Of a DNA stretch of 64,000 nt, positions 1 through 64,000 are shown piece after piece. A program made the position numbers and the translations under genes. Where the stretch lies: positions 1 to 64,000 of the forward strand of contig FMBT01000496.1 in the NCBI GenBank assembly GCA_900095095.1, given 5' to 3'. The notes beneath the pieces are model-generated. The model had not been told where the DNA came from, ran no database searches, and saw only the letters and a list, made by a program, of their open reading frames with translations. This DNA is from Fragilariopsis cylindrus CCMP1102 (Eukaryota; Bacillariophyta; Bacillariophyceae; Bacillariales; Bacillariaceae). Position 1 is the first letter of the stretch. Every line of letters starts with the position of its first letter.

Positions 1-989
1 TAGAAGAATAAGGAGAACGAAATGAGGAGGAGAAAAGGGATGAAAGGAAGATATTATGTATGGTGAAGTGAAAAAAGCTTTGTTTCCCCCAAAAAGCGTT
101 GCTGGTTTTGAGAAGTCACAAGAGTGCACTGTTTACATATACAAGAAAGTGCATGGTACCCTCTACCATAAAGAAATTACAATATATGATACTACTGATA
201 TTCCTTTCACAATCTTCCAATAAGAGTGGTATAAATGGAAGATCCCACAGTATTACATAATATTTTTTAACGGTATAAACCATTATTTTTTGACAATGAT
301 GGTTTCAAAGATCAAGGGATAAATGATCAGTAGTTAACTAACCTTCCCGGAGAAGTATATATCTGGTTGTAGAGCAATCATTTGCTCTGGTGTTTGTTAT
401 TAGCCCTATACTCTACAACACACCCACAAACACTCCTTCCTTCTGTAGACTCTAGAAATGTTGTGATCATGAATGGTCATTGTTCCATCTCCTATACTTT
501 CTTTGTACAATTCACTACACTGTAGCTATTAGAGCAGTAGTTTGTTTTTTAATGATGCCGCGAGCACGAATAAAGATTGATTATAATATGTGACTGAAAA
601 TGTGTGTTACACTAGTCAATAATACATTTTGTACACAAATGCGCCTGAATTTCACCCAGTCGGTGAATTCACTCTTTTCGTCTTTTGCATTACGACTAAA
701 CTACTCGGCGATTTTAAACTCCGAATTCCATTTCATTCGTTGTTTCAATCGTATGCAGTATCCGCTAACATTTGTACAGTACTTGAAGTAGGAGAAGCTT
801 TTACAAACATGACAGCCATCACTCGAAAGGCAATCAAACATTAACATTCTCAGTCGCGTTCCTTCAAAAAACCGAGATGCCAACGAGATTTAAAAAGAAA
901 CGAATGAAGGAACACTGTATTTTTTTCCAATCACAAAATATAAAATTACAACAATCTAAACGTATATAGAAACTTATAGATAGATAAAA
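1..989. other. intergenic, AT-rich, no gene seen
   Basis: No reading frame here looks like a protein: the short open frames at 600-883 overlap on both strands, have no family features and no codon bias. The last ~100 bases before 990 are A-rich and would be the 5' UTR and promoter side of the next gene. Confidence 0.6.
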
Positions 990-1733
990 ATGAACAGTAA
1001 AAGTACAAGTACAGATACAAGGATACTAGCAGCAACCCGACCAACAATGAGTCCACAACTCACACCTCATTCCTCGTTTCAAACAAAAACTAATAACAGA
1101 GCAGTAATAAAGAAATCCGTAAATTGGAATGTATTCGCCCATGTAATAATCTTCGAACGAGCAACTGCTACTGAATCAAAAAATATTTGGTTCAGCGCAT
1201 CGGATTTTGCTAAATCCAAAGCGAATGGAATCAAAATGGCATCATCTTATAGGAAAATGGCAGATAATATAAAACAAATACAACATCAGCCGCCCTCTGC
1301 TTCATCTCTATCGTCATCTCTATCGTCATCACCAGTAATTGATCATCGAGGTTTCGAAAGTTGTACGGATGCAAGACGACGGTATAGATTATTATCAAAT
1401 CGTTGTGCTATACACGCACATAAACATGGTATGAAAAATGTCGCAGCAATATATCAAAAACGGAATAAATGGGCAAGAGAAGTAGCGTTGGTACAAGCCA
1501 TACACGACTATATTGAAATCTACGATGTACTACCAAGTGATGATGATGATGAAAAAAGGGCATCATTAATTTTTGCTGCATTGAGAAGTCTTCCTCCGGT
1601 AGCGTCAATGATTCCACCAACAGAATTTTCAACCATGACGTTAAAACGAAAGATGATCCGACCATCATGGAATGAACAAGATGCAGAAACCATACCTAGA
1701 CGACGAGTTAAACAACGGGTCACCGACGAATAG
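990..1733 (+). CDS. diatom-family protein of unknown function (VNWN...IWFSASDF type)
   Basis: A 247-residue intronless frame. After a Ser/Thr/Asn-rich leader (about residues 1-42) comes a conserved-looking core: 'VNWNVFAHVIIFERA', then 'NIWFSASDFAK' (about 67-77), then 'RGFESCTDARRRY' (about 117-129) and a helical stretch with 'VAAIYQKRNKWAREVALVQ'. This order (a V-x-F/W strand, an IWYS-like segment, an RG-x-E segment and a basic 'VLxEQ'-like helix) matches a family I recognise as very common in diatoms and other stramenopiles, with no known function. The C-terminus is basic (KRKM, PRRRVKQR), which could serve in nuclear localisation; that is inference. The start is the first ATG after an A-rich leader. 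No membrane segment is present. Confidence 0.75.
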   Translation: MNSKSTSTDTRILAATRPTMSPQLTPHSSFQTKTNNRAVIKKSVNWNVFAHVIIFERATATESKNIWFSASDFAKSKANGIKMASSYRKMADNIKQIQHQPPSASSLSSSLSSSPVIDHRGFESCTDARRRYRLLSNRCAIHAHKHGMKNVAAIYQKRNKWAREVALVQAIHDYIEIYDVLPSDDDDEKRASLIFAALRSLPPVASMIPPTEFSTMTLKRKMIRPSWNEQDAETIPRRRVKQRVTDE

Positions 1734-3739
1734 TAACGAAAATAAAAGAATCACTATATTTAAACTCGTCTCTTTTGTTACTGTGAAATAGAAAGTAAAA
1801 AGTATAAATTCATACTGCGTCTAGCTACAACTTTACGCGTTTTTGTTAGTAGTCGTACAGTAAGTAGTAACCACACTCTAACTTCTACTGTAGTCAAAGG
1901 ACAGAGCTGTACTTATTTAGCTTCTATTTTAAATAACGCTGAAAAACTAAATCATGTCCTGTGGTACTTGCTACCTGTACCACTCCACTTTCTGGCATTC
2001 TAACCCATCCTAGCATGTACAAAGTCACAATCAGTTAGTATAATCTGGGCTTAATATGCATAGGGTAGATACCTGGACCAGACTTTGGGGCGCTAGGTAT
2101 GTGTTCTTCACAGTGGAAGGTGGTAAAGGGTGTGATGCAGCCTAGGACATGGGAAAATGGCCCATTTGGGGAGGTATGTGACCTAGTATACACTCAAAAG
2201 GATGAATTATCCCAAAGTAAGCACATGGGATTCACCATATACACCAATTGGAATATAAACTTGGCAAGCTATGGGCAGGACCATGCTGATGTGGGCACTA
2301 AAGGAGGAAAACCTGTTTTGGGGCCTAAATGACCCTTTTTGGGGCTTAGCACATCCTGTCACCTTCCTAACCTCCCTACAGCCCCAAGCAATAGTTGGAT
2401 ATTGTACCCATAGGTATCATTCTGAGCTCCATAAAATCTTTCAAGGTTATTAGGTCTGTATTGATGGTGCATTACAGTCTTGATTACACACACACTTGGC
2501 ACTTAGAGAAACTGTGTGTTATAGCGGTCGGTTTTGACCCGTGGCACCCCAAATATATGTATGGTTACCTAAAGCAATGATAGAATCCATTTTTTTTTAA
2601 TGAGTTAGGTTAATGCTTAGCTATTTTATTTGGGACTCAGCATACCTGGTATGGGCACGGTAGCATCTCAAATATCTTTGCAACATGTGCATTTTGGGCT
2701 ATTGTATGTCTATTTTATTGTTCCTCACCCCACCACACCACTAATATGGCAAATGTTTAAGGAATTGTTGGTGTATTCTGACCATATGTACATATGGAAG
2801 GTAGCTGGGTGTTCAATCCATGGTCTGATTATTGTGGCAGCCTATTTCTGAATGATACTTTTGGGCATGGAAATATGACATGTTGGCCAGAATGCAATGT
2901 TTGTGTTCTGGAGGCAAGAATAAGGTAAGTATGAGGGATCATGACCCTTGGTTCATCCCCTATAGGTATGAGATGGATGACTGGGTGGGATTTTGGTGCA
3001 CCATGCTGGTTCTAGAACCTAAGTAGAAGCAAACCTTGTAAGTATGACCCTGTCGGCCTGCGTGGAGCCTCCATTCAATGGTGAATGGACCACACACATT
3101 TCGTACTACATAGATGATTGATGCTCCTGATATGATTAGATCTTTAACTAGTGCTTGCATTTGATGCCATGGCGCAATTCAGGTGTTGCTAGTTAAAAGC
3201 TATTCATATTCAATCAGTGCTGTTGCAACAGCACAACTTTTTGGGTTTCTATTCCAACATTGTTCATGGGATTTCCCCCCTTTAGGTGGGGGTTTTTCTG
3301 CCACATCCCTGAGATGATCAATAACTACTGAGTGGTGGAGTTATTTAGGCTATGCTATGTAGTGTTTGTAATGCCATTGTTACCTAGTCACACACTCTTC
3401 TATAGTATTGGGCGTAATAGAAAGGGGGTCCGGCTCAAAGCCTGTTGGGTACAGATATCTTTCGCGTTTCTGTGTTCTCTATCAGAACTTTAATCAATAC
3501 AGTGTAGTAGTGTAGTACAGTGGCGGGTCGTCCGCTGATGCATAGAACTCCCTAGAGCCTGTGTAAAGCAAAGAGGCAGCTACCTTAATAAACAATAAGT
3601 TATATAGAACCTAAGTAGAAGTTATTCATAATCTTATTATTCAAAGTTGTTTAATATTATTTATTTCCAATAACCAAACTCCACTGGAGAATTTGTGAGA
3701 TAAAAATGATGGTACCAATCAGAATTACTTTAGTCAGGG
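1734..3739. other. gene-poor stretch, possible decayed repeats
   Basis: Only short frames with no recognisable protein. Base texture between about 2040 and 3560 differs from the gene-rich parts (more G/C dinucleotides such as repeated 'ggggc' blocks), which suggests old repeat or transposon debris, but I could not assign a family. A 16-base word, agaacctaagtagaag, occurs twice, near 3014 and 3606. No intact ends or target-site duplications were identified. Confidence 0.4.
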
Positions 3740-4910
3740 GACAATGAACCACCAGGGATGGTAGGAGGGAAACACAATGTTCTAGGACAGATCTTGTGTT
3801 GTCCTCTGCAACTGTTTCAAATGAGATAATTTGCGGCTCATTTCTGATCAAAAATCATGTTGTTTGTGTGCCTGCCATAACAGCAAAATGAATTTTATTC
3901 CGCAACTATTTGAAGGTAAAAGTTGTAGGAGGCACACACAATGATTTAGTACACTATGTGGATGCTTGTTCACCTGGCCCATCTGGTGTTGTCAACTGCA
4001 ACCCTTCCACCAAATAAGATACATCAAACTGTTGTTTTCTTGTACACTATGTGGATATTAGTGCACCTAGCCTATTTGGTGTTGTCCTCTGCAACCCTTT
4101 CATATGAGATAATTTGTTGCTCATTTCTGATCAAAAATCATGTTATTGGTATGAGCAACAACAGCGAAACAAATTTTATTCCTTAACCACAGGAACAGAA
4201 AAGTTGTAGGAGGCAAACACATTGTACACTATTTGAATTTTTGTGCATCTGACTCTTTTGGTGTTGTCCTATGGAACCCTTTTATATGAGATATTTTGTG
4301 GTTCATTTTGATCATTTTGATCAAAAATCTTGATCAAAAATCTTGTTAGATTATTTGTGTGTCTGCCATAAAAGTGAAACGAATTTTATTCCACAACCAC
4401 AGGAGCAGAAAAGTTGTAGGAGGCACACACAATGTTCTAGTACACTATGTGGATGTTTGTTATTGCACCCGATTCATCTGGTGTTATCCTCTGCAACCCT
4501 TTCAAATGAGATATTTTGTGGTCCATTATTTTGATCAAAAATCTTGTTATTTGTGTGCCTGCCATAAAAGCGAAATGAATTTAATTCCTCAACCACAGGA
4601 ACAGGAAAGTTGTAGGAGGCAAACATAATATTCTAGTACACTATGTGGATGCTAGTGCACTCAACCCATCTGGTATTGTTGTCTGAAACCCTTTCAAATG
4701 AGACATTTTGTGTTCATTTCTGATCAAAAATCATGTTGTTTTTTGTGTGCCTGCCACAGAAGTGAGATGCATTTTATTCCACAACCACACAAATAGAAAA
4801 GCTGTAGGAGGCAAACGCAATGTTCTAGTACACTATGTGGATGTTAGTGCACCGGAGTATTTGGTGCTGTCCTCTGCAACCCTTTCAAATAGTACTAGTG
4901 TAGTACATAA
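3740..4910 (+). repeat. degenerate tandem array, about 190-280 bp units
   Basis: Six imperfect copies of one unit can be followed by the anchor 'gttgtaggaggcaaacacaa' and its variants at about 3762, 3926, 4206, 4417, 4613 and 4805 (spacings 164, 280, 211, 196, 192). Each unit runs: the anchor, 'ttctagtacactatgtggat', 'tggtgttgtcctctgcaacc', 'ctttcaaatgagatattttg', a 'gatcaaaaatcatgtt' block, 'gtgtgcctgccata', then 'gaattttattccacaaccac'. Copies differ by substitutions and small indels, so the array is not recent; the interval after 3926 contains an extra half unit. Short open frames across it are chance. A diverged solitary copy lies at about 50388-50508. Confidence 0.85.
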
Positions 4911-5298
4911 ACAATATTTTGTATGAAATATTTTGTCCCAAATACATTTTTCTGTCCCAAAATACATTTATTTTCGGGCCCCCCTCTATGCTAATTTCGG
5001 GGGATTATTAATTATAACTAGTTTAAACACTAGTTCTCAGGAAAACCCCCAGATGCGCGAGACGGGGTCATGGCGCGAGATTCATTAAGGCCCCCCCATT
5101 CACGATCCAAGCTAAATCCAGTGAGAACACAATCGAACAAGTCGTGGCTCTTGCTAGTCACAAAAGAGTGGAATACAAATATTTAGAATCATCCTCACAA
5201 ATTGAAAATACAAAAAATACAAATACAAATACAAATACAAATAAAATAAAAAAGCAAAAACAAAAACAAAAACACAAAACAACAACAATAAAAACAAC
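4911..5298. other. spacer before the FAD oxidase, palindrome and A-rich leader
   Basis: Holds two near-identical 'tttctgtcccaaaatacatt'-like blocks (about 4933-4970), a small palindrome (aactagt - 6 bases - actagtt) near 5017-5036, and a (tacaaa)n tract near 5215-5245 that is probably the 5' UTR of the gene starting at 5299. Confidence 0.5.
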
Positions 5299-8231
5299 AT
5301 GAAAATACTTTCTCCCAACCTATTTGCAATTATTACCTGTATTGCTAGACTGTCGTTTTCTTCCGCTATTCCTTCGCATAATGTGACAGACGATGATCTT
5401 GACGAATTGTACAAGGAATTAAGTACATTCGCCGTTCCTAAGCATGTTGATTCTGATGCTTGGTTAAGAGAATGTGCGTATTACATTATGAATATAGATT
5501 ACGCTGGAAAAGATCCGTGGGAACCAAAAGTAGATAATGGTTGGGTTTTAACTGATTATTTTTATAAGGATGCTAAACATGGACACTGTACAATGAAGCT
5601 AGAGAGTGCGTTCGGTATGATGAATTGGAACTACACTTTAAAAGCTGTATTCGATGACTACTTTAATGGAATTGAACCTGGATCGAAGGAACATATGGAA
5701 TTGAAATTTTCGGAAATTGAACAGTCTCTTCCTTCTATGTCTCTTCCATCTTATATGATTGAGCCACGGACAGCTAAAGATGCAGTTGAGGCTGTCAACT
5801 TTGCAAAGGTGCATGGTCTCCAGCTTAGTGTAAAGAATACTGGGCACGATTACGCTGGTCAATCGGATGTGAAGGATTCGTTACAACTTAATATGAGAAA
5901 TTTCCCTAAGTATAGTGAAAATGAAATCGTTGTTTGTAAAAAGGGTAGCGAAACAAGCCCGCTAGAAGGACCACCATGTTCACTAGCTCTTGCACGTGGA
6001 AAAACTGCCAGTAAGTCTTCGTTTTGAATGAGTCATATTTATATGTTTCTTGTACTTCTCTTTTTCTTCATTCTATCAACTAACGCTTGTATTGCCTATT
6101 TTTGATTTTACTGTACTAACAGTCGTTCGTGTATCTGGCAGTGAAGGTAACGACAGCATTTATAAGAATGTTCATAACTGGAATCATCAAATGCCAAGAG
6201 AAAAACGATTTCAAATCAGTGGGTATGTTCGTTTTCTTTGTCTTATTTTTTTAAAACTGTTTGGAGTATTGATTTTATTTTCTCATCTATTTTTATTCAA
6301 TTGTTGTATTTTTATGATATACATATATTATATATATATATATATATATAGTGGTGGCGAAGGCGCAATTGGAGCGGGGGGAGGCTATTTGATGGGTGGT
6401 GGTAAGTACATTCATATAAAATATACAAGATCATTTGTTTCTAATTAAGTCACTCACTCGCACAGTTATGCTATTATTTCTAGGACTAGGCATGGGAAGT
6501 AATGATCGCAAGTGGGGTATTGCAATTGATCAAGTCCTAGGTATGTCAAGTTTTATTAAAGTCTCGTCTTCCTTCTTTCCTTCTGTACTTTTTCTATAAT
6601 TCCTAAATAGCTATTGCGTTGACTATATTTCAATAATCTACAATGCTCATTCTCACATTCTAACCTTATTTATCTTTAAATTATCTACAGAACTTGAAAT
6701 GGTACTGGCAAATGGTCAGCATGTTAAGTTTGGACCATCCGAATGGGATGTAGTAGAAGGCTTCTTGTACCCTCAAACCAAACGCGTCAAAGGGCTGTGC
6801 AACAAAAATATACACCACCTTGAAACACAATGGGAATGGGGTGAATGTGAAGAGGATATTGCATTTGACGACTTGTGGTTTGCAGTTCGAGGTGGAGGAG
6901 GTGGAACATGGGGCGTTTTGATCTCCTCATGGCAACAGCTCCATGACGATGATGAATGGTCTTTTTTATCCCCTAATATAGATGCGTCCAATGCGTTGAC
7001 TGACAAGTGTAAGAAGGAAGAAAATTGTGGAACCATTCAAAAAATGGCAAATAAAATCTGGGTCAATTTCGTTATTGATTTTATGAATGGACCAATAAGT
7101 GAGGAAATTGGAAACGAAATGAGTTCTGACTGTGGATACAATGATGCTGGATTTGTTTTTGGTGAAAAAATGCCTTTAGTCTATGGTGACGGTCTTGTCG
7201 AATTTTCGTGTATCGGAAAGGATGCTGCAAACCAAATGATTGCTTCGTGGCGAATATATGTCCGTAAGTCAGAATATTTATTGGATTCTTTTAATGATAC
7301 GGAATTGTTACAAGACATTATTCATATGGCTCCCATTGCTGGAAATTACGGAGATTTGACAAGTAAAGCCTCGTCAATTGGAGAAAGTGTAGGACTTGGA
7401 GCTTTTCTTGCTAATCATACCTTGTCGCTAGAAGATGGAGCTGATACACCAATACAACCATCTTCTTGGATGAAATCTCCACTCGGCCATGCTATTTCAG
7501 TCAAAACAGCTGGAGTTTATTCGCCATATAAATACAATCTCCTTATTCCGACAGCAATGATATTGGAAAAAAGTGATCTCGTTTTAGAGTTATTACGTGT
7601 ATGTGAAGGACATGAATGGGGACGGAATACAGCAATATCTAGTGATGGAATGGATTCGATGCCAAAGTTATTTCGACAATCATTGAAAGGGTGTCAACTC
7701 GGACTTGACCCTAATAGTTCTAATAGGAGTACGTACGGCGAACTAGATAAATACTTTTCAGAAGTACAATCAAAGATTATGGAATATGTCAATGAAGACG
7801 ATATTCAAGCTAGAACCTTTCCTGGATTTCAAGAAAAGAATCACCTACAGGGGAATACTCCATTACCATTAAAAGATGATTGGACAAAAGTATGTCCATA
7901 CAATCTATCAGATGAAGAACGTAAGGAAAAATGTATGAGTGCACAGGAATCTGTCTGGGGTACAGAAAATATGGAAAGGATGGAAAGAATTAAAATGGAG
8001 ATAGATCCCAATAATATGTTTCAAGTATATCATGGAATTGGACAGAGAGATGTATCACCTCGTCAGGAATATAAGTGGTCATTACCACCATTGTCTACTC
8101 CTACTCCTACTACTATTACTAATATCACTACTACTAAATTTATCAGCGGCAGCAGTAGTAGGAGTAATAACAACGATTCCAATCAATCCGGTTCCAAACG
8201 ATCGTTATTACGTGGAAGGCTCAATAACTAA
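5299..8231 (+). CDS. secreted FAD-dependent oxidase, berberine-bridge-enzyme (BBE) type, five exons
   Basis: Exons read as 5299-6010, 6123-6222, 6352-6401, 6484-6540 and 6691-8231, all with GT-AG borders and consistent phase, giving about 819 residues. The N-terminus (MKILSPNLFAIITCIARL) is a signal peptide. The FAD-binding domain (PF01565 type) starts near residue 152 ('MIEPRTAKDAVEAVNFAK') and contains 'NTGHDYAGQ', where His183 aligns with the histidine that carries covalent FAD in BBE enzymes. The short exons 3-4 encode the glycine-rich loop 'GAIGAGGGYLMGGG', and exon 5 begins 'ELEMVLANGQHVKFG' as in the family. Near the end 'DPNNMFQVYHGIG' matches the BBE C-terminal signature. The tail after about residue 760 is Thr/Ser/Asn-rich. 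The substrate cannot be told; family members oxidise alcohols, sugars or alkaloids with oxygen. An ER or secreted location is inferred. Confidence 0.88.
6329..6350 (+). repeat. (TA)n microsatellite in an intron
   Basis: An uninterrupted TA tract abuts the acceptor AG of the second intron of the FAD oxidase gene, serving in place of a pyrimidine tract. Confidence 0.9.
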
Positions 8232-10299
8232 TGTGCGTATAACCAACGAATAAGAAGAGAAGGATAGAGAAGAAGATCATTATTATATAATTATATAGGG
8301 TTCAAATAAGTAAAATTAAAAATAACGAAATGAATTACACTACACCACTACAATACTTTATTGTTACAACACTGCTTGTTCTGCTATTGTAGCATTTGTA
8401 GTTACACTTATGAAACTTTAATTCCTTTATTTACAGTAGAGTAGTAGTAGTAGTAGTAAATTTCTTCTCTGAAAAAGAAGGAGGAAGAGAAAGAGGAGGA
8501 AATTAGTTACGGGACATTCGTGATTCGTCATCTAAGCAACCGACAGAGAAGGCTGCATTCCTCCAGAGGCCAATGAAGCGATCTTGCATTGAGAAATATA
8601 TTTTGATTGAACCAGGCTAAACAGCATCAATAATAATAATACTGCTATCATCATTGAGGCCTTTAATCCCAATATCATCAGGAAAGAGAGGAGATGATAA
8701 TGATGATGATGGTGGTCGAGGACAAACGAAAGGTTCTTTCTTCTTCTGTTGCTATGTTTGTGTCTCTTGCGTTTGTTGTTGTTTTAGTCGCAGTTATTCC
8801 TTCTACTTTTCCTGGTTGGTTTGTCATTACAAGTTGTTCATCATACGGAGCTCGTCGTAGCCAATTGAAAAAGTTGCTCGTCTACTTTAACAATAGCAAT
8901 CGTATAATACAGAAATAAAAGAATCATCCATGCATTTTTTTAGCAATTTTATCTATTGATATACCGTATTACCATTCACAGTTTAGACACGATTAGACCG
9001 CATGGGCAAGCAACATGAAAAATGTACGGTGATTCCAGATTTCTTCTGCCTTCTTCTCTAGTAGTTGCTAATATAATATGTTTGAAAGTGAACATATCAG
9101 CTACTACCGCTGCATTTTTAAAGCGCTTTACTGGTACAACCAACAAAATATATGACCAATCATATCACGATTCGATTCATTCAAAAAAGACGCGTTGTTG
9201 ATATTTTTCCAAAGAATAGTAAAAATACCTTGACACCTTTCACCTATGATTTTCCTTTTTTTCCCGAAGGCACTTCGATACTTCACCAACACCTCAACTT
9301 AGGCGCACCACCCTAACAATTAATGATTGTTCTATTCGCTCATGCACAAAAGAAGCAAAGCTTGTGAAAGTAATCATCCTTGAATCTATCAGGCGTGTTA
9401 CTAAAAGTTGCCAACGACTACTCTCATAATCAAGAATCTTCCACTTCGACCTAAACCAAATTGACGTTTCCGCATTTTACCTAATTTTATATCAGAATAA
9501 TAATCTTCAAACCATGACGTAAGTGCACATCTACAGTAAAAATTATCCTATTCTGTACCACGAGATAGACACAGAACATTAGAATAATTGTTTTCCTATG
9601 CTCATCTGATTTGATTTTTCCTTCCTTGTTGAAGGCTCGCCGAGAGGAAATCAAAGCTAGAAAATGAACCCAACGTTGTCGTTCGACGTTGTGATTCTTT
9701 TCGTAGAATGTTGGGATTGAAGGAGAAAAAGGAGATAACTCGGCCCCGTACATCTAAGAACGTACGACTATCACTCAACGAAGGGACTGAGAAGCGCATT
9801 TCATTGTGTGGTACAATATAATTGGATATATTGTTTTACAACATCTCTGCTGCATACATTTTCAAGAAATGGATTATATAAAGAAAGTTCCATCGTTCCT
9901 CGGAGGGTTGAATCAGGTATTTATCTTACTAGAATATTGCGACTAGAAATAATTTCCTATAGTCTACACATAAAGGGTATGTATTTTTATAAGTAAGGAA
10001 TATTGTTTAACTATTCAACTATTGTGCGTACGTATTATTTTTCTATACATAATTTCCTCTCTAATTCCTAAATTTAGTTGTCAATATATACTGGTTCTCT
10101 AATGACATTGCGTACATCACATTTGCCTTCATCTTCCAGTTGTAGGTCTGGTTCTCGTTCATTTTCTAATTTTAAATCAACGGGCAATGCAATTCGCCTT
10201 CGTTACCATTTTCGTCTCTTTTACTTTGAGTACAGGACTATTCATGTATTGTAGTGCATCTGAAGAGTGGCGACGGAAATCCCTTTTTCCTTCTAAAAA
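8232..10299. other. intergenic, mostly unassigned
   Basis: Contains a (tag)n tract near 8436-8458. A small candidate frame at 8694-8918 is listed separately. On the plus strand about 9636-9821 a 60-codon frame without an early ATG ('KLENEPNVVVRRCDSFRRML', then basic residues) looks slightly protein-like and could be a terminal exon of something I cannot place. The rest shows nothing. Confidence 0.4.
8694..8918 (+). CDS. possible small single-span membrane protein
   Basis: A 74-residue frame. Residues about 15-50 form one strong hydrophobic segment ('VAMFVSLAFVVVLVAVIPST' and 'FPGWFVITSC'), followed by a basic tail (RRSQLKKLLVYFNN). The 'IPSTFPGWF' turn after a membrane helix looks more like selected protein than chance, but the frame is short, opens with a Met run produced by an ATG/ATGATG microsatellite, and has no family I recognise. 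It could be the last exon of a longer gene. Confidence 0.3.
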   Translation: MIMMMMVVEDKRKVLSSSVAMFVSLAFVVVLVAVIPSTFPGWFVITSCSSYGARRSQLKKLLVYFNNSNRIIQK

Positions 10300-10638
10300 T
10301 TACCCTGAAAACGGTGTTGAAATAATCAACCCGTTATCATCTTCTTCCCAACATACTCTACCATAATCAATATTTCTAGCAAAACAATACATGCCAGTGG
10401 TATTCCTATTATTGTAGTAGCCATCTTCTCCATACGTTTGTTTTAAATATTGTTTCGCTTCTTCTCCAGTCTTGCCTACTAGTTCAGGGAACGGTTGTTT
10501 CACATAGTGCTCAGGGGCATCAAAATTAGTAGCACCTCGAACTTGATCTACAGCATTTACCTCTTGAATAAGATGATCATTTGTTGCTGAGAAAATGACA
10601 ATACTTGTGAATATGATATTCTTAGTGTTGAAGATCAT
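10300..10638 (-). CDS. secreted potato inhibitor I family (eglin-like) serine protease inhibitor
   Basis: A 112-residue intronless protein. Residues 1 to about 30 look like a signal peptide with the hydrophobic core 'IIFTSIVIF'. The mature part carries the family signature: 'FPELVGKTGEEAKQYLKQ' (about 50-67; potato inhibitor I has W-PELVGK-x-G-x-EA), then the exposed reactive loop, then 'DYGRVCWEEDDNGLI' and the terminal 'TPFSG' (family: P-R-x-G). Aligning the 'YGRV' strand with 'YNRV' of eglin c puts Arg at P1 and Asn at P1', in 'CFARNIDY', which would predict inhibition of trypsin-like proteases. Two Cys (in 'MYCFAR' and 'RVCWEE') are unusual for eglin-type inhibitors and might bridge the loop. 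Such proteins act on subtilisin/chymotrypsin-like enzymes; the target here is unknown. Confidence 0.82.
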   Translation of the reverse strand: MIFNTKNIIFTSIVIFSATNDHLIQEVNAVDQVRGATNFDAPEHYVKQPFPELVGKTGEEAKQYLKQTYGEDGYYNNRNTTGMYCFARNIDYGRVCWEEDDNGLIISTPFSG

Positions 10639-11213
10639 TATTTTGTTTTTCGTTGATATAATATACCGTATATTTTTTGCTTTGCTTTGTTTTCTAATTT
10701 GCTTTTGCTTTTTAATTTTGTGGGTAGAAGTTCATTGAACTTTTCTCTCGTAACGTATTAGAATTCTAACTCGTACAAACGGAGCGTAATCCCTAGGTAT
10801 CTTAATTCTTGCACAGTGTGCATACTGTAGTCGATAAAAACACGATCCAATATGTTCTTGCGCAATTAGAGAGAATCGGAATACAGTAGGGCGTTTGCTT
10901 AATTTATGACCACGACTAATTTTTTGAATCGTACAATACATCGTTTTTCTTTCGTTAATCCAGGGGCCATAAATGATAATACTTTGGCCCTCTTTATTGC
11001 ATACCCCTCTTTTTTACGACCCCGTAGCAGACCTTCGTTCACAAAGCGTGATACAAATAGAAGTGCTCATTTGATGATTCAGTCCAGCTTAAACCCAGTC
11101 TTTTTCTCAGACGAGTCACCTAACACGATACTATCTGCAAAGCATCCTCGTAAATCTTTGCGCTTGCGACATTCGATTCCTTTGCAACAAAAACAAACAA
11201 AGACGACTGAAAG
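10639..11213. other. divergent intergenic region between inhibitor and voltage-sensor genes
   Basis: Both flanking genes are transcribed away from this stretch, so it should hold both promoters. A 103-codon frame (10906-11217) overlaps the start of the next gene by 4 bases, but its composition (Ser, Arg, Asn and Pro without a motif) looks like 5' UTR rather than protein. Confidence 0.45.
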
Positions 11214-11735
11214 ATGAATGAACTGTCTCTCTCAAACGAACGGACCAAACTTGTCCGGCGTGCTCAACAAATTCCTTTCTATCTGTTGTATTTCTTTTCG
11301 GTGTATGTATTCTTTTTAACCGTTCAACTGGGAATCCTTCCTTTCACCATCAGCGCAAAATGGGCCAAACATACGAAAGAACCCGATTGGATTTTCCCTA
11401 TCGATATCATTGTTACTTCTATGCTCGTGATCGAAGTTGGAGTGCAAATGTTTGTGACGATCAAAGCAGGAGGCAGAGGATGGAGAGATTTCTTTTACTC
11501 TCGAGAACGGGTGGTGGGTTTTATCGTTGCATGTATTTCGACTGTGATGATCGTCTTGGATATCATCGCAAAAGAAGTATCGAAGGATGGGGAGGATGGG
11601 GAGATAGACGTACCGGTAGGGAGAATAGATCTTTTTAGAGACATACTGCGTGGGGTACGGGCTTTCGAATTCCTCGAGATGTTAAGAGAAGTACAGGAAA
11701 ACCCGGAATGGCATATGAATCCCTCACTTTCTTAG
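11214..11735 (+). CDS. stand-alone voltage-sensor-like four-helix membrane protein
   Basis: 173 residues, no intron. Four hydrophobic helices can be seen: about 20-43 ('IPFYLLYFFSVYVFFLTVQL'), 63-82 ('IDIIVTSMLVIEVGVQMFVT'), 100-120 ('VVGFIVACISTVMIVLDIIA') and a final amphipathic one at about 137-160 with regularly spaced basic residues ('RIDLFRDILRGVRAFEFLEM'). This S1-S4 layout, with an acidic residue in the second and third helices and arginines in the fourth, is that of voltage-sensor domains of ion channels and Hv1-like proteins. No pore helices or selectivity filter follow, and the frame stops soon after S4. The fourth helix has fewer gating arginines than classic sensors. It could be a proton channel, a regulatory sensor or a decayed channel; the first ATG, directly before 'NELSLSNERTKLVRRAQ', looks like a family start. 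Confidence 0.62.
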   Translation: MNELSLSNERTKLVRRAQQIPFYLLYFFSVYVFFLTVQLGILPFTISAKWAKHTKEPDWIFPIDIIVTSMLVIEVGVQMFVTIKAGGRGWRDFFYSRERVVGFIVACISTVMIVLDIIAKEVSKDGEDGEIDVPVGRIDLFRDILRGVRAFEFLEMLREVQENPEWHMNPSLS

Positions 11736-12613
11736 GGGTAATAGATGATTTTGGCGCCAAGCTGTACAAGAAGTCTGTACTTTTCTTCTACTGTACTGTA
11801 CACTAACAGCCACGATTGCACGTATTCACGTTTATTTTCAAACAGCAATCTAGAACAACTTGTATCTCTCAATTCTCCTCTAATCCCTTTTTGTCGGAAC
11901 TTCTATTGCAAAGCTCTCGCACAACAAGAATCATCTACCGGTACGTGCACAACATACTTTGTAGGCAGAATTCAGAATTCCCCACTGTACTGTATTTTCG
12001 ACACAGGTCATAGTTGTTCTTTTTTCGCTTATATATAAATGTATTTTCATTAATACTTATAGTCGCGTGTCGATTTGTAAAAAAAAAATGTTCACGCCAT
12101 GTGACAACCACAAATGCGCGTCGATGACACACACATCATAAATGAGACGACGCAATCGCTAAAAAAATGAGGCAGTGTTTCGAGAATCTGTCCATTGAGT
12201 GGACAAGAATACACGTGTAAATAAGTTATTCCGAATTCTTTTTAAAAACAACACGACGCTACGTCGTGACAAGGTGCACGGCAAGACGTAAGATGCAAGT
12301 GCGCGACACTTCAAGAAGAATTGATTTTGACTTCGGAAGAAGAAAGGAGAACAAACGAAAGTTGTGCGTTACTTTACACACAAGTTTTTAACTGTGTTTC
12401 ACTCAGCGAAGTACAGGTAGTGGTGTGTGAATCGATCCATCACAACACGCACAAATAATAATACATCCGAGGAAATGCATTGAGTCGACTCGTCTAGAAC
12501 TTCACACAGCTCATAACATCACATAAAAATTGATCAGTGAAAATACAAAACACAAAAGCACAACACAAAAGTACAACACAAAAAGAAGACAGTTAATTAG
12601 TTCAATCTACACA
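11736..12613. other. intergenic, 3' flank and 5' leader
   Basis: No supported gene. The short frames near 11745-12132 are overlapping and featureless. The last 80 bases before 12614 (acaaaa-rich) form an apparent 5' UTR; an upstream in-frame ATG at 12530 would add a Lys/Thr/Asn-rich stretch that looks untranslated. Confidence 0.5.
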
Positions 12614-13468
12614 ATGCTTGACTCACCAACCACCGTTGCGATGAATACCGATATCCCTTTGTTTGGTTTTAAAATACACCATCCATCATCATCCTCTTGT
12701 GGTATGGAAGCAGCACTTGTTATTCAACGACCTGCACCACAAGAATCATTCTTCTCATGGTCCGATTTTCCTATGGTTGTGGAAGAATCGCCTTCCTACC
12801 ATACAACATCGGCGTCCTCCTCCTCTCCTTCGTTTGATGATGATTCATCGTCATCATTATCGCCATCATCATCGTCACCATCATCACCATCATCATCAGC
12901 ATCATTGTGTTCACTCGCTTTATCATCTTGCAGCAGCAACAGCAGTTCAACTACCTCTCTTGAATCAACCAATGCAAATACAGTATCACGAAAGAGAAGA
13001 CAACAAAACAATTCCAATTACAACAATAAGAATGTACGATTTTCACAACATTTACAGGTACGGACATATAATCTAGTTCTAGGGGATCATCCATTATGCA
13101 ATGATGGACTTGCAATCGAAATGGGATGGGACTATGATTCGGAACAAGGTGAAAACATTGATTTACAACTACATGAAGATTGTAAATTTCATCCAGGAGT
13201 ACAAGGATACTATGGAGGATATTATCATCCACAAAGTAGCAACAGCAACAACAACTTCCGAAGTAATAGTCAAAGAAGAACAAGGAAATATAACAATACA
13301 TTTAGTTGCTCACGACGATCACATCTTGATCGTAAAAGATTACTGTTAGAAGTTGCTGGATGTACTACAGAAGAATTAGAAGATCGTACCAATACATTCC
13401 AAGAACAAGAACAACAACAACAACTTCATAAGTTACAAAAACAACAATATCTTGCAACTGATATATAA
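12614..13468 (+). CDS. diatom-family protein of unknown function (VRFSxxLxVRTY...LGDHP)
   Basis: About 284 residues from the preferred ATG at 12614 (an in-frame ATG at 12530 gives 312). The first half is Ser-rich (a run of SSSSPSSPSS). The conserved core follows: 'VRFSQHLQVRTYNLVLGDHP' then 'GLAIEMGWDYDSE'. This V-R-F...V-R-T-Y...LGDHP...GW block is one I recognise from many short diatom proteins of unknown role. After it come a Gly/Tyr segment ('YYGGYYHP'), a basic patch ('SQRRTRKYNN', 'SCSRRSHLDRKRLLLEVAG') and a Gln/Leu-rich tail. No signal peptide or membrane helix. Basic patches could allow nuclear entry (inference). Confidence 0.75.
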   Translation: MLDSPTTVAMNTDIPLFGFKIHHPSSSSCGMEAALVIQRPAPQESFFSWSDFPMVVEESPSYHTTSASSSSPSFDDDSSSSLSPSSSSPSSPSSSASLCSLALSSCSSNSSSTTSLESTNANTVSRKRRQQNNSNYNNKNVRFSQHLQVRTYNLVLGDHPLCNDGLAIEMGWDYDSEQGENIDLQLHEDCKFHPGVQGYYGGYYHPQSSNSNNNFRSNSQRRTRKYNNTFSCSRRSHLDRKRLLLEVAGCTTEELEDRTNTFQEQEQQQQLHKLQKQQYLATDI

Positions 13469-15061
13469 TATAGTATAATGAATAAACGAAACGAAAAGAA
13501 ACGAAGGCAAACTACTATACAGTACTCATTTTTAAAAAGAAACGCATACGCCAACACATTCACATTCACAAAACAGTATTTCATAAAAGCGCTAATATCT
13601 ACACTTAACTAACTAAAACTAACTAACTAACTAACCAAAGAACTAACACAGGACTGTATATTTTCGATACACAAAACCTGTAGTAAAACATCTATTATTC
13701 CTATTACCTACCGTATACAATCCATTGTCTTCACATTTGTATTCTCTCTCATACCGAGCACAACGACTAAGTTAAAACGCGAACTTCTCATTGAAGAATA
13801 CGAATGCGCTGTCGTCGCCAAAGTTAGTTCGGATAAATGATCGGAAGTTATGTTCACATATATATCATGAAACAAAGAACACAATGTCTTGTCGACTCAT
13901 CATGCGTGGTGTGGTGTACATTTTCGCATTCATTCATGTCCGTGTCAAAGACACACACATCACCTACTAGTATTGACGCTATCATTGCTTGTACCTGTAA
14001 TTACTGTACACGCATCATTACACGCTCTTTTCATAACGAATGAATATCAAATCGCATAATCGATGATGGATGATGCCACCTCCGTCAATTGAAGTGCGTC
14101 GTCGATTTTTGTAATTTCATCTGCTGATGTTAAAAGTAAATAATTCTTGTGGCGTGTGCGGCTAGTGCCAGATGGCACTCCGCGAATAAGATTCATTCAA
14201 CATTGAAATGCAATCTGTTCCAAGATAATCTCGTTTTAGTCGAATGAGTCATATAAAGAAAATTCGAAACGTGTCAATAAAGCAAATAAGAATTTTCTTC
14301 ACTCTCTCTGCGAGAAAGAATGGATCTTTTTTTTGTAATATATTTATTTGATACACATGACATGATATATAATTATCATTGTTGTGATCATTGGATGATT
14401 CCCGAAATTCAATTAATCCCAAATGAACAGAACAACAATACCTTACGCACATGTAACGTCACTAGACAAACCTACCGCCTTTTTTGATTTGTTCGCTAAT
14501 AATAAGTAGTCAAGATCTCATCATAACCCGTATACAATAGATATCCTAATAGATAAATCACATCTTATTATGCTCTATAGATCAAGTCACAAATCAATAT
14601 ACAAGTCAAAATACAATTAGAAAGCGACGAACATTACGATGAACGAAGACAAAGAAGACTATAGCATCAACGACCGAATAACAACACATGATGAAGATGA
14701 AGATGATGATGACAAATCATCAAAGTCCAGTACGATTAAGGACGATAATGCTAATAGTGAGAATGAGAATGAGAAGAATCTGTTACTAAAACAAACTATT
14801 CGATATTATGGAGAACATTATCTGCTGCACCACAAAGATGGTGATAGTGGTAGTGTCGTAGTCTTCTGCGAGTTGTTATATACGAATCAGAATCAGAAAC
14901 AGAAATAGAATCGAAATCAAAAATAATAACAAACACCACCACCACCACCACCACCACCACGCAAAACAACAACAGTGACGACGTGACGACGAAAAGACGA
15001 AGAAGAGAAAAATTATTTCGACCCGATGGTGCATATTGGCGAATAGTACCACCCCCGGGGA
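13469..15061. other. intergenic with acidic small frame and (CAC)n tract
   Basis: Mostly featureless. A frame at 14639-14908 encodes 89 acidic, Ser/Asp-rich residues ending 'GSVVVFCELLYTN'; it may be an upstream exon or leader of the HPP gene at 15062 but I cannot connect them. A (CAC)n microsatellite spans about 14932-14960. Confidence 0.4.
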
Positions 15062-15348
15062 ATGACTACAGCGGTGGGTGGTGACGACGACAAAAGTGTA
15101 AACGATGACAATGACGATACTGATACTGATACTAATGAGTTACTATCCCTAGAAGAACAATTATTACTGAGAGAACAATTATTAACAGATGTCTTCTTGA
15201 ACGGTAACGATGGCAGCAATAACAATAACAATAACAATAACAATAACAATAGCAATAGAATGAATGAACATCAACGACGACAACAATCTTGTTGTCGCAT
15301 TAGACGGCATCGAGTTTGCAATATCATTAAAAATAATAGACGATTGTT

Positions 15349-15386
<38 letters not shown>

Positions 15387-16621
15387 TGTTACAAACAATA
15401 GATGAAATTGTGACTGTTCGTTTTGATGACGTTTCATTACCTAATAATAATACTAGTGATACGATAAGAAGCTTCACTGGTATAATGTGTTGGTATATGA
15501 TGCAGGATAGTAAGAATAATAATAATCCAGGTGAAATCAATTATATACAACATGATGAATCAACAATAACCACAACCACAACAAAAGAAGATTCTTTTTT
15601 AATTAATGCTACAGAGCATATTGCAACAACGTATTCATATTTATTATTAGTGTCGGACACGAATATTGGTAGTAGTAGCGTACGTAAATCACAAGATCAA
15701 CCACGACAACGACAACGACAACGACGTAGCACTACCAACAGCAACAAAGATACGAAAAGACGTCAATACAGGCATGATCGACGAGACATTGAAGAGGGAA
15801 CTACAACAGCGACAACAAAAATTGATAGCAGTGCAGTTCAACAACAACCACTTGAAATAACACAAAATGAACATGAACATGAACAACAGCAACAGTATTT
15901 GCTGAGTCGACAAAGTCGTGTAGTTGTTGAGGGTGCAAAAACATGTTTTTGTTGCATAACAAATGAAATTAAAAAAGATTTTATAGCATATATAATAAAA
16001 TTCAAAGGTAAAGGAGGCGGTAATCAATTTGATTTGTGTCCAAAGTCATTGGATTGGAAACAAACTATATTTACATTTATTGGTAGTTTTATCACTATAT
16101 ACATAATTAATTTATTCAATACATATTTAAATGATAGAAGATATACTATAATACCAATATCAGATACAAGTACAAATAATACTGATACTGTTGGTGCTAT
16201 TGCTACCGACTTTGGCGATGATCAAAATGATATAGCAGCAGAAACTGCATTAATCATGGGCCCATTTGGTGCAACTGTTATATTAATATTTGCAATGACA
16301 TCAATGTCACCATCTCAACCACGTAGTACAATTGGTGGTGCATTATGTGGTATGATTATTGGTAAAGTCATTAGTTATTCAAGTCTATATGGTGTACCAT
16401 TAGGTGTACGTATGGCATTAGCAACATCCTTAACAGCTGCTGTTATGGCTAAAATGTGTATCATATATCCACCAGGTGGTGCATTAGCATTAATATTCAG
16501 TTCTCAATTATTAGGATGGGATAAAGTTATATTACAATTATTTGGTACAATATTAACATTGAGTTTAGGTGTTATAATCAATAATTTACATCCATTACGT
16601 TGTTATCCAGCTATTGGCTAG
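15062..16621 (+). CDS. HPP-family integral membrane protein
   Basis: 519 residues if the ATG at 15062 is used. The first ~320 residues are low complexity: an Asn run, a 12-residue Ser run encoded by a (TCG)n tract at about 15350-15386, and Gln/Thr/Arg-rich parts. The membrane domain starts near residue 330: 'TIFTFIGSFITIYIINLF' (helix 1), then 'GPFGATVILIFAMTSMSPSQ' leading into 'PRSTIGGALCGMIIGKVI', then 'LATSLTAAVMAKMCIIYPPG' and a last helix 'LFGTILTLSLGVIINNL'. The S-P-x-x-Q-P-R...GG and YPPGGA blocks match the HPP family (PF04982), where the second is usually HPPAGA; here His is replaced by Tyr. Plant and cyanobacterial HPP proteins move nitrite across plastid membranes, so a transporter role is likely but not shown. 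The N-terminal half is unusually long for the family. Confidence 0.78.
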
Positions 16622-17055
16622 GTATAGATACAAACAAATTATTATATTGTCATAGTTCTACTACTGCCACTGCCACTATCACTGCTACTACTACAGTACT
16701 GCGCGAAGACAATAATGGTAATAACAATAACAATAACAATAGCTGCAATAGTATTTCTGATAGTGGCTTATTATCAAGTAACATCGATCGTTGCGGTAGT
16801 AATAGTTTTCATGATGATGGCTCTCGTCGTATTTATGACGAGGGTTAATATAATATGTTTTTAAAAATAAACTATTTCTTCTTCTGCTCTACTTCTTCAC
16901 ATCGAAAATTTTGACTCTCTATTAAGCGGTTTTTCTGGGTCTTTCGTTTGCCGGCGTTGGAAGCATTTTTGCGTTCGATCCGAAGATCTCAAAATCACTT
17001 GTGATGCCGTGCTTCCAAGTCATGAAAATGTCAGTCGCAAGATTAATTCCTAGCT
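16622..17055. other. convergent 3' region
   Basis: Shared 3' flank of the HPP gene (plus) and the PIP-box gene (minus). Thr/Asn-type triplet repeats near 16660-16740 give an 82-codon frame that I read as UTR. Confidence 0.5.
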
Positions 17056-18156
17056 CTATTTCTTCTTTCTGACTACTTGCGATGGGACAAGAAACGAATG
17101 TGCCGGTTTTGGCTTTGGTGTTGGTTTTGGCTGCGACCGAGGTTTCAGAGTTGTCTTGGTGAAGAAATCGGTGATGCGTGTTTGCAATGGTTCGTGCTCA
17201 ACGTGGTCAGCGAGTACGTATGGCGCTTTTCCCTCCCATAGTGTCATTAATTCTTCCTCCGAATTCGTTTTCCCGATTTCCTCCAGCAAAATCTCTCGTA
17301 GGTTCATTTTTTTCCTTAAATTGTTCATTGCTTGGATCCAATCCTCCTCCTGTCGCTCGTCCTCTCCATCCGAATTGCTCTCGCATTCGAGAAAATTTTT
17401 TCGTTCCTCAAGTCTATACAATCTCAGGCTCAATGATATTGTTTTATCATGATTGTGCTCGGGATCCGTGTGTGCCCTCGTTGCCTCTTTGTTGAGGTAT
17501 TCTTCGATTTCTCGTTGTTCGCGTTCGATGTCGGATATTTTGCATCGTCTATCATGGAATTTCTTGTATTCTGTCTCCGAATCTGTCTCCGAATTGCGCT
17601 CCTCAATTTCGTCAAGTTCCTCCAATACCAATCTCTCATAGATTCGTTCCAAATCATCGGGACTCATCGCAACCATCAATGCGTGGATGCCGAACTCCTC
17701 TTGTTGCGATTCCTCTCCATCCGAATTGTTCTCATATTCGAGTTCCTTTTTCCGCTCCTCGACTTTATGCAATTTTTGGCTCAATTTTATTGCTTTACAC
17801 CAATCGAATTCGGGATCCGTGTGTGCTCTCATTGCTTCGTAGTCGAGGCATTCTTCGAATTTTCGATGTTCGCGTTCGATGTTTTTCATTTTCAGTCGTC
17901 TGTCACGGAATTTCTTGTGACGCCCTTCCTTTCCCTGAATTTTGTCTGGAAAATGCTCATAATACCAATCTCCCGACCACGTTCCTTCTTCTACCTGGTA
18001 AAAGCCATTGGTTTCACACCAATGGATGGATTTTCCCTCGATATCACCGTCGGGTCTATAGAAGTGTATGTCTTTGTGCTCTTCGTCATCCCAGTTGTAA
18101 CCGCCGTAGTCGTAATTCCTGTCATCCCTGTCCCGAAAGGACATACCAGAGTACAT
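17056..18156 (-). CDS. uncharacterised acidic protein with duplicated module and C-terminal PIP box
   Basis: 366 residues, intronless, largely charged and helical. Residues 83-160 and 200-275 are two copies of one module: both read K-F-x-D-R-R, then an I-E-R-E-x-R-x-x-E-E helix, 'RAHTDPE', a helix ending 'LEERK' or 'VEERK', and 'NSDGE'. Residues 325-332 are QTRITDFF followed by TKTTLKPR: an exact PCNA-interacting peptide (Q-x-x-[ILM]-x-x-[FY]-[FY]) very close to that of p21 (QTSMTDFY). The tail is Lys/Pro-rich and ends RKKK. The N-terminus has a Trp/Tyr-rich segment ('GFYQVEEGTWSGDWYYEHFP'). A role bound to PCNA at replication or repair sites is inferred from the PIP box; the modules themselves are unknown to me. 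Base composition here is richer in G+C than the neighbours. Confidence 0.72.
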   Translation of the reverse strand: MYSGMSFRDRDDRNYDYGGYNWDDEEHKDIHFYRPDGDIEGKSIHWCETNGFYQVEEGTWSGDWYYEHFPDKIQGKEGRHKKFRDRRLKMKNIEREHRKFEECLDYEAMRAHTDPEFDWCKAIKLSQKLHKVEERKKELEYENNSDGEESQQEEFGIHALMVAMSPDDLERIYERLVLEELDEIEERNSETDSETEYKKFHDRRCKISDIEREQREIEEYLNKEATRAHTDPEHNHDKTISLSLRLYRLEERKNFLECESNSDGEDERQEEDWIQAMNNLRKKMNLREILLEEIGKTNSEEELMTLWEGKAPYVLADHVEHEPLQTRITDFFTKTTLKPRSQPKPTPKPKPAHSFLVPSQVVRKKK

Positions 18157-18945
18157 TAGCTTCTATGCGAAATTGTCGAAAGGTCTGTAATTCCTCTCTG
18201 TGAATTGCGATGGAACCTCTCGAACACAATACAAAGATACTTCTACCAACAAATATAAATATTATATGGAACAAGTGTAAACGATGTGAAAGAGGATCCA
18301 CTTTTTAGAATCTTTTTGCGCGCAAGTGCAACGAGCAAGAACCATAAAAATACTTCACTTCCCCCATATTCGCAGAGTGCTGGTGCATAGGGACAGACGT
18401 AACCAGCGCGCATAACAAATTCTTTGTAGTCTTTACCGCAAGGCTTTTTATCCTCACCCTTTTATTTATCTTTTGATGTCTTCAGTCGTGCTTGTTGTTT
18501 GACGATGATGCAATCAATCGATGAAGGAAGGAATCAATCTTGAAAGAATTCAAAAAACATCTTGACACTCATTCATGTGCCGTATTTGTTCTCACGACAC
18601 GACACACAACTGGCTTCGCTCGAATATACGTAACCAGTCAAATAAGTGGGGCGTACTGTATCGTGTCAACTGTGTTAGTGTTAGAGGAGTTCGTCTTGCT
18701 GGTAGTAGAGATGCGATGCATAGTTAGGCGATGCGATGCATAGTTAGGCGATTTTACAGTAGCAGGTCTAAAAGAGAGCACAAAAAGGATTGACTCAACC
18801 TAACTCAACTCAACTCAACGATCTCTAATTTGTATTGGAAAAGAAATTAAATCACACAAGAAAGAAAAAAAGGACTTAATCAAATCAAATCAAATCACAC
18901 AAAAACCGGTAATCAATCGCAGATCTCAAATCGTAATCTCAAAAA
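18157..18945. other. divergent intergenic region
   Basis: Lies between the starts of the minus-strand PIP-box gene and the plus-strand dioxygenase gene, so it should hold both promoters. Includes a perfect 20-bp tandem duplication (separate entry) and 'aactcaactcaactcaacg'-like short repeats near 18800. Confidence 0.5.
18711..18750 (+). repeat. perfect 20-bp tandem duplication
   Basis: The unit atgcgatgcatagttaggcg occurs twice head to tail with no difference, so it is recent. Each copy contains the palindromic core gatgcatc-like 'gatgcat'. It lies in the presumed promoter region between two divergent genes. Confidence 0.9.
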
Positions 18946-20336
18946 ATGGCAACTACAACACCTGTTACTAATACTGCTGACATTGGTAGTAACGACTCTT
19001 CGTCATCCGACGCAATAGTAGCAACAGCTGTTACAATAGACGGTGACGATGATGTTTCATCATTGTTGGTATTACCATCATTTGATTCTTGTATCGTAAC
19101 GGATGCACCGGAACAACAGCAACAACGAAAACGGACATCCAACGACGATGACGACGACGATGATGATCATCAGAATAGACATGCATTTCCATTCGTTCTA
19201 TCACCACCAACTGCTGTTACGAATGGTGTTACAATGATTGATACATCTGACAAATTAACTAACTTTATTCAAGTAAATTCTCATCGTATTGATACAATAT
19301 TAAATGAACAATGTGGTGCCATATTATTTCGTGGTTTTCCATCATTAACAACAAAGGAAAATAATGCCACAGCAGCCTATAATTTCAATACATTTGTAGA
19401 ATCTTTTGACTCCTGTCTACAGTTTCAAGATTTAAGTTATGAAAAAAGTATGTCATTTGCGGTACGTACCAAAATAACGAATCGTATCTGTACTACCAAT
19501 GAAGGTAAATCGGGTGGATTAGTGTTTCATCATGAGCAAGCTCAGACACCATTATGGCCCAGTCATGTCTTTTTTTGTTGTGAATTGCCTGCTGCAAAAA
19601 ATGAGGGTGGTGAAACTGGTATCGTGTCATCCATTACAGTCTATGAAAAACTCCAACAATTATATCCAACATTTATAAAGAAATTAGAAACTATTGGTAT
19701 ACAATATACCATATATTCTGGAGTAACTTCTGATTCCACAAAAGGGTCAGGTCGATCCTGGAAATCATTTTTTCATGTCACAACCAAAAAGAATGTGAAA
19801 TCAAGATGAATGCAGGGGGGTGGACTATGAATGGGGGTTGGACCGAGTGGGACCGTCGTCGATAAGAATTTTTTAAAATGTACCACACCAATATTAGAAG
19901 GTGTGAAAACGATGAAGAATGGTCAAAAATGTTTCTTTAATCAACTTATTGCAACCACAGCAAATGCCTTAGAATTTAGTAAAGTTGGTAACAATACTAA
20001 TCGCAATGATAGTAGTGGTAGTAGTAATAGTAACGACAATGGCATTGACATTGATAATGGATATAATCCATTAATTGATATACCAACACAGGATGGTATC
20101 AATGAATGTGTGAAATTTAGTAATGGTGATCAAATTGATTTAGATATATTATTAACAGCAAAGGAGATATGTGAAGAATATTCAGTCAATATACATGGGA
20201 AAAAGGTGATATATGTCTATTATCAAATTATTTATGTATGCATGCAAGACGGATATGGTCTGGTCCAATTGGTACGCGTAAATTATTAGCATCATTAGTA
20301 CAAGAAAATAATTGTACATCATTCAATCAAAATTAA
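18946..20336 (+). CDS. TauD/TfdA-type Fe(II)/2-oxoglutarate dioxygenase-like protein, frame-broken
   Basis: The first frame (from ATG 18946) has an acidic, Ser/Asp-rich leader (~75 residues), then 'FIQVNSHRIDTILNEQCGAI' and 'LFRGFPSL', typical of the family start. 'GLVFHHEQAQTPLWPSHVFF' supplies the H-x-E/D pair that binds iron. Further on, 'GTVVDKNFLKCTTPILEGVK' and 'CFFNQLIATTANAL' match the middle of the fold, and the last frame ends with 'GDICLLSNYLCMHARR', whose His is the third iron ligand, then 'SGPIGTRKLLASLVQ'. These pieces lie in different phases; shifts fall near 19790, near 19830 and at about 20198, next to runs of A or G, and each is small. Members hydroxylate small molecules such as taurine or clavaminate-type substrates; the substrate here is unknown. 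I think the gene is real and the shifts are mostly consensus errors, but a decayed copy is possible. Confidence 0.75.
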
Positions 20337-22903
20337 TTGTATAAATAAAAGAAAAGAAAGAATATACAAATAGGAAGAAAATAACGAAGAATAGTCATAC
20401 AAAGAGAAAGAAAGAATGAATGAAAAAAAAGGAAACTAAAAACGAACCCCCCCCCCCCCCCCCAAGAAAACGAGCTTACTATTACTACTACTACTTCTAC
20501 TACTAATAGTTGTAGTAAAAATAAGCTAGGGACTATTGTGACTATCTGCTACTAGAGCTACCTAGTACGAACTTTAAGATAAGAATTTCGTTCTGATTTT
20601 GTCCCACGCACACACAACTATTCCTCCTCCTTTTTAATGACAAAAAGAACAGCCCCCCCTCACCTCCAATTTTATCGCCACACTACTGTACCACCAGGGC
20701 TGTTGACTAGATATGTGTGAATAGTTTTGAATTTTGCTTTTGATCCTGATGATGATGTGATGCAATCTATGCAAAGCTCAATTCAGAAAAAAATAATTGT
20801 CCATCTCAACCATGCAAATGTAGAATTGAGTTATAAGAAAGGTGTCACATTGAACATGCTCACAACCCAGAGACATAAATTTTGGTTGAGCCCTTCCTTC
20901 CTTGTGTGTCTGCTTTTCGCAAACCACACACCAAATCTCTTGCTGTATCTATTATTACCATCCCAGTGCAGGTTCATGGGGAGCTAGCACACACTCCTCT
21001 CTTTCTCTCTCAAAAGCATGATTTTATGCTGTATGAAAGGTGAGCCTTTTTTAATTTTAATCCACCAATTTTCTTTTTGACACTAACTTTTATCATCACA
21101 TGCCATACTGGTGTCTTGCAGGGACGGACGGACGGACGACTGAACGAAAAATTAACGCTTTACTCGATTACTACGTGCGACACTACGTCCACACAATCTT
21201 CGAATACATACTGTAAATAATTTAAAACATCATAGAATTACAACTTGATGTGTCTGTATTCACAGTATTCGAATGCATGAAGTATAACTACTAATGTACC
21301 TGATTTACAATGCTGTCTTCACCATAAAAAGCTGCGGGGTCAGCTGGAATGTGGGCTACTGTATTGCAACCATCTGTATCGACGAACAACGAACATGGGT
21401 ACACACATAGGAGAAATGAGGGAATGACAAAGCGAATGAATCGAATCAACGGTATTTGATTTTCTGGTAGTAGTGACTGTCGACCACGCACGAATGCATG
21501 TGAATGATGTACAGTACGTCAACAATGACGTTCGGGCACCTCTGCTATCGATATTGTTTTCAAACAACTACAAAAAGTAAGCATACATATCCCATCCGTC
21601 GCGAATGAAAACGACATTAATGATGTTTTCGATGTTTTCCGCTTTTTAATTTGATATTTGGTGTTTGTTTTATTGTTATTAATGTTATTATTACTTTGTA
21701 TTGGGTTGATTTCTGCCGAAGAATTTTGAATGTAAATTCCGCGGACTTATTGGATACCCTAGATTAAAGATTGATTCCGCCATTTTACGATGTCGGTGTC
21801 TAGTGAAGAAATAGGACTTTTTCATGTGCAGGCTAAAACAGCAGCTAAGGATATATATTCGATACCTCTGTTTTGCTGTGCCAGCACGCTACATTTTTAT
21901 TTTAAATCTATCATTATAGACTTATGATCTAACCAATTATTAGTTTCTCTTATTGCTACACCACAGCATTTATTTTCTCGTTTACTTGGGATCGGTATGG
22001 GATGGGAATGACATCGTCTGGGACTATTTTGATCGATGATGGCAGGCAGAGTCTTGGTGGAAAGTTGTGTGTCATCGTCGGTTGCAGTTGCAGTCTTAGT
22101 CAAAAGCATCAATTTAATATACCGGTATGCAGCCATACAATACAATCCGAACTATCAGCACTACTAGAATTAAGTCGGGCGACAGGTGCAAACATAACAC
22201 GCACATCATCAATGCGAAGAGCAATAATGATAACATCAATAATTGATTCCGATTCCGATTCGATAGCATCTATCGTTATTCTCATATTACGATACAACTT
22301 TATTATAGATTGATATAATCACTTACTTTATATAACCATGAAGATCAAATAGAAGATACTTTATCCTAAGATAACACGACGACGGTGTTTAAAACTATAA
22401 TACTATTATAATACTATAACTTTTAGCATATTACCAGTCGTCTAATTTATCATCTTTAGTGACACTAAGAGTTAGCAGAGCAACACCCTTCGTGCATTGA
22501 TGAGTATTGCCGCCATCAATAGCGATAGAATAAATATATTGCACGTAGAAGCGATAAACCCATACGATGGCGACAAACAGAACGGTATGTTGTGCAATTA
22601 ATGAGAAATAATAATGATAAGCCAGCGTAACTACTTGTACACAAAAAGAATAGAATAGCACGTGACAGTTCGTGTAATTTTGTCGGCACGTTTGCTTCTA
22701 GCTAAGAGTAGAGATAGTAAGAACGTAGTGTAGTTATATTATTGCAAACTTGTATATTATCTTATTACATTATTGTATAGTTATGAGATTACATTTGGTT
22801 GGTAGTGTTACATATAGAGTTATAAATGAAAAATTGTCGTCGTCGTCATCATATATATTGTTGTCGTCGTGATATAGGAAATGAATGATTCAATGAGAAA
22901 AAT
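20337..22903. other. long intergenic region, no gene supported
   Basis: Contains a 17-base C run (20447-20463), a (ggac)n tract near 21121-21138 and only short overlapping frames. A frame at 20727-20987 has no family features. A 76-codon minus-strand frame at 22431-22661 has hydrophobic stretches but no recognisable domain. The last 200 bases are the 3' side of the silicon transporter gene (minus). Confidence 0.5.
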
Positions 22904-24556
22904 TTAGACAGTTTCATCTAATTTCAAATCAGCCGTTAAATTACGAACGGATTGTTCTTGTTCCTTGTTGCAACGTTCCAATTGTTGAACTTCTAATTTC
23001 AATGCCATTTGGAAGCATCTTTTTCATCATCGGTACACAAAGAGTGATTTGTTGACGCAATTCAGCAATGTTATTCAATATACGGACGCGACGGTCAGTG
23101 TAATCACCTTCGGCCCAACCCATATCAAAACCCAAACCATCATTGATGCCGGGAGCTAAGACATTGGTTCCAATATCAAGATGAGCTTGTGCACCCATAT
23201 CATCACCATGATCCTTCGCGATACGTTCTTCTGGAGTTCCAATATAAACTTCATCGTGTTGGTAACCCATAATCTTCTTTTGGATCAAGGCGAAGAACCA
23301 AGCAGCGGCACAGATACCGGTTGCTTCCAGGAAGAGTGCGGCTTGTAAGAAGATGTATACGATAGGGTTGCTTAAGAAAGCTATAGGGAACGACGATGCC
23401 ACCAATTGCCATGCGATAGAACCAAGGATGGTGGTAGTAAGAGCACCCATAAAACCAAGATTGAACATAGTTTGGACCCAATCAGAGACACCAAAGATGT
23501 TATCATCAACACCGATTTCAACATTGATGGTGGTAACACGTGCAATCACGAAGAAACACAATGTCACAGTCATTTGACGACCACACATAAAACCTGGAAG
23601 ATTCTTTCCGCCATTCTTGAATAAGCAATGGCATGTCTTGAGTGCTAATGAAGATTCACCACGTTCCGACTTCGGAAGTTTGGCAACGGTGAAGAATGCA
23701 ATTTGCATACCCTCCAGAAGACCAACACAACTCATTAGGACAAAGAACAGGACGAGTCCAACAGCATTTGGTACACCATCCCAGATGGTTGTTTGTCCAC
23801 GGAACAAGGCATCGATGGTAACCGCAAGAGCGAAACCTAAAATGGCAACAGAGAATAAGATACGTCCCCAGTAGAAGGCAAGGACCGCACCGGTCTTGGG
23901 TGGTTCATTGGATTCCACAGGTTTGCCGGCGGCCCAGTATGCCATCATACGGATCAGATAGGAGGTATGCATGACACCAGTCACTTCAATACCGGCAGCC
24001 ACCCAATACGTGAAGGTCATGAAGTGTGTGTTGATATAATCCAGCATACAATGTGAGGCATTGACTTGCGATGTTAATTGACCGATGATCACATTTTGTA
24101 AGACCATCGCAATACCAGATCCAGGAAGATATTGATCACCCATTGTGGTAATCCTAACACAGGAACGGAGGCATCAATTGGTGCACCACATAGACCGATG
24201 GTAAAGTTAATAAAGATGACCATGAATTGACGTCCCATTAAATAACGATCCAGGTTATCACCCTTGTGTCCCCATCCTGCAATCTTGTAGGTGATTGGAT
24301 GTGATTCACGGTATAATTCACGATCGACTGGTGGTAGACCCACCATCGAGCATTGTCCACCTTCCACCATCGACATCCAGATGATGAGTGTCCATAAGAT
24401 AATACCAGCAGCCACGGGATGGAGATCACGTGCAATTTGTGTATTACCGGTTGAGATCAATGCCAAAACGACGATGACAGAGAACGTAACCAGGAATAAA
24501 GAAATCACAATACGGATCCAATCCAAGGGTGTGTTTGTTCCATGAGAGTGACCCAT
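22904..24556 (-). CDS. SIT: silicon (silicic acid) transporter, SIT family
   Basis: Begins MGHSHGTNTPLDWIRIV at 24556. The protein is rich in membrane helices (about 10 expected). It has both internal repeats of the SIT family: 'MSMVEGGQCSMVG' with 'LMGRQFMVIF', and later 'LLEGMQIAFF' with 'MCGRQMTVTLCFF', i.e. the paired EGxQ/GRQ motifs thought to handle silicic acid. 'NASHCMLDYINTHFMTFTYW' carries the CMLD signature of pennate-diatom SITs. The C-terminus reads as a coiled coil ('LKLEVQQLERCNKEQEQ') ending LDETV. SITs import silicic acid, sodium-coupled in marine species, for the silica wall. The reading phase changes once near 24127 (between 'QWVINIFL' and 'GIAMVLQNVIIG') and twice close together near 23000-23020; each fits one missing base. 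Codon use is more regular than in neighbours, as for a highly expressed gene. Without the shifts the length is about 550 residues, the family norm. Confidence 0.95.
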
Positions 24557-26815
24557 TTTTTTTTGTAAATGATTGACTTTGTTTTGCGAATTAGAAAGAA
24601 AGAAGGAAGAAGGAAGATCGTTTGTTGTCGATCGTTATTTCGAATTATGAGAAGATGGAATTAGTTTAAAATTATTTCGTCAATTTCGACTTTGTCGTGT
24701 AGAAATGATCTTGTTTTGGCTATTTTGTTCTTGGTATTCTTGTTCGTCGTCGTAAAATTCAACACAGGAGAACAGTTTTAGCAGTTGCCGTTCGCTAACA
24801 GTCAATGGAAGAAGCAATCCGGGAGTGAGTGAATGTGAAGTTTACCCCGCGAGGAAAGGCTCAAACGCACCAGCATCGCAGTCTTTTGACCCGTATTTCA
24901 TTGCTGTCGTACAGTTTCACTTACACTTTCAAGTTTTGTTTCATAACATCCTTTTAACGCTTGTTTTAATCAAACATGTAAAATCAATCTTGTTCGCGCT
25001 TTGTTATTGCATTAATATCGTTGCAAATGACGGAGTATGTAAAAGACCTACAGTACTATCATTCGTGGAAAATGATCCACTTAGGTATTTTTGTATACCC
25101 GGGGGGCGGCGGTAAATTCTGTTCAATTTTAAGGATGATTGTCATTTAGCACATATTGATAACGACTATGATAACAACGCATCGTCATGCCCCGTTTATC
25201 GCCTGTAAAAAGCAAACAAAGTTAGATGTCTGTCTCCCCCTACTGTCCCCGAGTTGTGGGATTGATTTTTTTCCGTTGAAGCTCTATGTTGGTCGCGTCA
25301 CGATCGATCAATTCCTTGTGTAAGAGCCTCCCATTTGACTTCTTTGATTAAAAATACACTCACTAATTATTTTTTGTTGCAAATTAAATGTTAAAGGGCT
25401 AAGGGGGGAAGCCATTGGCTACCATCACGACTTTTTGTTCCATTTGAACCTTTTCAATTAGCTACTATCATATTCATTTGTAAGTAACCAATTAGTTAGC
25501 AACATTATACATATTATTATTGAAGTGCAACACTATTTTTTCTCTCAATTCACAACAGCAAAACATTCTCCATCCAGTACACATATGTATTACCCCAAAA
25601 GATGGAACAAATATAGCCCATGACTACCATATAATCTGTTGAAGCATCTACTTTGGTTGAATTTACACTGTACCAGTATCAATTAAAAAAGGTAGAAAAC
25701 CAGCATCTTATGTCATATGAGAGTCACACCCAACATCACAATTTCAAGAACAGGAGGATGAGTAGGAAGGTGATGATACTTAGCTCGGTGCCACCCATGC
25801 CATCTGGGTTCAGAGCTAGCTACAAGATGATCATGTACTTCAATAATTCTGACAGGCCCCACAAGAAGCCATCGAATATCATACCGTAATTCAAGATAAG
25901 ATACAGACTGGAATGAATCAAATAGTGAAATCACAGTATACGAAGAATATATTATATGGCAACAGCTTTCCTGTACACTGATATGGAAAGAAAAGGAAGA
26001 ACATGATGAATATGTCCTGGAGGTAATGCTGTACTATCATTGGGAATTTGAAGGACTAGGTGTATTCTTTGGTCTATTCTGCCATTAGTTTGGGAACCTT
26101 CAATACCTAGAGTTGCTGATTACAAGGGGGTGATTTGTAGCTTTCACCTAAAGGGAGAAGCAGTTTTGAGAGGAGAGAGGGGGGGGGGGGGTGAACACAT
26201 TACCGAGAGATTTAAAAATATGTATGGTAGTATCAAATTTGAAATAAAATGACTGCTTCATAGTAATATCTTTTCATTTTATTCTTCGCATCGATTGTCG
26301 TAACAAGGACAAAAAGAATCAGCAATCGTCAACATCAATGTTAGCAGCAGCATCCAAGGCAGTAGCATCTAAGGTAGCAGCAGCATTTAAGGAACCGGAG
26401 GGATATCTAGTTTGGATATGTATTTCTATTCTATGGATGTTACATAGTACATGGTCGGAACTAAACTGAACTGTCCTCAACTCTGATATTAACGAATGAA
26501 TCGTCGGATGGCGAAAATATCAAAAAAATAGCAAGCTTTTATATTATTATATTCTCTAGCTAGCTAGCTAGCTCATTGTTTAAGTTAATTTTAATTTTTC
26601 ATCCGGCTGCTCGCGTAATATATTACTACTACTACTGCTACGTACGCCATTCATCATCGTCGTCGTCGTCGTCGAATTCGTTGTCGAAACCAGCCAAACA
26701 ATCAAACGACGAAGACGAATGAAACTGTTTTTTTCGACGACGACGAACATTGAGATCAGTTTGTTGTTATTCCTGATAATGAGAATCATTGATTGTTTCT
26801 TTCTTTTTTCAAAAT
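24557..26815. other. intergenic; SIT promoter side, repeat-like tracts, transporter fragment
   Basis: 24557-24830 is the SIT 5' flank. 25600-26160 has a base texture unlike neighbouring genes (short frames such as 25653-25889 without known domains), possibly old repeat debris. A 13-base G run lies at about 26179-26191. A stray AAAP exon copy at 26338-26469 and a 25-bp inverted match to the AAAP 3' flank at 26278-26302 are described elsewhere. A ctag tetranucleotide tract lies near 26557-26574. Confidence 0.5.
26338..26469 (+). pseudogene. 3'-terminal fragment of an AAAP amino-acid transporter gene
   Basis: A 43-codon frame whose last part, 'ILWMLHSTWSELN' then stop, matches the C-terminus of the complete transporter at 31001 ('ILWTLHSTWLELN' then stop). 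The match continues past the stop: 'tgatat' and 'tcggatggcgaaa' occur after both. The first half (Ala/Lys/Ser repeats) has no counterpart. It is therefore a copied last-helix segment plus 3' UTR, cut off from the rest of the gene. Alternatively it is the end of a second, otherwise lost paralogue. Confidence 0.7.
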
Positions 26816-28101
26816 TCATTCTTCTTCTTTTTCAAAATTCATCATCTCTTTCAACAACATGATCAGAATCAGAATCACTACTACTACTACTACTACTTGT
26901 GTCTTGTCACAAATTGATACAATTGATGTAATTGCCATTGTATCATTCCATGTTGGATTAGTATCAATATTAGATTCAATATAATTATTTCCATCTGATA
27001 TAATAGATCCAGTGATGGTCCATCTCCACCAAGTTCGAATAATTCCCCAAAACTTGGAAATTTTAATACCACATTTTCCATATCATATTTATTATTGTAC
27101 AAATGGTACAAATAGATTTGATCTAACCAATCATTATTACCAATATTAATAAATAATTCTGCTGTGGCATTCCACGTCACACCATTAGGGTAACCTGCTA
27201 TATCATCCTTATAACTAGTGGACATTGATATCGTACCAAAACTATTACTAAGACCAGGTATCTCTCTTGCCATATATGGTGGTTGAGGTTGTATTATCGA
27301 ACAATTATTATTTGATAATAATTGATCTTTCTCCGTAGTAGTGGTAGTTGTTGTTGAGGTATTGTTGTAGTTGTAGTTGTAGTTGTAGTTGTACATGTTA
27401 CTGATAGTAGGGTCACCATTGGTACCAAATTGTATATACTTACCAGGTATAACACGAAAAAAATAATTCTGATTATAATAACCATATTTTGCTAATCTAT
27501 AGATCCGTTCTGCTTGGACTGGTGCACGTCTTCGATCACAATCAGCCACAAAGTCACCATATTGAGTTGGAAATAGAATAGAAAATAAAGATAAAGGTTC
27601 GTTATTATTGCTATTGCTGCTATCACTACTACTAATGCTACTAATCGGTGTTTTATCAAGTTTACATGGATCTGATAATATTGATGGTTCATATGTAGAT
27701 TGTTGACAGTTATTCTTTTTTTCAAAATTACTATCATTATTGTTGTTATTGTTATCGTTTTCAATATTGACATCCTTCTCTACTCTTTTTGTTTTAATTG
27801 TACCATCGACAATCTTTTCTTCTTCTTCTTCTTCTTCTTCTATTTCCTTTTCTTCTTCAACGATAGCATTGACATTGACTATGTCATTGGCATTGGCGTT
27901 GGCATTGACTTCAACATCCTTCTCTCCATAATCTAATGCTGCGACAATATTAGTACATAAACTGGATAGCAATAGTATGGATACTGCAATCAGAGGTAAT
28001 AATGGCAATTTACTTGTACTTGTATTACGTGGTCTTGGTCGTGGTCGTTTGTGGACGATCATGCTCACCATCATCGTTCGTTCGTTATTGTATTTCGGCA
28101 C
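26816..28101 (-). CDS. membrane-anchored cyclophilin-like (peptidyl-prolyl isomerase-like) protein
   Basis: Starts MPKYNNERTMMVSMIVHKRP at 28101. A basic leader (RPRPRPR) precedes one hydrophobic segment at about 34-56 ('LPLLPLIAVSILLLSSLC'), a signal anchor. An acidic Asn/Glu-rich stretch follows (about 60-150). The cyclophilin-like fold begins near 'YGDFVADCDRRRAPVQAERI' with 'YYNQNYFFRVIPGKYIQFGT', then a Tyr-Asn and Thr repeat insertion, then 'MAREIPGLSNSFGTISMSTS', 'TAELFINIGNNDWLDQ' and 'FGELFELGGDGPSLDLLYQ'. The family's FR-x-x-x-G-x-x-xQxG core is recognisable but the catalytic Arg/Phe/Trp set is only partly kept (FRV kept, QFG for QGG), so activity is uncertain. A one-base phase shift near 27005 precedes the natural end ('NDTMAITSIVSICDKTQ'). 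Likely ER lumen or secretory pathway. Divergent from the AAAP gene. Confidence 0.78.
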
Positions 28102-28691
28102 ACAGTTACTCTCTTTCTCTTTTATTCTGGTAAATATTCAAAAATGCGCTTTAGTCTCTACTCCCTCCATCTGACGTAAAATAATCCTACGTCGTCGTCG
28201 TCGTCGTCGTCCTCCTCCTCTTACTATTCCACTACTTGTTCGGTGTACTATGATGAAGAACCTCGTGATTTCGTGATGTGTGGTGTGAAGAAAAGGGTTC
28301 AAGGTTCAAAGTATGTGTCGGAAGTGCGTAACGTAAATTAAGTTAGTGAGAATGAAAACACAATAAATACTCACTCGACTCACTCGATTCGATCCAAAAG
28401 TTACAAAAGATCTGTTGTTCCAAGAAACAACAAGAAAATCTACAAAATCTATAACTAATTTATTCAATTTTTATTTTCGCGCGAACCAACGGAAGATTTT
28501 GAAAGAAAAGAGGCCCTGTGTTGCGATCAAAACATCGTCACAATACAGGTAATGATAACAAGCAGGAAGAAAACCAAAGAATATGAAGATATTATAACGA
28601 TAAGGCATCAATCTTAGCATCTCTATCGCACTTCTTCCGTCGATATAGTTAGATTAGAATTAGAGTCAGAGTCGAGTCAGAGTCAGTCGTG
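28102..28691. other. divergent promoter region, cyclophilin / AAAP
   Basis: 590 bases between two outward-facing genes. Holds a (gtc)n tract at about 28190-28212 and one copy of a 19-base word, atttttattttcgcgcgaa (28467-28485), that recurs just after the AAAP gene. No TATA-like element stands out from the general AT-richness. Confidence 0.5.
28467..28485 (+). repeat. 19-bp direct repeat, copy 1 (upstream of AAAP gene)
   Basis: The word atttttattttcgcgcgaa here is identical to 31188-31206. The two copies bracket the whole AAAP transporter gene in the same orientation, 2.7 kb apart. Confidence 0.85.
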
Positions 28692-31001
28692 ATGTCGTCG
28701 TCGTTATTGTCGTTACCCGGTAACGAAACAACAATTAAAAACACCACCATCAGCACAGTAGGTGATAAGAAGAATGATGCGATGACGACGACGACGACGA
28801 TGACGCCATAATGATGATTCCAAGCGAAACTAATAATAACAAATCTTTGACGAAATACACAGCAACACAACAACAGCAAAACCATCATCGTCATCATCAA
28901 CAACAACAAAAACAACAACAACATCTATTACCGATTGGGAAGCAAGTGTTTCATTGGCAAAGGCTATTATGGGAGCTGGAAGGTATGTATGTACGTTGTA
29001 ATTTTAAGATGAAAAATCGATTCTTGTACTTTGTTTGATGCGACGCGAAGCTGGCTGGTAGGACGATACAAACAGATCAGTTTTGAAATTAAATTAAATT
29101 AATTAACTTTCATTTCATTTTCCTCGCTTTTTCTTTTTGTTGTTGTTGTTGTTTTGTTGTATCTTTCCTTCGGTAATTAAGTTTCGCTTTACCATGGGCG
29201 TTTTCAAAATGGGATATATTGCTGGTCCAATATTTTTAATAATATTTTTAGTACTATCAGTACATTCCATTGGACTACTAGTCGAATGTTCAGATGGATG
29301 AGACACAACAACAACGAAACAACAACAACAAGAACACAGAAAACAAGAACAATAACATATGTTGATATAGCACAATCGACATTTGGTAATAATGGTGCCA
29401 GATTAACATATATAGCAAGTATTTCAGCATCTATTGGTGTATGTGGTAGTTATCTTGTTTTTATTGCAGTTAATTTGGAATCATTATTTTCATTATTGTT
29501 ACCATTGTTATTATTATCATCATCAACAACATCAACAACAACAACAACACAACAACAATATTGAAGTAGTAGAAGGCATTACCTCTGTAGAAGGGAATAA
29601 GGATGAACAACATGAAATGAGTACAAGTACAAGTACAAGTAATAGTAGCAATGATGTGACGTTCCTTGTAATTATAATATGGACAATAGCTATGCCAATT
29701 GCTGTTATGTTATCATCAGTTCGTAATCCAAAACGATTTGCTACTGTATCATTTTGGGGTGATATTTCTGTTATTGCTGGGATGATTGCTGTTTTAATTT
29801 ATGGCACAATAATTGCTACTACAACAATTGCAGCAACTTCTACTGGCGCTGGCACTGGCACTGGCCTGGCACTGGCACTGGGTATGACTATACTGAAGTT
29901 AACACAGATGATAATAACAATTATTACGAGATGATAATGACAATGATGGACGAAATAAATGCGTAGCTATAGGGTCACTTCATGATATGGCTTTAGCCTT
30001 TGGATCGATTGGATATTTATTCCTAGTTCATTTTTTGATTTTACCAATCGAATCGAGTATGTTGGTTATTGAAGTCGAACACGAGCACGACGACGAGAAT
30101 AATAAGGATGTTAATACAACAACAAAAACAACAGCAACAACGAGAAGAATCATCATCGTCGTTTCATGAAGTAGTTCAACGAACATTTACTGTTGTGGAT
30201 TCATTGGTGGATCATTTGGGATTGCTGGTTATTTATTATTTGGAAAAATACTCAACAGATCGTCCTTATGAATGTTGTCAGTGTGACAATGGTAGTGGAA
30301 TCGGTATAATGGCAACCGTTCAGTTTTTACTATGTATCGATCTTATATTCACCTATCCTGTTGTTATGAGACCATCGATTGTTATTTTAGAACAGCAATT
30401 ACTACGTCGCCGTCATCGTCATCGTAGACGACGAAACGACAAAATACTCGTACCGGTACTACACCGTTACCACTAACACTACATTATCTTCGCCGTCGAC
30501 ATCGCCACCGCGGTTGCGACTGTCTGATAATCGTTATCGCTCCAATAAGAGGATAATGTCGATGATGACAATAACAATAGCAATAGTAATATCATCAGCA
30601 ACGACAACGACAACGATTTTCTTGATGATAATGAAGTTGATATCGATAGTGATAATATTGAATGGACGACCCATATAATTATATGCTCAATATTGGGTAT
30701 AATAGCTGCAAGTGCTGGTAGCTTTATTCCAGCTTTTGGCTTATTAAGTGGCCTTGTAGGTGGTGTATCACAAACATTTTTAGCAATTGTTTTACCACCA
30801 CTTATGTGGTCCAAGATACAACAGAAGCAGAAGCAGCGTAGTAATCCTACAAGCACGTTTACTACTTCTAGTATTAGTAGTAATGATGCAGTATGGGCGT
30901 CTTCTTTTTACTATCTTCCGCGGAAAGAAAAGATGTTGGTATTGTGTGGTTTTGGTCTTATTCTATGGACTTTACATAGCACCTGGTTGGAATTGAACTG
31001 A
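28692..31001 (+). CDS. AAAP-family (vacuolar-type) amino-acid transporter, one intron, frame-broken
   Basis: The start is either ATG 28692 or ATG 28811 ('MMIPSETNNNKSLTKYTAT'). The first helix reads 'SITDWEASVSLAKAIMGAGS', interrupted by a GT-AG intron at 28983-29181 and resuming 'FALPWAFSKMGYIAGPIFLI'. This G-x-G-x-x-x-L-P-x-A unwound first helix is the AAAP (PF01490) hallmark. Later helices include 'TYVDIAQSTFGNNGARLTYI' with 'GVCGSYLVFIAVNLE', 'NPKRFATVSFWGDISVIAGM', 'MALAFGSIGYLF' and 'ATVQFLLCIDLIFTYPVVMR', and the end 'IIAASAGSFIPAFGLLSGLV' to 'LILWTLHSTWLELN'. Low-complexity Thr/Asn/Gln loops sit between helices. Phase changes several times (e.g. CAAAATGGG near 29207), each explained by one lost base. 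Expected to move amino acids with protons across the vacuolar or plasma membrane; the substrate is unknown. Confidence 0.82.
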
Positions 31002-31804
31002 ATTCTGATATGAATCGGATGGCGAAACTGCTCGCTAGGTACCAAACTTGCCTATGGATAGAATACGACAATAGATGCGAAGAATAAATTGATGAGATAT
31101 AGCGTAAGAGTAGCCTCTATTTCACAAGCATTCTATCGCGTTAATGCGATTACTTAGGGGATGAACAAATCTAAATAAATTTGCTAGATTTTTATTTTCG
31201 CGCGAATGAAAAGACTCACTCACTCGAAAGAAAGTAAAGTTTCATACACTACGAAGTAGTAAAACGACTTTCGACGACGAATGAAAAATAAAACAAAATA
31301 AGACAGAATCGAATGAATCTGAATCGAATCGGCTGTAGGAAGGTAGGCAAGATAAAGCTCACGAGAACGAAAGAATGATACCTGTATCATAAGCAACCAA
31401 TCACGTCGTTCAAAAAAAACAGGAATAAAGGAAGTTAAGCATCGACGAATCAACACGGACGGCGTGCCAAAAAAAACAAATCCTCTAGGATTTTGTTACT
31501 GGCGTGATCTATTTCATGACGATTTATGAAACGAACAAAGTACTACTGGATAAAGTATAGTATAGTATTACTTAGATTATAGTTTATGGAAATATAATAA
31601 TAATCTCGTATACGTTACACTTGAAAAGTCGAGATATGGTTCACATATAACAATTACTCAACTACTGAAGGAATACAGTTTCCGTTTATCTGCCCACACA
31701 CAACCGCAGTCTCTTCACTCTCGTGTCAAGTTTCTGAACATACCTACTGTACTGGACGTTGTGTCAATCTCTTGTTCTTGTAACTATTCAATTTACCATT
31801 ATTC
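31002..31804. other. intergenic, AAAP 3' flank
   Basis: Carries the second 19-bp repeat (31188-31206) and, at 31064-31088, a 25-base segment found inverted with one mismatch at 26278-26302. No gene seen; the 78-codon minus frame at 31220-31456 has no features. Confidence 0.5.
31188..31206 (+). repeat. 19-bp direct repeat, copy 2 (downstream of AAAP gene)
   Basis: Identical to 28467-28485; it ends in the GC-rich core cgcgcgaa inside otherwise AT-rich DNA. Confidence 0.85.
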
Positions 31805-32457
31805 CTAGGCAAGAGTCGAAGGGAATGGCTTGTCAGTCATCTGGATTTTTCCTTTTCCAGAATCTTTTTTAGCAACATCCATATCCTTCATAGTGGCAAT
31901 GATCTTGGTATTCAAGAATGATCGTGGGTTTGAATAGCCAAGCTCCTTAGACACGTCTTTGATATCGTGGACTTCACGATCTTTCAAGATATCCCACAAC
32001 TGGTCAACCTTGTCTTTACCTGACTTAAGTTTATGTTTCAATCCCTTGATGAAACGATCGTGGACCTCATGCATGTCCTTTGGTTTACTCTCCTTGGGCT
32101 TTGATGCGATTCCTTTCGTGGTAAGGATGAGGGTGTCGCTCTTGCTACCCTTTACAGCAAGTCCTTCGTCGTTCACGAGTACTTTGAGACCTTTCCCACA
32201 ATTCTCACTACGGGGATTCGCATAACCAACTACATTGGCCAGTTCCATTTTTGTCCATTCAGTCATACCCAACGAATGTTCATCGCACATAAACTTAAAC
32301 ATGGCGTCACTGACTCCCTTTGGTGTCTTGGGTGTATCACCCATCCTGGGCCCTCTTCCATCCTTAGAAGCCTTACCGGACTTTGATGATGAGGCTTTGT
32401 TACCTGCTTGGCCTTTTTCGGAGCAGATTTGGCTTTGGACATAGTTTTTTTAGGCAT
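31805..32457 (-). CDS. basic nuclear-type protein with a duplicated 'GYxNPRS' module
   Basis: Begins MPKKTMSKAKSAPKKAK at 32457, a Lys/Ala/Ser-rich tail like that of histone H1 or HMG proteins. It continues in another phase ('AGNKASSSKSGKASKDGRGP') into the long frame starting MGDTPKTPKGVSDAMFKFM; one missing base near 32405 explains the change. The body has two copies of a module of about 60 residues: 'WTKMELANVVGYANPRSENC' with 'GLKVLVNDEGL', and 'DIKDVSKELGYSNPRSFLNT' with 'IIATMKDMDVA'. The pattern (helix, x-x-G-Y-x-N-P-R-S, helix with regular Leu/Lys) suggests a small winged-helix-like DNA-binding unit, but I do not know a named family. A chromatin role is inferred from the basic tail. 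About 215 residues in total. Confidence 0.68.
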
Positions 32458-33249
32458 GGTTGCAAAAGAGAACGAGCGAGCGAAAGAGGGAGGGAACTTG
32501 GGAAGAATAGTAATGTAAAACGAAGAAACTTATAGAAGTATTTTTAATGGACCAAGCAAGAAGTTCTGATCTCGGAGGAAGTGTAAGAAATGTTGAGTGC
32601 AGTAGCACGAAAAGCTTACATCATGAATTATGTTTTGGGGATATCTACAAATTAAGACAATACACGGGACTAATAAGCATCACGCTCAGAATATCGAACC
32701 AAAACAAGAAGCGCATGATAATATTTGAACAAAAGTACTTTGATGTGCTGTGCTTTACGAATCGAAAATTACTCGAACACATCGATCGTGGCACGTTTTT
32801 CTATGACATTTTATTTAAATAGCAGCAGTAACATCCGTTGGAGTGCTTCCATTTCCGGGACATAATTTTGCATCACTTCATACTGAACCGTGATACGTTT
32901 CCACGCTCATGCATTCAACATTTTTTGCATTTCTCGAAAGAAGAACAACCGCGATGAAAAATGGTACGTATCGCAAAAACCTGACTATATTTTACAACCC
33001 GACCGATGCGATGCACACGACTACTTGAAGTACCTATGATTGACAATTAATTGTAGAGCTATTGAGGTACGATTTTAGTCGCTTCAGTCAAATCTAGTGT
33101 ATACAACTACGCTCCTAAATTGAGAACGAATATACAATATAACACATCATGGAGTAGTTATTTATCATCTATAAAATTGAGGTAGTGTAGAGAAAAATGG
33201 ATCTATTGTGTACGGGTATAAATAATATTTCATTATTGTAGGACATTTT
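32458..33249. other. intergenic
   Basis: A 91-codon plus-strand frame (32547-32822) starts 90 bases from the minus-strand gene and could be a small divergent gene ('MIIFEQKYFDVLCFTNRKLL'), but it has no motif and its composition is not distinctive. The rest is the 3' flank of the F-box gene. Confidence 0.4.
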
Positions 33250-34234
33250 TTAGTTTAATAATTCAATTTTTGGTCGTTCTAATCGTAATATATTCATATT
33301 TTCAATAGTTAGATCACTTCGAAACCAACGTAAGGATGTAGGAGCATTCCAAACAAATTTAATTAATGCATTTTGTGGAACTACAATTGGACCAAGTCTT
33401 CCACCATAATAATGACCCATTTCGCATTCCTAATCGAAACACGTTCGAGAGCTGTACTGCAACAATGGAAGATAAATGTATCTTTATGATTTTTAAGTCC
33501 GACATTGTATCGCTTTCTGGGAATCGGCAACTGAATTCTGAATCGTCCATAATTATTTCTTTAAGATTATAGAAATTCCATAATTGTCCCATTTATTGCG
33601 ATATACGACTTGATATTAATATTATTCCACGTTACCTTTTCAAATTTACTACCCCAAAGAAACATCTATGATGTAGCGATTATGTGGATGTTAGAAGAAA
33701 TATCAATTCACGTAAATTTGGCAGATATGTACAAGACATTGGAAAGAATCTGTTACCCACAAATTTGGCATCGATAAGGACATATCCAACGAAACGATCC
33801 AATCCATTTCAGCATCTCCTATGATCTCTTCTATTGCCGTGTCAGAAATATTATCATTAAATTTATGTACATCATTTATTTTCATGTGAGTGTAACGTCG
33901 TAACTTCGATTTTGTTGAGAATTTGGGATTGTTCCAATCGCCGCAGTAATGCGCGTGTCGATCCACCAGCACCTTCTTGTGTTGTTGGACTGATGATAAT
34001 AGTAGGAATAATTTTCCATTCAATGCCTGGTCTGTAACAATCATCATGAACTTGTTTTGAAACATGTGTCAGACCCATTAGCTCATCTTGTGTCTCTCCT
34101 AAATAATTGAAGATGTAAACGCGAAGAGGCATTGGTAAATTTAAAAGCGTCGTTACTATTACCAGTCCATTATCGTCGTCATCATCTACGGTTCCACCAA
34201 CAGCTGCTCCTGGTACTGACGCTACCTTAGGCAT
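33250..34234 (-). CDS. F-box / LRR-like protein of a diatom-expanded family, frame-broken
   Basis: Starts MPKVASVPGAAVGGTVDDDD at 34234. An F-box-like segment follows: 'LPMPLRVYIFNYLGETQDEL' then 'GLTHVSKQVHDDC' (about residues 32-66), which in SCF ligases binds SKP1. After a phase change near 33900 the frame reads 'SKLRRYTHMKINDVHKFNDN' and 'AEMDWIVSLDMSLSMPNLWV'; then near 33590 'LWNFYNLKEIIMDDSEF', an LRR-like strand-turn. The end is the family signature, in the phase closing at 33250: 'NALIKFVWNAP', 'LRWFRSDLTIENMNILRLE'. I recognise this C-terminus from a large set of diatom LRR-type proteins. Small shifts, probably consensus errors, separate the parts. Likely a substrate receptor for ubiquitination; the target is unknown. 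Confidence 0.7.
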
Positions 34235-35043
34235 TGCAGTCGTTTACTTTTCTTTTTTTTGGTTACTTGGACAATAAGAAGAAGAAGTAGAAGTAGAATT
34301 TCGTGGTCGATGTTGTTGAGGGCGCTTCTAGACGTCGGTATCGTGTAAAAAGCGGAATGCGGAATTATATATCAAGAAGCGAAGTGAAGGTACCCGAGTG
34401 AATGTATCTATTCGAGTGTTGTAGTAGTACATGTACGCGAAAAGATATTGATGCAGTTGTTGTTGTTGTTGTTGTGATATTGTGTCAAATCGATGCCATA
34501 TGGCACAGTCTCAACAGACAAAACAAACGGACTCGACTTCAAATTTCAAACTAGAAAGAAAACCGTAAAAACCTTTTCTGCGCACGATCGATGGGTGCTG
34601 AGGTAAATCGAAAATATTTCTTTTCAAAGGCCACTTATTAACAGAAAAAGTAATCAACACGCTAAAAAGTGACCAGAAAGGCCCAATGTTACTCATGTTA
34701 ACTACGAGCATTTTTTATTGGGACAATTACGATCATCCTCTCGTCAATTGATGCCAAGGATTGATGGCTAAAAACGCAAAGATTGATGGCCAGGATGCCA
34801 CAATTGGTGGCCGTAAGTAAGTGAACATAATATTATTAACTACAAATTGCAATACGAACGAACGAAATTCGTTAAAACAAAAATGTTTGTAGCGCTATGT
34901 ATGTGGACTTGTTTTTACTAATTTTAAACTCACATTCTTTCCTTGTTTTTACCTATCACCCATTGATAATATTCCTATGAGTCATCGTCATATTCGTGCT
35001 GCAGTTGTCGCAGTTCTTTTTCTTTCTTTTTCTTTTTCGTCTT
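34235..35043. other. intergenic
   Basis: 5' flank of the F-box gene and 3' flank of the SET gene. Near 34755-34815 three short phrases of the type 'attgatggc(c/t)a' recur, a weak decayed repeat. No gene. Confidence 0.5.
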
Positions 35044-38000
35044 TTATCTTTTAAGATTCTTCCATTGATTTGGAAAAATTTCATCACGGATTTCAATATG
35101 ATGTCGAAATGCAGTTGATAAATGTTGATCACCTTGATTGGGTGGTATTGTAAAAAATCGTATTGATTCTCTTGGATAATTTTTCACCAATAAATGTTTT
35201 GCAACGTCATGCATCATATGATATTGTTGATGATGATAGTCAGATGGATATATCCGAACCGTATACTTATTATTGTTATTATTACTATTATTGTTTTCAG
35301 CATTTTCTTCCTTGGCTAGAACAGAACATGGCCAGAAACTACCATATCCCCCTTGACCATAGTCGTAATCATCATCATCATCAGCGTCATCCTCGTACTC
35401 ATAATCATCAGCGTCATCCTTGTACTCATCATCATTATAATCATCAGCGTCTTTCTCGTACTCATAGTAATCATCATCATCATCATCATCGTTCTTCTTC
35501 TTTCTATTCATATTAAAAATATTTTTTGCATCAAATGCATATTCGGTATAAATTTCTGCATCAGAAAATGTTTTCCAATAGTGTCGATGATTTGGATTCC
35601 GCGGATGATAAAATCCTAATTCTAAATCAATTGGTAGTAAGTTCTTGTACCAACACATAGCTTGATACCGTCCATTTAGGGAAGTTGCTGGTTTATTATT
35701 CCGTAAATGTTTTGCTCTATTATTACTACCAAACCATAGTGATACTGGTATGTCTTTCTGTTGATTCATTTCGTATTCTGTTATACTAGGAATACTACTA
35801 TCAGTATTTGTAATATCATTACTATCCCAGGTCTTAACGTGTTCCAACCATGCATTTTCCCATTCTTTGCCATAATCAATAAAGATCTACAGTAAGAATA
35901 GAAAATAAAGCATAACGAAACGAGAGGTAGATAATATCACGATGAAAGAATGGAAAGAGAATGAATGAATGAATGAATATAATAGTACAGTATAATGTTT
36001 GAGATAGTAGAAAAGAACAAAAAGCAAACGTATGCACGTACCTCCTCGCCTGGTTTTATATCACGCAATGCAATAATTTCCATTGATAATAATCGATGTG
36101 TACTCTCTTTGTTACTTTCTACAGCAATCTCACTAATTGTCATTTTTAATGTCTTATCAGTTTGTGGATCCCACGAAGATGACCGTGATGGTCCTCCTGA
36201 TTCTGATTCTGATCCTGATCTTTTGGACGACGACGATGACGCCCATCGATACATTGCATTCGGTCCTTCATTTTTGTCTTTACTACTATTATCATTATTA
36301 CCGCCGCATGGGAATGATACCTTATTATTTTCATCCTCACTGTTATCACCGTTACTGCCAGTACCATTAGTACTACTATTAGTGCTACTACTGCAGTGAT
36401 TGATTAATATTGAATTTGTTATCGGACAAAATATCATTGTAGATTCGTGATGACCAAAACAATAATTGATTAATAGTTCATCTTTGTTATTATTATTCAA
36501 TAACGAACGATCCAATAGATGAAGTAATGGTACAGGAACAATGATATAATTTTTTCTAATAAAGCGTTGGGCTATAGCACCACGGCCAATTGTTGTTGTT
36601 GTTGCTGACGTTGAAGTTGTGCTGCTGCTTGATGTTGACGTTGACGATGACGTTGACGATGACGTATCATCATCAACGACGACGTTAACTATTGGTGTTT
36701 TTGATATACCAGGTATGATATGATCTAAACACATCCCATATTTCTTTAATTCTTTTTTGTTTTTGGTGGCAATAATGAATACTCAGTATATATTGCATCC
36801 GCAAAATCTTCTATACTTGGTATTGGTTGATTATTATTATTATTATTATTCTTATACTCATCATCAGAATCATTAAAATCTAATCGTTGACGACGAAGTT
36901 TTATTGCTTTACTAATAACTTTAGATAGACCAGATTCATTTGTTGGTACTAAGGAAAGTATACGAGTCATTACATTGTCAATTTGATCAATTGCTTCTTT
37001 ATCATCTTCTTCTTCTTTATCATTACCATCCACACCAGTATTGCCATCAATATTATCATAATACAAATCATCATCGTAATCTCTATTATATCCATTTACA
37101 TCATTAAATGCTAATAATTCTTTAAATGTTTCAATACTTTTAAGGACGTCTGTTGTTATTTCTCTCATATCCATACTATTATTATCTTTCTCATTGTCAT
37201 TGTCATTGTCATTGTCATTATCATTACTATCAGTTGCATCACTACTTGTAGTATCACCAACTATATCAATAGACTGTTTTTTATATAGGAACCTTTGATT
37301 AAAAATTTACGTATTATAACAGCAGCATTCAAATAATCTTGACGTCTCGGTATTTTATTCCTATATGAATTACTTTCTGTATTTTCTGGATTAAAAAAGT
37401 TTTCACCATAATTTAGTAAAATTTCCTCACCAGCATTCACATTTGAATTTACAATAAATTGTTTCCCTTTATAATATGAAAATGAACCTTTTAATGGATT
37501 ATTATCATTACTACTTGTAGTAGTATTACTATTCTTTGTAGTTGTTGTGTTGTTATTAGATGCTGATGATTTTTTCAAGTACGTATAATCATCATACACT
37601 ATTGATGGTTGTTTAAAATCTAAATTTGATTTATATGGATGAAAATTTGGTAATGCACCAAATGTTATTTGATAATCAAAAATCATCCTATTCCTATTTA
37701 TATTCCTATTCCTATTCCTATTTATATCATTTTTGTCTTCGTCTTCGTCATTGACATTGTCATTGTCGTCATCTTCGTCACTTGATATTATTAAAATCTC
37801 ACGTTTCATTCGATCCGACATACCACCATTTTGTCCCCACCAAACATTATGAAATAATTTGAATGGATTTTGACAATAATTGTTATTTTTGCTTTTGTCT
37901 TTGTCTTTGTTTTTGATTTCACCATCTTCACCTTCACATCCAATATTACTACTACTCCCCAATTAATAAGAACTGGTATATTCGGTCCATCTAATAATGA

Positions 38001-38710
38001 ATCATCATTATCATTATCGTTGTCGTCTCCTCCTGCTCCTCCTCCTCCTCCTCCTTTACTATTACCTAATATAGATTGTCCTTTATTAAATCACGTGATG
38101 TAAATAATCCATATCCACCACCTTTTATAGAGGATGGTGCCATATATAATTTACAGTCATTCTTTGGACTACGACGACGACCATGACGTTTATAGTGACG
38201 TTGCTTGTTACTACTATCATCATCATCATCATTGTCTTCTTCTTCTTCTTTTTCTTCTTTCTTCGTCAATTTTTCAGCGTCATTCGTCGTCAAGGAGTCT
38301 GATTCTGAGTCTGAGTGTGAGTCGTCTCCACATGCAACATTATTATTGCCATTTTCATCTTTATCAAATATGTTGTTTTTACAGGTTTGCGTTGTCTGAG
38401 TAGCTGTCAACTCGTCGTTATTGTTGTTGTCAGAAGAAGAAGAATAGTAAGACGAATCGACATTATTAGTAGCAGTTTTGGTTTTAATTTCAGTTTCAGT
38501 TCCAATTTCAATTTCGGTTTCAGTTTCAGCTTCGGCATTAATGATATCAGCAGCGTTACAATACGAAATAGGGTGGTATGACGCTGGGATAAGAGTCGTT
38601 ATTGTTATAAGTAATGTAAGAAAATAAAGAAGCGTCATCGTCATCGTCGTCATCGTCATCCTTGTCGTTGTTCTCATACGCATACTACCACTACCACTAC
38701 CACTAAACAT
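35044..38710 (-). CDS. two-half SET-domain protein, one intron, frame-broken
   Basis: Starts at 38710 with a hydrophobic signal-like stretch ('LLYFLTLLITITTLIPASY'). Then an acidic low-complexity part, then 'LYMAPSSIKGGGYGLFTSRD', the SET N-terminal motif. The matching C-terminal motif is 'GKQFIVNSNVNAGEEILLNY' followed by GENFF. A second unit follows: 'MCLDHIIPG', 'IGRGAIAQRFIRKNYIIVPV', 'INYCFGHHESTMIFCPITNS' with ILINHC, and 'LSMEIIALRDIKPGEE' spliced (intron 36041-35887, GT-AG) to 'IFIDYGKEWENAWLEHVKTW'. Both halves thus have SET-like N-GxG and GEE...YG elements. The tail 'PVSLWFGSNNRAKHLRN' and an Asp/Tyr repeat end the protein. Phases change near 38075, 37965, 37275 and 36745, each by one base, mostly in A or G runs. 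Probably a protein-lysine methyltransferase; the signal-like start hints at an organellar or secretory location. Confidence 0.75.
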
Positions 38711-39293
38711 AGTTGTTCCTGCGTTGTCTTCTCCTCCTAAACAAAGATGATTGTGAAAAATCTTAGTAGTGTGTGTTGCATGCTCCGTTGTTTTGGGCGG
38801 TTTGTGAATTATTAGAAGCAGTTGTATGTTGCACAGTAAGTGTAAAAGATCTATAATCTCAAAATACGTTAATTACTGTAGTATCTTTTAATTAACATCT
38901 TAAAAAGAGGCCTAATTGTGAAATCATACACGACTGGAAATATGTTCATTAGGGACTAAAATAGTCGCCTCTCTGGTCGTGCGTGCGTACGTCCATCAAC
39001 CGTTTTGTTTTCACGCTGTGATTGCCGCCATTGATTTTTTATTTTTTTATTTTTTTTACGTGAAAAATTCGAAGAGCAAATAATAATCGAAGAGATAGAT
39101 GATGATGATAATATGATCTGCAAAAAGTAAACTCGATAAATCCTACTACAAGCTTTCAATACTAAACCAATCGAAGACAGAGAGTAGCAGATCAGATAAA
39201 GAAGATCAAAATTAAAGAGACACCAACTTCTTTATTGACTACTGTATAGTACAGTATATCAGTCAAGACGTAGCGCAGTCGGTCAAATCAATC
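38711..39293. other. divergent promoter region, SET / UTP13
   Basis: Between two outward-facing genes. Contains T-rich tracts near 39035-39060 and nothing gene-like. Confidence 0.5.
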
Positions 39294-42200
39294 ATGATGA
39301 GTAGTATGATGATGGAGGGTGTAAAATTTGCAGAAGTTGTTGTTGCTGATGATGATGATGTTGTTCCAATGATGACAGGCGAAGAAGAAGAAGCACAAGA
39401 AATACAAGCACAAGAAGCAGAACAAGAATCTGCTGCAGGTAAAGTTAATACGCCGACGAAAGCAGGACAACAAATATTATCAAAATCATGGACTATTGGT
39501 TCGGCACATGTACCAACATTTACTGGTGGTAAAGTAACACATTCTTATTCGAACATTGTTGAGGAAAGCAATGATGACGAGGACGAGGACGATGATAAAA
39601 CAACAGCTTTAAATCCATTTCTATTATTACCAGTACATGGTGATCTTGCTATTGTGGATGCAAGGAAGGGTATTAAATTAGGTACAGTCCGGGGTGGTAG
39701 TGGATTAGATGCCAGTGGTGAAAATGGTACGGGCGAAGATTTTGATAATAATGATGATGATGAAGAGGAAGGAGTGGATCAAGAAAGTATTACATCCTAT
39801 GCCTTAGATCATAAAAATCAATGTATTGTGACATGCAGTCGAAATAATATGTTAAAACAATATTCTGTGATTCGATCCTCCACAAAGAAAGAGGACGAGG
39901 AGAATGATGATAATGATGATGAGGAAAAAGAAACATCAGTAACAGTATCCACAACAACGAAATTAGTACAAACATGGGGACGATCGGGACATCGATTACC
40001 TGTCACAATCATGGCCTATCATGATTCGGATATCTTTTTAGCCACAGGATCTGTGGATGGTACCGTACGTATTTGGGATGTCCGTGGACGATACGTCACA
40101 CATGTCTTTCGACCATTAGCTGCTACTAATAATAATAAAGGAAGTGGTAGTGGTCGAGTTGGTATCACATCCATTAAATGGAAACCAGGTACCTCTCAAT
40201 TAATTATTGCTATTGGACGTGAGGATGGTAGTATATCGATACATAATTTACGTGATGGTAGTCCGGATGAAAAAACATTAAATAATAGTAGTATCATATT
40301 ATTAAATGATCATTTATCTGGTGTCACTTGTATGGATTGGTGGTCCTCATCATCATCATCGACGACGACGGGGAATAATGATAATAATGATGGTAGCAGC
40401 GAATTCTTTATTACGACCGGTAGAGATTCCATCTTAAATTTATGGAGAATTGTTCCTGTTGAGAATGAAGATGGAAACGATAATAAAGGAAAAAAGAAGA
40501 AAAATAAACGTAAACAAAAGAAAGATACTACTACTACGCCACCACAACAACCACGAGTTATGTATCGAAGAATACAAACTATTCCTGTTTATGAACAAAT
40601 TGAAGGTATGATTGTTTTATCATCATCTTCTACTTCTCAAAAAAATGATAATAGTAGTGAAAATAATAATAATGAAATACGTATCGTAACAGCAGGTAGT
40701 AAAGGTTTACTTCGAAAATGGAAGGCAGAAGTTATTATAGGTCAGACACCAGAATTAGTACAAACATCGGAACAACCAATATCAGAATCATTTGGTGATA
40801 ATCGTGGTGGATATATGGGTTTATTATTACAACAACAACAGTCACAACAATCTTTGATTGCAGTTGATGCAGAACATAATTTATCATTTGTTAATTATTC
40901 AACCCTAACATTAAATCGTACAATTGTTGGACATAATGATGAAGTATTAGATTTAAAAATTATTCCATCAATGCAATCATCAAATTCAACATCAACATCA
41001 ATTGTTGTTGCAACAAATAGTCCACAAGTTCGTGTATTTGATTTAAATAATTTTTCATGTTCAGTACTGGATGGACATACATCAACTGTACTTTGTGTTG
41101 ATGCAAGTCCATGTGGACGATACGTTGCAAGTTGTGGTAAAGATAAAACATTACGTCTATGGATGAATAATAATACTAATAATAATACAAATAATAATCA
41201 TACTCCTAGTTATAAATGTGTTGGTATTGCAACTGGTCATACAGAACCAATTGGTGCATGTGGATTATCACAAAAAACTGGCCGGTATGAGGTCGGTGGT
41301 AAAGCTGCAAGGAATGGTGGTGGTGCATTTTGTATAACAGCTAGTGTTGATAAAACATTAAAACGATGGAACTTATTAGGTCCAGATGATTGGAACGAAA
41401 ACGACGAAGATGGTGGTAATAGTGAACCAGTTGAATTAGAAGCAGTTATGAGTATTCGTGGTCATGATAAAGATATTAATATAATATCAATTGCACCAAA
41501 TGATTCTATTGTTGCATCCGGTTCACAAGATAAAACTGTTAAGTTATGGAACTGCACAGATCTATCATTAAAGGCAACACTGAAGGGTCATAGAAGAGGT
41601 GTTTGGGATTGTCAATTTTCACCAATTGATCGTGTTGTTGCAACAAGTTCTGGTGATAAAACAATCAAAATTTGGTCATTAGGTGATTATTCTTGTGTCC
41701 GTACCTTCCAAGGTCATTTGTCTAGTGTATTACGAGTACGATTCTTGTCGACTGGGTTACAATTGGTATCATCCGGTGCAGATGGGTTAGTCAAACTTTG
41801 GACAATCCGTACAAATGAATGTGAATCGACATTAGATGGACATTCTAATAAAGTATGGGCATTAGATTTGGCACCAAGCAGCAACGATAACACCAATGGT
41901 AATCGTGGAGCAGGAGACATTGTTGTTAGTGGTGCTGCCGATTCTAAGATTCTTGTATGGGAAGATACGACAGCTCAATTGGAAGATGAAGAACGTGCAG
42001 AAGAAGCTGAACGGATCTTATTAGATCAAAAAATGGTAAATCATTTACGTCATAAGGAATATGACAAGGCATTAGATATTGCATTACAGGTAGACAAACC
42101 AAGACAAGCATTGAAGGTTTTGAATGCATTATTAGAAAATGAAATTACTGCGTCGTCCAAAAAATCAATGAAAAATAAGCAACAGCATCCCGCCGTCGTT

Positions 42201-42806
42201 TCTGTACTTCAAAAGCACTGTTCGACTTGGGATCTTGACCGTATCGCACAGGTATTAAAGTACTGTCGAGAATGGAATACCCGTGCACGTAATTCTTCAT
42301 TGGCAATGTGGGTACTCCAAGCTATCGTAACAACAATATCCGTTGATCGATTAACATCAAAGGATGCAACTGAAACCAAACACGGGAGTATACCTGAAAT
42401 ATTAGCAGGGATCACCCCGTACGCTGAACGGCATTTTGAACGGTTTGATCGATTACATACCAATACGTATCTACTTGATTATCTACTAGTTAATATGTCA
42501 TCATTGGATCCGATACTGACAACAACAACTAATAATAAGGACGATGACAAACACGATAATGAGACCGAATTTGCTTTGTGGGAGTCAAAGAGCAAATTAG
42601 TATTACCACCAAAATTCATCGATGGACGTATCCAAATGGGAGGTCAGACCGTAGTGGGAAGTAGAGGTACAGCTAATAATGTCAACAACAGCAGCGACGA
42701 TGATGATGATGAAGACAACGATAGCGACGACGATAGTGACGATGATGTTATGACCGTAGGTGACAGTAGCTCATCGGAATCTGAAGACGACGAGAACAAT
42801 GAGTGA
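39294..42806 (+). CDS. UTP13: U3 snoRNP / SSU processome WD40 protein UTP13 (TBL3)
   Basis: An uninterrupted 1170-residue frame. Two seven-blade WD40 propellers can be followed: early blades 'VDGTVRIWDVRGRYVTHVF' and 'GREDGSISIHNLRDG', later ones 'DGHTSTVLCVDASPCGRYVA' with 'CGKDKTLRLW', 'SIAPNDSIVASGSQDKTVKL', 'GHRRGVWDCQFSPIDRVVA' with 'SGDKTIKIW', and 'GADGLVKLWTIRTNECESTL'. After the last blade comes the Utp13 C-terminal domain (about 900-1060): 'QKMVNHLRHKEYDKALDIAL' with 'VDKPRQALKVLNALLE' and 'LVNMSSLDPIL'. The gap between WD units and the family's order fit UTP13, part of the UTP-B complex that acts in the nucleolus in 18S rRNA maturation. Acidic insertions (e.g. after 'MSSMMMEG', and the Asp/Ser C-tail) are species low complexity. 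It is one of the few long genes here with no phase break. Confidence 0.9.
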   Translation: MMSSMMMEGVKFAEVVVADDDDVVPMMTGEEEEAQEIQAQEAEQESAAGKVNTPTKAGQQILSKSWTIGSAHVPTFTGGKVTHSYSNIVEESNDDEDEDDDKTTALNPFLLLPVHGDLAIVDARKGIKLGTVRGGSGLDASGENGTGEDFDNNDDDEEEGVDQESITSYALDHKNQCIVTCSRNNMLKQYSVIRSSTKKEDEENDDNDDEEKETSVTVSTTTKLVQTWGRSGHRLPVTIMAYHDSDIFLATGSVDGTVRIWDVRGRYVTHVFRPLAATNNNKGSGSGRVGITSIKWKPGTSQLIIAIGREDGSISIHNLRDGSPDEKTLNNSSIILLNDHLSGVTCMDWWSSSSSSTTTGNNDNNDGSSEFFITTGRDSILNLWRIVPVENEDGNDNKGKKKKNKRKQKKDTTTTPPQQPRVMYRRIQTIPVYEQIEGMIVLSSSSTSQKNDNSSENNNNEIRIVTAGSKGLLRKWKAEVIIGQTPELVQTSEQPISESFGDNRGGYMGLLLQQQQSQQSLIAVDAEHNLSFVNYSTLTLNRTIVGHNDEVLDLKIIPSMQSSNSTSTSIVVATNSPQVRVFDLNNFSCSVLDGHTSTVLCVDASPCGRYVASCGKDKTLRLWMNNNTNNNTNNNHTPSYKCVGIATGHTEPIGACGLSQKTGRYEVGGKAARNGGGAFCITASVDKTLKRWNLLGPDDWNENDEDGGNSEPVELEAVMSIRGHDKDINIISIAPNDSIVASGSQDKTVKLWNCTDLSLKATLKGHRRGVWDCQFSPIDRVVATSSGDKTIKIWSLGDYSCVRTFQGHLSSVLRVRFLSTGLQLVSSGADGLVKLWTIRTNECESTLDGHSNKVWALDLAPSSNDNTNGNRGAGDIVVSGAADSKILVWEDTTAQLEDEERAEEAERILLDQKMVNHLRHKEYDKALDIALQVDKPRQALKVLNALLENEITASSKKSMKNKQQHPAVVSVLQKHCSTWDLDRIAQVLKYCREWNTRARNSSLAMWVLQAIVTTISVDRLTSKDATETKHGSIPEILAGITPYAERHFERFDRLHTNTYLLDYLLVNMSSLDPILTTTTNNKDDDKHDNETEFALWESKSKLVLPPKFIDGRIQMGGQTVVGSRGTANNVNNSSDDDDDEDNDSDDDSDDDVMTVGDSSSSESEDDENNE

Positions 42807-43162
42807 ACTGAATGAAAAAAAAGTATCTAAAGCGATTGGAATTATCGTAAGGTTAGACTGATTTCGGCACCGAAAAAGAGGTGTCTACAAAACAATAATA
42901 ACTGTATAAGCGTCATACAACCCCTATTTTTTCTTTACTTTTTAATCTTTTTTCCTCAAGCATAATAGTCTAAGTAATTCTGCGCTCAAAAAGTTACATT
43001 AATTGTTTACTGGGTGCTTGGTGTAGATGCACAGTAGCAACAACGTAAACAAGATCAGAGCCTGACAGCCGTATACTACCCTACTTTGCCCTCGCTATTT
43101 CTGATAAAGCTTAGTAAGGATATCAATATCTGAGGATAGTCCAACTTCTTCCTGTCGAAAAA
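42807..43162. other. convergent 3' region, UTP13 / LRR gene
   Basis: Shared 3' flank of two genes facing each other; no feature beyond AT-richness. Confidence 0.5.
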
Positions 43163-44655
43163 TTAACGATGGTGTCGACGCCGACGTCGCAATTTCACTC
43201 TAGTAGCGATAGTAGTAACAGGAGATAACAACATAACAGTTGTAATATTAGTAACACGACTGTGATCTTCCACAAAAATAGGACCGTAGGCGTAGTTACG
43301 AATCATGTGAAAAAGTCCCGTTGAACACATTTTACTCTCAGCAACTTTTTTGCTGATACGACGGCCGTCGTGGTCATAGATTTCTGCTGAGTTTTTGTAC
43401 GCCTTCTCCAGTATTAAAGGCCACAATGCTTGATTTGTAATTGGCTTAGTCATATTACCATCATTGACGCCAATAACACCCGTCCCTCCTGTCGTCTCTA
43501 ACATGAACTTCCTTCCTGCTTGATTTATTCTTAGAACATACTCGATTTCCGGATCGTACTGATATACTCTCACGTGTCTACCTAAATTCATCTTCAAGCA
43601 ATGTCCGATATTCGAGATTCCTTTGAACGTATCAAGAAGAGTTAGAAGGGCCAATTTTTCCATAGGATCTCTCGCTGTATTTGGACTACGATCGTCATGA
43701 CTATTGACATCATCACGAATAGTAGCATGATTGAGGACCGGATTTTCTCCGAGATTTAATTTACGAAGGTTGTTAGACGATGACGATGTCATCATCTGCT
43801 TGGTTCTATCTTCGATACCACGAAGACTTCTGATTTCATTACAGTTGACATCCATTGTATGAAGATTAGAAAAAAGTGGTTGGATTTCATAAAGTAATCG
43901 CTCTAAATCTCTTTCCTTCAATTTGCAATTTTGCATTACAAGCACTTTGAGACTATGTCTAAAGTTAATACTATCACCATTATCTTGAAGAAGACGAAGA
44001 ATTTCATCTGACTGTTCTCTTGTTACATTTTTAAAACATAGTTCCTCAAGATTGTCTGAAAAATCTTTATAAATGATGATAAGTTAGAATCGAATGCCGA
44101 CATACGGATGGTAAGTTTTGTGATCGAAGGAAGCTGTAACCCATCTGAAATATTTTCAAACATATTTTGTGTACATTTCCTAAAATGGATTGTTTTGAGA
44201 TGCAATAAGTTACTGATTTCCAATGGAATTAAATTACAATTCCTAAGTTCGATACTTGTTAGATTTCGTAGTTCATCAATCATCGGTGGTAAGTTGAATC
44301 GTAGTTCATGAATAATCGGTGGTAAGTTGACGGATTCCATACGACGTTCTAGACCTTTCCACACATCTAGGTACAAAAATTCAATCTTGCCTTTTTGTGT
44401 CTTAATGCTACGCTCGAAATTAAAATATCGTCTGAACTTTCCTTCCAAAAAACGAACATCCATCGCGGCTAGGTAGGCGTCTAATATTCCAACTTTATAC
44501 AGTATAGTCATTAAACTATAACCTTCTTTGATGTCTATATTTTTAGGAACGAATGACATACATTTGGCCACGATTTGAAGTTGTTGTTCGTCGTCTGCTG
44601 TTTCTGGAACAGCTCGAACTTCTGTCATTGTTGTGTTCCTAATAGTCGATTCCAT
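43163..44655 (-). CDS. leucine-rich-repeat protein of a diatom-expanded family, frame-broken
   Basis: The likely start is MESTIRNTTMTEVRAVPE at 44655 (an upstream in-frame ATG at 44712 adds 19 residues). LRR-like strands follow: 'LRNLTSIELRNCNLIPLEIS', 'NLLHLKTIHFRKCTQNMFEN' and 'LQLPSITKLTIRMSAF'. After one phase change near 44065 the next reads 'DNLEELCFKNVTREQSDEIL', then 'LKVLVMQNCKLKERDLERLL', 'LFSNLHTMDVNCNEIRSLRG', 'NNLRKLNLGENPVLNH', and a C-terminal block ('YVLRINQAGRKFM', 'ALWPLILEKAYKNSAEIYD', 'STGLFHMIRNYAYGPIFVED'). I recognise this whole order from a large diatom gene family; the C-terminal block is constant there. Function unknown; LRRs bind proteins. The single shift is consistent with one lost base in an AAAG context. 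Confidence 0.82.
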
Positions 44656-45064
44656 TTTGTACAGTACAGTAAAATCTGGAATCGAATCGAATCGAATCGA
44701 ATCGAATATCAATTCAATCTATTGATCGATCTTTTATCGCTGTATTTACTGTGGTTCTACTTGCAGAAGATTTCAGTTGCTAATTTGATTTTGTACAGTA
44801 GTTGCTACTTTCTTTAGAGTGATAATAACAAAAACGTTTTTTTCATTCGTTGTTTGTTTGTTTTGTTTGAAATTTAGGTTTTCGCAGGACCGAGATTTTT
44901 GTGAGGGGGTAGTCTTGAGGAGGGTGTGTATCTTCAATCTCCCCTAAAACTCCACAGAATTGTACTTGAAACAAATAAGTTACTGTTTTTCATTCCATCA
45001 TAGTACTGTACATTGTGACGATGACGACGACAACGAGAAACAACTAAGCAAACATCAAAATACT
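44656..45064. other. divergent intergenic region with (gaatc)n tract
   Basis: A pentanucleotide repeat (gaatc/aatcg, about five copies) lies at about 44679-44706, immediately upstream of the LRR gene. The rest is the presumed two-way promoter. Confidence 0.6.
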
Positions 45065-46231
45065 ATGAGTCTCTTTTCACGTGCTACGGCAACTATGTTC
45101 TCCTTCGTCGGCGGTGGACGTTCCTTTGAGAAGAAGGAGGTGGAGGAAGAAGAAGAGACAGAAAAAAAGAACGATAACGATAACGATGAATACTATGATT
45201 GTTGTCTCGTATCAGCTACTATCGACAAGAAGCGATCAGGAGAGTTTGCGCCACCAGTAGCAGTAGCAGCAGAAGTATCAGTTACTACGTCGTCGTCGTT
45301 TTCATCATCGCGACTGTCAGATAACGAAGAATTTGATAATGATGTTGTCCCGATAACGAAGAAAAGACGGATTATAATAAATAACAACAAAACGAATGAA
45401 GCAGCTGGGCTACTAAAATCAACAACTAGGCTAGACTATTGTGATCCTTCGGGTGGTGGTGACGACGATGATGAGATTGGCAATGGAGGCGACGACGTCG
45501 ACAATAATGATAGTAGTAATATCCCGATAACGAAGAAAAGACGCATACATCATGATTATGACCAAACGACGAAGATGGTGTCGACAGGTCTGAAATCAAC
45601 CGGGTTCGATTACTGTGGTCCTAATTCTGAGGATAGGGAGGATGATGATGGTGGCAATCCACACATGGAATTCTTTCGGAAGGTTCTTGATTCTAGTACA
45701 AACGGCGCTGCTGCTCCTGCTACTGTTCCTTGTACTGCTCCTGCTCCTGCTACAACTGCTTCTACTACGACAATAATGAGTCCTTCGGAAGAACGTGAAA
45801 GGGTACTACATATATCGATGAAGATTATTGAAAAGGAATTTCAACTATTGAATCGAAAAGCACAGTATTTTCAACAACATTATTTATTACAACAGGAAGA
45901 AAATAGTAGCAAAAATCAAAACAAACAATTTAAAGATAATGAAATTGAAAAGAAGAAGAAGGATGATGACGACGGTCCCAATAATGCTACTGCTACTGCT
46001 ACTGCTACTACTACTACTACTACTACTGCTACTATTACAAATAATAATGCGAATTGTCAAGAACGAGAAGATATTATACTCCACGTTTCATTTCAGTTGA
46101 TTCAAAAACAGATCCAATTATTGAAGGAAAGAGCACAATTTTTTAATAGTATTTTACTACAAGAATATACCTATAAACAAACCTTCCAAAAAGAAATTGA
46201 AGATACCATTATTACTGGTAGGAATGAATAA
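45065..46231 (+). CDS. low-complexity nuclear-type protein with two internal duplications
   Basis: 388 residues from the preferred ATG 45065 (MSLFSRATATMFSFVGGG); an in-frame ATG at 44960 would add 35 residues of leader. Glu/Asp-rich N-third. Two copies of 'PITKKRRI' (about 108-115 and 166-173), each followed by a 'GLKST...DYC.P' segment, act as likely nuclear localisation signals. A second pair of repeats is helical: 'RVLHISMKIIEKEFQLLNRK' with AQYFQQHYLLQ, and 'IILHVSFQLIQKQIQLLKER' with AQFFNSILLQEY. The stretch between is Ala/Thr-rich and Lys/Asp-rich. The matched helices could form an intramolecular coiled coil or dimer. No family recognised. Confidence 0.65.
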   Translation: MSLFSRATATMFSFVGGGRSFEKKEVEEEEETEKKNDNDNDEYYDCCLVSATIDKKRSGEFAPPVAVAAEVSVTTSSSFSSSRLSDNEEFDNDVVPITKKRRIIINNNKTNEAAGLLKSTTRLDYCDPSGGGDDDDEIGNGGDDVDNNDSSNIPITKKRRIHHDYDQTTKMVSTGLKSTGFDYCGPNSEDREDDDGGNPHMEFFRKVLDSSTNGAAAPATVPCTAPAPATTASTTTIMSPSEERERVLHISMKIIEKEFQLLNRKAQYFQQHYLLQQEENSSKNQNKQFKDNEIEKKKKDDDDGPNNATATATATTTTTTTATITNNNANCQEREDIILHVSFQLIQKQIQLLKERAQFFNSILLQEYTYKQTFQKEIEDTIITGRNE

Positions 46232-47095
46232 GGATAAAAGAAAGGAAAAAAAATGATAGAATGATGATACCGTATAATGAATACGAAAAATGAATGAACG
46301 AACGATTGATCACGATGGTTTATACTACATATCATTCCCTACCATCAGCATGGGTTGATGTTGAGGCTTTTTTAGTTTTGAATCGACTACCGGTAAGTGT
46401 TTGGTTGGATGAGACGATGACAGGCTGGTGTGCGTGCGATGAAGGGAAATTCTCTTTAATAATTATAATTATAATAGTAATAGTAATAGTAATAGTAATA
46501 GTAATATAGCTGGTATGAAATGCGTTTTTGGGACTGTGAATTAAGTCAAAAATTGCAACTACACAGGTATCTGCTACTCGAAGTGCGCACACCAAAAACT
46601 GATGATTATAGAGAGGGCAGTATCGAATCAATGAATCATCTACTACCGGTAAATTTTTATATAGATTATGTTTTAGTACTGAAATTTTCTACGGTACTTT
46701 TATTACACTTACTATACTACTCGTTCCACTACATCCTGTAGACCCCAGTGCATTCGTTATACTTACTCGGCCGCATTTCAACACCCATTCAAAGCCGACG
46801 ATGAGTTTATAAGATATACCACTTGGCCCTTACAGTCTAAATATAGTGTTTTTATTTTCTCTTTCGATTCTTGGATGGAAATATTTTAGTAGCATGCCTC
46901 GACATCAATGTTTCAAGTGTTGCCAGGCTTTGCTTTATTCCAATCTGTAGGATACCACGAAGTAGTTCTGGTTTTTCTTTTTCTTTTGTTACATATAGAT
47001 GCATCAAACTCAAGGCTAAAAGCGACCGCATCGATGACATGCGTTAATTTTTATGAGCAGTCCCTAGTGTTCCGAGTGTTTCTATTAGTAGTATA
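46232..47095. other. convergent intergenic region
   Basis: Between a plus-strand and a minus-strand gene. An (ata/gta)n tract lies at about 46459-46507. Short frames on both strands (46294-46741) are repeat-driven and rejected. Confidence 0.5.
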
Positions 47096-48775
47096 TTATT
47101 TGGTCTTAAGAGGAAATACAAAGGGCTGTTTTGGGTCGTTGGCTCCCTGTTGAAAGGTGGACGGAACATCCCAGCGAACTGCCTTTTTGGGGTATCGTCT
47201 CCGTACCTTATCGCCCATCAATGGTACGCGAATAGTGGAGGTATCTTTGCTTTCACTCTCACTGATAGCATCTTGCCCAGTCGCGGTAGTATCAATCGGA
47301 GCGATTGCCCAAGATTCACGCGGCTGACAGTGTAGCTTGGAATATGCAACGTCATCTTCTTCGTTCTGATTTGAATTATCGCTATCGTTCTCCTCACTGT
47401 ACTTCTCACACCAGTCTCGTAATTGCTTGGCTTTTTGCTCCTTGGCATATCGGATCATACTCTGGACAAATTCCTCATCAATTTCCACCCCACTGTCTTC
47501 GGCAGAAATATCCACACTACTCATCATCATTTCGACAATGTCTAAATCGGATTCAACTTTAAACATGGGATCGTGCATGACACCAATGGGACCCACGTTT
47601 TCTATATCATCGTTGTCGTCGGTTTGTTCCCATATATTAAACAGAACCACGGATCGCTCTTCGTCATCTTCGTCCTCGTCATCCCAGTCTTCGTCATCGT
47701 CGTCATCATCATCCTCCTCCTCCTCTTGATCGTTTGTATCGTTAGAGAACCAAACATCGGCCGGTTTTGGAACGGCATGCAAGGCATTTCCCGGAAATCT
47801 CATAACACGCCCAGTAACGGCCGGAATCGTCACCACGGACGAGATAATTTCCGTGATTAGGCTATTGGTATCATCCATTCCATTGCTGCTTGCGTTATCT
47901 GGGGGAAATACGCAAGTCGGTCCGAGACCCAAGGTTGGTTTAGTGAGATATAAGATGTGTCCAGTGGTTGGATACCGAAAGCCGGAGTTTCCATCCTTAC
48001 TGCTGCTACTGCTTCCACTTTTGTTGTTTTTGTTGTTGTTGTTGCAATACCGCTCAAAGAATACCTCGTCGACGTCCGCATGGGCTTCCAGATTTAAGTG
48101 TTCCTGTCGGCACCAGTATTCTACGACCATATCCTTACCGTTGTTACTATCATCGGTGTTGTCATAATATGCGGTTAGAAACGAATCAAGTGCTTGTTCA
48201 AGTGGTGTCAATCGATCACTTCTTTCTCGTGATACTCCATTCCGCGTATGTATAAAAATGGACGATCCATCTAGACTATCATCTTCTTCCTCGTCCTCAT
48301 TTTCGTCGTCGTCGCAGTAGTCGTCCTCTTCTTCGCTTGTGGTTCGTTCGGAATGATCAATTGCCAACTCGTGGAGTTCCTCGCATACTTCCGGAGAAAA
48401 GACCCCATCCCAGACTTGTATACCTCCTGCAGGAAAAGATTCCATATGATGATTATCTTCGGTGTCTTGATGTATCGTCGTTTTCGTAGAGGATGAGGAA
48501 AATAGTCTCAATTCGGACTCTGACGTTTTCCTTACGGTATCTTTCTCGCAGCTGAGTAATGGCGAGTGGCGTACAAGAATTGGTTGGTGTGAAGAAAAAG
48601 CATGAGCCACAAATAACATTGGGGGAGATCCATCTTGACTCATACCGATCAATAATAGCATCGAGTACCAACATGTTAGCATAAATGGCATTGCCCTCGT
48701 GCTATTCCTCGTCGCCGACCGGTTACTATAAACTGCCGTCCTTTCGTCATTTGTCCTACTCGTAAATGTTTCCAT
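47096..48775 (-). CDS. 2-oxoglutarate/Fe(II) oxygenase-like protein with plastid-type presequence
   Basis: 559 residues, intronless. A hydrophobic helix at about 31-47 ('FMLTCWYSMLLLIGM') is followed by 'LFVAHAFSSHQP' (55-64), which resembles the diatom plastid presequence, where a signal peptide ends in an ASAFAP-like motif with a key Phe. The catalytic domain spans about 115-385: 'IQVWDGVFSPEVCEELHELA' start, 'HLNLEAHADVDEVFFERY' with His232-x-Asp234, 'TTGHILYLTKPTLGLGPTCV', 'GRVMRFPGNALHAVPKPAD' with His333, and 'RSVVLFNIWEQ' with Arg374 for 2-oxoglutarate. That H-x-D...H...R set is complete, so an active prolyl-hydroxylase-like enzyme is plausible; the substrate is unknown. Very acidic insertions (e.g. 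150-168, 350-373) interrupt the domain. The C-terminus is a Glu/Lys helix and a basic stretch ('DKVRRRYPKKAVRWDVP'). Confidence 0.78.
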   Translation of the reverse strand: METFTSRTNDERTAVYSNRSATRNSTRAMPFMLTCWYSMLLLIGMSQDGSPPMLFVAHAFSSHQPILVRHSPLLSCEKDTVRKTSESELRLFSSSSTKTTIHQDTEDNHHMESFPAGGIQVWDGVFSPEVCEELHELAIDHSERTTSEEEDDYCDDDENEDEEEDDSLDGSSIFIHTRNGVSRERSDRLTPLEQALDSFLTAYYDNTDDSNNGKDMVVEYWCRQEHLNLEAHADVDEVFFERYCNNNNKNNKSGSSSSSKDGNSGFRYPTTGHILYLTKPTLGLGPTCVFPPDNASSNGMDDTNSLITEIISSVVTIPAVTGRVMRFPGNALHAVPKPADVWFSNDTNDQEEEEDDDDDDDEDWDDEDEDDEERSVVLFNIWEQTDDNDDIENVGPIGVMHDPMFKVESDLDIVEMMMSSVDISAEDSGVEIDEEFVQSMIRYAKEQKAKQLRDWCEKYSEENDSDNSNQNEEDDVAYSKLHCQPRESWAIAPIDTTATGQDAISESESKDTSTIRVPLMGDKVRRRYPKKAVRWDVPSTFQQGANDPKQPFVFPLKTK

Positions 48776-50387
48776 TATCTTTTCTCTCCTCCCAAGTACT
48801 GAACTTGTGCTTTTTTAATTCGTAGTTTTGATTTATACTTTACTTGATGATGGATGATGTGATGGAATGAAGTTATGTGCGTTTTGTTGTTTTTATTTTC
48901 AAATTTTGATGTTTCATTTTCTTGGATTAAAATCATCGTAGTGATCGAAGGACAGGCTTAAGCGTGACTGACTAGAGTGTCTGAAACAAAATTATCTTTT
49001 AACAGCCTGTTGTCTTCATCCCCATAGTTTGCCTGTTGCTTGTTGATGCCAATGCATAATTTATCCTTCATCTTTGGTTTGTAAGATACTCTGCTGTGTG
49101 CATTGAGAATCCAGCATACTCTAACTTTTGAATTATTACTAATTTCATCATTCCACATTCCGATGTTGTGCTCCCGAAGAAAAGGAAGTGCTCTTCGCTT
49201 GTTGTCAACTACTAACACTGGATGATACGTGTACAAAAAAATTCCCTGATGTCAAGCCAATGGAAGAATTTTTGATGAAGGAGATGATTCAAAGGAAATT
49301 CTTCTAATTTTGAAATCTTATTTGGTGGCGGTGTGGTTCTTTTATTTAATGCTTCAAACGTTGTGAACAGTGCTACTGTTAGGATTTCTTCGATAAATTC
49401 TTTGTGGATAAACCCCATTTTATTGGCTGGTATACTTCTAACATTGAATTACACTGTAAATGTTTGCATCACTGCTTTATCGTGTCCTGGGCCCTTTAGT
49501 GTTTCCTTTGTTTCTGTTTCCTTTTGTTTGCCGCTGTCATCTCCATCTTCTTTCCGTCGTTTGCATCCTTACCCTTAGATGACATGTTTTTGTCTTCTCT
49601 GGTGTCTCCATTATTACTGCTGTCCATACCTGTGTTGCCATTATTATCCGCTTCCTTGTTCATTGATGTTTGTTTCCTTATTCTTTTCTTCTTCTTTGTC
49701 GCTGTTGTTTGTTTGTCTATCCTTGCGGTTGTTGATATCAGCATCAGTTGCTTGTTCGTTGGCATTGTTCTTGTTGAACAATTCCATCGGTGTTTGTTGT
49801 TGTTTGAAAATGCCTTATTGATTGTCCTTCCCTACCTGAATGCATTTCATCCTATCCATTGCTTTCTATTTTGTGGTACTTGTGCCTCTGCCCATTTGCC
49901 CTGTTTTTTCGTGTTCATTTTGTACAGTATGTATGATATATTTGTTTATCTCATTTGGATTGTGGTTCAGCTCCTCTGATTTCCCCAACACACTTTGATT
50001 GTCCTTCTGATGTTGTACTAGATTGGTATCTTATGCGTCATACCGACAGGGATATGGTTACTTATTACTGTATTCTTCTCTTGCTTTTCCTCCTCCACTG
50101 GGTACTACATGCCATTTGTGGTGGTTGTCGAGTAATTCCTGTTTAGAGCCGATTTTTGATCGTACAGGATCAACATCACTGCTGACTGTAGAGCCGATGG
50201 AGGATGTGTCCCATGGATTGTCCTGTTGTTTGAATCTTTCTATCACAGATGGTGCTTTGCTATGGAGTACCATGGTTGATACAGAAAAGAAGGCACAAAA
50301 GAGGAGAAGAAGGGTGTGTTTAAAGTTAACTACGACACATATTCTACGCGTAAGAAGACTGATGGCTGACAGACGTAAAAGATACTG
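48776..50387 (-). other. gene-poor patch with decayed minus-strand coding debris
   Basis: Between about 48958 and 50345 the minus strand shows several short protein-like pieces: a Lys/Asn/Asp-rich basic one and others such as 'KFFHWLDIREFF' and 'SSIGSTVSSDVDPVRSKIGS'. They have the look of an old mobile-element or gene remnant, but I could not name a family, and no ends or target-site duplications were found. The remnant is clearly broken. The next 550 bases hold two further repeats, consistent with a repeat-rich patch. Confidence 0.35.
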
Positions 50388-50508
50388 AGGTTCGTTTTGA
50401 TGAAAAATATTGTTATTTCTGTGCATACCAAAAACAGTGAGATGAAGTTTACTCTTCAGCCATAGGAACAAGAAATTGGTAGGAAGAAGCAAACACAATG
50501 TCTTATAT
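50388..50508 (+). repeat. solitary diverged copy of the 3.7-4.9 kb tandem unit
   Basis: Order of words matches the array unit: 'ttttgatgaaaaatattgtt', 'tttctgtgcataccaaaaac', 'gagatgaagtttactcttca', 'ccataggaacaagaaattgg' and 'taggaagaagcaaacacaat'. In the array the equivalents are gatcaaaaatc-ttgttatttgtg-tgcctgccata, gaaatgaatttaattcctca, accacaggaacaggaaagtt and gtaggaggcaaaca. Divergence is visible at most words, so this is an old dispersed copy. Confidence 0.7.
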
Positions 50509-50545
50509 TAAAATAAGGGGACATCTCTATTCAATCTTGGGCTAT

Positions 50546-50938
50546 CCAGGGCCTTCCGGCACTATATAACAGCGTGGGGGCTGAACGAAACTAGCAATCG
50601 TGGATTGTTTGTTTTTTTAAGCGGGTACCCCTACCCGCTTTTTAGGCAAGCGGGTATCAAAAGCGGTTACCCCTACCCGCTTTTTAGGCAAGCGGGTAAG
50701 CAAAGCGGTTAACCCTACCTGCTTTTTAGGGAAGCGGGTATGGAAATTATTTTATAGCGTGTTTTTTCACCGTGGGGCATAGCTGCTTTTTTTCAAAGCG
50801 GCTAAGCAAAGCGGGTACCCCTACCCGCTTTTTAGGCAAGCGGGTATGGCTCACGCTGAGCATAGCCGCTTTTCAAAGAAAATAAACTATTAGTTTTCGA
50901 CCAACCCCCACGATATTTACATCGCCGGAAGGCCCAGG
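50546..50938. mobile_element. non-autonomous element with ~44-bp terminal inverted repeats (MITE-like)
   Basis: The left end reads ccagggccttccggc and continues 'ctatataac agcgtggggg ctga-cgaa'; the right end read backwards is cctgggccttccggc then 'gatgtaaatatcgtggggg-ttggtcgaa'. That is an imperfect inverted repeat of about 44 bp. The ~390-bp element has no coding capacity. Inside are four copies of a palindromic unit (gcgggtacccctacccgc followed by tttttaggcaagcgggta) starting at 50621, 50663, 50705 and 50811; the first three are exactly 42 bp apart. Ends beginning cagggcc resemble some hAT-type elements, but I see no 8-bp target duplication, so the family is uncertain. Confidence 0.72.
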
Positions 50939-51076
50939 AACAAAAGGCCCTTACAAATCGTGAAATAAAAAAAATGCACACAGAAGATACAAAAACAAAC
51001 AACGGCGACCACCGCCATGTGCAATGCAAAAGCGAGTCGATCCCTGAGCACACTTAGAGCATGCATCCATAGAAAC

Positions 51077-51136
51077 CCAACATTGTATGATACGATCGTT
51101 ATTAAATAGTAACAATCATATATCATACAATGTTGG
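51077..51136. repeat. near-perfect 60-nt hairpin
   Basis: Left arm starts ccaacattgtatgata; the right arm ends tatcatacaatgttgg: 16 bp perfect at the base. After a 2-nt bulge about 10 more pairs follow, with three transitions, and a loop near taaata. Read from the minus strand those three would be G:U pairs. It lies 170 bp upstream of the kinase-like gene. Confidence 0.8.
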
Positions 51137-51309
51137 AAATTTCAACCCATAACATCTTCTTTCATACTTTCTGCGTGTTCAAGTACGTACACAACAACTT
51201 GATAACCAAGACTACTGGTGAACTAAGTGCACACCTATTCTTACCGTTGTAAGTGCTGCAGTGTGCGTTTGAATGTCAGGAAGGCAAGAAACAACAACAA
51301 GACAACATT

Positions 51310-52056
51310 ATGCTTTTGGTTTTTCGTCTTTGGCTTGTCATTATCATTAGTGTTGTTGGGATTATTTTCAATTTCCATCAGCTCCAATCGATTGACTTCA
51401 GAGATGTTGGTTCACAGGATAGGTCACTCATCATATCCAACACCGCACACACAATAGGAATGAAGCAACCACGCACATACAAAAAAGTGGCACGCAAGCA
51501 TTATTATAGTGGCACATCCGCCACACAAGCAAATGAACTGGAGAAAGCCGCTCTGCTTCGCATTAAAGAGTATTGTGGATCCGCACAACAGCGCCATTTC
51601 CCAAGACTAATAGCTTCCGACAACCAATCCGTCACAATGACCAATGTTGGTTTGCCATTTCCGCAAATCAAAAGTGAAGGTGCGAAGGTTTCATTAGAAT
51701 GGGATGAAGCTTTATCACAAATAAACAAGATTATTGATTGTTTGCGTGTGAGTAAGGTTCGACACTTGGATGTTTTCCAATCACTTAATATGGGCGGATG
51801 CAAGAACATTGCACTTTCATTACCAGATCAAACAATTTCACTTTATGATTTTGATCTTAGTGTCATTGACGACAAACCAGTAACGGCTAAAATTAAAATG
51901 AGAATGGATGCGATAGGACACAATCAATTTTTCACAGCTACCAACGGTACGCCATTTTTCACAGCTACCGACGGCACTCCATTTCAAGACTACGAAGATG
52001 TTTTACGTTCCAACTTAATCTCGTGCCTTCATGCAATTGGCATCATAAGCGAATGA
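51310..52056 (+). CDS. single-span membrane protein with atypical kinase-like lumenal domain
   Basis: 248 residues from ATG 51310, chosen because the hydrophobic anchor 'LLVFRLWLVIIISVVGIIF' follows at once; an in-frame ATG at 51253 would add 19 polar residues. The C-terminal side reads like the core of an atypical protein/small-molecule kinase: 'LEKAALLRIKEYC' (helix), 'QQRHFPRLIASDNQSVTMTN' with VGLPFP (the hinge and its lead), 'INKIIDCLRVSKVRHLDVFQ' with H-x-D like the catalytic loop, 'GCKNIALSLPDQTISLYDFD' with Asn and DFD in place of DFG. No glycine loop or VAIK lysine is obvious, so a pseudokinase or a truncated fold is possible. A 10-residue tandem duplication, FFTATNGTP/FFTATDGTP, lies near residues 210-230. 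Type II topology (lumen-facing) is inferred. Confidence 0.5.
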   Translation: MLLVFRLWLVIIISVVGIIFNFHQLQSIDFRDVGSQDRSLIISNTAHTIGMKQPRTYKKVARKHYYSGTSATQANELEKAALLRIKEYCGSAQQRHFPRLIASDNQSVTMTNVGLPFPQIKSEGAKVSLEWDEALSQINKIIDCLRVSKVRHLDVFQSLNMGGCKNIALSLPDQTISLYDFDLSVIDDKPVTAKIKMRMDAIGHNQFFTATNGTPFFTATDGTPFQDYEDVLRSNLISCLHAIGIISE

Positions 52057-52130
52057 TCAAACCTACCTGTAGGGCCATCCATTATGGCTTTGCGGTTTAT
52101 TGAGTGATGAAAAATTGATAGTATAAAGAA

Positions 52131-52487
52131 ATGGATAGATATCAAAACAGTATATTCGAGGATATGGTGGGCGTTTCTATTTGGCCAGCGAACAGCGATT
52201 ATAGCATCGAAGTAATGGATGGTGGGTGAGTTTGTGAAGGCCTGCGCCACGCGAATATTACCAATGCTGCGAACGACATTCTGCTATGGCAGAAAACAAA
52301 AACTTGTGACTATTGTGGAGAGCAACAGAGACAGATGTATGATTACATACGTTATAAAGGTGCTGGGTACTGCAATTCGACGTGCCAACGTCTAGGATGG
52401 TCCTCGCACAAAAGAGCATACAGAGAGCTCGAGAAGGCCATCCAGAATGAGATTAGAAAGAAAAGCAATCCAGCTGAAGTGAAGTAG
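52131..52487 (+). CDS. MYND-type zinc-finger protein with an in-frame TGA
   Basis: From ATG 52131 the frame reads MDRYQNSIFEDMVGVSIWPA, then 'NSDYSIEVMDGG', a TGA at 52227-52229, then 'VCEGLRHANITNAANDILLW' in the same phase to a TAG at 52485. The second part has a MYND-like zinc-finger: 'CDYCGEQQ' supplies C-x2-C, and 'YKGAGYCNSTCQRLGWSSHK' supplies Y-C-x3-C-Q-x2-W-x2-H-K. The usual middle Cys pair is missing or altered ('RQMYDYIRY'), and the last family Cys is replaced by Tyr/Arg. MYND fingers bind proteins. The TGA may be a real stop, a base error (TGG Trp is one change away) or selenocysteine, which diatoms do use. 119 codons in total; it may also have a missing 5' exon. Confidence 0.5.
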
Positions 52488-52545
52488 AACTCAATCAGAA
52501 GACGGCACGTATACCGAGCGACAAGACACAAGCAAAAGAGGGAAG

Positions 52546-52852
52546 TTAAAACTCAATAATCACGAATGGGCAACCAGCATCGATAGTCGTAGCATCTATA
52601 TTTTAGGTACTTATTATTATATGATTTATATTACTTATCTATACTTCATTCGTGATAGTACTTACCTTCTTCAGCTACTTCTAATATGTTCGGGTCGAAC
52701 TTTGCTGTTGTACTTCTGCTGGATTCCAAACACCCGGTGCAATCGTTTGTTGATTTTTCGTCATTGTCAGCAACAGCAAAAGCAACAGCATTATCATTAT
52801 TTCCCTTCAATACTTCTATAGCTAATACAGCTATTGCTAATCCAACACACAT
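52546..52852 (-). CDS. small two-exon protein, unknown function
   Basis: Exon 1, 52852-52666: MCVGLAIAVLAIEVLKGNND, then 'NAVAFAVADNDEKST', 'NDCTGCLESS' and 'TTAKFDPNILEVAEE', ending at GAAG|GTAAGT. A 70-nt intron ends TATAG at 52596. Exon 2, 52595-52546, continues in phase as 'DATTIDAGCPFVIIEF' and stop, giving 78 residues. The exact donor, the in-phase acceptor and the sensible C-terminus make splicing convincing. The N-terminus is hydrophobic (about 3-15) and could be a short signal or anchor; 'CTGC' and a later Cys may bind metal or bridge. An upstream exon is possible since the start Met is directly hydrophobic. No family recognised. Confidence 0.55.
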
Positions 52853-53041
52853 CTCTAGGCCAATTATGTGATTGTTTGCTTTGTCTTTGATGGATACGGT
52901 TCATCAATACGTATAACACCATCCTCTATCTTTGAGTTCTGAAAATAGTACAGGTTGTTGAATGCATTAAATTGCGATACCGGTATCAATGGTAGTATGG
53001 AACTTACTATTTAAAAGCTGCAAGCTTCGATCCTCCCCGCC

Positions 53042-54481
53042 TTAAAAAGACCGCGGAGACAACGGTCGACCCGCCACATCAGTAGTAGTAGTACTGCTAC
53101 TATGCAAATGATTCTTCCATCGCTCTAACAACATTTCTCTACTGCCATCCACGTCAAGGTCAACCATTTGAAGACGTTCACGTAACGATGTTATATCAAA
53201 ATTGTCTGCATCATCTGAAGTACCATCACCATCATCGACAACATATGAGTACCGTTTACGACCAGAATTTGTATATACCAAAAGCTCTGTCAAAAGTGTA
53301 GTCGATTCTTGTAGTTCTTTCCAATTTTTATTACTATTAGAATCCATATCATTCATAAATGCTTCAGAGTCTACCATGTATACATTCATAGACGATTCTT
53401 TCAGTAATCCACATGAATGCGAATCTGCAAGTAGTAGTAGTCCAGCAGCATTCGATGGGATAAGAAATTTCTCAATTAGAATAGATTCAATGTATAATTT
53501 TAATTCCATAACACCAAACCGATTAGCGGTTGTTAGGACAGACGTCGCGGTATCATAATATTCATTGTATCGATCATCTCCACTGCTACCAGTGGTATCA
53601 AATGACGGTACTTTACCCGTATAGATGAATTCCATCATCACATCAAATGATGATTCGTCTACGTCGTTTAGTATAATTTCTGTTGTTATACCAGAGGACA
53701 ATGATTCCTCTTCCGTAATAACCAATTCGTACAAGTCTCGAGCTCGAAGTGCAAGAATGCATTTATGAACCATAAATTCCTTCTCCATCGAATTCGAAGT
53801 AGAAGTAGGAGTACCGACAATAAATGTAACGTCCGATGTTTCAGTTGAACGATAAAGTTCAGTTCCGATGTTATCACAATGCGTCAGTCGGGGGAACCAA
53901 ATAGATCTATTTGCTACCTGTAGTTCCACTATGAGTATCAACGTGCCTGTACCGTTGCATTTATTATGAATGATATCTTTTCGTTTGAAAAAATTATACC
54001 GCCCAAGACCTCGATTTTCTTTGCTGTATTCGTACTTTCTAATTTGTCTGTTGGCAGTTTTCGTCCAAATCGTTGCCTTCGCAAGTACTGAATCAGTTTT
54101 AGTGTTGCTGCCGGCGTAGTGAAGGAAAATAGGCACATGCTTGGTATCAGGTGATGATTCATTACAACCTCGAGGATAGATCAATAACTTCCAGGGATGA
54201 CCATGTGCATTAATGACGCCGGTGTACAGATGCTCACCTCTCTTTTCTTCACGATCAGCGAAATTATGGATATGATATTCCATCTTCACAATGTCGTCGT
54301 TGTCCGAAAATTCTTTTGGTGGACTTCCGACCCAGTCGCGTCCGACCAACCTGATTCTCTTGTCCGTACTCCTTCCTTGGCTACAAACCGATCTACTCTT
54401 ACGTTCTAGACATTTTGAAACATCAAACATCTCAAAACACTGTAGAAATTTCACAAAGAAACTAGGCGGAGTCTCTGCCAT
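53042..54481 (-). CDS. MATH-BTB/POZ protein with C-terminal SAP-like motif
   Basis: 479 residues, no intron. A MATH-like domain spans about 60-200: 'HPWKLLIYPRGCNESSPDTK' with VPIFLHYAGS, 'RQIRKYEYSKENRGLGRYNF' and 'GTGTLILIVELQVA'. The BTB domain spans about 228-345: 'STETSDVTFIVGTPTSTSNS', 'EFMVHKCILALRARDLYELV' (the V-H-K...L-A-x-R-S-like step), 'LNDVDESSFDVMMEFIYTGK' and 'YDTATSVLTTANRFGVMELK'. After a helical region 'ITSLRERLQMVDLDVDGSRE' and MLLERWKNHL match the SAP pattern (L-x-x-x-L-x-x-x-x-L-x-x-x-G-x-x-x-x-L-x-x-R). MATH-BTB proteins are CUL3 ubiquitin-ligase adaptors; SAP would add DNA binding, an uncommon combination. Minus strand, no phase break. Confidence 0.82.
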   Translation of the reverse strand: MAETPPSFFVKFLQCFEMFDVSKCLERKSRSVCSQGRSTDKRIRLVGRDWVGSPPKEFSDNDDIVKMEYHIHNFADREEKRGEHLYTGVINAHGHPWKLLIYPRGCNESSPDTKHVPIFLHYAGSNTKTDSVLAKATIWTKTANRQIRKYEYSKENRGLGRYNFFKRKDIIHNKCNGTGTLILIVELQVANRSIWFPRLTHCDNIGTELYRSTETSDVTFIVGTPTSTSNSMEKEFMVHKCILALRARDLYELVITEEESLSSGITTEIILNDVDESSFDVMMEFIYTGKVPSFDTTGSSGDDRYNEYYDTATSVLTTANRFGVMELKLYIESILIEKFLIPSNAAGLLLLADSHSCGLLKESSMNVYMVDSEAFMNDMDSNSNKNWKELQESTTLLTELLVYTNSGRKRYSYVVDDGDGTSDDADNFDITSLRERLQMVDLDVDGSREMLLERWKNHLHSSSTTTTDVAGRPLSPRSF

Positions 54482-56508
54482 CTTGCTATCTAGTTTGCGT
54501 CCTACGTATTATTCTTGCGACGTCGTCTCGTCGTCACTTTTATATGATCGTTTGGTTTTGTTAAATTTTTGTCCTCTGTAATGGTCTTTCGTATGTTTTT
54601 GCGACGCCCGTCTCGTCGGCTTTTGTTTGTATAAATTTTATAAGCCCGTCAGGCCACGCTGTGGCTTTTCTCATTTAAATTTCTACTAGTGACTCCCAAA
54701 ACAGCTTCATTCCCGGATTATTATTTTTTGTCGGTTTGTAATCCTCTACCAGCAAGTCATCTTCCTAGTATTGACCACTTTAATGCATCTAAATCTCTAC
54801 TTTATAGCTAAACAGAACGTTACTGTTTGATGAAAAATCCATCAGATACATTCAATTCATTAAACTTAAGTGAGGTTCCAGCTCTCTCATCTCAAGTCAA
54901 GCAATACAACAGGGTGCAAAAGCGATACAAGAACAGGGTGCGAACTACACTCTAATATAAGATATAACTTTGGAAGACACAATACCAAGCAGGAATCTCT
55001 AGTTTTATTTATGGACTGGGAACTATTGTACCAAAAGCCAGAGAATATGAGAGAATAATTTACCAGGGGATACTTCATGATATACCATACGTAAACATGA
55101 ACATGATCATCATCATCATCAGTCATTACATTCTACATGAATTATTTGCAAAGAATGTAGATGGCAATGAGCTTGATTATGATACAATAATATTGTTGTA
55201 AATAACTGTGATATAGACAATATAGCATTAATCATATGGCATTTTTACCAGCATTGATATGATAATAGAACAAGAAATCTTGAATGATTGTATAGAATCA
55301 CCATGATTGAAGTGTAGGAAAAGGTTAGGTAAGAGCAGCAACAATGATGATTTGGATAGAGTTTCAAATTTGTATATTGCAGTACAAATAAGTAGGATTA
55401 TTGATGACTGTAGTACTAGTAATAACAAGTAGATTTTGTCATGGATGGTGGATATCTAAGTGACAATTGATGCAAAAGTTATGGAATTATTGAGAGAGAA
55501 AATGTGGTCTCAGTCTGATACAGTTTTAAGCTTGGTTCTGTGGAATTAATGCCTGGAGCCACTTGAATGAAGAATAGGTACTTTGGGAATATGATCAACA
55601 GCAATTGGATTGATGGCAATCAAAGAGGGCAGGAAAAAGTATCAAGAAGAATACACGGTAGTAGACAGTAGACATAGGGGCCCTTATATCCCCAGCAGCA
55701 CCATCGTTGTAATATGATTTATAATTTATAACATTGACAGTACTAAAAACCTTGACGATAAACTTGATTCTGTAGTATTTCAATCCTTTGTATAAAGATA
55801 CCTTCTACATCAGTACTGTAGTACAAGTCAAGTAAGCTTACCTAAGAAAGTACAATTTTATAGAATTTATTACAGTATTTGTTGCTGTATTATAACAGTA
55901 ACGTTAACCACATCACACCAATGGGCAAGCATTTGGAAAATGCGCGAATTCATGCGTCACCTCGTACGTGTAAGACGTCACTTCGTGTTTGATGTGCGAC
56001 CTCGCCAGCATAACTCGTCGCTATCCTTCTTCTTCGCTCCTTTGCGTTTGGGCCAATTATGAACTCAAATCGCATGATGTCACCGTCTGACGTGAGACAC
56101 AAAAATTGTACACACGCATGTAAATAATAGCCTTCAGTTTACGGTACTCTGACACCTCTCGTTGTGAAAAATACATACAGTACATACTGTATTCTATATA
56201 TATTGTGCATGTACTACCGGTAAGTACCGGACTTTTGTAAAGAAACAAGAAGCATGCAAAGAAGCATGTTGATCAAAAAGACGCCAATCATTTTTTTCTC
56301 GCACAATTAATTTAATTTCTAGATTTAATTGTACAAGCACAACGATGGTGTTGAATTACAGTATTTGTCTCCGTTAAAACCACACCACTTCTACTTCTTC
56401 TTCTGCTAAGCAAGTGAGGATTGATTCCGTTATAGTTGAATTCTTCCCTCTCTGAGATTGTAAAACGCCCGAGAGATCAAACACCAGCAGAACAAAATAC
56501 GAAAAATA
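54482..56508. other. long intergenic region, possible old repeats
   Basis: About 54840-55800 differs in texture from its surroundings and carries short frames that suggest repeat debris, but no ends or domains are visible. The first 150 bases are the MATH-BTB 5' flank; 56250-56508 leads into the next gene. Confidence 0.4.
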
Positions 56509-57194
56509 ATGATTGCGACGATCGTACAAAATCCCACTACAACAAATATGAGCAGCAATGCTACTAGTAGTAGCCCTACTCGTACCGGTAGTCCTACCCG
56601 TCCTAATACTACCAAAGAATTTTCAATTCTTCGTAAGGTACGATCACAATTGTCACTCCATCATCGGGGTGCTGCGAGTTTTAAGCGACGACAACAGGAG
56701 ACACCACAAAATTTCGATCCGGTATGTGAAGTGAATCCAGAAGAAAATATAGATACAAATCCAGCCTCATTAGCACTGCAAACAACAAAACATCAGCAAG
56801 GTTTTGAATCTGCTCCGATAACTCTTGTTGAAGGAGATATAGGAGAAGATTTGTTAGGAGACGAAAACAATAACAATAACAACAACGACAACATAGTACT
56901 ACCACGTAAAGTATGATGAAAAAATCAGTATCATTTTCTACCTTTAATTCAATAAATCGAGTACCATCACGATTAGATTTATTTCAAACCTCCAATAAGG
57001 AGGAAATATGGTTTGAACGTACCGATTTTTCCAGATTTGCACAAGAAGAAATGTCCCGTCGGGGTTCGTTAGGTATAACGAGTACATCCGCATTAGACTC
57101 CTCTGTACCAGCACATGATGAACATACCGATGACGATGATTCTGATTCTGATATTAGTGATGATGATGATATGGATATTGGTCTGTCTTTTTAA
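56509..57194 (+). CDS. diatom-family short protein (VSFSTFNSINRVPSR type), one phase shift
   Basis: Starts MIATIVQNPTTTNMSSNATS at 56509. Ser/Thr/Pro leader, then 'FSILRKVRSQLSLHHRGAAS', acidic/Asn stretch, and 'NIVLPRKV' at 56912. There the phase changes and reads 'MMKKSVSFSTFNSINRVPSR' with LDLFQTSNKEEIWFERTDFS, then 'RFAQEEMSRRGSLG' and an Asp/Ser tail ending 'DMDIGLSF'. The V-S-F...V-P-S-R...IW pattern is the same kind of diatom-wide block as in the gene at 990 (V-x-W/F...IW...). One base lost in 'aagtatgatg' would join the parts. About 228 residues. Function unknown. Confidence 0.68.
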
Positions 57195-57965
57195 AGAAAA
57201 GTGATATACTGTTTTGAATAATATAACAACTACTAAGTTTTGACAATAATCATGATAAAGTTAAGTATAATAATGACCATGAATCATCATCATCATCATC
57301 GTCATCGTCATCATACTAGTAGGGCCTGCTCTACTAACTTGCTAGCTAGCTTACCGTAAATACTAAAATAGGGTTGATACTCTTTTGTAGTGTACTCTCA
57401 TACTAATAGAAGTAGTTGTTGTAGACTTTCTGACATTACTCTCACTCATACTTCTATTATTATTATTAGTATTCATGCCATAATATTAGTCCCACCTGAA
57501 AAACTGTACATGAAAGCCATCATCATCAACAAGTGCTACTAATTCAGCGCTACTGTCCGTTCACGACTGACATGCTATTTTTAATCCTGTTTGCTCCGCT
57601 TGCTAAGCACGCTCCCTCATTCTTTCTGAAGTGAGTGGTTAAGATTTTTACGATGTGTTCGATTGTTTTATTCGATTTTTGTTCGAGTGTGTGTACAAGT
57701 ACAGTATTCTTAAATCATGAGAATAATGTGAGTATTCGGCGGTTTCTCTTTCAACAACAACAACAACAACAACAACAACAAAAATCTTCGATGTTTGTTC
57801 GAGTGTGTGCACAGTATTCTGAAATTATGAGAATGTGTTCAATCGGCCCTGTACCGTTATCGTCTAGAAATGAGATTCGTCGTGACAGCACAATCACAAA
57901 AGCACAAACACAACAAGAACAAGTGAAAAAAGAGAGCTACGCATGCATAAACTACTAGTGATACA
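57195..57965. other. intergenic with (CAA)n tract and local duplication
   Basis: Holds (tca)n near 57282-57312, a (CAA)n tract at about 57752-57780 and the duplicated segment listed next. A 107-codon frame (57635-57958) crosses all of these and is repeat-driven; I do not call it a gene, although it ends 8 bases before the next ATG. Confidence 0.5.
57671..57835 (+). repeat. imperfect ~55-bp direct duplication flanking (CAA)n
   Basis: Copy 1 (about 57671-57725) and copy 2 (about 57787-57835) share 'ttcgat-tttgttcgagtgtg', 'acagtattct', 'aaat-atgagaat'. Copy 2 lacks a 7-base piece (tacaagt). The (CAA)n tract sits between them. Confidence 0.75.
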
Positions 57966-58814
57966 ATGACTTCCTCTCCTCCACTAGTCGTCACTAAAGC
58001 CGACGGCACCCAAATCGATCACATCGGGCTGGCATGCCGCGATCTCGACGAGGGCGTCCGCTGGTTTCGAGACGCGACGGGCGTGGAACCTCGGGTGCAC
58101 AAAGCAAGCCCAGGCCTCCCGTTCCAAAATGCCTACGTTCGGATCGGAGACGCCACCTTCTTGGAAATCCTGGGGCCCAACCCTGGCTACAAAGGAATGG
58201 CTCCCCTCAATTCGCTCCTGAAACGCTTTTCGGAGCCCACGCTCTGGTTCTGGTACGTCAGCACCGACGATTTCGAAGGCCTGGAAACGGGCATTCGGGA
58301 GGCGGGGCGTTGTATCGAGCGGAAGATTGAGATGGAAGCAGCGGCAGATACAGGACCGGCATTTGTCACGACATTTGTCATGGCATCGATCGGGCCGGGA
58401 TTCTGGCCCGTCTATCCCAACATCATTCAATGGAAGGGGGACGTCCGAGAATTTTTGAAGGATCTGCCCATTGTTCCCATCCAGACATTTTCGGTGGTCG
58501 TCGGCCAACAATTCGAAACGACCAAACAGTTCTTTGAAAGTACGGGCATCGATGGCGCGTGCTTGCAGGTATCCAGCGACCAAAAGTCCTATCTGTCCCT
58601 TACCCTCGAAACACCAGAGAAGGGACCGGTGACTTTCAAAAACGAAGTCGAATCGTTGGGGAGCCTGACGGTATTAAAGGTGATGTTGAAGGATTTGATG
58701 GTTGTCTGTAGCTGGGTACCTATAATACTAGTAGGACAATCAAGTGCCACAATTGCAGCCGGCGGGATCCATCCAAAGACTCCTCCTGCCGGATACACAC
58801 GCATAATTCTGTAG
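57966..58814 (+). CDS. glyoxalase-like (VOC fold) protein, GC-rich, transfer candidate
   Basis: 282 residues, intronless. 'IDHIGLACRDLDEGVRWFRD' and ATGVEP, then 'GLPFQNAYVRIGDATFLEIL' and GPNPGYKG match the glyoxalase-like domain (PF13468 type) seen in many bacteria; the His in 'IDHIGL' and the Glu in 'LEILGP' would be metal ligands. A second VOC half follows ('IQTFSVVVGQQFETTKQFFE' to 'SYLSLTLETPEKGPVTFKNE'). The C-terminus ends 'IHPKTPPAGYTR'. Base composition is striking: 58021-58080 is 41 of 60 G+C by hand count, whereas 57661-57720 just upstream is 18 of 60. The high G+C fades after about 58680. This suggests recent transfer from a GC-rich bacterium, or strong codon bias. Substrate unknown; the frame has no break. 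Confidence 0.78.
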   Translation: MTSSPPLVVTKADGTQIDHIGLACRDLDEGVRWFRDATGVEPRVHKASPGLPFQNAYVRIGDATFLEILGPNPGYKGMAPLNSLLKRFSEPTLWFWYVSTDDFEGLETGIREAGRCIERKIEMEAAADTGPAFVTTFVMASIGPGFWPVYPNIIQWKGDVREFLKDLPIVPIQTFSVVVGQQFETTKQFFESTGIDGACLQVSSDQKSYLSLTLETPEKGPVTFKNEVESLGSLTVLKVMLKDLMVVCSWVPIILVGQSSATIAAGGIHPKTPPAGYTRIIL

Positions 58815-58906
58815 AACTCATTCATTTCAATCTGTAGCAGTTATCTGATTATTATTATTATTACTGTTACTATTATTATAATTATTACTATCGTCACCAT
58901 CTATTA
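58815..58906. other. short convergent spacer
   Basis: Only 92 bases separate the stop of the GC-rich gene (plus) from the stop of the methyltransferase gene (minus). The spacer has an (att)n-like tract. Confidence 0.6.
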
Positions 58907-61363
58907 TCATCTTATCTCAATTCCGTCAACAGTTGTAACAACTTTGTGACAAAACAATTCGTGTATTTCTTTCGCTAGCTTTTTTGGAAATGATCCATCA
59001 TCATTCAGAAAATTGCTACTGGAAACAATGGGAGGAATGATACTCTTGCGGCTGCTGTTGCTGTCGATGGTATCGTTGTTGTTGTACGTTGGGGTTGTGG
59101 CGTACTCAATCTGGTACGTACAAGAGACCCGTCCTGTCTTCGGATCAACATACAATTCGTTGATTGCACGGATTGTACAGGAGCAATAACAAAAATTATT
59201 ACTATCATTATTATTTATGCTGCTACTGCTGCTTTCATTGCCTTCACAATCAATGATGTCATCAAATTCCTTCATATTATCATCAGGGCCATTATGATGA
59301 TGATGATGATGATGATGACGATGATGAATGTAGTTCCGAACCGTATCATCTAATACTTCTTGTAACATTTCGACTGTTGGTGTATTATTATTATTCTCCT
59401 TTTTGTTAACGTTGTTGTTGTTGGTATTAATATCAGTAGTATGATTAGTATTGTCAGTAATAATTGTATATGGTTTCGATTTCGATTCTGTTGATTCTGA
59501 TGATGATGATGATGATATCCACATAGATACATCTAATCTTGGTGTAAAGTGATTCGGTATTAATTTACGTAATCTCTGGTAAGATTTTTCGGTTCCTGAA
59601 ATAGATACACAATAATCTATACTATCCACGTCATCTTTTAATGGAACAAGTAGTAATTGTTGTTTCTGGGCTGCTGCTACTACCTTTTGTTGTGGCTGTG
59701 GCATCGATCCTTTTCTTGCTGTTGTTATTGGTTCTGGTAACGAATTTTCATTTTTACTCTGATCCGGATTCGAATTTACATTATTTGTTATTGGAATTTC
59801 AGCAACACATTCAGATGAATCAGATGAATCAGATGATTCAGATGATAGACGACGATCACGATCATCAGAATCAGAAGAAACGTTGCTGTTAATAGTAGTA
59901 GAAATAGTTTTAATTCCACTTCTTTCTATCTTCATCTTCATCTTTACCTTTGAACTAAAAATAATCGATTCCGTTCCGTAAATATTTCTGGTAAAGTTTG
60001 TAGAACAACATTATTTGATCCGTATGCATTTTGTAATGTAATGAAACGAACTGTATCGATAACATTTTCAATTATTTGAAATTTTTTATTCTTATATGCT
60101 GCTGCTGTTGCTGTTGCTGCTGTTGCTGCTGCTGCTAGCGATAATGATGCTGTTGCTCCGTTTTCTTGTTGGTTGTTGTTGTTGCTGCTGCTGTGTTGTT
60201 TTTCTATATAGTATCCAACATCTTTTGCGTTATATTATTTGGTGAATATATTGGATGTGGTTGATATCCTTTACGGATTGAATAGGTATGACAACATGGT
60301 ACTAATGCTAATGGTGCATAATTTGATTGTATTGCCAGATCAATTAAATAATCACTTAATGTACCACAGGCATGTACCGAAACTAATAATGTGGATGAAT
60401 CTGTTCTAATATCTTGTAATCCGGTTTGTACATAGGTCCAACGACGATCATATAATATAGACTCATCATCATTGCTATCATCATTATTACCTTCATCATC
60501 ATTATTAAGTAGTATTGGAAAAAAATGTTTCCTCATTGATTTTGCAATTGCAATTGCACTTGGTGGCATTCGTAAATCAATACAAATTGCTGTCCTTGTT
60601 GGTATGTTGCTGTTGTTCGTGTTCGTGTCCGTGCTCGTGTTTGCATCATTATCATATTCATCATATATTGCTAATAACATCCAGGATAATAACCCATGTC
60701 CAGCAGCTAAATCAGCAATGCGATACAGCATACCTTGTCATTATTATCATTATTATCACGAAATTGATTATGTATTAATATAGCAGCTGCATATGTTTCA
60801 TATAATTCTTTCCGTGGTACAACACTAGAATCACAACACGCTATTGCCAATTTTTCAAATAATGCTATTTGTCTGTTGTCATTGTCATTGTTGTCGTTTG
60901 TTGATTTGTTTTGTATTTGTATTTGTTGTTAGACCAAAATATTTTTTATGTTTTGGTTTTAATTTTTACGTGGTTATTATGAAGATCTAATAATTGTATA
61001 GATGGATGATTTATAATTGTTCCATTAGTACTGGTACATCATTACTATCATCATCGTCAAGTAAGTTGTTGTTTTGGATGTTGATAAAAAAATTCCTGTT
61101 GTTCCGACCACAATGACGTTGATGATACTGCAGCTTCTTCTTCTTCTTCTGCTGTCGTATTCGTCGTCGTCGTCGTCGATGATGGATGATGATGGCATCA
61201 TCATACGAATAAGGTTGGTAGAAAAAGCGGACGAAGCATAAGCTGATGTCCGTTTGCGTTGTTGTCTCACGATCACGTCCTCATCATCGCGGTAATGTTG
61301 TGATAATGATGATGTTGTTGTTGTCGTCGTTGTGAAAAATGCATCAACAAATATGACATTCAT
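58907..61363 (-). CDS. methyltransferase (Methyltransf_32-like) with long C-terminal extension, frame-broken
   Basis: A possible start at 61363 ([16 protein letters not shown]) could be an organelle leader; the true N-terminus is uncertain. From about 60880 the protein is clear: '[20 protein letters not shown]' with [16 protein letters not shown], then '[19 protein letters not shown]' (SAM motif I, D-x-A-x-G-x-G), 'AICIDLRMP' (acidic end of strand 2), '[20 protein letters not shown]' and '[10 protein letters not shown]'. The H-A-C-G and P-C-C-H blocks match the Methyltransf_32 family (PF13679 type), which includes putative RNA methylases. '[14 protein letters not shown]' and '[15 protein letters not shown]' end that domain. 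The last ~340 residues are a Ser/Asn-rich region with '[20 protein letters not shown]' and '[20 protein letters not shown]', perhaps a FDX-ACB-like fold (weak idea). Phases change several times by one base (e.g. near 60735, 60215 and 59945). Confidence 0.68.
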
Positions 61364-62271
61364 TTTGTTATTGTCAATACTACTACTACTACTACTACCA
61401 TTATTATTATTAGCATGATAAAATAATCAGTACTATCAATAGCAACATAGGAAAGAAGTACAATGCATGCAACAGTAGTAGCTACTGATACTCGTAGCGA
61501 TTTTTTTTCTCATCTTATCCAATACTTGTTGAAAGACGACGACGACGACGTCGTCGGGTGTCGTCGAATCAATCAACATGGCAGTAGAATGAAATATTCG
61601 ATTGATTGTATGTGCTAGCTATACATTTGCTTGGATCCTTGTAGCGTCACGTCATGTCGTGTCGTCTCTCTCGTCGAATGCATATGCAATGCGATACGAA
61701 TGCTTGAATGGGCGGCCGAGGACTGCTTACTTTATTCATCTGCTAGTACTCTACTAATGATTGATGGGATCGGCAATATTTTATTATTAGTGAAATAAAA
61801 TTTGTACTTACAGTACAGTATTGGCAGCATTTTGATGTTTTTCGATCACGAATGGAATACGGACAGACCATTGCAATTTTTGTGATTCTAATTTTCATAA
61901 CGTTACTAGTATTTAAAAAGGACTAACTTATGCATCACTATTTCGAGGATCAACCAACCCCCACAGTAAAATCACATGGATTGTATTCCATTAAAAAGGG
62001 TTAAAAGGTTACTAGTAGAATCAAAAATCCATTCTGTTGCTATTATTGCATAGTATAAATCCTGTCTATTCCTAGTAGAAAGTGTGTATGAGCGATAAAT
62101 TCTAATAACTATACGTTGTCCTACTACTAACTAGCTACGAAACAATGCAAAATACTCGTCACACTCGAAAGGCTACTAACTAGAAAATATTTCGTGGTGG
62201 TGTGACTTCCAAAATATTCGTTAATATTTTACTATACTACTGTAACTGTATCGTATTCTATCTTCTGACGT
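61364..62271. other. intergenic
   Basis: Head-to-tail on the minus strand: 3' side of the partial gene upstream and 5' side of the methyltransferase. Contains (act)n near 61379-61397 and (gac)n/(gtc) near 61535-61555. No gene. Confidence 0.5.
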
Positions 62272-64000
62272 CTAAGAGGGGTCTGGTTTGGACAAAGTTT
62301 TCCAATAGGGTACAGTTGTTGTTGTAGTTGTGTTGTAGTTGTGCTGTTGTAGTAGAACTTGTAGGGATATGATCATTTTTGGTGGTGCGATTGTTACCTC
62401 AGGATCCATCATTATTATTTGTCTCTCCTTGACAGCAATCTGCTTCTTTTCCAAGCTTTTCCATGACGATGGCGATGTCGGTGGCGCTTTCGAGTGACGA
62501 TTGGTACTACTTTTTTCTAAATCTTCCAATACGGCAATAGTTTTATCAACAATGAAACCATTCTCGTCGACGACGTACTTGTCACTGCTGCAGCTTTTGC
62601 TGTTATCTCCACTCAGAAACTGATCACTACCGGGTGGTTCGATCTTCTTGTGCTGTGGTAATAATACCTTTGGAGGTATTCCTTTCTGTTCTTGGTTGTT
62701 TGTTACTTTCTGATCCGTTCTGATGTGCTTCTCGTTATCGTCGACGTCATCGTTCGAAATTTTGTGATTATCTTCCCAATTGAGCGGAAATGGTGCAACC
62801 TTTTTGTCAGAACGGTTTGATATCGTCACACGGTACGGTAAACTTTCGATGGAATGCTCGTCGTCGTCAATAATATCCTGCTCTAGACCTGAATGTGGCG
62901 GCTCTTCCTTCATTATTGTTAAATTATCTGATGGTTGCTTCGAAGAAGTTGATATTATGGCACGAAATGGTAGATTACCTGTGGGTTGAAATGCAGAGTC
63001 CTCATCGCCGTACATGGACTGTACCCATTCGTCTCGAGTTGTCTGAGGTAAATCTATCTTCTTCGTTTGTTGAGTGAGTATCTCGTGAGGACTACTTGAT
63101 TGTCGTTTCGGTACCACGGCACGAAACGGCAGGCTTTCGAGAAGAGAGAAAGAATCATCATCACTATCATCGTTGTCATCTAAAGTTCGTCCTTGTTCGT
63201 CCGGATACGGCCGAGATTTGTCATTCATCTTTTTCGAGTATTGAGATTCCAGCTGGGGATCCTTCGAGCGAGTAGGTACTACGGCATGTTTTCCGAGAAT
63301 CGGGAAGGAATCTCCATCGTCAAGCTGTGGTTCGTCATTATTTTGTGAGTGTTGACGTTCCGGGCGACGCTCCACCGACTTCTTTTCCTTCTTCGTTCTA
63401 TTTTTCATTTTGCTAGTTGGAATGTAAACAACGTCCAGCATTTTACCCGTAGATGTCTCTGCAACATTTGCTCCGACATTAACATCATGTTTCTTATCGT
63501 GTAGACGATCCAAATGTAAACTATTCTCGTTGTTCAGCACCTTGCAAGTAGCATTAGCTTTTATACTCTTTATAGTTGCAGGATCTCTTTTCGCATCTAC
63601 AAAATAATCATCGACGAATGACGATACTTTCATAAGGAATTCCGCCATATCTTTGCCATGATTAGCCTGGTCGTCCGCATTTGGTGGTGGTCCCTGTGAT
63701 GTGGGTGAAGGAGTTAAGATCGTAGGTTTGTTCTTCGTTTCCTCGACCCATATTTCCTTATTGTTTCTCATGCTACTGAGATCTTTCTCGTTGTCGTTGT
63801 TCGTTTCATCCACCCCAATCCTCACATTTCCCCGCCTCTTAGTAAGGTCATCTTCATTATTTACAGATTGAACAACATATGCTGATGACGATGACCTTCT
63901 AAGAAGCGTCGTAAGATCTTTGCCATTATTAGTTCCGTCTCGTTTCTTTTGTGGCGCTTTTGACGTTCCAAGTTGATGAGGTTGGGTTATTGAATTTGTC
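62272..64000 (-). CDS. disordered protein with repeated LPFRAVV-type motifs (partial, 5' end outside window)
   Basis: The frame is open from the window edge at 64000 down to TAG at 62272, about 575 residues; the start codon lies outside. The edge end reads 'TNSITQPHQLGTSKAPQKKR' then DGTNNGKDLTTLLRRSSSS. It is mostly charged and disordered, with a basic patch ('SKMKNRTKKEKKSVERRP'). A short motif recurs in acidic surroundings: 'GDSFPILGKHAVVPTRSK', 'DDSFSLLESLPFRAVVPKR', 'DSAFQPTGNLPFRAIISTS' and 'DEHSIESLPYRVTISNR', spaced about 50-60 residues apart. The motif (acidic-S-x-(0-7)-LP[FY]R[AV][VIT][VI]) could be a docking site repeated four times. A later 'DENGFIVDKTIAVLEDLEKS' looks helical. 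No domain recognised; no phase break across 1.7 kb. Confidence 0.65.
   Translation of the reverse strand, partial: TNSITQPHQLGTSKAPQKKRDGTNNGKDLTTLLRRSSSSAYVVQSVNNEDDLTKRRGNVRIGVDETNNDNEKDLSSMRNNKEIWVEETKNKPTILTPSPTSQGPPPNADDQANHGKDMAEFLMKVSSFVDDYFVDAKRDPATIKSIKANATCKVLNNENSLHLDRLHDKKHDVNVGANVAETSTGKMLDVVYIPTSKMKNRTKKEKKSVERRPERQHSQNNDEPQLDDGDSFPILGKHAVVPTRSKDPQLESQYSKKMNDKSRPYPDEQGRTLDDNDDSDDDSFSLLESLPFRAVVPKRQSSSPHEILTQQTKKIDLPQTTRDEWVQSMYGDEDSAFQPTGNLPFRAIISTSSKQPSDNLTIMKEEPPHSGLEQDIIDDDEHSIESLPYRVTISNRSDKKVAPFPLNWEDNHKISNDDVDDNEKHIRTDQKVTNNQEQKGIPPKVLLPQHKKIEPPGSDQFLSGDNSKSCSSDKYVVDENGFIVDKTIAVLEDLEKSSTNRHSKAPPTSPSSWKSLEKKQIAVKERQIIMMDPEVTIAPPKMIISLQVLLQQHNYNTTTTTTVPYWKTLSKPDPS

Follow-up and report, generated by a model that had tools for sequence, protein, structure and literature searches.

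A full-length silicon transporter gene with a broken reading frame, and similar frame breaks in unrelated neighbouring genes, in a 64 kb genomic window

Results

The silicon transporter gene

The window, i.e., the whole stretch of 64,000 nucleotides that was analysed, contains on its minus strand (24556-22904, with a TAA stop at 22904-22906) a full-length gene for a silicon transporter (SIT) of Pfam family PF03842 (Silic_transp). In the best reading its frame moves three times, each time by the same step, as if a single base were missing, and the gene is accordingly read in four pieces:

24125-24556, minus strand: SIT piece A (residues 1-144), containing EGGQ and the first GRQ, in a frame that continues to a stop at 24089
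24123-24124, minus strand: SIT break 1, one base short, within a hydrophobic stretch (residues 140-158)
23037-24122, minus strand: SIT piece B (residues 146-507), containing CMLD, EGMQ and the second GRQ
23035-23036, minus strand: SIT break 2, short of one base in the best, though uncertain, reading
23011-23034, minus strand: SIT piece C, TDDEKDAS
23009-23010, minus strand: SIT break 3, short of one base in the best, though uncertain, reading
22904-23008, minus strand: SIT piece D, the tail, ending in LDETV and the TAA stop

In a Pfam search, the first two pieces gave adjoining matches to the Silic_transp profile in two different frames, namely to profile positions 3-141 (E 4.7e-63, 213.7 bits) and 140-475 (E 8.3e-161, 536.2 bits). 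The read-through of 551 residues, in which the pieces are joined with X at the breaks, matches the profile in a single stretch (3-506 of 513) with 771.4 bits, so that both pieces and the read-through score above the curated cut-off of 26.8 bits. Along the read-through, the motifs follow each other in the order EGGQ (65), GRQ (108), CMLD (170), EGMQ (282) and GRQ (326); the window SIT hence carries both the two EGXQ/GRQ pairs by which SITs are defined in the part of the literature source consulted (PMC5100055) and CMLD, which a further source, likewise consulted in part, gives as a SIT motif (PMC6114903). Simple hydropathy yields 11 partly overlapping peaks for the window SIT and 11-12 for its relatives, the family standard being ten transmembrane segments. 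With 794.2 bits the window SIT stays below the curated cut-off of the NCBIfam subfamily TIGR00811 (1047.6 bits), as do two intact relatives introduced below (L001, 935 bits; L002, 574 bits). It is a member of the SIT family (PF03842), unassigned to subfamily TIGR00811, and, going by what is known of the family, its product would most likely be functional and transport silicic acid as other SITs do. The coordinates, motifs and LDETV end given in the preliminary description, and its identification of a silicon transporter, are all borne out; its attribution of the gene to a diatom is likely.

The SIT pieces as read contain no internal stop codons, and the three relatives matched no second SIT within the window. 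Searches with piece B returned no relatives in the PDB at E 10 and none in viral contigs, and the window contains neither a tRNA nor an Rfam match at gathering threshold. The third-position GC content of the SIT is 0.43-0.45, as compared with 0.22 for the Utp13 gene of the same window, perhaps because the SIT is highly expressed and its codon use biased accordingly.

Relatives in prokaryote genomes

A scan of a prokaryote genome collection returned 10 candidate stretches, three of which encode SIT relatives (L001, L002 and L003). The first (L001, 1-3447) lies on a 3.4 kb contig binned into a Clostridia metagenome-assembled genome (MAG); its SIT is eukaryote-like and has a C-terminal tail, and the contig is probably a eukaryote contaminant of that bin. 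L002 (4572-6089) and L003 (2526-4046) encode full-length SITs of 505 and 506 residues with two EGXQ/GRQ pairs and CMLD, share about 52% identity with the window SIT, and come from two Wenzhouxiangellaceae bacteria. One of these is Wenzhouxiangella sp. XN79A, in which the SIT gene (GC 0.59, surroundings 0.69) is located on a 65.9 kb contig amid bacterial-type genes, and the other is a Wenzhouxiangellaceae MAG. Among 369 genomes of the class of XN79A, drawn from a larger group, XN79A itself was the only one with a SIT match. Transfer between a eukaryote and a bacterium is possible for the Wenzhouxiangellaceae SITs. The sections consulted of Marron et al. (2016) describe bacterial SIT-Ls with five transmembrane domains (TMDs) and no obvious eukaryotic source (PMC5100055). 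We found no published report of full-length SITs in Wenzhouxiangellaceae, including in the portion consulted of a 2025 Synechococcus paper (PMC12506029), which does not prove that none exists. Structure prediction for the L002 SIT gave no usable model (mean pLDDT 37.8).

Where L001, L002 and L003 all share one residue (232 alignment columns), the window SIT keeps it in 189, with an X in one further column, while in the mirrored comparison L001 keeps 189 of 208. The window SIT is thus more divergent than L001, perhaps by lineage or by relaxed constraint, between which four sequences do not discriminate, and the comparison is not decisive.

Position of the frame breaks

With tblastn, all three relatives align to the window SIT in two frames that meet at break 1, at 24122. 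The residues flanking the break are consecutive in L001 (137|138) and L002 (143|144), and two residues lie between them in L003 (143|146). Because the alignments meet with no spare bases, break 1 can, as judged from the aligned sequences, be regarded as certain at 24123-24124, and an intron is excluded there.

Breaks 2 and 3 are located in the variable tail, which is absent from L002 and L003. Scored against Pfam, the tail yields 29.6 bits if two one-base-short steps are assumed, 25.4 bits with a single surplus base at the run of five A near 23020, 23.4 bits for another single step and 20.8 bits for no step. Compared with the tail of L001, the same four readings score 89, 72, 65 and 45. Two one-base-short steps are thus the best reading, and a tail with one extra base near 23020, i.e., a gene with two breaks in total rather than three, is a weaker but, as the score margin is modest, plausible alternative. 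All three breaks of the preliminary description could be located, with break 1 shifted from 24127 to 24123-24124; of the two breaks it placed near 23000-23020, one (23009-23010) falls inside that interval and the other (23035-23036) about 15 bases outside, and the tail is less sure than break 1.

Frame breaks in neighbouring genes

Frame breaks also occur in several further genes, and an unbroken one served for comparison:

18946-20330, plus strand: TauD-type dioxygenase, four breaks near 19790, 19820, 19838-19848 and 20187
26900-28101, minus strand: cyclophilin, break near 26996 (identity from Pfam, break by eye)
29250-30300, plus strand: amino-acid transporter (Pfam Aa_trans), five frame changes by eye, two of them in the other direction
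35937-38710, minus strand: SET-like gene, named by eye and unmatched in Pfam, broken at four places near 38081, 37956, 37274 and 36752
39294-42806, plus strand: Utp13 gene, 1170 codons, unbroken (comparison gene)

The product of the TauD-type gene matches PDB entries 1y0z and 9yut and is related to AT3G21360. Bacterial relatives were found in 6 of the 369 genomes at E 1e-8, and the alignments of all six follow frame 3 across two in-frame stops at about 19800-19830 and restart in frame 2 at 20190-20196, with a conserved end. Judged by eye, four one-base-short steps account for this frame pattern, and three of the four fall at runs (A5, G6 and G5). As these alignments show, the TauD-type gene is broken within conserved sequence. 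Plasmid relatives (4 records, 26-27% identity) were left out of the comparison, and matches of a wrong-frame stretch of this gene to viral envelope chains in the PDB were discarded as chance matches.

One of the one-base-short steps of the amino-acid transporter gene falls within a six-base repeat near 29865 that is regular apart from this step. A leucine-rich repeat (LRR) gene and a TRM13-like gene show one one-base-short step each, placed by eye and without relatives like those of the cyclophilin and SET-like genes, and an F-box/LRR-like gene, named by eye with all Pfam matches below cut-off, also has frame changes. The Utp13 gene is free of breaks over 3.5 kb, though it contains 13 runs of five or more. 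Since the five intact comparison genes were chosen as long open frames, they give no fair break rate. For a glyoxalase-like gene at 57.97 kb no relatives were found in plasmids or in the 369 genomes, and it was left out. An FAD-linked oxidase of the berberine-bridge type (5299-8231) is present in two parts, 6027 and 6699, with either introns or breaks between them.

Number and direction of the frame breaks

By eye, and not blind, we located 21 breaks in eight genes of the window, 18 of which are one base short and three go in the other direction (p 0.0015 against an even split); if the SIT tail carries one extra base instead, the count becomes 16 of 20 (p 0.012). A first count, likewise not blind, had given 14 of 14 breaks one base short, comprising those of the SIT and TauD-type genes and of the cyclophilin (1), SET-like (4), LRR (1) and TRM13-like (1) genes. 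Inspection of places flagged by a codon model then added seven, four one base short and three of the other sign (in the amino-acid transporter and F-box/LRR-like genes), which reduced the claim of a single direction to 18 of 21. At 29917 the model calls the other direction, whereas by eye two one-base-short steps are seen. Five flagged places (16618, 49652, 56909, 59948 and 60231; four one base short, one other) were excluded from the count, as no clear protein continues there.

The codon model itself, whose training set consisted of window genes with the SIT pieces among them and which was applied with segments of at least 100 bases and four penalties, gave 14 one-base-short against 5 other places, 10 against 4 (p 0.18), 7 against 0 and, at the stiffest penalty, 0 against 0. 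The SIT break sites touch runs of 2-3 bases at most, while long homopolymers are found at three of the four TauD sites. The window has a single C run of 17 bases and a single G run of 13, whereas A runs reach at most 10 and T runs at most 9 bases.

Discussion

The SIT gene of the window is real and ordinary, and its breaks are most likely technical. We consider it highly probable that at three sites of a complete and ordinary SIT gene a single base is missing from the consensus, having been dropped when incompletely polished long reads were sequenced or assembled. Single bases dropped at either stage would break the frame of the SIT and, likewise, of several other genes of the window, and the predominance of one-base-short breaks fits a long-read consensus error dominated by deletions. 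What the analysis shows is the identity of the gene, its breaks and like breaks in its neighbours; that the missing bases are present in the organism and that long reads were the sequencing method is what we infer here. What favours consensus error is that breaks like those of the SIT also occur in unrelated genes nearby. This evidence, which the preliminary description did not use, supports its preference for consensus errors over loss; its own argument, that the gene is too important to be lost, is weak, considering that SIT copies are multiple and repeatedly lost according to the part consulted of a published account (PMC10700740).

Several points speak against consensus error: the short runs at the SIT sites, the divergence of the SIT, the unbroken Utp13 gene, the non-blind count and the penalty-dependent outcome of the codon model. 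In particular, a strict homopolymer-error model does not describe the SIT sites with their runs of only 2-3 bases. As precedents for consensus error, publications on bacterial or small genomes report that errors in homopolymer length make up most of what remains in long-read-only assemblies (PMC8812927) and that such errors break genes (PMC12007338).

The best-surviving alternative, though in our view an unlikely one, is a real and recent loss of one SIT copy, with other copies sustaining silicon uptake. Should break 1 be genuine, translation would end after 155 residues, leaving a product that lacks CMLD and the second motif pair. Species typically have 3-5 SIT copies, and copies have repeatedly been lost in diatoms, as stated in the portion consulted of PMC10700740; together with the position of the SIT breaks away from long runs and the greater divergence of the window SIT at conserved columns, this agrees with loss of a copy, against which stand the like breaks in unrelated genes of the window and the absence of any nonsense change within the SIT pieces as read. 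Given such copy numbers and recurrent losses, even a real copy loss would not mean silica independence. A silica-poor or silica-independent lineage, which the preliminary description had raised as the exciting alternative, finds no support: since breaks of this kind also affect other genes of the window, loss of silicon use is unneeded as an explanation, and we reject it. Fission into a five-TMD half transporter (SIT-L) was likewise rejected, because the hydrophobic stretch 140-158 runs past the end of piece A, which is thus not a clean half transporter.

It is extremely improbable that the bases are truly absent and that frequent -1 ribosomal frameshifting in this nuclear genome yields the whole SIT and the TauD-type enzyme. 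In Euplotes, +1 frameshifting occurs, of which -1 reading would be the mirror; that most steps in several genes share one direction, and that three TauD sites lie at the runs A5, G6 and G5, would fit such a mechanism. However, by eye no slippery sequence is common to the SIT and the other sites, three places go the opposite way, and Utp13 needs no frameshifting despite its many runs. Short introns or exon joins can scarcely be entertained as the nature of the frame changes either. Intron-like gaps are seen by eye elsewhere in the window, in genes near 35.9 kb and 28.98 kb, but the residues of the relatives that flank break 1 are consecutive or almost consecutive, and the two pieces adjoin without spare bases.

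With consensus error as the preferred reading, claims of gene loss drawn from this assembly, for silicon transport or otherwise, are unsafe before the bases are checked, because 21 breaks were seen by eye in a single 64 kb window.

Comparison with known systems

The window SIT resembles the SIT family (PF03842) in its whole-length profile match, two EGXQ/GRQ pairs and CMLD, and differs in that its frame is broken in the consensus. As is known for long-read consensus errors, the one-base breaks are scattered, mostly one base short, and found in otherwise well-kept genes; unlike these, the SIT sites lie away from long homopolymers. A further parallel is the SIT of Florenciella, for which the part consulted of the source notes a suspected frameshift assembly error (PMC5100055); in both cases a technical frame break in a SIT sequence is suspected. 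The Florenciella case differs, however, in that it concerns another alga, a single break after the second GRQ, and a sequence presumably of the transcriptome era.
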